A stretch of 32,724 bases of DNA, from the NCBI GenBank assembly GCA_017858255.1, contig JAFMBV010000034.1, forward strand, positions 1 to 32,724. The letters run 5' to 3'. The notes beneath the pieces are model-generated. The model made no database searches. It was given only the letters and a program-made list of their open reading frames with translations, and was not told the origin of the DNA. Positions 1-32,724 of the stretch are shown in pieces (position 1 is the first letter of the stretch; each line of letters begins with the position of its first letter). The position numbers and the translations under genes are program-made. This DNA comes from Bacteriovoracaceae bacterium (GTDB lineage: Bacteria; Bdellovibrionota; Bacteriovoracia; Bacteriovoracales; Bacteriovoracaceae).

Positions 1-355
1 AATAATCGCAACCTGTTTCAGGGTTTTCATCACTACTAAAGCCGATCCATTCCTGATAATAAACTTCGGTATACGTGTTAGCGATAGGAATACCAATACG
101 ATAACTTTTGTATGAATTATTTCCTACTTGAGAATTTCCGTAATTTGTATCGTTTAATTTTTGCCCATATTCTATATAAAAGTAATTCGTTGATAGCTTA
201 AAGCCTAAGTGAAGACTTGCATTTGGCCGAAATTCCAAAAAATTCTTTTTAGAGCGTAATAGTATGGAGTGATTTGGTCTTTTCAATTGCAAAGTAAATG
301 TCGCTGCCATTGAGCTAAAGGAGAAAAGAGTGAAAATAATCAACTTGTTAAACAA
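1..355 (-). CDS. Exported DUF4421-like protein, 3' end cut by window edge
   Basis: This is the N-terminal 118 codons of a minus-strand gene that runs out of the window at base 1. I place the start at a TTG (355-353) because an AGGA motif lies about 5-6 bases upstream and the reading frame then opens with a signal peptide (MFNKLIIFTLFSFSSMAA, cleavage after Ala18). The nearby ATG at 366 is out of frame and stops after six codons. The mature part is rich in Tyr, Asn and aromatic beta-strand patterns (SYRIGIP, EVYYQEWIGF) and resembles DUF4421 proteins, which are predicted envelope beta-barrels of unknown function. The family call is from pattern memory only. An outer-membrane location is inferred. 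Confidence 0.55.
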   Translation of the reverse strand, partial: MFNKLIIFTLFSFSSMAATFTLQLKRPNHSILLRSKKNFLEFRPNASLHLGFKLSTNYFYIEYGQKLNDTNYGNSQVGNNSYKSYRIGIPIANTYTEVYYQEWIGFSSDENPETGCDY

Positions 356-538
356 TTGTGTTCCTCATGATTTGCTCTTTAGGGAAGAAGAAAAAAGCAT
401 GAAATTATCGTTAATCGAAGGTGAAACAGCTAGTTAAATGAGCAATTTCTAAAGTTTTATAATAACAACTCCCTTTTAAAATGTTAACATTTTTCAACGA
501 AACTGAAATGCCTGATTTTTTAAGTGTTGGAGTAATGG

Positions 539-2032
539 ATGAGCGTAGAAGTAGTTGGTGAAACATTTGCAGTTATTATTGCCATAGAAGATTATATGGC
601 AGGTAGCACTCCCACTATTCCAAGTGTCGAATATGCTAAAAACGATGCCCTGGCCTTTAAGAATATGCTGCTTCAGACCTTTGATGTACCTGAGGGGAAT
701 ATCCATAGCTTTATCAACGAAGAAGCAACTCTTGAATCGGTTGAAGAAAAGTTGCCGAAAATAATTGAAGGATTGTCTCCTCTTGATACATTCTTCTTCT
801 ACTATGAAGGGCACGCCTATTCTACTCGTGGTGAAAACTCATTTACGCTATTTGATTCTAATCAAGACAATTTAAATGGAACATCTGCTTGCTTTGATGA
901 GTTATTACTTGAACCATTAAGTCATAACCCATGTAAGAAGGCTTTCCTCTTTATGGATGCCTCTGCCACTGAGTTACTCAAAACGAAGAACCCAAAAAGC
1001 ACAATTACTGATATATGTGAAAAAGAATTTATCAATCATATCGATCAATTTTCATCACAAGCCTGTTTCTTCTCAACATCAATTGCACAGATGTCATACC
1101 GATCCTCAAAACTGAAACTAGGTATATGGACCTGGCATTTAATTGAAGCTCTCTCTGGGGAAGCTGATAAGGCCTTTGATCGCGACAATGCTGTTACGAT
1201 TGGCACTCTTAAAAAATATCTTTCTAGAACTATTCCTACTTACCTTACAAAAGAGACGAGGGTCCGTGGAACACAGGAGCCCTTTGCGATTATTGGCAGT
1301 GATTCAAATACTAAAATTTCTGAATTTGACGATGATCAATTTAATGACGACGCTTCAAACTTAGTATCCCTTAACACTGAAGAGTATGAACTTAGACGAA
1401 CTGAGGTCGAGCTTTATAAGAATTTTCCTGGTTACGTTAAAGGTCGAAATAGCGAACCGAAAACACACTGCACGAGTGCCGAGACTTGGGCCCAGCGATT
1501 AACAGAAGAAGATATAAAGCAAGAGATAGAAGACGTCTATAAGAATGCCAAAGCTATTTTTGGCTATAAGAAAAGAGAATGTGAAAAAGACCCTGAAGGT
1601 GGATTCCTGGCCACACCTCCTTTTCGATATAGAGTTTCCGCTTTTCAAGATGAAGACGACTTTAGAAGCATCAAAACGACAAGAGTTTTGGAGCTTCGGA
1701 TGGATATGGGCTCAATCCCAGCAGGGTTTGATACCGTTTTTCCAAAAATGTTTGAAGACCTTTATATCCCTGTTACAGGGACTATTAATTTTGATGCTTT
1801 AATTGAGGCCTTTGAAGACTTAGAAGATGATGGCCATGGAGAGCTTACAGATGAAGAGGGAAGATTAATTTTCTCCCCCAAAGCATCTAAGGGCGTTGAG
1901 AATATCGTTATCAGTGATAAGGGAATTGTTGTAAATTTCTCTACTTCAACTGAGTCGATTGGGACTATGCTTGGGTCTACGCAAGAGGCCTTTGGTGTTA
2001 TCTCTGCTCCTATAAGGCAACTGTTGGTGTAG
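539..2032 (+). CDS. Caspase-fold (peptidase C14-like) protein lacking the catalytic Cys
   Basis: The N-terminal half (residues about 8-255) follows the p20/p10 caspase-like layout: an opening strand FAVIIAIEDY, a DA-L helix near residue 36, an AT segment at 63-64, FFFYYEGHA with the catalytic His at 92, the strand AFLFMDAS at 135-142, and WTWHLIEALSG, which matches the usual FTxxLxxALxG segment. In active members the strand reads DACxSG; here it is DASAT, so Ser142 occupies the catalytic Cys position and the protein is probably a pseudo-peptidase, or uses Ser. Residues 290-497 form an acidic C-terminal region I do not recognise, with no membrane segment or signal peptide, so it is probably cytoplasmic. 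GGAG at 529-532 supports the start. It stands alone, tail-to-tail with the kinase gene. Confidence 0.75.
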   Translation: MSVEVVGETFAVIIAIEDYMAGSTPTIPSVEYAKNDALAFKNMLLQTFDVPEGNIHSFINEEATLESVEEKLPKIIEGLSPLDTFFFYYEGHAYSTRGENSFTLFDSNQDNLNGTSACFDELLLEPLSHNPCKKAFLFMDASATELLKTKNPKSTITDICEKEFINHIDQFSSQACFFSTSIAQMSYRSSKLKLGIWTWHLIEALSGEADKAFDRDNAVTIGTLKKYLSRTIPTYLTKETRVRGTQEPFAIIGSDSNTKISEFDDDQFNDDASNLVSLNTEEYELRRTEVELYKNFPGYVKGRNSEPKTHCTSAETWAQRLTEEDIKQEIEDVYKNAKAIFGYKKRECEKDPEGGFLATPPFRYRVSAFQDEDDFRSIKTTRVLELRMDMGSIPAGFDTVFPKMFEDLYIPVTGTINFDALIEAFEDLEDDGHGELTDEEGRLIFSPKASKGVENIVISDKGIVVNFSTSTESIGTMLGSTQEAFGVISAPIRQLLV

Positions 2033-2058
2033 GTTTTTTAGCGCCTACTAGAATTGAA

Positions 2059-3731
2059 CTAATCTTTTTGTTTCCAGTTTTTTAAGACTCGAATTATTTC
2101 TTTAATATTAAGAGGTTTACTTAAGAAATCGTCCATTCCAGCATCGAAGCACTTATCTCGATCCTCTTTAAGGGCGCTAGCAGTTAGGGCGACAACCGTT
2201 GGATTATTATATTCACTTGGATTTTCTTTTATTTTTCTTGTAGCTTCAAATCCATCCATTACAGGCATAAAGCAATCCATGAGAATAATGTCATATTTCT
2301 GTGACTTAAGCATTTGTAATGCCTCTGACCCGTTTGTCGCAATATCAATTTCATAGCCAAGTTTTCTTTCAAGAGTCTTTTTGGCAACAAGTTGATTAAT
2401 ACGATTATCTTCTGCCATCAAAATCCTGAGGGGACGTTCTACTGCCATGTTTGAGTTAATAACAATTTTACTATTCTCAGAAGTATCCTTACTCTGTGCT
2501 CTCTTAGCGTTGATAGTGAAACTAAAAGTGGAACCCTTTCCTTCATCACTATCAACCCAAATAGTTCCACCCATTAGCTCAGTAAGAGACTTGGATATCG
2601 CAAGACCGAGGCCTGTCCCTCCAAACTTTCTGACTGTTGAAGCATCAACCTGAGAAAAAGAAACAAATAACTTTTCTTGCGCTTCTTTAGTGATTCCGAT
2701 GCCATTGTCTTTGACAGAAAATTGAATCCTGTAATCTTCATCATCTTTTAAGTTTTCGGCATGAACAATTAGATCTACACTTCCAGACGGAGTAAACTTA
2801 AGGGCATTACTTATAAGATTACTAAGAATCTGCCGAACTTTGTTTACATCACCATAAACCCACGGGGGAACATCCTTATCAAAGTGGAGATTGAGATCGA
2901 CGGAGCTCGATGATTGTGTATTAACTTGTGATGTGATTTGATTTGTGATTTAAAAAGATGAATTATTTGATCTACATTTTCTCTAAGGTTAAACGGCTCA
3001 TTTTCGATTTCCATCTTGCCCGATTCAAGCTTTGAGAAGTCTAAAATTCCATTTATCAGGTTGAGTAAAGTATCCCCACAGCCGGTAATCGTGCGAACAA
3101 GCTTTCTATCTTCTTCTTCTTTAACGCTGTCTAGTAGGATATCTGCACAACCCAATATTCCATTAAGGGGAGTACGGATTTCATGGCTCATAGTCGCTAA
3201 GAATGATGCTTTGGTTGTTGCCGCGCTCTTTGCTTCCTTCAGAGAAAGTCTTAATTCCATTTGATTGATGACTTGTCTTCCAAGAGCTTTCAATATTTCT
3301 TTTTGCTCTTCATCAAACTCTCTGGGTGTGCTATCGATAACACACAAAGTTCCTAACTTGTGGCCGGAGGGAGTTTTTAAAGGAGCGCCCGCATAAAAAC
3401 GAACATGAGGAGCACCCACTGCGAGGGGATTGTCGTGAAAACGTTCGTCCTTAAATGAGTCAGGCACTACGAAAACATCATCTTGTAATATAGCATGAGA
3501 GCAAAAGGCCACTTCTCTAGGAGTTTCTGTGGCACCTAATCCATAACTTGATTTAAACCACTGCCTAGATTCATCTACCAAGGAGATTAGAGCGATAGGT
3601 GTTCCAAAAATATTGGCCGCAATCTTGGTAAAATCATCAAAGTCGATTTCTGGAAGAGTGTCTAAGATCGCATAATTTTTTAAATCATCTAATCGTTCTT
3701 TCTCATTTTCTGGTAATGGAGCTACTTTCAT
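2059..3731 (-). pseudogene. GAF hybrid sensor histidine kinase split by a frameshift
   Basis: The first open frame (3731 to 2844) encodes a GAF domain (about residues 20-160) and a HisKA domain with the H-box MSHEIRTPLN, phosphorylated His183. It then drifts into a nonsense tail. The second frame, open from about 2940 to 2059, encodes the rest: an N-box (NLISNALKF), DNGIGI, a GGTGLGLAIS G2-box, then a receiver domain with phosphoacceptor Asp in ILMDCFMPVMDG, the Thr/Ala switch VALTAS and the conserved Lys in LSKP. The frames meet at the repeat at 2927-2951. Removing one 5-base unit there gives a continuous 555-residue kinase. There is no membrane segment, so the complete protein would sense through GAF in the cytoplasm. 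It could be a phase-variable gene, a recent knock-out or a sequencing error. The start has only a weak ribosome site. Confidence 0.85.
2927..2951. repeat. Short imperfect pentanucleotide repeat at the kinase frameshift
   Basis: On the minus strand the tract contains the tandem units AAATC, AAATC and ACATC. Deleting one 5-base unit fuses the HisKA frame to the ATPase frame, reading SQITSQVNTQ across the join. The corrected gene length (1668) is divisible by three. Unit gain or loss by slippage would toggle the frame. Confidence 0.7.
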
Positions 3732-3914
3732 ACAGGTCCCTATAAATTTGATTATGATATCTTATCGTTCTTTTTTAATGGAAATTTTAATGTGTTGAGA
3801 ATCTTTTGATTCGGAGGATAAATTTCCTAATCAAAATAGTCAGATAATCCTTACCGTACTAATTTTGAAAGGAACTCTTATCATATAGGCTCTTTAATTA
3901 CATGATTTATGTCA

Positions 3915-3944
3915 TTCGCTTTTTTTATTCTTCGGACTTATAAT
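3915..3944 (+). promoter_or_regulatory. Candidate promoter of the hibernation factor gene
   Basis: A consensus -10 hexamer TATAAT lies at 3939-3944, 33 bases before the start codon. A poor -35 (TTCGCT, 3915-3920) sits 18 bases upstream. Only the -10 is strong. Confidence 0.4.
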
Positions 3945-3977
3945 TCAATGTGAAGAATACCATCTTAAAAGGAATTT

Positions 3978-4343
3978 ATGAATATTCAAGTAAACACCGA
4001 CCATAACATCGAAGGCAGCGCAGAGCTTAACACTTACATTGAAGCGAACTTGTCCGCAGCGTTTGAAAGATTTAAGGTTGCAATCACGCGTATTGAAGTT
4101 CACCTCTCTGATGAAAATGGCGGGAAGACAAGTGTCAATGACAAACGCTGTTTATTAGAGGCCCGCGTTTCTAATCATCAACCAGTTGTTGTAAGTCACC
4201 AAGCAGATACAATTTATCAGGCCATTGAAGCCGCATCAGGAAAACTTTTGCGTGCGTTGGATAATATGGCAGGTAAATTGACCGACCACAAAAGCCCAAA
4301 AGACCTTTTAGTTGAAACACCTGATGACTTTAGCCAAGAATAG
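3978..4343 (+). CDS. hpf: Ribosome hibernation promoting factor / RaiA family
   Basis: This 121-residue protein has the HPF/RaiA (sigma-54 modulation) layout: an opening strand MNIQVNTDHNIEGSAEL, a helix with a basic patch (FERFKVAITRIEVHL), the strand LLEARVSNHQPVVVSHQA, and the helix DTIYQAIEAASGKLLRALDN. Family members bind the 30S decoding region and silence or dimerise ribosomes in stationary phase or starvation. The length matches short HPF, which lacks the C-terminal dimerisation domain. The start is supported by AAAGGA seven to eight bases upstream. It is monocistronic. A second, weaker HPF-like protein lies at 14061-14342. Confidence 0.85.
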   Translation: MNIQVNTDHNIEGSAELNTYIEANLSAAFERFKVAITRIEVHLSDENGGKTSVNDKRCLLEARVSNHQPVVVSHQADTIYQAIEAASGKLLRALDNMAGKLTDHKSPKDLLVETPDDFSQE

Positions 4344-4399
4344 TCTCTTAAGGTTACAGAAAAGAAGAACATCAAATGGCCAACGGAATAAGAGTTAAG

Positions 4400-4515
4400 A
4401 GGCCTTTTGAATAAAGTCTAGGTAAGTTGCCCTTGCTGAGTGTGGTCAAACGACCTTAATGATTCCTTCGAGCTTGTAGTATTTCTCAAAGATGTAATCA
4501 ATGGAACCTGAAACC
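4400..4515 (-). pseudogene. Remnant of a tyrosine recombinase gene
   Basis: This stretch matches, in the same orientation, the 3' part of the intact recombinase gene at 7016-7978. Bases 4400-4422 match about 7021-7042, and 4423-4515 match about 7172-7265 with scattered substitutions. About 128 bases between them, which carry the active-site Tyr and its flanks, are missing. The join falls at a pair of near-identical octamers in the intact gene (GCCTAGGT near 7038 and GCCTATGT near 7166). No homology is visible beyond about 4515. The rest of the 4344-4672 gap shows no other gene or strong signal. Confidence 0.8.
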
Positions 4516-4672
4516 ATAAGCGGCTACCTTTATGAAAAAATCTAACCTTCATATCAATTCAATTTAAGTCAAAAAAATCTCGCGGTATGGGCATATCTTT
4601 ATTAGGCGATTTAAACCCAATTCTAACCCACACTTAATAAATCAAATATTCAAATCATTGTAGTATATCGTC

Positions 4673-5806
4673 ATGGATAGTTACTTTCTATTGGACGAAG
4701 AAGTCTTTCATGATGCTCCTTCATATTTTGAAGCTATGATTAAGCATATTGATGAGGCCAAGAGGAGGATTTGTCTAGAGTTCTATACTATTGAGGATGA
4801 TGCGCTTGGCAGACTCTTCATGGACAAACTAATTTGTGCTAGCAATAGAGGTATAAGTGTTTCTATCATAACTGATGGAGTAGGAAGTAAGCGACTTAGT
4901 AAAGAAAGTGTTAAAAAACTTCAAAGGGCCGGAGTTCAATTTGAGTTTTTCAATGGTCTGGCTTCTCAATTAAGTTACAAGAAGCAACATAGTCTAAGAC
5001 AGAAGGTCAGGGTTTTTCTCAGAACATATCTCCTATTAAAGATCAATAAGCGAAATCATCGAAAGCTATGTGTTATCGACGATGTGATTGCTTTCGTTGG
5101 AAGTGCCAATATAAGTGACGTTCACGTCAAGTCAACAAGCTATGGACCTGCCTGGCGCGATACTGGTTTTTTAATTCGAGATCAGAGAGTAGAAATTCTT
5201 AGAGAGGCATTTGAAATAACATTGGGATTCATTAAAAAAGGCAACCGAGCGACTAAGGCCTTACGTGGATCAGACGTACAGATTAACTTTTCGCCAATAT
5301 CGAGGAGGAAGAACCTCTCAAGTCTCAAAAAAAGGATTGCTAATGCTAAAGAGAGGATTTGGATTACGAATCCCTATTTTGTGCCGACTCCTTGTATTTT
5401 AAAAGAGTTATTGAATGCTCAAAAAAGGGGAGTAGAAGTCTCACTGCTAACTGGAGAAATGAGTGATCACAAATTTTTTCCATGGATAAACTCAATTTTC
5501 TATAGGCCACTAAGAAAAGCGGGAGCAGATATTTTCCTTTATCAGCCGAGTGTTCTTCATTCAAAAGTTACGATCATTGACGATTGTGCTATCAGTGGCT
5601 CTAGTAATCTAAACCATCGCAGTCTCTATCATGATCTAGAACTTGATCTGTTTATAAGTAACCCTAAAACAATAGAGCAGCTTTCTATTCAATTTAAAAA
5701 AGACCTTAAGAGCTCTAGACTGATCTCGTCTTCAATGGCTCAAGAGAGTTTTCAATCGTTGGACTACTTTATTCCTATCTTTCGTATGATAAAGAGTTAT
5801 TTTTAA
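4673..5806 (+). CDS. Phospholipase D / cardiolipin synthase-like protein
   Basis: Two HKD motifs (HxKxxxxD) define the phospholipase D superfamily: HRKLCVID at His129 followed by GSANISD, and HSKVTIID at His296 followed by GSSNLNHRS. The 377-residue length and absence of N-terminal membrane helices fit ClsB-type cardiolipin synthases, which transfer a phosphatidyl group between glycerolipids at the inner membrane. Other PLD-family phosphodiesterases cannot be excluded. No good ribosome site precedes the ATG. The next gene, a membrane protein, starts 47 bases downstream and could be co-transcribed. This gene and its two followers lie between the integrase remnant and the intact integrase, so they may be mobile cargo. 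Confidence 0.85.
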   Translation: MDSYFLLDEEVFHDAPSYFEAMIKHIDEAKRRICLEFYTIEDDALGRLFMDKLICASNRGISVSIITDGVGSKRLSKESVKKLQRAGVQFEFFNGLASQLSYKKQHSLRQKVRVFLRTYLLLKINKRNHRKLCVIDDVIAFVGSANISDVHVKSTSYGPAWRDTGFLIRDQRVEILREAFEITLGFIKKGNRATKALRGSDVQINFSPISRRKNLSSLKKRIANAKERIWITNPYFVPTPCILKELLNAQKRGVEVSLLTGEMSDHKFFPWINSIFYRPLRKAGADIFLYQPSVLHSKVTIIDDCAISGSSNLNHRSLYHDLELDLFISNPKTIEQLSIQFKKDLKSSRLISSSMAQESFQSLDYFIPIFRMIKSYF

Positions 5807-5853
5807 AAAACTGACAAAGTTTGCTTAGTTTAATCTGTACATGATAAATTTAG

Positions 5854-6570
5854 GTGACTAATTTAAGAAGAAATACTTTTACTGAGTTCCAGGGGAGGCT
5901 AGACCTGCGATTTTTAAAATCAACGCTTTTCGAAGTGTTTACCCATTCAAGTTGGGTCGCAAAAAATTATGAGCTATTTTGGATCGTGTACTTACTTACT
6001 CTTTGGTTTTTTCCTGAAATCGTTTTAACCGTAGATCCTTATGCTCTTTCAATCGTACCACTCATTGCAATCTTAGAAATTGGTTATAATTTTTTAAATA
6101 TTCTTGTCGAAATGTTTGCTTATTTTCTTTCAAGAGTTTTTCGAGGGAATAGGGGCGAATCTTTCATAATTTTGTTCATTTTACCATTCTTATCTATTGG
6201 ACTATTCCTACTTTTTAATTCGGGTAGTTACTTTACATTTATTATCTACTTTTATTTGATCATAACAAACTTTAAGGAGTATTTTATTGCTACCCAAATA
6301 GAAGCATCTAAAGCTTTCATAAGAGATACTGTTTTTGCTTTTGGCAAAATGGTTATCTTTCTATCCTGTACTGGCTTTATTTCGGTTCCATGGCCTGAGT
6401 TTGGGTTGATTGGCAATGAAATAGAGATTGGGGGCTCCGGAATACTTGTTGATTTTCCGCATAGGGGTGTCCCAACGGGTATTATAGCTTTTTCATTACT
6501 ATGGATAATTAAGAAAAAGCTTAAAACCTTAAAGATTAAATACGTTAATGGAAAGAGCAAAAGAGATTAG
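5854..6570 (+). CDS. Polytopic membrane protein, unknown family
   Basis: I do not recognise this 238-residue protein. About five to six hydrophobic segments are visible: near residues 40-60 (FWIVYLLTLWFFPEIVL), 65-95, 102-122 (FIILFILPFLSIGLFLLF), 126-140, 163-180 and 204-216, with a basic C-terminus (KKKLKTLKIK). The start is GTG; an ATG 13 bases upstream is out of frame and stops after six codons. The ribosome site is weak, so the start is uncertain. It follows the phospholipase D-like gene closely on the same strand, consistent with a membrane-lipid unit, but nothing in the sequence proves that link. Confidence 0.65.
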   Translation: MTNLRRNTFTEFQGRLDLRFLKSTLFEVFTHSSWVAKNYELFWIVYLLTLWFFPEIVLTVDPYALSIVPLIAILEIGYNFLNILVEMFAYFLSRVFRGNRGESFIILFILPFLSIGLFLLFNSGSYFTFIIYFYLIITNFKEYFIATQIEASKAFIRDTVFAFGKMVIFLSCTGFISVPWPEFGLIGNEIEIGGSGILVDFPHRGVPTGIIAFSLLWIIKKKLKTLKIKYVNGKSKRD

Positions 6571-6639
6571 GAATATGGAAATTAGGTAAGGCCTTCCGAA
6601 ATGATATGTAATTTTCGAAATTTAAGTTATTATTAATCC

Positions 6640-6954
6640 ATGAAGCTGGTACTCGCTACCTCACTTTTATTTTCTTTTACTCTTAATGCTCAAGCGTCCT
6701 CTTTTATAACTTGTGACGTGAGCGTCAGAATCCTTGCTAAAGGACGCGTAAAGACAACATTCAAGGTTAATCATGTAAAGCAGGGGAATTCAGGCTTCGG
6801 TGACTGTGAAGTTACAAAGGGACAGGTCTTTGAAGTAAAAGTAGAAGGCGCCGAAAAAACCACCCCTGGGAGCTCCGCGATCATTAATTACAAAAACTAC
6901 TCAGCTATGGGAGAAACTGGACCAGTTGGGGATACTACATGGACATTAAAGTAG
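6640..6954 (+). CDS. Small secreted protein, unknown
   Basis: This 104-residue protein starts with a signal peptide (MKLVLATSLLFSFTLNAQA, cleavage before SSF). The mature part is about 85 residues with two Cys (ITCDV and FGDCEV) that could form a disulfide, and is rich in beta-prone residues and Gly/Thr. It resembles in style, but not detectably in sequence, the small exported proteins at 10804 and 12431. There is no clear ribosome site before the ATG. Function unknown. Confidence 0.6.
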   Translation: MKLVLATSLLFSFTLNAQASSFITCDVSVRILAKGRVKTTFKVNHVKQGNSGFGDCEVTKGQVFEVKVEGAEKTTPGSSAIINYKNYSAMGETGPVGDTTWTLK

Positions 6955-7015
6955 CCTAATAAAATAATCACTTCATGAAACCGAACTTCAATATTTCTTA
7001 ATTAACGAAACCAAT

Positions 7016-7978
7016 TCAACAGGCCTTCTGAATAAAGCCTAGGTTTCTAGCAGGCGAGTCTTTAAGGGTGTTTTTTCTTTTATTATAGGCCTCTGTGGTT
7101 TTAACAGAAGAGTGCCCAACATCTTTTGAAACTTTTAATAAATCAGCACCACCCTCAAGACTAGAGCCTATGTAAGTTGCCCTCGCAGAGTGTGGGGAAA
7201 CTCTTTTATTGATTCCTGCGAGCTTACAGTATTTTTTAAAAATGTAATCGATGGAACTTGGAACAAGTGGACGATCAAGATTATTTGGATTTCTTGGGTT
7301 AACACTTGGTTGAAAGAGCCAGTCATTAGGGTCTACTTCTCTGTTGAGTTTTTTCATGTCGATTAAGTAATCAACGATTACTTCAAAACATTCTGGAAGT
7401 AGAAACTTTAAAAGCTGTTTGCCTCCCTTTGCTCTAATTGAGATGGTCATTTCACCATTGATCTCTTGAAGGTCAGAGAGTTTAATCTCAATTAACTCTG
7501 ACTTTCTTATGCCCGTGGTAAAAAAGGTCATTAGAATTGCTCTGTGAAGGGGAGTCGCTTTTTCAGAGATAACCTCAAAGAGCCTCATCACTTCTTCATC
7601 AGTTAAATCAAGTGTCTCAGACTTCGCGACTTGCTTAGGTCGCTTAACGCCATCAGCGGGATTAAAATCTAAAAATCCTGCTTCCATTAAGAATTGAAAG
7701 TAACTTGATAGGGAGCTTAATTTTCTATTGATGGTCTTAGGGGAGAACTCTGAATTTATCAGGTAAGTCTTATAGGCCACTATATGAAAGCGCACACAGT
7801 CTTTTACTGAATTAAGTTTTAACTCTGCTTTAAAGAATCTAAGGAAAAAAATGATGTCTCTTTTGTAGGCCTTTTTGGTATGCACTGATTCAAAGTTATT
7901 GAGAAACTCAAATTCAAGCTCACTTGATTTTTTGCCAAACTTTGTAGTTATCTGATTAGCGGTTACTAGGGTAGTCAT
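7016..7978 (-). CDS. Tyrosine recombinase/integrase (XerC/D type)
   Basis: This 320-residue protein has an N-terminal SAM-like core-binding domain (about 20-105) and a C-terminal catalytic domain. The full active-site set is visible: Arg158 in TTGIRKSEL, Lys184 in IRAKGGKQ, His263 and Arg266 in SPHSARATY, His289 in VGHSSVKTT, and the nucleophile Tyr298 in EAYNKR. It is therefore probably active. The family cuts and rejoins DNA at core sites of two inverted arms around a 6-8 base spacer; such a site lies at 8071-8100, 93 bases upstream of the start. It lacks the extra helix region typical of integron integrases. A decayed relative lies at 4400-4515. Whether it serves an integrative element or a house-keeping role cannot be told, but the context suggests the former. 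Confidence 0.9.
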   Translation of the reverse strand: MTTLVTANQITTKFGKKSSELEFEFLNNFESVHTKKAYKRDIIFFLRFFKAELKLNSVKDCVRFHIVAYKTYLINSEFSPKTINRKLSSLSSYFQFLMEAGFLDFNPADGVKRPKQVAKSETLDLTDEEVMRLFEVISEKATPLHRAILMTFFTTGIRKSELIEIKLSDLQEINGEMTISIRAKGGKQLLKFLLPECFEVIVDYLIDMKKLNREVDPNDWLFQPSVNPRNPNNLDRPLVPSSIDYIFKKYCKLAGINKRVSPHSARATYIGSSLEGGADLLKVSKDVGHSSVKTTEAYNKRKNTLKDSPARNLGFIQKAC

Positions 7979-8070
7979 AGAAAAGTCTCTCTATTATTGG
8001 GTATAACTTTCTATCGGAACCAAGAGAAAATCCTTTAATTAAAAGACCTTAGAAATTTTAAAAGGGGAGT

Positions 8071-8100
8071 TATAAGGGATAACAGTTATTATCCCTTATA
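8071..8100. repeat. Perfect 12-bp inverted repeat with 6-bp spacer, candidate recombinase core site
   Basis: The left arm TATAAGGGATAA (8071-8082) and its exact reverse complement (8089-8100) flank the spacer CAGTTA. The inner ends, ATAA and TTAT, around a 6-base spacer reproduce the geometry of Xer/dif-type crossover sites. A further copy of nine arm bases (TATCCCTTA) sits at 8253-8261. A protein operator or a weak hairpin is the alternative. Confidence 0.5.
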
Positions 8101-8109
8101 GAAAAATAC

Positions 8110-8133
8110 TGTGGCGACAGATTTGTCGCTACA
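8110..8133. repeat. Hairpin, 10-bp stem with 4-base loop
   Basis: TGTGGCGACA and TGTCGCTACA form a 10-bp stem with a single G-T position around GATT, just ten bases beyond the palindrome. No U-tract follows on either strand, so a classical terminator is unlikely. It may belong to the same recombination or regulatory region. Confidence 0.4.
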
Positions 8134-8277
8134 TTGATCATGAAGCACATTATAATCAGCGAACGCCTTTCTAGTAAGGGCATTTGAACGAGTGGAGAAA
8201 ACTTAACCAATTTTTTCTGAATTAATTTTGGTTAATGGCCGATGATAGAACATATCCCTTAATTAAAGGAATCTTCT

Positions 8278-8553
8278 ATGAACGTAGTACGTTGGGCGCT
8301 TCTCTTTGTTCTATCCTCAGCTTCCGCTTTAGGCGCTTGTCCTGAGGTTCCTTCTTCCCCTTATGAATGTAAAGGAAGGGTTCTTGTCTCTAATAAAGAG
8401 GAACTTCAAAGCTATCTTTCTGATTTTGGTTTAAATAGTAATAAGACCTATATAAGGGCCGCCCACCTAACAGGAGCGTTTGTTGATCAGTCTGAGAAAC
8501 CATTCGTGATAGCAACTTCTGGAAGCAGTTTCCAAACTCAACCTGGCACCTAA
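8278..8553 (+). CDS. Small secreted Cys-containing protein, possibly truncated
   Basis: This 91-residue protein begins with a signal peptide (MNVVRWALLFVLSSASALGA) and has two Cys early in the mature chain (ACPEV and YECKG). The ATG follows AAAGGA with good spacing. The family is unknown. The last six residues (FQTQPG plus T) are encoded by an 18-base repeat that recurs at 9561-9578. If the DNA between the copies were removed, the frame would continue for about 20 more codons, adding two Cys, up to a stop near 9640, antisense to the end of the neighbouring gene. So the C-terminus may have been replaced by insertion, although chance read-through is possible. Confidence 0.6.
   Translation: MNVVRWALLFVLSSASALGACPEVPSSPYECKGRVLVSNKEELQSYLSDFGLNSNKTYIRAAHLTGAFVDQSEKPFVIATSGSSFQTQPGT
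8532..8549 (+). repeat. 18-bp direct repeat, copy 1
   Basis: CCAAACTCAACCTGGCAC occurs here and again at 9561-9578, bracketing the nucleotidyltransferase/RHH pair. A shorter echo, TGGCACCTA, occurs at 8544 and 8576. The arrangement is that of attachment-site or target duplications around a cassette of about 1.03 kb. Confidence 0.6.
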
Positions 8554-8599
8554 TGGCTCTTGTTTTTATATTATTTGGCACCTATGCTTATTAGCATCA

Positions 8600-8806
8600 T
8601 TAGCTGTTACGATTTAAGTACTCTTGCATGAGTTCTTTTATCTTTGAGGTATAGGGTCTTTTTTCAAGCTCGCACTTTAGTTTAAAAGCATTTAAGAGGG
8701 CAGGATCAATCTTGATTGATATCAGTTTGGTTTTTTCAACTTTTCTTGCCTTATTTAACTCTCTCATGGCCTCGAGCCATTCGATTTGTTTGGTTGCATC
8801 TTTCAT
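8600..8806 (-). CDS. Ribbon-helix-helix (CopG-like) DNA-binding protein, putative antitoxin
   Basis: This 68-residue protein ends in an RHH-type fold: the strand TKLISIKIDPALLNAF followed by two helices (KLKCELEKRPYTSK and IKELMQEYL). The N-terminal 25 residues are charged and helical and could contact a partner. Its ATG overlaps the stop of the upstream nucleotidyltransferase gene by four bases (ATGA), so the two are translationally coupled. RHH repressors bind palindromes as dimers; a perfect 26-bp palindrome covers the promoter of this operon, implying autoregulation. An antitoxin role is inferred from the gene pair. Confidence 0.65.
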   Translation of the reverse strand: MKDATKQIEWLEAMRELNKARKVEKTKLISIKIDPALLNAFKLKCELEKRPYTSKIKELMQEYLNRNS

Positions 8807-9258
8807 TTTGTTAGCTCTTCGACATCGAGCAGGTCTTTTTTTCGACCTGATTTTTTTTTCATTTTTATAAGATCATCTTTAGAGATTACTTTTATCTCTA
8901 GTTGGCCAACACGAAATTTCTCTGATTTAAAGTCACTTACATCATGGGTGATTAATATATCGACTTGTTCAGTTGGGTCATTCTCGCTATAGAAATTCCA
9001 AGCAATTAGGTTTCTATTTTTTATATATTCATCTCTAAATTTAAATATAGAAACAGCATCTATGGGAAGTCTCGAAATCATACCCATTTCATTGAGTATA
9101 ATTTCAATTTTCCTTAAATTTGAGAGAGTGAACTTTATAACTAGATCAATATCTACGGTATTTCGGGAATACCCATGAAAATTAACAGCATAACCGCCAA
9201 CTATCATGTAATTGATTTTATCATTTTTTAGAGCTTTTATTAGTTTCTTTAGCTTCAT
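8803..9258 (-). CDS. Minimal nucleotidyltransferase, putative toxin of a two-gene module
   Basis: This 151-residue protein carries the nucleotidyltransferase signature in its first quarter: VGGYAVNFHGYSRNTVDIDL, with the Gly-Gly at 21-22 and metal-ligand Asp36 and Asp38. The third carboxylate is likely in VDILIT. The layout resembles the AbiEii/DUF1814-like and MNT groups, some of which are toxins or abortive-infection factors that modify tRNA or proteins. It is the first gene of an operon with an RHH protein. No ribosome site precedes the ATG; a promoter places the predicted transcript start on the ATG itself. A toxin role is inferred. Confidence 0.7.
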   Translation of the reverse strand: MKLKKLIKALKNDKINYMIVGGYAVNFHGYSRNTVDIDLVIKFTLSNLRKIEIILNEMGMISRLPIDAVSIFKFRDEYIKNRNLIAWNFYSENDPTEQVDILITHDVSDFKSEKFRVGQLEIKVISKDDLIKMKKKSGRKKDLLDVEELTK

Positions 9259-9293
9259 TAATAAAGTATATACCGGTATATACTTTAGTGCAA
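9258..9293 (-). promoter_or_regulatory. Palindromic operator overlapping a leaderless promoter
   Basis: Bases 9262-9287 form a perfect 26-bp palindrome (half-site TAAAGTATATACC). Read on the minus strand it supplies the -10 TATACT (9270-9265). TTGCAC (9293-9288) lies exactly 17 bases upstream as a weak -35. Transcription would start about seven bases after the -10, on the A of the ATG at 9258. A dimeric repressor on the palindrome would cover both the spacer and the -10. Confidence 0.7.
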
Positions 9294-9541
9294 GTGGGTG
9301 GGTTTATTTTTTAAATTATTATATTTTGTAATTAATAAACCCATCCTCAATAATTTCAACACTTATCCAAAATTCCTAAAAAAAAACCAAAACTTTCCCT
9401 ATTACCCTCCTAATGTATGGGTTTCATATAGAGGCGGTCCCCTGAATTTGATGAATGACAAGTTTTCTTGATACGACGTTAAATACAAAAATCTTTGTAT
9501 CGAAATATTGTAATCATTAAACATATAAAAGAGGCATCCAG
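9294..9541. other. Non-coding AT-rich gap with several inverted repeats
   Basis: No credible gene lies between 9259 and 9592. This part holds a 10-bp inverted repeat, TGGGTTTATT (9299-9308) with its complement at 9334-9343, and a 7-bp one, ATACAAA (9483-9489) with its complement at 9494-9500. None is followed by a clear U-tract. Their density suggests a recombination or regulatory region, but no specific role is evident. Confidence 0.4.
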
Positions 9542-9578
9542 CAGGTTGAGTTTATAGATACCAAACTCAACCTGGCAC
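9542..9578. repeat. 12-bp perfect hairpin containing direct repeat copy 2
   Basis: CAGGTTGAGTTT (9542-9553) pairs with its complement at 9563-9574 around a 9-base loop. The right arm is part of the 18-base direct repeat (9561-9578) shared with 8532-8549; copy 1 lacks the left arm. It lies 19 bases past the stop of the minus-strand gene at 9593 but has no U-tract, so a terminator role is doubtful. Confidence 0.6.
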
Positions 9579-9592
9579 TATTTGTGAAAGAA

Positions 9593-10510
9593 CTAGCGTA
9601 GATGGTGGGGAATACAGTTCGTTACCCTGTCGCCTCGATTGAAGAATTCATTTTTAAAGAAATCAAAGGCCCTCCGACAAGCAGCAGGTGTACGCGTGTT
9701 ATTAAGAAGTGTCGCAGGCTCAGTAACAAAGGCCGTGAAGACTTCTGCAAAGTGCTCATTAGGCCTCGATAAGGCATAGTTGCTGACATGACAATCGCCA
9801 GCTCCACGCATGTAGCTTCTTAATCGCTGATAGACACCATTGTTTCCAATGAGGTGGGCCCACTCATGCACTTGTTGGGCCACACTATTGCCATAATGGT
9901 TGTGGCCTCGCGCCGCTATATTACGACCAATGTTAATTTGCTCGGCCCTTTGGTTACTTCCATTTTCATCTTTATATACGAAAGGATAACCGCCTCCTGG
10001 TCCCATTCCTGTTCTTAAAGGACCACCATTGAGCTCTTGCACTCTTTTGATGGAGGCACCTAAAACTCTTTTTTCTCTTTCTGTGGCATTTCTCGTTGAT
10101 AAATTTTGTGAAGCAATTAGTGACTCGGCTTGATTGAGGCTAACGTCCGTATAAGGAGTACAGCCATGAGAAGGCCTTGGATAGTTTTTAAGTGAAACTT
10201 GATAGCGCGGGTCTGTGCCAAAGTTACCTCTGGTGACAGCATATGAATTATCGGCACATTGCTCACAGCGACCGATACTTGGTTCCATCGCTGCTGCTAA
10301 TTCTAAACCTGAGGGAATGCGGGTTGGGTTTTCCACACTACCAAAAAGATCATTACCAGCCGCTCGTGCATCTTCAGAAAATTCAGGAGTATGAGCAAGC
10401 TGGGTTGTTCTTGGAGTCTCCCAATCAGAAACTTCACCAGTGTTTTCACAGCCAATAGCAACAACTAGAACGAATAGAACGAGCAGGATATTTTTCATAT
10501 ACTTCATCAT
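9593..10510 (-). CDS. Zinc metallopeptidase-like lipoprotein
   Basis: The N-terminus is a lipoprotein signal (ILLVLFVLVVAIGC, lipid-anchored Cys21). The core holds a zincin motif HEWAH (215-219, HExxH) and, about 37 residues on, NEHFAEVFTAF (251-261), whose Glu residues are placed like the third zinc ligand of gluzincins. Family knowledge therefore predicts an envelope-attached zinc protease, possibly specialised for wall or prey proteins. Eight Cys residues in the mature chain suggest disulfides. I do not recognise the exact peptidase family. The first two codons and the fifth are all ATG; the fifth (10498) gives an equally good lipoprotein signal. No operon partners. Confidence 0.65.
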   Translation of the reverse strand: MMKYMKNILLVLFVLVVAIGCENTGEVSDWETPRTTQLAHTPEFSEDARAAGNDLFGSVENPTRIPSGLELAAAMEPSIGRCEQCADNSYAVTRGNFGTDPRYQVSLKNYPRPSHGCTPYTDVSLNQAESLIASQNLSTRNATEREKRVLGASIKRVQELNGGPLRTGMGPGGGYPFVYKDENGSNQRAEQINIGRNIAARGHNHYGNSVAQQVHEWAHLIGNNGVYQRLRSYMRGAGDCHVSNYALSRPNEHFAEVFTAFVTEPATLLNNTRTPAACRRAFDFFKNEFFNRGDRVTNCIPHHLR

Positions 10511-10760
10511 AGAGACTATTCGGATATTTCATCAGAAAATTTTAAAATTTAGTCAAATTTCTCTCTAAATGCCCAAAACTTCACTTCTAGGTCTAAAGAC
10601 TGGAGTTTTGAAATTGCCTAATATTGTGGTCATCAGTAACGTAAGTCATTGATTACCTTAGGGGCTTTGCCTAAAGGTTCTGTAGAACGGTGCTCTGTAT
10701 AGATTTTAGACTCTAAATGAATAGTTTTCATTCTCCCTATTTAAGAATGATGGTCCTAAC

Positions 10761-10766
10761 TATAAT
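10761..10766 (+). promoter_or_regulatory. Candidate -10 element upstream of the small secreted gene
   Basis: TATAAT at 10761-10766 lies 37 bases before the ATG at 10804. No convincing -35 is seen. The remainder of the 10511-10803 gap holds only a weak imperfect hairpin near 10657-10678. Confidence 0.35.
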
Positions 10767-10803
10767 GATTTTAAATCTTAAATAGTAAAACGTTGGAGAA
10801 AGA

Positions 10804-11202
10804 ATGAAAAAACTAATGATTGGTATGGCCTTGATGGCGTCGACAACAACATTTGCAACGACAAATCTAACTTGTGGTGTTTTCAACGGTGAAAATTATT
10901 CGTTAACGAAAAAAATTGTTATCGATATAGATCAAGATCAAGTTTATGAATCAATCTTTACATCTGAAAGTCAAACATTCTCCATTACAAAGGCCAAAGG
11001 TACGCTGACCCTAGGTTTTTCAGATGCTGAGGGCACAAGCAAGACCGTTATTTCAGAAGCAATGATAAGAATGATGAGAGGATCTCAATCGATTGGAGTT
11101 ATTTCTCATCGGGCCAACGATGAGAGTAAAAACCATACTGCTGTTTGCTACCAAACTGGAACATCTGAAAATGCTCCTTTTGACAAGTCAGTTACTCTGT
11201 AA
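10804..11202 (+). CDS. Small secreted protein, unknown
   Basis: This 132-residue protein has a signal peptide (MKKLMIGMALMASTTTFA, cleavage near residue 18-19) and a GGAG ribosome site. The mature domain has two Cys, one near each end (LTCGVF and AVCYQT), alternating hydrophobic residues typical of beta-sandwich folds, and no recognisable motif. It is similar in size and layout to a common class of periplasmic hypothetical proteins in predatory Bdellovibrionota, but I cannot name a family. It is monocistronic, convergent with pyrC. Confidence 0.65.
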   Translation: MKKLMIGMALMASTTTFATTNLTCGVFNGENYSLTKKIVIDIDQDQVYESIFTSESQTFSITKAKGTLTLGFSDAEGTSKTVISEAMIRMMRGSQSIGVISHRANDESKNHTAVCYQTGTSENAPFDKSVTL

Positions 11203-11226
11203 ATCCTCAAGACATTACTGGCGTTG

Positions 11227-12258
11227 CTATTTTAGACGCCAAGTAACCTTGTTACCGGCCCAAAAAGGAACAATCACTCTGCTGCCAACCACTTCTAATT
11301 CATTGGGAATGGTCCAGGCTTCCCTCACAAGAGTTACCTTTTGAGTATTTCGAGGCAGACCATAAAAGTCAGCACCGTGGTGACTTGTGAAGCCTTCAAG
11401 TTTATCAAGGGCATTGAGCTCATCAAAAACTTGGGTATATAGCTCAAGGGCAGCCGGGGCCGAATAACAACCAGCACAGCCACAGGCCGATTCTTTCTGG
11501 TCTTTCATATGAGGAGCAGAATCCGTTCCAAGAAAAAACTTAGTGGAACCACTTATAACCGCTTCTCGTAGCGCTTTTTGATGAGTATTTCTTTTTAAAA
11601 TCGGCAGGCAATAATAATGAGGTTTAACTCCTCCCACAAGGAGGTCATTACGATTGAGCATAAGATGCTGAGGCGTCAGGGTAGCAGCGACATTTGGAGA
11701 ACTCCCTTTTACAAAGTCCACGGCGTCCTTTGTTGTTATATGCTCGAGAACAACTTTAAGATCAGGAAAGCTTTTTACAATATCCTCTAAATACCTTTCA
11801 ATAAAGACCTTTTCTCTATCAAAAATATCGATCTCTCCATCCGTCACCTCACCGTGAATAAGGAGAAGCATCTTATTTTTCGCCATCACCTCAAAAACGG
11901 GATACATCTTTTCAATATCGTTTACGCCACTACTTGAGTTGGTCGTGGCCCCCGCAGGATAAAGCTTGGCCGCTAGAATCCCCTGCTCTTTCGCGTCCTT
12001 TATATCATCTGTCGTGGTGACATTAGTTAAATACAAAGTAACTAAGGGAGTGAAGTCACTACCCTCGGGCCTTGCGGCCAATATTCTCGCTTCATAGGCC
12101 TTTGCCATCTTAGCATTAACTACCGGAGGAGTAAGATTTGGCATTACAATGGAGCGACTAAACTGGCGTGCACTGGCCGAGACAGTTTCTTTTAAAAGCT
12201 CATTATCGCGAAAGTGAGCATGCCAATCATCTGGTCTAGTTATGGTGATTTCGTTCAT
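11227..12258 (-). CDS. pyrC: Dihydroorotase, class II (PyrC)
   Basis: This cytoplasmic zinc enzyme interconverts carbamoyl-aspartate and dihydroorotate, the third step of UMP synthesis. With the start at 12258 it is 343 residues, the usual length, and opens with the family's ITRPDDWHAHFRD. Metal ligands are visible: His13 and His15, carboxylated Lys98 (LAAKLYP), His135 (IHGEV), His173 (LEHITT) and Asp246 (GTDSAPH). Asn41 and substrate-binding GGVKPHYYCLP are also present. An in-frame ATG 30 codons upstream (12348) has a better AAGG motif, but its extra residues are not seen in the family, so I prefer the internal start. No other pyrimidine gene is adjacent. Confidence 0.95.
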   Translation of the reverse strand: MNEITITRPDDWHAHFRDNELLKETVSASARQFSRSIVMPNLTPPVVNAKMAKAYEARILAARPEGSDFTPLVTLYLTNVTTTDDIKDAKEQGILAAKLYPAGATTNSSSGVNDIEKMYPVFEVMAKNKMLLLIHGEVTDGEIDIFDREKVFIERYLEDIVKSFPDLKVVLEHITTKDAVDFVKGSSPNVAATLTPQHLMLNRNDLLVGGVKPHYYCLPILKRNTHQKALREAVISGSTKFFLGTDSAPHMKDQKESACGCAGCYSAPAALELYTQVFDELNALDKLEGFTSHHGADFYGLPRNTQKVTLVREAWTIPNELEVVGSRVIVPFWAGNKVTWRLK

Positions 12259-12430
12259 AGGTAAAATTACCACAGAAGATTGAATATCGTAAATCCCTTG
12301 AAAAAGGTACGTGATTAAACCTTCACAGCTGCGAATTAGGTGTGGCATAACACTTACCTTTTTACCCTATTCTCTAAGAGAAGAGTGAATTGTTTGCTAG
12401 ATATAGGGAAACTAAACACGAGGTGTATTG

Positions 12431-12817
12431 ATGAAGAAGCTGATAACTCTAGTAGCTCTTTTTACGATTTTTAGCGGACACGCGATTTTCTTAGATAAAT
12501 GTAACAACACTGATTTAAGAACAGGTCAGGGTGTTTCTTTCAGGTTTGAATCTTGTATTGACAGAAATTTTTGGGACATTGAAAGTTACACTCATAATAC
12601 TCGCTTCAAGAGCTGTGATAATATGCGCTTTGATAGAGTGAGTTCATTCTATGTGAGATTTATCAATGACAATTTCAGCAAGGTTAGCTTTGAAATTCCT
12701 GGTTCATTTATTAAGCATTGTTTTCAATTTGATAGAGACAAGCTTGAAGTTCGTTTCATTGACTGCGTAAATGACAACTTTGATAATATCGAAAGAGCTA
12801 TTCGTCTTAGACGATAG
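12431..12817 (+). CDS. Small secreted protein, unknown
   Basis: The 128-residue product has a signal peptide (MKKLITLVALFTIFSGHA) and a mature part with five Cys. A motif recurs: aromatic/FD-R phrases around Cys (KSCDNMRFDR, KHCFQFDRDK, IDCVNDNFDNIERA), suggesting a short internal repeat. I chose the ATG at 12431 over the TTG one codon earlier because AGGTG sits about seven bases upstream. Family and function are unknown. The next gene on the same strand starts 116 bases downstream. Confidence 0.65.
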   Translation: MKKLITLVALFTIFSGHAIFLDKCNNTDLRTGQGVSFRFESCIDRNFWDIESYTHNTRFKSCDNMRFDRVSSFYVRFINDNFSKVSFEIPGSFIKHCFQFDRDKLEVRFIDCVNDNFDNIERAIRLRR

Positions 12818-12933
12818 TTTATAAGGGCCTATTTTAACTACCTTTTCGAGCTTTGGTTAAGTCATATTTACATATGCCCTATTCAATAAATTTCACTTTG
12901 GTTAGTGTCTGGTAAACGATATTGGGGGGAAGT

Positions 12934-13695
12934 ATGAAACAAGTAGTTTTAATGACAATGATATTGTCTCTTAGTGCTTTTGGGGCGAAGTCTTTAAAAT
13001 CAAAAGAAGTTAAAGGGCGTATTTGTTCTGAGTTAGAAAGCTTTGCCTATGATGATTACACCAAAATTGATGTAGCAAAGTGTGTGAAAGTCGGTAAGTT
13101 TAAGGTAACAAAATCAACTTTTAATCAACAGATTAACAAGGTTTCAAATCTTCTCGTCTCATTTGAGTATGAAGAAAATAATATTGAATTTGCTGGAACT
13201 ATTGAAGCTTTTAGAATTGTCAGTTTTCTTGAAAATGGAAGTATGAGCGTTCGCTGGTCGACTCGGAAAATGAAAGTTGAAGTGAATGACAAAAGAAATT
13301 GGGTAAACGTCTTTAATGAGCTTCTAGATAATGACGAAATAAATATTCATAACGGTGATGCTGGTGTTCGAAAAGTTTTAAAAACTCACACTGAAGCTGA
13401 CCTTGTTAAATCCCTTGAGGAGTCTCTAGAGAATTTAGGTGACCCAGAAGGTAGTGAGTACGATTTCTGTTTATATGAAACAGAGACGGGCTTCGATTCT
13501 GTGAATTACTATATGAAAGACCACTCCCCTGCTCTTGCTCGCCTCTTAAAAGATCTTGAGAAGAAAGGGCTTATCAAAGGAGCGGCCTATCGTGGATATT
13601 CTGATGGCGCCAGTGAGTATTGCTCTCACTACTACTTTGAAATCCTAACAAAGGACAATAAGGTTCTTTATGTTGATTTTGATTTTACGACTTAA
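12934..13695 (+). CDS. Exported protein of unknown function
   Basis: The start at the ATG of 12934 follows a G6-A ribosome site (12924-12930) and opens a signal peptide (MKQVVLMTMILSLSAFGA). An upstream TTG at 12922 would fall inside the ribosome site. The mature chain, about 235 residues, has paired Cys near the start (GRICSEL, VAKCVKV) and others (DFCLYET, EYCSHYY) and mixed alpha/beta character. I do not recognise a family. A strong terminator follows 31 bases after the stop, so the transcript ends here; the small secreted gene upstream may share it. Confidence 0.7.
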   Translation: MKQVVLMTMILSLSAFGAKSLKSKEVKGRICSELESFAYDDYTKIDVAKCVKVGKFKVTKSTFNQQINKVSNLLVSFEYEENNIEFAGTIEAFRIVSFLENGSMSVRWSTRKMKVEVNDKRNWVNVFNELLDNDEINIHNGDAGVRKVLKTHTEADLVKSLEESLENLGDPEGSEYDFCLYETETGFDSVNYYMKDHSPALARLLKDLEKKGLIKGAAYRGYSDGASEYCSHYYFEILTKDNKVLYVDFDFTT

Positions 13696-13726
13696 GACTT
13701 ATTTAATATTTATAATTTCTTAAATT

Positions 13727-13756
13727 GGGGTGCTTATTCAGCACCCCTTTTTTTTT
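13727..13756 (+). terminator. Rho-independent terminator
   Basis: GGGGTGC and GCACCCC form a 7-bp GC-rich stem around a 7-base loop, followed by nine T residues. It ends the transcript of the gene at 12934-13695. Confidence 0.95.
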
Positions 13757-13920
13757 CTAAATAGTTCTTTAACTTTAGAAGTCTATTACCACTATTCTCT
13801 GACCTTCTTTGATGAGAATTTGTATTGAATTAATCAATGGTTTTGATCGATTTTATTTAATTTTATCAAACAAAAATTTGCTCTATATTAATTATGAACC
13901 TAATAAAAAGAGGATACATA

Positions 13921-14022
13921 ATGAACTCATCCCTAGCCGCCATCATCTGTTTTATTCCTTTGGGCCTTTATTTCATTACCTACTACCTAACAACTGATCG
14001 CAACTCAAAGAGAAGCGAATAG
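13921..14022 (+). CDS. 33-residue single-span membrane protein
   Basis: A short open frame starts at an ATG preceded by AGAGGA with six to seven bases of spacing, one of the best ribosome sites in the window. The product has one hydrophobic segment (residues about 5-23, AAIICFIPLGLYFITYYL) and a polar, basic tail (TTDRNSKRSE). It thus looks like a typical bacterial small membrane protein. It lies 38 bases upstream of the HPF-like/DksA-like pair on the same strand and may lead their transcript. Such proteins often modulate a larger membrane complex, but no partner can be named. Confidence 0.6.
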   Translation: MNSSLAAIICFIPLGLYFITYYLTTDRNSKRSE

Positions 14023-14060
14023 AAGACTAGTTATATCAACCAGTACACAAGGAGCATCCT

Positions 14061-14342
14061 ATGACTGAAGAAGCAATTAAGGGAATCATTGAAAAAGAAA
14101 CGATTCGCTTTAAAAAGAGAGTGCCATTTTTAACTGATTTGAAACTCACTGTTGTTAGAAATCAAACTGGAGAATTTACATCGAAATCATTTTTCAAGTT
14201 AGGAAAGAAGACAATATATTTAAAAAGCAAGGCCAATTGTCCTAAGGCGCTTGTTAAAAAATCTTTTTCGAAAATCGTCAATATCGTGACGAAGAGGAAG
14301 AAATCAAAAAGGATAAATATTAGTTTTGAGGAGGCAGCATGA
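14061..14342 (+). CDS. Small basic protein, possibly HPF/RaiA-like
   Basis: The 93-residue product is strongly basic with a strand-rich centre (LKLTVVRNQTGEFTSKSFFKLGKKTIYLKS, given here as residues 27-56) and a helix ending in a Lys/Arg cluster (KRKKSKR). The order of strand, strand, helix resembles the ribosome-binding domain of hibernation factors, but the match is weak and could be another nucleic-acid binder. AAGGAG lies seven bases before the ATG. Its stop overlaps the next gene's ATG by four bases, coupling it to a DksA-like regulator. Both would fit starvation control of translation and transcription. Confidence 0.5.
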   Translation: MTEEAIKGIIEKETIRFKKRVPFLTDLKLTVVRNQTGEFTSKSFFKLGKKTIYLKSKANCPKALVKKSFSKIVNIVTKRKKSKRINISFEEAA

Positions 14343-14674
14343 AAGAATCTAGAAAAGACATTGTACTATTTTGTGAGCAAAAACTGATCTCTCTTAGAGA
14401 TGCTTATCTTAATACATTGCGGAGACCTATTCCTAAAGACCTTAATAGTCCTGAGTCTATCGACCAGGCAGCGAGAGAACAAAAACTTCGTGATTCCATT
14501 TACTTTCGAGATCGGATAAAGGCGATACTACCGGATATTCTTTCCGCACTTGAGAGAATCAAAGATGGAACATTTGGTATTTGCGAAGCCACTGGGAATC
14601 AAATTGAGGACCGAAGATTAAAGGCCGTTCCTTGGACAAAAGTGAGTATTAAGGCCATTAAAGAAGCGGCGTAG
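14339..14674 (+). CDS. DksA/TraR-family protein without the zinc finger
   Basis: The 111-residue product has the N-terminal helices of DksA-type RNA polymerase secondary-channel factors and the family hallmark ALERIKDGTFGICE at residues 70-83, followed by RRLKAVPWTK. In DksA four Cys bind zinc. Here only Cys82 remains: Thr85, Ser103 and Ala106 occupy the other positions. Zinc-poor DksA variants are known to stay functional under zinc limitation, so this may be a redox- or zinc-independent regulator, possibly with altered ppGpp response. The acidic tip residues of the coiled coil cannot be assigned with confidence. It is translationally coupled to the basic protein upstream. Confidence 0.8.
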   Translation: MKESRKDIVLFCEQKLISLRDAYLNTLRRPIPKDLNSPESIDQAAREQKLRDSIYFRDRIKAILPDILSALERIKDGTFGICEATGNQIEDRRLKAVPWTKVSIKAIKEAA

Positions 14675-14705
14675 TGTTCTGAAGAGGCTGGGTTAAATCC
14701 CTGAC

Positions 14706-15602
14706 CTAGCCTAGCCTCATTCTACCAAAGTCTTGCTTGAGGATAAGGTCAAGAGCTGGGTTATCAAAGACTCTATTGCCATAGATCAAATAGTAGGAAG
14801 AATATATATCCTCCAGCTTTCCAAGTTTAATCAGTGATTTGTTTTGTACTAGCTCTTTAGTTGTAAATTCTGGAAGAAAAACAACACCATCCCCCTTAGC
14901 AGCAAGGATTTTCTGAAGAGAAGTGTCTTGTGTTTCGGCGATCATTTTTGGCTTTATTTTTTTGAAATGAAAGAAGCTTTCAATGTCACTCCTGATTTTT
15001 GAGTGAATAGTTGGAACAATACAGCTTACTCCGTCAAGGCAAAGTGGAAACCTTTTTTTCAAGTCTTTATACTTTGGAGCAGCATATGCAAAGATTGGTT
15101 TCTTTAAAATTTCTTTACAAAAAACTTTACGATTATCAAGTCTTCTTACTTCATGATCAGAAATAATGAGCTCTATTGAATGTCCTAAAAGTTGACGTAA
15201 AAGTTCTTCACTGGAATCTTCATATATCGATAAAAAACAACCAGTCTTCTTGTGTGCAAAGTCGACGATGTCGCAAATAAGATGCTTTGGGATACTGTCT
15301 AATGCCCCTATACTTAAGTGGACTTCGTTAGAAAATGAGCGTTCGTCCACAACTTTGATTAATTCTTGCCCGAGAGTGTTTATCTTGTTTACATAATCTA
15401 GGGTTATTTTGCCCGCTTCGGTTAGAGTCAGCTTGCGATTCTTTCTTTCAAAGAGTTTCACCCCTAGGTAATCCTCTAAGGTCTTTAGCTGAGAGCTCAA
15501 AGCAGGTTGACCTACTTTAAGTGACTCTGAAGCCTTAGTAATACTGCCTAGGGTGGCAATTTCTCTGAAGTAAATAAGATGGTGATAATTTAGCCACTTC
15601 AG
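14706..15602 (-). CDS. LysR-family regulator (NhaR-like) with a CTG start
   Basis: Residues 1-65 form the winged helix-turn-helix (KWLNYHHLIYFREI, SITKASES, GQPALSSQLKTLEDYLG) and the rest the co-inducer-binding domain, 298 residues in all. The helix-turn-helix is only complete if translation starts at CTG (15602-15600): a perfect AAGGAGG (15608-15614) lies five bases upstream, the frame has a TAA just above, and no ATG, GTG or TTG is available before residue 35, in the middle of the recognition helix. The opening resembles NhaR-type regulators. It lies 31 bases downstream of icd on the same strand, so it is probably co-transcribed with it. A LysR-type box upstream of icd (17159-17175) is a plausible target. 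Confidence 0.85.
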   Translation of the reverse strand: MKWLNYHHLIYFREIATLGSITKASESLKVGQPALSSQLKTLEDYLGVKLFERKNRKLTLTEAGKITLDYVNKINTLGQELIKVVDERSFSNEVHLSIGALDSIPKHLICDIVDFAHKKTGCFLSIYEDSSEELLRQLLGHSIELIISDHEVRRLDNRKVFCKEILKKPIFAYAAPKYKDLKKRFPLCLDGVSCIVPTIHSKIRSDIESFFHFKKIKPKMIAETQDTSLQKILAAKGDGVVFLPEFTTKELVQNKSLIKLGKLEDIYSSYYLIYGNRVFDNPALDLILKQDFGRMRLG

Positions 15603-15633
15603 GAGAACCTCCTTACCTATTTAACGTTTTATG

Positions 15634-17076
15634 TTATTGTCCCTGTCCTAAAGAATAGCCTAGTTTACCCTCAAAGTTGTAAAGGTTCTCAGTCTTAATG
15701 ACTTCGAGACTTTTGAAAATAATTTTTCTTTGAAGTTCAACGAGATCTTTATCTGAGATATAGCAGTTATCAATGGCCATAAAACGGCAACGCCAATGGT
15801 CTGTACAAAAGGTGTGGGGGTTGCCATCTGGCCATACCTTCACACCTCGATTGGTAATCATGATGAGTTTTAGTGGACTCCCTTCAACGGCCTTGATTAA
15901 GGCGGACGCTAAGAGGTTCGGATTCCTATCATTTTCACAAACAAAGATATCGATGCCATCAAGTGTTTTCTTAACGGGCACAACAGGACTCAATTGAATT
16001 TTGATTGGCGTAATCTTCTCAGGATACTCTACTTGAGGAAGCTTAAGAGGCTTTTCGCCTAAACGCTCAATTATCGCTTCAGTAAATTCATCAGTTCCAA
16101 CTTTCTTCTTGCTTGTTTCTTCTGAGTAGATGTCTCCGGTGTGAATGCCGTCTTCAATAGTTTTCAACCAAGCATTCTCAATCTTTTCTGCAACCTTACT
16201 TTGTCCTAAATGATTAAGCATAAGAATTGCGCCCTTTAGCAGTCCTGATGGATTGGCCAAATTCTGCCCAGCGATGTCGGGCGCTGAACCATGAATCGCC
16301 TCAAACATTGCACACTCTGCTCCAATATTTGAAGAGCCTGCAAGGCCTACTGAACCCATGATCTCAGCGGCAATATCGCTGATGATATCTCCGTAAAGAT
16401 TTGGAAGAACAATGACATCAAAAAGTTCTGGTTGGTTGGCAAATCTCGCCATACCGATATCCACTAGGAAGTGATTGGTCTCAATCTCCGGGTATTCTTT
16501 TGCGACGTCTTTAAAGGTTTGATGAAAAACCCCATCAGTGAGCTTCATGATATTGTCTTTCATCATGCAGGTAACTTTCTTTCGGCCATTATTTTTAGCG
16601 AACTCAAAAGCGTAGCGAATAATTTTTTCACTTCCTGGCTTAGTGATAAGCTTTAAACATTGGTAAACCTCTTGTGTCTGGCGATGCTCAATTCCTGCAT
16701 AAAGGTCTTCTTCATTTTCTCTAATGATGACTGTATCGAGTTCTGGATGATGAGTTTTTATATAAGGATGGATCGCCTTTACTGGGCGTACGTTTGCAAA
16801 GAGTCCTAGAGTTTTTCTGAGAGAAACATTTAGGCTCTTGTAACCACCACCTTGAGGTGTCGTGATCGGCGCCTTAAAAAGAAGCTTGTTTGCCATGATC
16901 ACTTCCCAATCTGCTGGGGAAATACCTGAAGAGTGACCCGATAGGTATGCCTTCTCCCCTATCTCTATTGTTGTGATATCAAGTTGAGCCCCTGCTTTTT
17001 CCATAATCTCTAAAGCAGATTTCATGATCTCTGGGCCTATTCCATCTCCATAGGCGACTGTTATTTTACTCTTCAT
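15634..17076 (-). CDS. icd: Isocitrate dehydrogenase, long type with C-terminal extension
   Basis: This 480-residue protein of the decarboxylating dehydrogenase family oxidises isocitrate to 2-oxoglutarate in the TCA cycle. Substrate residues align with those of the E. coli enzyme: Ser81 and Arg87 (SLNVSLRKTL), Arg97, Arg119 (RENEEDLYAG), Tyr126, Lys173, and metal Asp230 and Asp234. The C-terminal 140 residues are the extension found in Thermus/Rickettsia-type enzymes. The cofactor loop reads HGSAPDIAG with Asp267-Ile268 where NADP enzymes have Lys-Tyr, so NAD is predicted as the cofactor. The ATG at 17076 is preferred over a TTG four codons earlier because a GGGGG ribosome site lies between. 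The lysR gene follows. Confidence 0.9.
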   Translation of the reverse strand: MKSKITVAYGDGIGPEIMKSALEIMEKAGAQLDITTIEIGEKAYLSGHSSGISPADWEVIMANKLLFKAPITTPQGGGYKSLNVSLRKTLGLFANVRPVKAIHPYIKTHHPELDTVIIRENEEDLYAGIEHRQTQEVYQCLKLITKPGSEKIIRYAFEFAKNNGRKKVTCMMKDNIMKLTDGVFHQTFKDVAKEYPEIETNHFLVDIGMARFANQPELFDVIVLPNLYGDIISDIAAEIMGSVGLAGSSNIGAECAMFEAIHGSAPDIAGQNLANPSGLLKGAILMLNHLGQSKVAEKIENAWLKTIEDGIHTGDIYSEETSKKKVGTDEFTEAIIERLGEKPLKLPQVEYPEKITPIKIQLSPVVPVKKTLDGIDIFVCENDRNPNLLASALIKAVEGSPLKLIMITNRGVKVWPDGNPHTFCTDHWRCRFMAIDNCYISDKDLVELQRKIIFKSLEVIKTENLYNFEGKLGYSLGQGQ

Positions 17077-17158
17077 AGGGACCCCCAAAACTAGTTAAAT
17101 TCTTCGTTATAATACAGATTTATCTTATTTAGTGAAAATAGATAATTTAAATCGTTGT

Positions 17159-17175
17159 TATCGGTTTAACCGATA
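17159..17175 (-). promoter_or_regulatory. Candidate LysR-type operator upstream of icd
   Basis: TATCGGTT and AACCGATA form a perfect 8-bp inverted repeat around one T. The dyad contains T-N11-A (17161 and 17173), the LysR-family signature, 83-99 bases upstream of the icd start. The downstream lysR gene is the obvious candidate regulator. The spondin-type gene in the other direction is farther away. Confidence 0.55.
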
Positions 17176-17280
17176 TTAGTAGCATGCTTTATCTAAAACA
17201 TATAACTCCCTACGTAATATCAGTAGTTTGAGTGATTGTCTTTTTTCGTAAACCTATATGTATTCTTGATAGTTATCTGA

Positions 17281-17308
17281 CTTAGGTCATGTATTGCCTT
17301 AGGTAATG
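17281..17308 (+). repeat. Tandem 11-base motif upstream of the spondin-domain gene
   Basis: CTTAGGTCATG (17281-17291) and CTTAGGTAATG (17298-17308) match at 10 of 11 positions and are spaced 17 bases apart, about 80-100 bases before the ATG at 17386. They may be a pair of activator sites. Otherwise the 17077-17385 divergent gap shows only the LysR-type dyad. Confidence 0.35.
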
Positions 17309-17385
17309 CATGGGGTTCCTAAAAATCATTTTTTTTTACTCTTTTTCTTTCGTAATCTTTCCCTAACAAAACGCAAGGAGACGTC

Positions 17386-18030
17386 ATGAAATCATCTTTA
17401 TTATTTGCTATTACTTTCCTTTTCTTTGCTTCAGGCACACTGCAGGCAAAGAAATATAGAATTACCCTGGAGAGCAATTGGAATCAGCAAGATCATCTTG
17501 CAACACCACAAAATGCTCACTTCTCACCTGTCTTGGCGGTGTCGCATGATCAAGAATATAGTTTGTTTCAACAAGGTGGTCTCTCTACTCCTGGCCTAGA
17601 GGATTTATCAGAACTTGGAAGAACGGCCATCTTAAAAGTCGAACTCGCAGACGCCAGTAGACTAAACCAGATCGGCGAAATCATTGAAACTAAAAATATG
17701 TTTATTAGAAATCAGACGAGTCAAACTTTTGAAGTCGAGATCACTCCAGAGCACCCTTACCTCTCATTCGCCTCTATGATAGCTCCAAGCCCAGACTGGT
17801 TTGTGGGTTTGAATGCTTTAAAACTATTCAGTAAAGAAACTGGTTTTTTTAGTGGCACTCAAAGACCTATTGATCTCATGGCGATAGATGCGGGTACAGA
17901 ACGGGGAGATGTCGGCGGCAACTTCTCAATCAACAATCAGGCCAACACAACCCATGAGCCTATCTCTACCCTTCTTGGGGATGGATTTCATGCTCCATTT
18001 GCAAGAGTGAGCATCGAAGTTCTTGAGTAG
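17386..18030 (+). CDS. Secreted spondin-domain protein
   Basis: The product has a signal peptide (MKSSLLFAITFLFFASGTLQA, cleavage before KKY) and then one domain matching the F-spondin N-terminal fold (Spond_N). It has the early RITLESNW strand, SPVLAVSHDQEYSLFQ with the conserved His, GLEDLSELGR, SFASMIAPSPDWFVG and the late IDAGTERG calcium/structural segment. In animals the domain is extracellular and adhesive; bacterial versions are exported with no established function. The length (214) is one domain only. AAGGAG lies six bases before the ATG. Monocistronic, convergent with the next gene at a 9-base distance. Confidence 0.85.
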   Translation: MKSSLLFAITFLFFASGTLQAKKYRITLESNWNQQDHLATPQNAHFSPVLAVSHDQEYSLFQQGGLSTPGLEDLSELGRTAILKVELADASRLNQIGEIIETKNMFIRNQTSQTFEVEITPEHPYLSFASMIAPSPDWFVGLNALKLFSKETGFFSGTQRPIDLMAIDAGTERGDVGGNFSINNQANTTHEPISTLLGDGFHAPFARVSIEVLE

Positions 18031-18038
18031 GTAGGAAA

Positions 18039-18845
18039 TCAGTCATCATTAAAAAGTGATGCTAATAATTCTTCAGGCGATTTTTTCTTAAGTGGTACAT
18101 ACAATTCAGTAAGCTCACTTTTGAAATTATCGCTTGCAAAGGGTAGGAGCATCTCTAATAGGTCGATCATCGAAGTATCATTATTCTGGATAGCAACAGG
18201 TTGTAGAGATTTGAAGTATTGAGAGGCAATGTCTGTGGAGCCTTCAACATGTAGAGACACAAGTCGCAAAACTGAGTTAAGTATTGTTTTTTGTACTCTA
18301 TGATCGACAACTCCTGCTTCGCTAAGGACTGTTAATAGAATAACTCCAAATTCCTTTTCAAAATGATCTGGTAGCTTTCCAATCGTCGAAATAACTTTAG
18401 CAGACACTGTGTTCGATGGTTCAAGATTAATAAGAGGTATGACTTGGTCTGATACTTCTGGATAATAAAAACTGTAATATAATAAGTAAGGCGCCATCTC
18501 CTGTGAGAGTTCTGATGATTTTAATATTCTTTGCACGGATGCTTCATGACCAGTACGAGGTTCTAAAGGTGAAACTAATAGGTTTATGAGGTCATTACAG
18601 CGTTCATCATCTAAAGGGTGTTTTTCGCAAAATGAAGGATTAAAGAGAAAAATTATTATCTTCTTTGCTCCTAGGGAACTAACTTTCTCTTCAATCTTGA
18701 TCTTTATTTCTTCTTTGCTTAAATCAATAATTTCAAAATCTATTGGTGTAAAGAGGGCCTTTGCAACAAAGGACTCATCTTCAATAAAACCTCTTTTAAC
18801 GGAATAGCTCCAAGATATTTCGGTTTTCTGACTGTTAGCTTTCAT
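18039..18845 (-). CDS. Unknown cytoplasmic protein, second gene of a pair
   Basis: I chose the ATG at 18845 over one seven codons earlier because AGGAG lies five bases upstream. The 268-residue product has no signal peptide or membrane segment. The first 85 residues are alpha/beta (a strand such as KKIIIFLFNP); residues 100-260 are a run of helices reminiscent of an armadillo/HEAT-type stack. The C-terminus ends in an acidic EELLASLFNDD, echoing the DSLLNGFDSD end of its neighbour. The upstream gene's stop overlaps this start by 11 bases, so they are translationally coupled. No family recognised. Confidence 0.6.
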   Translation of the reverse strand: MKANSQKTEISWSYSVKRGFIEDESFVAKALFTPIDFEIIDLSKEEIKIKIEEKVSSLGAKKIIIFLFNPSFCEKHPLDDERCNDLINLLVSPLEPRTGHEASVQRILKSSELSQEMAPYLLYYSFYYPEVSDQVIPLINLEPSNTVSAKVISTIGKLPDHFEKEFGVILLTVLSEAGVVDHRVQKTILNSVLRLVSLHVEGSTDIASQYFKSLQPVAIQNNDTSMIDLLEMLLPFASDNFKSELTELYVPLKKKSPEELLASLFNDD

Positions 18846-19283
18846 CAGAACTCCTGTCAGAATCAAACCCGTTTAATAAAGAATCGAATTCGTCCTCTTC
18901 ACTCTTTTTAGACTCTTTGACTTCTTGGTTACTTTTTTCAATATTTTGCTGAGGGTTTGGGAATTTTATATTATACATATCGGTCATGGTTATTGGTTGA
19001 ATGAGTAAGATCGAACCATTTTGATCAGAGCTTACTACCTTGTAGGTTGTAACTAAAAGTATCTCCCGATCTTCTTCTGGCGTGTTGTCGTCTATATTAA
19101 GGTAGTAATTCTTTGGAATACTTGAAAGGGTCTCAGCACTAATAATTTTTAGTGGGAGCTGAAATTTTTATTATCACTACTCAATAGAGGTAACGTTTCA
19201 ATCGCCTTCGACAGTTCTTCCAAATCTTTTGCAAGTTGTTGGGACCCTTTTCTTATCATCTTTGCTGTCATCTTCGCTGTCAT
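18835..19283 (-). pseudogene. Unknown protein gene with a single-base frameshift
   Basis: Translation from the ATG at 19283 (AAGGAG nine bases upstream) stops after 44 codons. From a run of five A residues (plus-strand T5, 19165-19169) another frame is open to 18835 and has no start codon of its own near its beginning. Restoring one A fuses both into a 149-residue protein with an acidic, Ser/Glu-rich tail. The N-terminus begins with a 12-base tandem duplication (MTAKMTAK). It ends inside the start of the downstream gene, as in an intact operon. A sequencing error, a slippery A-run or a true recent mutation could explain it. Function unknown. Confidence 0.7.
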
Positions 19284-19525
19284 CTTTAATGGCTCCTTAA
19301 TCAGTCTTAATGACTTATGAAATATTTTATTAAAAGATGATAACCCTAAATGCTTTTTGTTTCAGGTGGAAACTTTCTATGGCGTAGGACCTCCCTATCT
19401 TTTACCTATAACTATCTGTAATTACTTGATTGGTCGCCGTATTTAACTGTTTTTTATTAAAAGACGATAAAGTATAGAGATAGAGTTCATTTTTAAGCAT
19501 CCAACTTTAAAGAGGTTATGTTCAG

Positions 19526-21229
19526 GTGAGGACAGCATTTTTTATTCTTTCCATTATGACTACATGTTGGAATTCAACATGGGCCGAGAACACACTTGGA
19601 ACCTTAAATAGTGTTCAAAATGGGTTTGGAAATATTGAAGAGTGCAAACAAACGGCTGAGAATATTTCAAGCTGCGGACTGGCAGCAATTGACGATACTT
19701 TAGGTGGCCTCCTAGACTTGACCACAATGAATCAATGTATTGCTTCTACTGAAAGCTATCAAAGTAGTGGCGTAGAAGTTCCCGATTGTCCAAATACCGA
19801 TGATGGCGTTAAGGGGCTTGACCACTCTTTTCCTAGTGGTGCACTCTTTGGACTCTATAGTGGTAACAACTCAGCTTTTCTCACTGACATCATTACAAAC
19901 TATTTTTCAGATAATCCCAGTGGAAAGTTTAATGTTGTCCTACCTAGAGACTTAATTGATGTCCTAAAAGGCGATCAGGCTTTGATCGGCTTACTTAATA
20001 ACCCGAGAATTAATATTGTGGATGTTGCCACAACCCCGAGTGTTGATAGATGGATGCAGGATTCTTTTGAATTCATGACTCTCGATGGAAAGCCTGCTCT
20101 TTATCAACTAGAGCACCAAAGAGAATTTGAAACAAACTATAAAGATCGCTTGGCCTGTCAAATCGCTAAAAGTTGCGATATCCCCTACCTTGTTCCTCCC
20201 GATATGGTGGACCCTTTAAATGCGGATAATAATAGTCTTAATAGTGGTGGGAATTTAGAAACAATGCCAGGCGGTACTATTTATAGAGGAATCTTAAAGA
20301 CACCCGGGTATGGCGAAAATGGAGGTTTTCCCAGTAGAACTTTTCCAGTTGAAACTTCTGCTCAAAGAAGGCAGCGGACAGCTCTTGAAGCGGCCGGTAA
20401 TAAAGTATTAGATCTGGATACATCTTTTCTTAGAGTAGGTCATGTCGATGAAATTATAAATATAGTGAAAACTAATAGACCTGCCCCATGTAACTTTGCC
20501 GTTATGCTTGCGAGTCCTGAGAAAGCTTTTGAGCTTATGGAAGCTCAGGTCACTAGTGAGTTTGCTCCAGCAGAAAGTCTGCGACCAGTCCCTAGGCCCT
20601 CATCAAGTTCAGTAAAACCGACAATACTCGAAATGATCTTTCTATCAAAAGCACATGCTGGTGCTATTGCCTTAAACTTAGATGCTACTCCTGAAGATCA
20701 TCGTTGCATGGAAGTTAGTTATGCTAGCTTACAAAGAGAATATGCCAATAGACGAATAAGTGAATCTGAAATTAACGACATATACTCTAGAAACTGCATC
20801 GATAGTCAAAGTGTTGAAAGTTTTGTGAAAAGTGATGAGTTTAAAATCCTCAAGAGAATCAACTTAGAGGAGGGTCCTGAAGATAGTATTCCCATATCCC
20901 AGATCATGGAAAATAATAAAAGGGAACTATTAGCGGAACTCTCTCAAACCTCTGGCTGTAGTGATCCCCCAGTTATTGATGTGCCTGTATTTTTTAGAGA
21001 TGGTCTGTCCTATGCCCCCGACCTGGTCAATGGAGTTGTTCATCCTAACAATAGTGGCAGCTCTACCATCATTATGCCTAGAACCTATTTTAAACCTTTT
21101 GATGATTATGTAGAAGAAGAATTGGCGGCCGTCGGCGTTACGGGGAAATTCGCTCATGACATGGGCTATCACCTTTTATGGGGTCAGGTACACTGTGGAA
21201 CAAATACAGCAAGGGTATGTAGACAATGA
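19526..21229 (+). CDS. Secreted protein-arginine deiminase, animal type
   Basis: The enzyme would convert peptidyl-arginine to citrulline outside the cytoplasm. A signal peptide (residues 1-20, ending STWA) precedes a domain like the PAD catalytic C-terminus. Active-site residues match human PAD4: Asp179 in DRWMQDSFEF (WMQD, Asp350), His306 and Asp308 in RVGHVDEI (His471/Asp473) and Cys557 in GQVHCGTN (Cys645). The two Ig-like N-terminal PAD domains are missing. Between His306 and Cys557 there are about 80 more residues than in PAD4, including a Pro/Ser-rich stretch (347-363). Translation starts at GTG with AGAGG upstream; a nearby ATG is out of frame. Its stop overlaps the next ATG. This is not the Porphyromonas-type deiminase. 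Confidence 0.88.
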   Translation: MRTAFFILSIMTTCWNSTWAENTLGTLNSVQNGFGNIEECKQTAENISSCGLAAIDDTLGGLLDLTTMNQCIASTESYQSSGVEVPDCPNTDDGVKGLDHSFPSGALFGLYSGNNSAFLTDIITNYFSDNPSGKFNVVLPRDLIDVLKGDQALIGLLNNPRINIVDVATTPSVDRWMQDSFEFMTLDGKPALYQLEHQREFETNYKDRLACQIAKSCDIPYLVPPDMVDPLNADNNSLNSGGNLETMPGGTIYRGILKTPGYGENGGFPSRTFPVETSAQRRQRTALEAAGNKVLDLDTSFLRVGHVDEIINIVKTNRPAPCNFAVMLASPEKAFELMEAQVTSEFAPAESLRPVPRPSSSSVKPTILEMIFLSKAHAGAIALNLDATPEDHRCMEVSYASLQREYANRRISESEINDIYSRNCIDSQSVESFVKSDEFKILKRINLEEGPEDSIPISQIMENNKRELLAELSQTSGCSDPPVIDVPVFFRDGLSYAPDLVNGVVHPNNSGSSTIIMPRTYFKPFDDYVEEELAAVGVTGKFAHDMGYHLLWGQVHCGTNTARVCRQ

Positions 21230-21657
21230 AATTATTATCTCTTCTATTACTTACACTAAACTTATCGGCTCAAGATTTGCCTAAAAACATAAAAGTGCAG
21301 GGGCAAATTAAAATACCAGAAATGGCCATTGATCTTGATTTTGAATTAGTGGGAAAGTCAGGTGACTTGGCCATCCAGCTTAAGGCACCCGAAAGTGAAG
21401 CTCAGGCGAGCTGTTATTTTAATGTAAAAAGAATATCTGCACCTCAACAAACGAGAGGTATGGGTGGCTCCATCTTTGCTAACCGTATTCCTCTATGTAC
21501 GTATGAGTTGAGTGATAAGAATGCTGAAAAGATTCTAAATGATATAAAACTAATAGATGTTAGTTACAGGTTAAATCGCCATGATAAGGTCTATGGAAAG
21601 GTTAAACTTCATACTCTAAAGAAGTCTTATACGGCTGAGTTCGTCGATACTAAGTAA
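21226..21657 (+). CDS. Small exported protein coupled to the arginine deiminase
   Basis: The ATG overlaps the deiminase stop (ATGA), so it is translated in tandem with it. The 143-residue product has a signal peptide (MKLLSLLLLTLNLSA, cleavage before QDL). Its mature domain is strand-rich with two Cys (ASCYFNV and PLCTYEL), likely a disulfide-bonded beta-sandwich. No family recognised. Tight coupling with one enzyme suggests a chaperone, inhibitor, activator or substrate of the deiminase, but this is inference from position only. Confidence 0.7.
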   Translation: MKLLSLLLLTLNLSAQDLPKNIKVQGQIKIPEMAIDLDFELVGKSGDLAIQLKAPESEAQASCYFNVKRISAPQQTRGMGGSIFANRIPLCTYELSDKNAEKILNDIKLIDVSYRLNRHDKVYGKVKLHTLKKSYTAEFVDTK

Positions 21658-21712
21658 GGCATTACTATAAGCGCCGAGTAAAACAGCGAGACTTATAGGT
21701 TCTTATCTAACC

Positions 21713-22051
21713 TTATCTTAGCGATACGAAGATATAAGCGCTGGCCAATAATAAAACTACTGAGGGAAGTCTTCTTTTAAAAGCTGTACCACATTTAAAG
21801 TGAGTTATTTGAGCGGCAACCATAAGAATAGCTATACCAAGTGCTCCCCATTTTACCATTCCTTGATCCCCTATCAATAACATGAGAGAAAAAGTCATCT
21901 TCATTATTCCAACGAGATCACGAAGCCAGTCTGGAAAAGAGTATTCCTTAAATTCATTTATTATATTGTCGTATCGAACGACCCATACAAAGAAAATAGA
22001 AGTTACGATTAAGACTCTCAGAATACCCGCTATAGATAAAGTTATGGTCAT
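21713..22051 (-). CDS. DoxX-like membrane protein
   Basis: The 112-residue product has four hydrophobic segments (about 5-24, 48-62, 66-81 and 94-110) and the DoxX-like pattern FPDWLRDLVGIMKM followed by GALGIAILMVAAQITHFKCG. Members of this loose family are small inner-membrane proteins, some linked to quinone or thiosulfate metabolism, most uncharacterised. GGAGAG lies about five bases before the ATG. A second DoxX-like gene is divergent, 90 bases away, so they may share regulation. Confidence 0.65.
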   Translation of the reverse strand: MTITLSIAGILRVLIVTSIFFVWVVRYDNIINEFKEYSFPDWLRDLVGIMKMTFSLMLLIGDQGMVKWGALGIAILMVAAQITHFKCGTAFKRRLPSVVLLLASAYIFVSLR

Positions 22052-22141
22052 TTTCTCTCCAAATATTAAGAACTAATTAGATTTTAAGGGTGTAGAGCTA
22101 AAAAAGCTATTAGCTGAACTAAGAAATTGTTAGACTGTCGT

Positions 22142-22492
22142 ATGACTTTGTCTGTTGATGTAATTCTCACCATTCTTTCAGGCCTTACTTTCTTAGGTTA
22201 TGGAATACTGTGCCTAAGCACAGATCATATGGTCTTAGAATTTACCCGCTACGGGCTTCTTCCTTATCGCATGTTAACAGGTTTGTTAGAAACTTTAGGT
22301 GGTTTGGGCTCACTCGTTGGCCTCTTCTACTCAAAGCCTATCTATCTACTTTCGACGGGCGGATTAGCTATTTTGATGCTCATGGGAGTCATTGTTCGTC
22401 TGCGCATAAAGGATCCATACCATCTGATTCTTCCAGCATTTGCTTTGATGGTTCTTAACGGCTACTTATTTTATCGCCAACTTTCGGCCTAA
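22142..22492 (+). CDS. DoxX-like membrane protein
   Basis: The 116-residue product has four hydrophobic segments and the DoxX-family signature FTRYGLLPYRMLTGLLETLGGLGSLVG (residues 32-58; central Glu in the second helix). It also has GLAILMLMGVIVRLRIKDP. I take the ATG at 22142 rather than the TTG five codons upstream because residues of the family begin there. No ribosome site is clear. Not recognisably paralogous to the divergent neighbour beyond the fold. Confidence 0.65.
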   Translation: MTLSVDVILTILSGLTFLGYGILCLSTDHMVLEFTRYGLLPYRMLTGLLETLGGLGSLVGLFYSKPIYLLSTGGLAILMLMGVIVRLRIKDPYHLILPAFALMVLNGYLFYRQLSA

Positions 22493-22552
22493 GAGTTGAT
22501 CTGTACAATCCTTATAAGCTGAAAGTCTCCAGTAACTACTTTTAGGAATTAG

Positions 22553-23215
22553 CTACTGAGGATAGGCGGCCTCAACTTCTTGGGCAACGAGAGAGCTTAA
22601 GGCCTGAAAGCTATAGTCTCCAGGCTTCTTACCATTCACAAAGAAGGTGGGGGTTCCACGAATTCCCAATGTCTTTAAGTCGGCCATGTCCTGCTCGATA
22701 ATCTTGGCGATACCCTCATCTAGCATATCGGTCTTTAATTTTTCCACGTCTATACCGACTCTAGGAAGAAAATCGAAGATTAAATCAATCTGAGGATTAT
22801 GATGACTTCCCCATTGAGGCTGAGTTTCAAAGAGGAGACCCAAAGCCTCCCAATACCTTTCCTGCTTCTTAGCGGCTTCAACGGCAGCAATAGCAGTTTT
22901 TGAGTTTCCATGAAAGGCCGCATAACGGACAATAAGCTGAACCTTACCATTGTATTTAGATAAAAGGTCTTTAACTAATGGATAGGACTGACGACAGCTT
23001 TCACACTCTGGATCTAAGAACTCGACAAGATAGACTCTCGCATCTGGATTTCCAAGTCGAGGAGAATGCTCTCGCACAAATGTTTTAGCATTATTTTGGG
23101 CCATAAAAGAAATTTTTTCTTTTTGTGAGTCTTTATAAAACTTTATCCCTAATAGAAAACATCCAAGAAGAAGGGCACCAACACCAACAAAGAGGTAGGT
23201 TTTATTATTTTTCAT
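22553..23215 (-). CDS. Membrane-anchored DsbA/BdbD-like thiol-disulfide oxidoreductase
   Basis: The 220-residue product has an N-terminal membrane anchor (TYLFVGVGALLLGCFLLGI) and a periplasmic thioredoxin-fold domain with the active site CESC (Cys71-Cys74) in FLDPECESCRQSYP and the cis-Pro loop GIRGTPTFFVNG. It introduces or shuffles disulfides in exported proteins. The ATG at 23215 overlaps the end of the DsbB-like gene by 11 bases. A longer frame start 13 codons upstream lies wholly inside that gene and is unlikely. The pair is a classical oxidase/reoxidase operon. Confidence 0.92.
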   Translation of the reverse strand: MKNNKTYLFVGVGALLLGCFLLGIKFYKDSQKEKISFMAQNNAKTFVREHSPRLGNPDARVYLVEFLDPECESCRQSYPLVKDLLSKYNGKVQLIVRYAAFHGNSKTAIAAVEAAKKQERYWEALGLLFETQPQWGSHHNPQIDLIFDFLPRVGIDVEKLKTDMLDEGIAKIIEQDMADLKTLGIRGTPTFFVNGKKPGDYSFQALSSLVAQEVEAAYPQ

Positions 23216-23630
23216 CGACTGTCGTCCTTTTAAAGTAAATGAGTAGTATACCAATCATTGTAAAAGCTAAGAGAGAAAGTATGGGGATGGTTATAAAGCC
23301 AAACCATTCAATATAAACTGTGGAGCAGGAAACTCCTTCCAAGCAAGGAGAAGCGCTTTCGGGTACGATCTCATAATGAAGAAGGTTATGGTAAAAAGCG
23401 ATTATCCAGCCAATCAAAACCAAGGGCGCACTAAAGAGAAAGGTCGACTCTGGTGCCTTGAGTGCACCAACAAGTAAGATGATAACCAAAGGATACATCG
23501 CGATTCGTTGGTACCAACAAAGTACGCAGGGAGTAAACTCCATCACTTGGCTAAAGAATAGGCTACCAAGAGTCGCAACTGTAGCAATAATCCAACTTGT
23601 AAAGAGAAGAGAGAAGGAAGAGTTTTTCAT
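23205..23630 (-). CDS. dsbB: DsbB/BdbC-like quinone-linked disulfide oxidoreductase
   Basis: The 141-residue inner-membrane protein has four or five hydrophobic segments, the first periplasmic Cys pair CVLC (Cys35-Cys38) in PCVLCWYQR and a second pair at Cys96 and Cys102 (PCLEGVSC). It reoxidises the DsbA-like partner encoded just downstream and passes electrons to quinone. The short size is of the BdbC type. It overlaps the partner gene by 11 bases. Many exported proteins in this window contain paired Cys, giving the system clear local clients. Confidence 0.93.
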   Translation of the reverse strand: MKNSSFSLLFTSWIIATVATLGSLFFSQVMEFTPCVLCWYQRIAMYPLVIILLVGALKAPESTFLFSAPLVLIGWIIAFYHNLLHYEIVPESASPCLEGVSCSTVYIEWFGFITIPILSLLAFTMIGILLIYFKRTTVDEK

Positions 23631-23780
23631 GCCACTATCTTATCAAAATTAAAAAGAATAAGGGAAGTGAAGACCATTTAAGATTTAGGTCTCAATAAGA
23701 AGAGAAAATCTGAGAAGAGCATACCCACTTATTTCTTCTTAAAGAGATAACATTTCCTCAAAAATAAACTTACTCGAAAT

Positions 23781-24872
23781 ATGATAAAATCTTCAACAAT
23801 TATGAATTATTGGATACTTCTCTCTTTATTATTACTTTCCTTAGATAGTTTTGGTCAGGTAACTGGGCCCTCGCTTTTTAAGGAAACGAAATCCTTGAAC
23901 CCTGCTGTTGTTTCACAAAGGCGGGCCAGAGTTCTCTCTATCAATGGTAAGAAAGAACAAATCGAAAAAAAACAAGACCTCAATAGGATTTCGGGTGGGT
24001 CCACGGCGACTTCAGAAGTGGACTTAAATCGTATAACCGCTTTCTATGGTGGAAAAGGAAGTAGTGGACTAACTTCTGAGATCTTCCTCGACACATCATC
24101 TGGATCACGCACAAACACACTCTCTAGTGACCAAAGCCGTGATGAAAATGAGACTAAGCTTCAATACGGAAACTTTCTTGGTAGCTTTAGTTTTAATCGT
24201 TTTTTCGGCCTAACTCTAGGAATGGTTGAATCTGAATATAAGGAGAACTACAGTGGTACTTATGACAATTTATCTTATGAGAGTAACTTTGCTTTTGAAA
24301 GTAGTACTAAAATTGTCCGCATAGGCTCTGTCTTTAACTTTGGTCTTAATGTTGGTTATTACTTTGAATATGGTTCATCCACTTTTACGAGTGATTCTAG
24401 TGGGCCCGTTGAAGTGGATAACGAATTTACCTATCAAACAGTTGGTATTGGAGTCGGTGGCACTGGAGCCAACTATCATTATGAGTTTTCTTTTGAAAAG
24501 TCCGGTGATGAGGCCAATAAGTTAACAGATTTTAAGACCTTTAGACTTTCAGTAACACTTGAGAAGAGTTTCTCATGGTTCTCCGTTGGATATATTGGTC
24601 GCTATTATATAAATGGATACCTTGATTCAGAAAATATACTTTACAATAATCTTGTTTATGCTGGTTTAACAGATAACAGACTTGAAAATAAATTTAACTT
24701 CTCATTCGGCCGATCTAGGGGTCACTCTTTTAGTGGATCGATTTCCTTTTCCTCAACTGAAGGTGACCAAGGTAGCATTATACGAGGCTTTAGTAATAAT
24801 GATAGTGATGCTAAATATCCTACCGCGATTAAAGAGAGAGGTATCTCTTTAAAGTATTCTTACTCTTTTTAA
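23781..24872 (+). CDS. Predicted outer-membrane beta-barrel protein
   Basis: The 363-residue product has a signal peptide ending near DSFG (residues about 22-25). From residue 125 on it shows alternating aromatic/polar strands (FGLTLGMVESEY, FNFGLNVGYYFEYG, WFSVGYIGRYYING, FNFSFGRSRGH), and it ends in a terminal Phe (KYSYSF), the BAM recognition mark. A preceding linker (30-105) is basic and Ser/Gly-rich. Family not recognised. There are two possible starts, 23781 and 23802, neither with a good ribosome site; both give a signal peptide. Confidence 0.7.
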   Translation: MIKSSTIMNYWILLSLLLLSLDSFGQVTGPSLFKETKSLNPAVVSQRRARVLSINGKKEQIEKKQDLNRISGGSTATSEVDLNRITAFYGGKGSSGLTSEIFLDTSSGSRTNTLSSDQSRDENETKLQYGNFLGSFSFNRFFGLTLGMVESEYKENYSGTYDNLSYESNFAFESSTKIVRIGSVFNFGLNVGYYFEYGSSTFTSDSSGPVEVDNEFTYQTVGIGVGGTGANYHYEFSFEKSGDEANKLTDFKTFRLSVTLEKSFSWFSVGYIGRYYINGYLDSENILYNNLVYAGLTDNRLENKFNFSFGRSRGHSFSGSISFSSTEGDQGSIIRGFSNNDSDAKYPTAIKERGISLKYSYSF

Positions 24873-24925
24873 AATCTGCATTAAAGCTAAGAAGGGAGCG
24901 TCAAAAAACTATTCAACTATAGAGG

Positions 24926-24956
24926 AAAAAAAAAGGGTGCTTTAAAAGCACCCTTT
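24926..24956 (-). terminator. Rho-independent terminator of the peroxidase gene
   Basis: A perfect inverted repeat, AAAGGGTGCTTT (24932-24943) and its complement (24945-24956), is followed on the minus strand by nine T residues (plus-strand A run 24926-24934). It lies 23 bases past the minus-strand stop. It also stands 59 bases beyond the barrel gene on the plus strand, where the T-run is only three. Confidence 0.9.
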
Positions 24957-24979
24957 CATATTGTAAAACTTTTTTTAAC

Positions 24980-27166
24980 TTACAGGCCATCCATATCTTT
25001 GATGGCCTTTTTTACGTCACTATAAACAGGTAGCCATGGACGAAAGGCGTTTTTTACGACCATCTTGTCACCAGGAAAAACTTTTCTTTTACCGTAGAAA
25101 CGATCTTTAAATTCAGGAAAATGTCTAATAATTACATCTGCCATATTTTGTTTCTGAACGTGCTTGATACCACCTTTAGTGTAGTATTCAGCAGTATAGT
25201 AATCAGAAAAGAATGGATCTGCCATAAGTCTTCTTGATGCCATTAGGGCAAAAATATAGAAGGGAGTATTTCCAAAAGCAAATCCTGGATAGCGATCAGC
25301 TTCTGCAAGTGTTCCTATCAAAAGATCCATGGACTCAATGTCATCTTGATAAATCTCTTTTAAGACCTTCACGTCATCTTTGTTTGGCGTAAGTTCTTCA
25401 AATGATCTAATCGCTGGTAAATTAAGCGCTCTACGGAAATCATTGTACTTTGGCACTCCTCTTTCACGATCACGAAAGATATCTACAGCGCCCATGTCCA
25501 TTTTTATGGAATCTCCATGGCCTTTACCAGTATTTCTTTCAGCGACAAAATTCTTCATCCAAGTTGGGTAGTTATGAAGAGTCATCGCTCCAGGAAATGA
25601 AGTACCAAAAGAGTTCAACCATGTGGCGGAACCGTGCTTTGTAAACGTGTCTTTGGCCTGACGAAAGATCATTTCACGAGTCGAAACTTTTCCTGTCACT
25701 TTATTAGTCTTGTCATTTCTTACGTTAACGAAATCGGGTACAAGAGGATGCATTCTATAAACGGCCACAAACTCTTCTGTTAAAGTGAAAGGCACCGAGT
25801 AGAGATCAAGAGTCTTTTTTCCCACAAGTCCTGAGATCAAGTGTTTGATACCACCATCTACTTTTCCTCTCAGGGCCGGTAGGCTGATGCCAGAGACTTC
25901 CTTCATCCCATACCAGTTACTTCTCATACCAATTTGAAGCATTTCATTGTCAAGAAGTGCCGGAGTCCATTCAGACGTATGAATTTTGGCCATCAACGCT
26001 GATGTAATCATTCGTGCCTTTTCGAAAAGGACATCATTACATTCTGATTTAGAAAATCTCTTTCCTTTTGCAGGCACACAAATTTCTTTTCCTATTCTAG
26101 GCTTTAAAATATTGTCAACGATACTGTTGTGCTCAAGATGGAAAAGCGTGTGGATTAACTCGAGACCAACCCACCAATTGTCGTGAAATCCAGTAATAGG
26201 AAGACCATCTTTTCCATAAACCAAACGGCGGTTCTTTGCATCTACTGCGATTTTACCATCAGGAAGGAGACGGCCCGTAGGTACTCCTTTTGAGTTGTAT
26301 TCACTTCTTACTTTTTTAATGGTTTCAGGGTCACTTCCGTAAATCTGTGAAGCATCCCACCAGTGAGTCACTCTATTTCTAAAAGTTTTATCATAGCCAT
26401 GACTTTCTAAAGACTTTTCTTTGTTTGATTCTGTTTGGGTAGCAGGAATTTTCATGCCACCTTTAAAGTGTTCGTGAGACTTATGAGCATCGATATTGTA
26501 GGACTTGCTTTTTGAATTCTTGCCGTGAGTAAACCAGTCATGATTCATGGCCTGAAGCCAAGCAGTCGCTAAAACGTTAATAACAGGAGCATCAACTTGT
26601 TTACCATTCCTAGAGAGAAGCTTTTCACTGATCTCTAATGGACTTGGTGTCATGAGGTCCTGTTTCGAAGTTTCCGCAATTGTATCTGGGTTAATATTAC
26701 GACCAAATCTTTGATGAACAGCACCCATTCTTAATTGATTGGTGAGATTCTTATCTTTATCACTTAGGTGTTCAGGGTTTTTATGAAAGTAACAATCTCC
26801 ATAAGCACTACGGTGAACACGTTTCATGACTTTATCGCAGTCGATATTTTCATTTGGACTAACACCTGTATCAAAGAGGTTCTCTTCAAGGAGCTCTTGT
26901 CTCCTGCCAGAGAGCTCAAGCGAGTATTTAAGATTACTCTTTGAACCGACAGCACCTACAAATTTTAATTTATTCTTCTTACCGGTGTAACCGTCATAGC
27001 CGAACTTTGACCAATCTTTACCTCGGTGTTCCCAATAATCTTGATCGGCCTGCTCTTTTGTACGAGGATCTTTTTCAGAAGATAGCTCTCTTTTAATATT
27101 CTTATTGCCGGTACATGATGCCAATACTAAGACCAGTATCAATAGTAAGTTGTCCACTTTATACAC
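24980..27166 (-). CDS. Lipoprotein animal-type heme peroxidase, alpha-dioxygenase/COX-like
   Basis: The 728-residue product starts at GTG (GGAGG five bases upstream) with a lipoprotein signal (LLLILVLVLASC, Cys18). The distal heme pocket reads AWLQAMNHDWF (Gln205, His209), matching the HDW of plant alpha-dioxygenases. RVTHWWDASQIYGSD is the conserved substrate-arch segment. LELIHTLFHLEHN is the family helix. EEFVAVYRMHPLVPD gives the Tyr470-x-x-His473 pair equivalent to the radical Tyr and proximal heme His of COX and alpha-dioxygenase. Family knowledge thus predicts oxygenation of fatty acids to hydroperoxides in the envelope; plain peroxidase activity is the alternative. Divergent lipoprotein and catalase-like genes sit upstream. 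Confidence 0.85.
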   Translation of the reverse strand: MYKVDNLLLILVLVLASCTGNKNIKRELSSEKDPRTKEQADQDYWEHRGKDWSKFGYDGYTGKKNKLKFVGAVGSKSNLKYSLELSGRRQELLEENLFDTGVSPNENIDCDKVMKRVHRSAYGDCYFHKNPEHLSDKDKNLTNQLRMGAVHQRFGRNINPDTIAETSKQDLMTPSPLEISEKLLSRNGKQVDAPVINVLATAWLQAMNHDWFTHGKNSKSKSYNIDAHKSHEHFKGGMKIPATQTESNKEKSLESHGYDKTFRNRVTHWWDASQIYGSDPETIKKVRSEYNSKGVPTGRLLPDGKIAVDAKNRRLVYGKDGLPITGFHDNWWVGLELIHTLFHLEHNSIVDNILKPRIGKEICVPAKGKRFSKSECNDVLFEKARMITSALMAKIHTSEWTPALLDNEMLQIGMRSNWYGMKEVSGISLPALRGKVDGGIKHLISGLVGKKTLDLYSVPFTLTEEFVAVYRMHPLVPDFVNVRNDKTNKVTGKVSTREMIFRQAKDTFTKHGSATWLNSFGTSFPGAMTLHNYPTWMKNFVAERNTGKGHGDSIKMDMGAVDIFRDRERGVPKYNDFRRALNLPAIRSFEELTPNKDDVKVLKEIYQDDIESMDLLIGTLAEADRYPGFAFGNTPFYIFALMASRRLMADPFFSDYYTAEYYTKGGIKHVQKQNMADVIIRHFPEFKDRFYGKRKVFPGDKMVVKNAFRPWLPVYSDVKKAIKDMDGL

Positions 27167-27361
27167 AAGTGCCTCCAGTTGAGGGTTAAATCCTCTAAAA
27201 GAATAACATGTAGAGAGATTTTGGTTAATCGTGTAAATAATGCTTTATTTTTGCCGTATCCCAGTAACTGAGTAATTTGATGGGGCAAAAATTGGCGCAT
27301 ACCATTCAGCTTTTTAACGTGAGAATATAAAGATGTTTTAATTTTATCAGAGGGCTTCATT

Positions 27362-28396
27362 ATGAAATCACTTTTATTCTTCTTTTCTCTTTTAATCCTT
27401 GGTTCCTGTTCGACTGTAAATGAATGGCGAAGGCCGGCCAGCTTTGGTAGGGATTTAACGGGATCATACCTCGGAGTCGCTGACTATAAGTTTGCTCATA
27501 AGGGGCCAAATAATGCAGCTTCTCGATTATATCTACATGAAATAGAAGGTGAAAAAGGAAGCTATTACGCTCTCATCCATGAATATGTAAATCTCCTTAA
27601 TATGTTCCCTGAATATGTGGCCGCAGCTAAGGCGCCAGCGATTAATAAAATTATTGGTTATTTAAAAGACATCACGAGTAAAATTGAGGTCTACAAAATG
27701 ACACCAACAGCGATTGAGGGTGAGTTTCACTTCTACCCTATTAAGGTAGATGGAGAGAAACTTGTTGTAGTATCAACAGATAAGCCTCGTCATCTTAAGC
27801 TGAAGAAGGGTTCAGATCTGGAACATCCACTAGAAGGTGCAATTATCACGTCTAATGGAGGAAAGGGACAACCTAAGGAAATCTTCTTTCCAGAAGACAA
27901 CGATAAAAAATATAATGGTATCCAGTACACAATCGCTAGCTTCGTTTATAAAAAGATTGGTTTAGACTCTACATGGAGAAAGAGCTTTCTTCCTGGACCT
28001 TACCTATCTGCTTATGGTCGCCTTAACGATGTCGTCCTAGATCTGAAAAACGAAGGTAATCAAAATATAAGCACCTTTAAAATTAATCCCGCAATGGCAA
28101 AAAAATCTAAAAGGTCGAGAGGGAGAATGTTTACAAATAAAAAGAGTGCCTTCCTTGAAGGTACCTATGAGACGATAGAGCCGGCAGAAGGTATGTTTCT
28201 TTTTAAACCAATTAAAAGTAATAAGAAGACAAATAGCGAATTATCCTCACGTATAGGTTTATTTATCGACATTTTTGATGCAACAAAGGCGTTGAATCAA
28301 GATGTTGTTGAGTTAGTACTTGTTGATCCAGAACATCCAGAAGACTTCTTAATGTATTACGAACATCCCGAAAATGGTGAAGGTGAAACTAAGTAG
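27362..28396 (+). CDS. Lipoprotein of unknown function
   Basis: The signal MKSLLFFFSLLILGSC has a lipobox with Cys16, followed by STVNEW. The remaining 328 residues are soluble, mixed alpha/beta, with lysine-rich stretches (KKSKRSRGRMFTNKK) and no motif known to me. GAGGG lies eight bases before the ATG. It is divergent from the heme peroxidase, 195 bases apart, and 25 bases ahead of the catalase-like gene, with which it is probably co-transcribed. The position suggests a role in the same pathway, perhaps as a partner or anchor, but this is inference. Confidence 0.65.
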   Translation: MKSLLFFFSLLILGSCSTVNEWRRPASFGRDLTGSYLGVADYKFAHKGPNNAASRLYLHEIEGEKGSYYALIHEYVNLLNMFPEYVAAAKAPAINKIIGYLKDITSKIEVYKMTPTAIEGEFHFYPIKVDGEKLVVVSTDKPRHLKLKKGSDLEHPLEGAIITSNGGKGQPKEIFFPEDNDKKYNGIQYTIASFVYKKIGLDSTWRKSFLPGPYLSAYGRLNDVVLDLKNEGNQNISTFKINPAMAKKSKRSRGRMFTNKKSAFLEGTYETIEPAEGMFLFKPIKSNKKTNSELSSRIGLFIDIFDATKALNQDVVELVLVDPEHPEDFLMYYEHPENGEGETK

Positions 28397-28421
28397 TCAT
28401 ATTAAATAAAAGAGGATCAAC

Positions 28422-29375
28422 ATGAAGTTTCTTACTATAGTTTTGTTAGCATTTGTTTACTCTGGTGTTAGCTCTGCCGGTTTTTCATTATCATCAAATT
28501 ATCAAAACCTTAGTGGTTGTGAAAAGCAAAGTATTCTATGGGAAGAGGTTGAAAAGACTCAGCATTCTGCTTTACCCGAATATCATAAATTTGGCGCCCT
28601 TCAACTTTTGGGCATGACTGTTCAAGAAATGACCAAGAAGAAATCCTTGAATTCTGATGTGGCTCCAAAGAAATGGAAGAAGTTTTTACACCGTAGAGGA
28701 TCAGTAGCTAAGGTTAAAATTATTCCAACAGAGAGTAGCTCTTATACGGGAGTATTTTCTGGTGCAGAATGTGCATTGATGAGATTAAGCATTACTTATC
28801 GTCCAACTAAGAAAAGAAAATTTGCACCAGGTCTAGCTCTTAAAGTTTTAAGGAATGGGGTTCCAAGTGCAAATGTTTCTGCGCTCTATCGCCTTGATGG
28901 CCAAGAAGATAATTACAATTTCTTTGAAAACCCACTCTCAAATATTGTGCCTATCGGTCGCGACATTGGACTTAAACTGGTTCATGGCATCTTTAAGCGG
29001 GTCACAGATTACCCAGAAGAATTGCTCATGACCCACTTTGGTGATCTTAATGCCCAAGGAGAAAAGGTCTCCTCTCCAAGAGCTCCACGTCAGGTATTTT
29101 TTGTGCCAAACCCTAAGCTAGAGGGCAGCTCAGATAAGCATGATGTAAGAGAAGACTTTCACAAAATTCCTGCTGGCACTCTGCTCTATAGTATTTATGC
29201 TGTTGCGCAGAAGCATTCAAAGTTCAATTACTACGATTATGAAGACGAGAATGCAGAAGCGTTCTTAAAGGACTCAGTGAAAATCGCTGATGTTATTACG
29301 ACCTCCCCTTTCTTGTCCTCTGAATTTGGTGATACTGGTATCTTCTTTCGCCACGAAGTACGTCCCAAAAAGTAA
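28422..29375 (+). CDS. Secreted catalase-fold heme protein (y4iL/allene-oxide-synthase-like)
   Basis: A signal peptide (ending VSSA, residue about 19) precedes a domain with the catalase core pattern. FLHRRGSVAKVKI resembles the distal VHARG segment with His90. TGVFSGAECALMRLSITY matches the RFS strand, PGLALKVLRNG the RGFALK segment, and DGQEDNYNFFENP the GNNTPVFF segment. The classical catalase proximal R-x-x-x-Y helix is not evident, so heme ligation is uncertain. At 317 residues it is of the small catalase-related class that includes coral allene oxide synthase and bacterial y4iL-like proteins, which act on fatty-acid hydroperoxides or are uncharacterised. Family call from motif memory. 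AGAGGA supports the start. It follows the lipoprotein gene. Confidence 0.55.
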   Translation: MKFLTIVLLAFVYSGVSSAGFSLSSNYQNLSGCEKQSILWEEVEKTQHSALPEYHKFGALQLLGMTVQEMTKKKSLNSDVAPKKWKKFLHRRGSVAKVKIIPTESSSYTGVFSGAECALMRLSITYRPTKKRKFAPGLALKVLRNGVPSANVSALYRLDGQEDNYNFFENPLSNIVPIGRDIGLKLVHGIFKRVTDYPEELLMTHFGDLNAQGEKVSSPRAPRQVFFVPNPKLEGSSDKHDVREDFHKIPAGTLLYSIYAVAQKHSKFNYYDYEDENAEAFLKDSVKIADVITTSPFLSSEFGDTGIFFRHEVRPKK

Positions 29376-29447
29376 TTGCCTTGTCTACCACCTTTCTAGC
29401 GACACTCTTATAGTCTAGGCCTATAGTTTATGTTCAATGGAGGAATC

Positions 29448-29969
29448 ATGAAAATTAGAAATGTTATTTTAGCTCTCTTTATGAGTATGGCACATGTATT
29501 TGCTGGAGATCTTTATAGTCTTGAAGTTGTAAAAACAGACGGGGAAAAGCTTAAACTCGCTGATCTTAAGGGCAAAACAGTGCTCTTTGTTAATGTCGCG
29601 ACAAGGTGTGGCTATACTGGTCAGCTTGATGATTTAGAAAAGCTCTACCAAAAATATAAGGCCAAGAACTTTATGATAGTAGGAGTTCCTTCAAATGATT
29701 TTGGTGGTCAAACACCAGAAGGTAATAAAGAGGTCGCCAAATTTTGTCGCCTTAAGTACGGAGTCACCTTTCCTCTAACAACAAAAACACCAGTTATCGG
29801 AAATAAGAAGCCCGAACTTATTAAGCTCCTTCTAAATGGTGGTGGTGATATTGGTTGGAACTTTGAAAAGTTTCTTGTTAACAAAGAGGGAAAGGTTGTT
29901 GGCCGCTTCAAAAGCTCAGTTACTCCTCTTTCAAATGACCTTACTAAAAAAATCGAATCTATTCTTTAG
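29448..29969 (+). CDS. Exported glutathione peroxidase-family protein
   Basis: The 173-residue product has a signal peptide (MKIRNVILALFMSMAHVFA), then a thioredoxin-fold GPx domain. It shows NVATRCGYTGQ with peroxidatic Cys54, PSNDFGGQTPEGN with Gln88, and WNFEKFLV with Trp137 and Asn138, the full catalytic tetrad. The family reduces H2O2 and lipid hydroperoxides using glutathione or thioredoxin; a possible resolving Cys100 suggests thioredoxin-type reduction. Periplasmic export is less usual. The ATG at 29448 follows GGAGGA; an earlier ATG at 29430 would precede it. It lies 72 bases after the catalase-like gene and overlaps the convergent DUF5522 gene by 11 bases. Confidence 0.92.
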   Translation: MKIRNVILALFMSMAHVFAGDLYSLEVVKTDGEKLKLADLKGKTVLFVNVATRCGYTGQLDDLEKLYQKYKAKNFMIVGVPSNDFGGQTPEGNKEVAKFCRLKYGVTFPLTTKTPVIGNKKPELIKLLLNGGGDIGWNFEKFLVNKEGKVVGRFKSSVTPLSNDLTKKIESIL

Positions 29970-30390
29970 TGAAAAAGGTTTCTACGGTGGGCAAATCTAG
30001 TTCTTGCTCACCGAAGTGATTTTTTAGAAAAATATCTTTTAGTTGCAACCTGCCCTTTTTTACAAGGCCCGCAGTAACTCCCTTAAGAGAAAAAAAGTAA
30101 TAATCTTTAAAATTGAACTTGGTTACTTTGTTCTTACTTTTATTTCCGAAGGCCTCATTCAAAAGATTTTGACCTAAGGTATCTTGATCGCCGAGGGCCT
30201 CTGTGATGATCGCGTTAGCTTTACTCATGTTCACTTGATCAACCTGCTTGAACTCGAGTCCAAAACTATTTAAGGTTGTGCCGTAAGGGCAGTGAAGACA
30301 ATTGGTGCGACAGCAAGATCCTCTGTTCTTTAAAAATTGAGCAGTGTGGACATTGTCGCCTTCATCATTAATGTAAAAAAGTTCTGCCAT
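29959..30390 (-). CDS. DUF5522-type Cys-rich protein
   Basis: The first 37 residues match DUF5522: FYINDEGDNVHTAQFL followed by NRGSCCRTNCLHCPYG, with Cys26, 27, 31 and 34 in a CCx3CxxC arrangement that could bind metal or an iron-sulfur cluster. The remaining 105 residues are a soluble domain not known to me. Many DUF5522 proteins are only about 50-70 residues, so this one has an added domain. It is convergent with the GPx gene and overlaps it tail-to-tail by 11 bases. It is cytoplasmic by absence of a signal. Confidence 0.75.
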   Translation of the reverse strand: MAELFYINDEGDNVHTAQFLKNRGSCCRTNCLHCPYGTTLNSFGLEFKQVDQVNMSKANAIITEALGDQDTLGQNLLNEAFGNKSKNKVTKFNFKDYYFFSLKGVTAGLVKKGRLQLKDIFLKNHFGEQELDLPTVETFFTKE

Positions 30391-30478
30391 TTAAATCTCT
30401 ACTTTTTTTTGTTTATTCTTTATAACATCTATAATGTGCCCTGTCCCCTACCCTTGAGCTTTTGTAATCAAGTTTAGT

Positions 30479-31351
30479 TTAAAGGCCATGCTCAACATCC
30501 TTCAAAAACTTTCTTAGTTTCTTATGACTAGCTTCAGGCTTCTCTGTAAATACAGAGTGACTGGCACCCTTGATAACGGCAACCTGTGAATTTTTTATTT
30601 TTTTGGAGAACCTGTGGGCACTCTCTGGAGTTGCTTCATCATATTGGCCGACAATAAAAAGTGTCGGAATTTTTACCTTGGTGAGATCTTTGAGACGGTC
30701 ATATTTTTTTAAGGTGCCAGTAGAACAAAATTCACTTGGTCCCCACATATGGCCATATACTCTCTCTCCATGATGGTTAATTATACGCGGCGGTGCCCAT
30801 TCAGGCCGACTCTTAAGGCGGTAGACGTGTTTGGCATAATAATTCTTTACGGCCTTTTTGTAGACCAATGAATCCGTGGCACCTATTTCCTGACAGTAAT
30901 TAATTACCTTCTGTGTTTCATTAGGCATTTTCTTAATTAAGCGGTTTGCGTCTTGCTCCCATATCTTTGTGGAAAACATTGGTGATTGGAAAGTTAAGGA
31001 TGCCACTCCCCGACCCTTTTTTCGCAAATAGTATTCGAGTGCTAAAGTTGTTCCCCAACTCGATCCAAGAAGATGAAAGCGTTCAATCCGCAGGTGAGAG
31101 ACAAGGGCCTCTAAATTATTAACAAAGGTCTCTATCTTCATGTCTTTCTTTTCGATGGAGCTTGAAAGTCCCGAACCGATTTGGTCGTAAAGAACGACCC
31201 TTCTTTCATCGCCTAACCAAGTTAAGGAATATTGAGAAAGATGGGTTCCGCCAGGTCCGCCATGAAGGCCAATAATCGGCAGGTTATCTTTAGTTCCTCG
31301 GCCTTTAGAAATATAAAATGTTTTACCGATTTCTTGCTCTATGTAGGGCAA
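30479..31351 (-). CDS. Proline iminopeptidase-like alpha/beta hydrolase (S33)
   Basis: The 290-residue product shows the S33 peptidase set: oxyanion HGGPGG (30-35), YDQIGSG, nucleophile Ser98 in GSSWGTTLALEY, Asp238 in VGQYDEATPE and His265 in GASHSVF. Members remove N-terminal proline or act as amino-acid amidases; the exact substrate cannot be told. No signal peptide, so cytoplasmic. The start is TTG (31351), with AGGAGG four bases upstream and no in-frame ATG near. The GGPG-SWG pattern and length (about 290) are typical of the PIP family. Confidence 0.88.
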   Translation of the reverse strand: MPYIEQEIGKTFYISKGRGTKDNLPIIGLHGGPGGTHLSQYSLTWLGDERRVVLYDQIGSGLSSSIEKKDMKIETFVNNLEALVSHLRIERFHLLGSSWGTTLALEYYLRKKGRGVASLTFQSPMFSTKIWEQDANRLIKKMPNETQKVINYCQEIGATDSLVYKKAVKNYYAKHVYRLKSRPEWAPPRIINHHGERVYGHMWGPSEFCSTGTLKKYDRLKDLTKVKIPTLFIVGQYDEATPESAHRFSKKIKNSQVAVIKGASHSVFTEKPEASHKKLRKFLKDVEHGL

Positions 31352-31418
31352 AATCCCTCCTAGTGTTATAATTCAATTAGTGGCATTATAGATTTTTTTA
31401 CCCAATCTCTGAGGTTTC

Positions 31419-32300
31419 ATGCCTGTTATAAAAACTCTCGAAGAGTTAAAAAATTATCCTTTTTCTCCATATGACGGACCAAGAAAGGTTCTAATGGTAA
31501 AGCCGGATTACTACAATGTTACCTACAAGATTAATCCGCATATGGTTGATGGGGAAGGGCAATTACCTATAATTGACGAAAAGCGGGCGCTTTTTCAGTG
31601 GGAAAAACTAAAGGCCAAAATAGAAGAGTTGGGTCTGAAGGTTTTCGTCATTCCAGGTCAAGAAGGTTTTCCTGACATGGTTTTTGCAGCGAATCAATCA
31701 CTGTCAGTCGATTCAAGACATATTATTTTAAGCAAGATGACCCATGAAGAGAGAAAGGGCGAAGTCCCCTTCTTTGAAGACTTCTTTGAAAATCACGGCA
31801 TTGAGGCCAAGCATTTGCCAGACGAAGTTGAGCAGTTTGAAGGGACAGGAGATGCTCTTTGGCACTTTGGAATGGATCTTCTTTGGTGTGGCCATGGATT
31901 TCGTACAGACCTAAAAGCAGTTGAGCACTTAGGTGATACTCTGGGTCTTGCAGTAGTTCCTTTAAAACTTATTGATGAAAATTTTTATCACCTTGATACC
32001 TGTATGTGCATTCTCGACAGTAAAACTGTCGTATGGACACCAAAGGCATTTAGCGAAGAGTCTCAGGAGATCATAGACAGCTTCTTTCCTGTCACCATCG
32101 AAGTTCCTTACGAAGAGGCCAAAGAAACTCTCGCCTGCAACAGCTGGAGCGTTGATGGGCATAACGTACTTATTCCACAGGGAACTCTTACTCTAAAAGA
32201 GAAACTTGAAAATCATAATTTTACTGTTCATGAGCTTGATACGAGTGAGTTTAAAAAGGCTGGAGGCTCAATTTTTTGTATGAAATTGGCCTTTTCCTAA
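31419..32300 (+). CDS. Dimethylargininase/amidinotransferase-family enzyme
   Basis: The 293-residue product has the guanidino-modifying fold: PDMVFAANQSL (85-95), the acidic EGTGDALW (141-148), His191 in YHLDTCMC and the nucleophile Cys287 in GGSIFCMKL near the C-terminus. Such enzymes hydrolyse dimethylarginine to citrulline or act on arginine/ornithine. Substrate specificity cannot be read off, but the length and motifs fit DDAH-like proteins. GAGG is five bases before the ATG. No signal, so cytoplasmic. It overlaps the convergent FliL-like gene by four bases. With the arginine deiminase at 19526 it is the second member of this superfamily here. Confidence 0.85.
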   Translation: MPVIKTLEELKNYPFSPYDGPRKVLMVKPDYYNVTYKINPHMVDGEGQLPIIDEKRALFQWEKLKAKIEELGLKVFVIPGQEGFPDMVFAANQSLSVDSRHIILSKMTHEERKGEVPFFEDFFENHGIEAKHLPDEVEQFEGTGDALWHFGMDLLWCGHGFRTDLKAVEHLGDTLGLAVVPLKLIDENFYHLDTCMCILDSKTVVWTPKAFSEESQEIIDSFFPVTIEVPYEEAKETLACNSWSVDGHNVLIPQGTLTLKEKLENHNFTVHELDTSEFKKAGGSIFCMKLAFS

Positions 32301-32719
32301 TTGACTGTGAACTGAGTAAAAAGAACGTCTCTAACTTTATCGTCCTTTAATTTACTATTGATATGTTCTTCGAGAATATTTTTGAGTACTTCTCTTCCCT
32401 CTAATTTAAGAATATCTTTTGGCTCTTTTGTATTGAGAATACCGATAATCTGATCTCGTAATGTTGGGGTCTTGTTGATGATCTCAGCAAGATTGTTGGT
32501 TAAAGGTGTCTCAACTAAAAGAGTTAATTTCAGCTTTATAAAACGCTGGGGCCCACTAGGTCGTGCCAAGTTGGCCGTAAAATTACCAAAAGGATATTCA
32601 ACAATTGTGAAATTATCTTTGGCCTTAGGGAAATAAGGGGACTTAACGGAATCTTGACCTGCGCTACTTACTCTCACTGTTAGCTTATCGACAGTGGAAT
32701 CAATACTTATTTGTTTCAT
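32297..32719 (-). CDS. FliL-family protein, N-terminus probably outside the window
   Basis: The 140 residues end in the FliL C-terminal pattern: IKLKLTLLVET, TPTLRDQIIGILNTKEPKDILKLEGREVLKNIL and INSKLKDDKVRDVLFTQFTVN. These are given here as residues 62-72, 84-116 and 120-140 in outline. FliL is an inner-membrane protein around the flagellar stator. The N-terminal membrane helix of true FliL is absent, and the frame stays open to the window end (32724), so the ATG at 32719 may be internal or the protein an anchorless relative. Flagellar context cannot be seen. Confidence 0.75.
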   Translation of the reverse strand: MKQISIDSTVDKLTVRVSSAGQDSVKSPYFPKAKDNFTIVEYPFGNFTANLARPSGPQRFIKLKLTLLVETPLTNNLAEIINKTPTLRDQIIGILNTKEPKDILKLEGREVLKNILEEHINSKLKDDKVRDVLFTQFTVN

Positions 32720-32724
32720 TAGAA

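Follow-up and report, generated by a model that had tools for sequence, protein, structure and literature searches.

The catalase fold has been recruited for fatty-acid hydroperoxides before, beside lipoxygenases and beside a cyclooxygenase (COX)-like dioxygenase. In Nostoc punctiforme, a 10S-dioxygenase (10S-DOX) works with a catalase-related hydroperoxide lyase (cHPL), as cited from Brash et al. 2014 in PMC13049297. A survey of bacterial alpha-dioxygenases (alpha-DOX) has no mention of catalase (PMC8720084), and the open literature, which leaves out most subscription papers, yielded neither a described alpha-DOX/catalase pair nor a described Alcanivorax alpha-DOX.

Here we analysed a 32,724-nucleotide stretch of a Bacteriovoracaceae genome (contig JAFMBV010000034.1; hereafter the window), in which a predicted alpha-DOX gene (DOX) lies beside genes for a lipoprotein (LP) and a catalase-fold protein (CAT). 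All four open reading frames of the original prediction were recovered at the same positions, and the region is laid out as follows:

24980–27166, minus strand: DOX, predicted lipid-anchored fatty-acid alpha-dioxygenase, 728 aa (An_peroxidase)
27167–27361, 195 bases from the sequence coordinates: divergent intergenic region between DOX and LP–CAT, presumed to be a control region common to both
27362–28396, plus strand: LP, lipoprotein of no described family, 344 aa
28422–29375, plus strand: CAT, exported protein of the catalase fold that lacks the proximal Tyr helix, 317 aa
29430–29969, plus strand: GPx, exported glutathione-peroxidase-family protein, a neighbour only, 179 aa (GSHPx)

A Pfam search assigned An_peroxidase to DOX (E = 8.7e-85) and GSHPx to GPx (E = 1.1e-29), with no family for LP or CAT. 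The motifs noted at the outset are present: YRMH (Y470, H473) and HDW (H209) in DOX, both invariant in relatives, and a readable Cys, Gln, Trp, Asn tetrad in GPx. Export and lipid anchoring could likewise be read directly from the sequence, with lipoboxes in DOX (LASC followed by T) and LP (LGSC followed by S) and Sec-type signals in CAT and GPx. The predicted spacing of 25 bases between LP and CAT was confirmed, and that of 72 bases before GPx applies if GPx starts at an internal Met (29448), the gap being 54 bases otherwise.

The proposed placement of the peroxidase within the COX/alpha-DOX clade was borne out, on the alpha-DOX side, by bit scores, phylogeny and signature residues. DOX scored 301 bits against Arabidopsis alpha-DOX (4hhr) compared to 35 bits against COX-2, and in a midpoint-rooted tree, in which the tree tool flagged long branches, it clustered with plant alpha-DOX, apart from the COX-like cyanobacterial dioxygenases. 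The signature residues, among them the distal His209, radical Tyr470 and proximal His473, are kept in 54 of 54 bacterial members (one alignment gap). His396, Thr401 and Arg645/Arg646 align with His318, Thr323 and Arg566 of AtDOX1, which we take to be its carboxylate-binding residues, and these residues are missing from the COX-like cyanobacterial enzymes. Judged by sequence, tree and signature residues, DOX is an alpha-DOX.

The expected synteny in relatives was found for DOX and CAT, which form one conserved unit with fusions in other phyla. Within the order, each of the 26 genomes with DOX also has LP and CAT; co-occurrence of DOX and CAT was 26/26 versus 1/103 (Fisher p = 2e-26, phylogeny not corrected for), and in a second family DOX and CAT are found in all eight genomes with a clear LP. 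The order of the three genes varies among relatives, with DOX lying away from LP–CAT or on another contig in about six of them, and a metallo-beta-lactamase-fold gene is often a fourth member. At 18 gammaproteobacterial loci of the Alcanivorax/Marinobacter type, DOX and CAT are encoded in one open reading frame with CAT at the C-terminus, and in Nostoc and Coleofasciculus CAT directly follows DOX. Three cyanobacterial CAT loci lack an adjoining DOX but have one elsewhere in the same genome, and one cyanobacterium (G454) has DOX with CAT missing. Some genomes that lack DOX carry distant paralogues of CAT; the wider CAT fold family is thus not everywhere tied to DOX.

Two parts of the original prediction had to be narrowed. 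GPx, which had been counted as a cluster member, adjoins DOX, LP and CAT only in the window genome (G000) and its closest relative (G031), and is therefore excluded from the unit by synteny. The description of the unit as an envelope unit holds for the Bdellovibrionota version and not for the cyanobacterial and gammaproteobacterial versions, in which no lipobox or clear export signal was seen. Separately, patatin and GMC oxidoreductase genes follow DOX–CAT in Nostoc, and six genomes have a gene of the Mpo1-like family, named for a 2-hydroxy-palmitate dioxygenase, next to DOX and CAT or in their vicinity. Mpo1-like was ruled out as a unit-specific partner because it is so common, with 30 of 32 of these genomes carrying it in any case.

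The AF2 model of LP has a beta-barrel N-terminal half that is weakly lipocalin/nitrophorin-like. Matches to known structures, with nitrophorin rows at Z 6–7 and Foldseek E values of 0.03 or worse, were too weak for a lipocalin assignment. In two genomes (L155 and G163) LP and DOX share one open reading frame. LP probably works as a partner of DOX, either by binding lipid or as a tether.

CAT is not a catalase that can be recognised by sequence: searches of Pfam, NCBIfam and PDB sequences, with single sequences or profiles, gave no catalase match. CAT had no Pfam hit of any kind at E up to 1, PF00199 (catalase) included, and divergent members had no catalase hit at E up to 10. Structure prediction nevertheless bore out the claim that this protein models on the catalase fold. 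Searching the predicted model (pLDDT 91.2, pTM 0.89) against 350,542 chains with Foldseek ranked the Mycobacterium avium catalase-related protein and coral allene oxide synthase (AOS) first and second, and the best 50 rows of a VIA structure comparison were all catalase-fold proteins (Z 9.4–10.6). In an alignment of 45 CAT sequences from three phyla, Lys87, His90, Arg121, Ser123, Phe168, Arg243 and His311 are invariant, and Asn151 is kept in 44. Lys87, His90, Arg121 and Asn151 are placed at model strands 93–102, 115–124 and 150–155, and their order and spacing suggest that they are equivalent to the distal His and Asn and the haem-contacting Arg/Lys and Arg of catalases.

The proximal Tyr helix (RxxxY) of haem catalases was not found in CAT, whose chain stops after the barrel. 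Across the 45 sequences the final 118 residues contain no conserved Tyr; three of the sequences have RxxxY by chance, upstream of the last strand. CAT is therefore a putative haem protein and may contain no haem; the invariant C-terminal His311 is a candidate replacement for the proximal Tyr. A profile comparison of CAT with the catalase adjoining COX-like cyanobacterial DOX found no alignment (probability 0.1), and orthology of the two was rejected on this basis. CAT had been assigned to the allene-oxide-synthase class, of which the catalase fold stands; plain membership does not, because the proximal Tyr helix is missing from CAT and no sequence relation could be detected between CAT and the catalase beside COX-like cyanobacterial DOX.

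With DOX in the alpha-DOX clade, CAT on the catalase fold and the two in one conserved unit, the best reading is a fatty-acid hydroperoxide pathway. To this extent the oxylipin-type pathway of the original prediction was upheld, without a share for GPx, which is not conserved with the unit. The uses first suggested for the pathway, namely signalling, attack on prey lipids or killing of competitors, are hypothetical roles. It is probable that one fatty-acid hydroperoxide is handled by both DOX and CAT. We propose that the window unit would carry out fatty-acid alpha-oxidation, in the envelope in Bdellovibrionota and without clear export signals in cyanobacteria and Alcanivorax/Marinobacter. Its complete signature residues suggest that DOX would oxygenate a free fatty acid at carbon 2, inserting O2 to give the 2R-hydroperoxide. 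CAT, probably binding haem with a distal pocket of His90/Arg121/Asn151, would take this hydroperoxide, possibly by direct transfer, ahead of its decarboxylation to the C(n-1) aldehyde. For the CAT reaction, our first choice would be that the hydroperoxide is reduced or rearranged to give a 2R-hydroxy fatty acid, although we name this product only tentatively. Sphingophosphonolipid 2-hydroxylation was considered as a purpose, as Bacteriovorax stolpii has such lipids, and was set aside as speculation, the needed hydroxylation not being given by the literature found.

In its most specific form, which we hold as a tentative working model, CAT would be a Tyr-less catalase-fold enzyme, with haem on His311 or without a protein ligand, that evolved for 2-hydroperoxy fatty acids passed on by alpha-DOX. 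Together with DOX and LP it would constitute an undescribed bacterial alpha-oxidation enzyme, single-chain in Alcanivorax/Marinobacter.

CAT might instead be a hydroperoxide lyase or isomerase like coral cHPL or cAOS, turning the 2-hydroperoxide into an aldehyde or other oxylipin that is itself the purpose, as a signal, a deterrent or a prey-directed compound; the fusion and adjacency of DOX and CAT resemble those dioxygenase systems. Allene oxide formation needs a double bond next to the OOH, however, which is missing in 2-hydroperoxides of saturated acids. Where other dioxygenases have a catalase-fold partner, it is a lyase or an allene oxide synthase (PMC5617202; for Nostoc 10S-DOX/cHPL, as cited in PMC13049297), but such 2-hydroperoxides decarboxylate to the aldehyde unaided (PMC8720084), so a lyase would be of little added use. 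We regard this alternative as possible but doubtful.

A haem-free CAT, its former catalase barrel now binding lipid or docking to DOX, would fit the loss of the proximal helix and of any conserved C-terminal Tyr. A mere scaffold would not need the conserved Lys87, His90, Arg121, Ser123, Asn151 and Phe168, which are shared across three phyla, and we consider this reading unlikely. More improbable is a safety or priming function, in which CAT would remove or meter H2O2 around a peroxide-activated DOX and have no lipid substrate of its own. The catalase fold with its distal-type residues would suit such a role, and alpha-DOX is reportedly activated by H2O2, going by the title of Zhu et al. 2013; but CAT lacks the proximal Tyr helix that supports catalase turnover, and a 1:1 fusion at the DOX C-terminus is unusual for a scavenger. 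General peroxide defence in the envelope, by a cluster that includes GPx and makes no lipid product of its own, is disfavoured as very improbable: GPx does lie 54–72 bases downstream of CAT in the window, but its adjacency is confined to two genomes, DOX would itself generate hydroperoxides, and two other phyla have DOX–CAT with no GPx beside it.

DOX–CAT pairs are shared by Bdellovibrio-like bacteria, oil-degrading bacteria and some cyanobacteria, and suggest that bacteria have a pathway, so far unrecognised, that makes or processes fatty-acid peroxides. If alpha-oxidation by DOX and CAT is correct, it would be a further, separate recruitment of the catalase fold, with the alpha-DOX branch and in a form of the fold that has lost the ligand defining its haem chemistry. 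It would also give functional context to CAT, a protein family without a Pfam entry, and a partner to bacterial alpha-DOX, until now studied as an isolated aldehyde maker, and Bdellovibrio-like bacteria would be seen to oxygenate fatty acids at their envelope. As DOX–CAT is one fused gene in culturable Alcanivorax or Marinobacter, the proposal is directly testable.

Compared with AtDOX1, OsDOX, CalDOX and LepDOX, DOX is homologous to the plant enzymes over its whole length, has complete catalytic and carboxylate-binding residues and falls in the same clade as the plant enzymes. It differs from plant and cyanobacterial alpha-DOX by its tie to LP and CAT, by a lipid anchor in the Bdellovibrionota form and by fusion to CAT in the gammaproteobacterial form. 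The closest solved fold to CAT is the 33-kDa catalase-related protein of M. avium subsp. paratuberculosis (3e4w, 3e4y), of similar minimal size and 12% identity; we know of no dioxygenase link for that protein. The coral AOS–lipoxygenase and cHPL–lipoxygenase also fuse a catalase-fold domain to a fatty-acid dioxygenase, but there the dioxygenase is a lipoxygenase and the catalase domain is N-terminal with a proximal Tyr353, whereas the bacterial fusions join alpha-DOX to a C-terminal, Tyr-less CAT. Nostoc 10S-DOX/cHPL shares with the window unit a COX-superfamily haem dioxygenase and a catalase-fold partner. At loci L257 and L259–L261, which we take to be of this type, the dioxygenase is COX-like (222 bits to COX-2, 41 bits to alpha-DOX) and its partner of 393–414 aa is a Pfam catalase ending in RxxxY; the window unit has neither. 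Fungal DOX–P450 proteins similarly join in one fusion a dioxygenase and a haem enzyme acting on the hydroperoxide that the dioxygenase forms (PMC13049297), using a P450 and a linoleate DOX in place of the catalase fold and alpha-DOX of the bacterial proteins. The pairing of a dioxygenase with a catalase-fold protein is thus already known from lipoxygenase–cAOS and Nostoc 10S-DOX–cHPL, and DOX–CAT is separate from both, its dioxygenase being of another type and its partner Tyr-less.

A coordinate check found all four open reading frames that the original prediction had grouped as one envelope hydroperoxide cluster. They are given here with other genes of the window.

24980-27166, minus strand: DOX, lipid-anchored alpha-dioxygenase, 728 aa (An_peroxidase, Pfam E 8.7e-85)
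27362-28396, plus strand: LP, lipoprotein, 344 aa
28422-29375, plus strand: CAT, exported protein of predicted catalase fold, 317 aa
29430-29969, plus strand: GPx, glutathione-peroxidase-family protein, 179 aa (GSHPx, Pfam E 1.1e-29)
17386-18030, plus strand: exported Spondin_N protein (PF06468, E 3.4e-33)
19526-21229, plus strand: exported protein-arginine deiminase-like protein (PF03068, E 2.5e-16)
22553-23630, minus strand: overlapping pair, DsbA-like thioredoxin and DsbB
31419-32300, plus strand: dimethylarginine dimethylaminohydrolase/arginine deiminase-like protein (PF19420, PF02274)

Lipoboxes in DOX and LP, and Sec-type signals in CAT and GPx, were read directly from the sequence; neither LP nor CAT matched a Pfam or NCBIfam family. 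The exported protein-arginine deiminase-like protein is unusual for a bacterium, and 31419-32300 encodes a second arginine-modifying fold.

By all sequence tests applied, DOX is an alpha-dioxygenase (alpha-DOX). Among solved structures, the alpha-DOX enzymes of Arabidopsis and rice come closest (301 bits, versus 35 for COX-2). In a midpoint-rooted tree of 64 proteins, to be read with a long-branch warning, CAT-linked bacterial DOX and plant alpha-DOX fell together, split from the COX-like cyanobacterial type by a long branch with full support. The distal His, radical Tyr and proximal His are kept in 54 of 54 bacterial members, as are, apart from a single gap in the alignment at the Arg pair, the His/Thr/Arg residues that bind carboxylate in plant alpha-DOX; COX-like cyanobacterial DOX lack the latter. 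Tree, bit scores and signature residues thus bear out the proposed COX/alpha-DOX assignment, on the alpha-DOX side.

CAT resembles catalase in its predicted fold, not in sequence. The catalase-fold claim therefore stood by predicted structure but not by profile or sequence search, none of which found a catalase relative. A Foldseek search of 350,542 chains with the AlphaFold2 model (45-sequence input, pLDDT 91.2, pTM 0.89) gave 3e4w, a catalase-related protein of M. avium, as the best match (E 6.6e-4), followed by coral allene oxide synthase (E 3.9e-3); unrelated proteins start at E 0.18. The top 50 VIA-align matches were all catalase-fold chains, with Z scores of 9.4-10.6 and an rmsd of 3.6-6.9 Å over 187-211 aligned residues.

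In catalases and cAOS, a Tyr on a post-barrel helix holds the haem iron; the cAOS residues are Arg64, Arg102 and Arg360, distal His67/Thr66/Asn137 and proximal Tyr353 (PMC5617202). The early strands of CAT carry Lys87-x-x-His90, Arg121-x-Ser123, Asn151 and Phe168, invariant in 45 CAT sequences from three phyla barring one Asp for Asn151; from order, spacing and strand position, we infer that they are equivalent to catalase/cAOS residues. In contrast to catalases and cAOS, CAT is without the proximal Tyr helix: the chain stops right past the final strand of the barrel, at F-(R/K)-His311, and the 45 aligned sequences hold no conserved Tyr in the C-terminal part. Arg243 and His311 are invariant in this set, and His311 is a candidate substitute haem ligand.

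Across 129 genomes from the order of the window (a single family), many of the compared genomes being metagenome bins, DOX occurs in 26, LP in 28 and CAT in 37. The synteny expected in relatives was found as co-occurrence with variable order: all 26 DOX genomes also have LP and CAT, and a close CAT occurs without DOX in a single genome, which is 73% complete. The Fisher p for DOX/CAT co-occurrence (2e-26) takes no account of shared ancestry. The unit of DOX, LP and CAT is patchy within genera (5/7 genomes in the window's genus), so its genes appear to be gained and lost together. Divergent, convergent and co-directional arrangements all occur. In about 20 of the 26 genomes DOX is a near neighbour of LP or CAT; in the remainder it is apart or on another contig, with LP and CAT still together. 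In the window's family, 14 genomes have a metallo-beta-lactamase-fold gene inside the unit, as do four loci of a second family; the window's genome carries a relative elsewhere. GPx was rejected as a member, since besides the window it adjoins the unit only in the closest relative (G031).

A decaying copy of the unit lies around 7864-8800 of L105 (genome G028), with an LP fragment containing a stop, CAT with several stops and DOX absent. Longer, distant CAT paralogues (432-451 aa) occur at L119 and L120, in genomes without DOX (G120, G121), and in three genomes (L099, L100, L101; genera g27, g37) CAT has a gene for a peptidase M19 (membrane dipeptidase) closely 3' of it.

Independent support for the DOX-CAT link comes from the second family, other phyla and fusions. 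In the second family, DOX and CAT accompany LP in 8/8 clear LP genomes, at mostly neighbouring coordinates. A species-wide search recovered CAT from Bacteriovoracaceae, Bdellovibrio relatives, Nostoc, Coleofasciculus, other cyanobacteria, Alcanivorax and Marinobacter. DOX immediately precedes CAT in Nostoc and Coleofasciculus, with a GMC oxidoreductase and a patatin phospholipase downstream in Nostoc; three cyanobacterial CAT loci without neighbouring DOX have a same-type DOX elsewhere in the genome. This DOX type occurs in three of 244 cyanobacteria, two of them with a close CAT, so DOX can exist without CAT. A single frame encodes both DOX and CAT in 18 gammaproteobacterial loci, CAT beginning a few residues past the DOX domain; 17 of these frames are 915-955 aa long, and the other, in which the DOX part is truncated, has 773 aa. 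LP-DOX fusions occur at L155, in a Pseudobdellovibrionaceae genome, and in G163 (one 932-aa frame). All 18 DOX-CAT fusions (L174-L195) have a LuxR-type ATPase regulator gene (about 876 aa) upstream.

The alpha-DOX product, a 2R-hydroperoxy acid, sheds CO2 to give the C(n-1) aldehyde, and some 2-hydroxy acid forms as well (PMC8720084). From its identity, DOX would make a 2R-hydroperoxy fatty acid, and the dedicated, sometimes fused partner is best explained by CAT acting on that hydroperoxide. We tentatively favour conversion of the 2-hydroperoxy acid to the 2-hydroxy acid, at clearly less than even odds, because decarboxylation requires no enzyme, the Nostoc operon includes a GMC oxidoreductase, and an Mpo1-like gene is among or near DOX and CAT in some genomes. 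GMC oxidoreductases commonly oxidise alcohols, and the Mpo1-like family takes its name from 2-hydroxy-palmitate dioxygenase. In one genus DOX and CAT flank the Mpo1-like gene, and in two other genomes it is close to them; as evidence this is weak, since such genes occur in 30/32 of these genomes regardless. LP, modelled fairly confidently as an unmatched beta-rich fold with one half weakly lipocalin-like, may hold lipid or tether DOX.

Pairing of a dioxygenase with a catalase-fold protein is already known: corals pair lipoxygenase with a catalase-fold partner (PMC5617202), and Nostoc 10S-DOX is paired with a catalase-related hydroperoxide lyase, as cited in PMC13049297. The literature check extended to open-licence papers, among which the bacterial alpha-DOX survey (PMC8720084) never uses the word 'catalase'. 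Four cyanobacterial loci (L257, L259, L260, L261), which we take to be of the Nostoc 10S-DOX/lyase type, encode a DOX of the COX-like type, scoring 222 bits against COX-2 and 41 against alpha-DOX, and then a catalase of roughly 400 aa (Pfam) that ends in RLRSIVY, that is, RxxxY; a Tle1-like phospholipase gene (PF09994) is often upstream and in L260 is fused to the DOX (932 aa). CAT did not align with this catalase, even profile to profile. With a different DOX type and a CAT that does not align, the window's alpha-DOX/CAT pair is therefore separate from the Nostoc-type pair on both sides.
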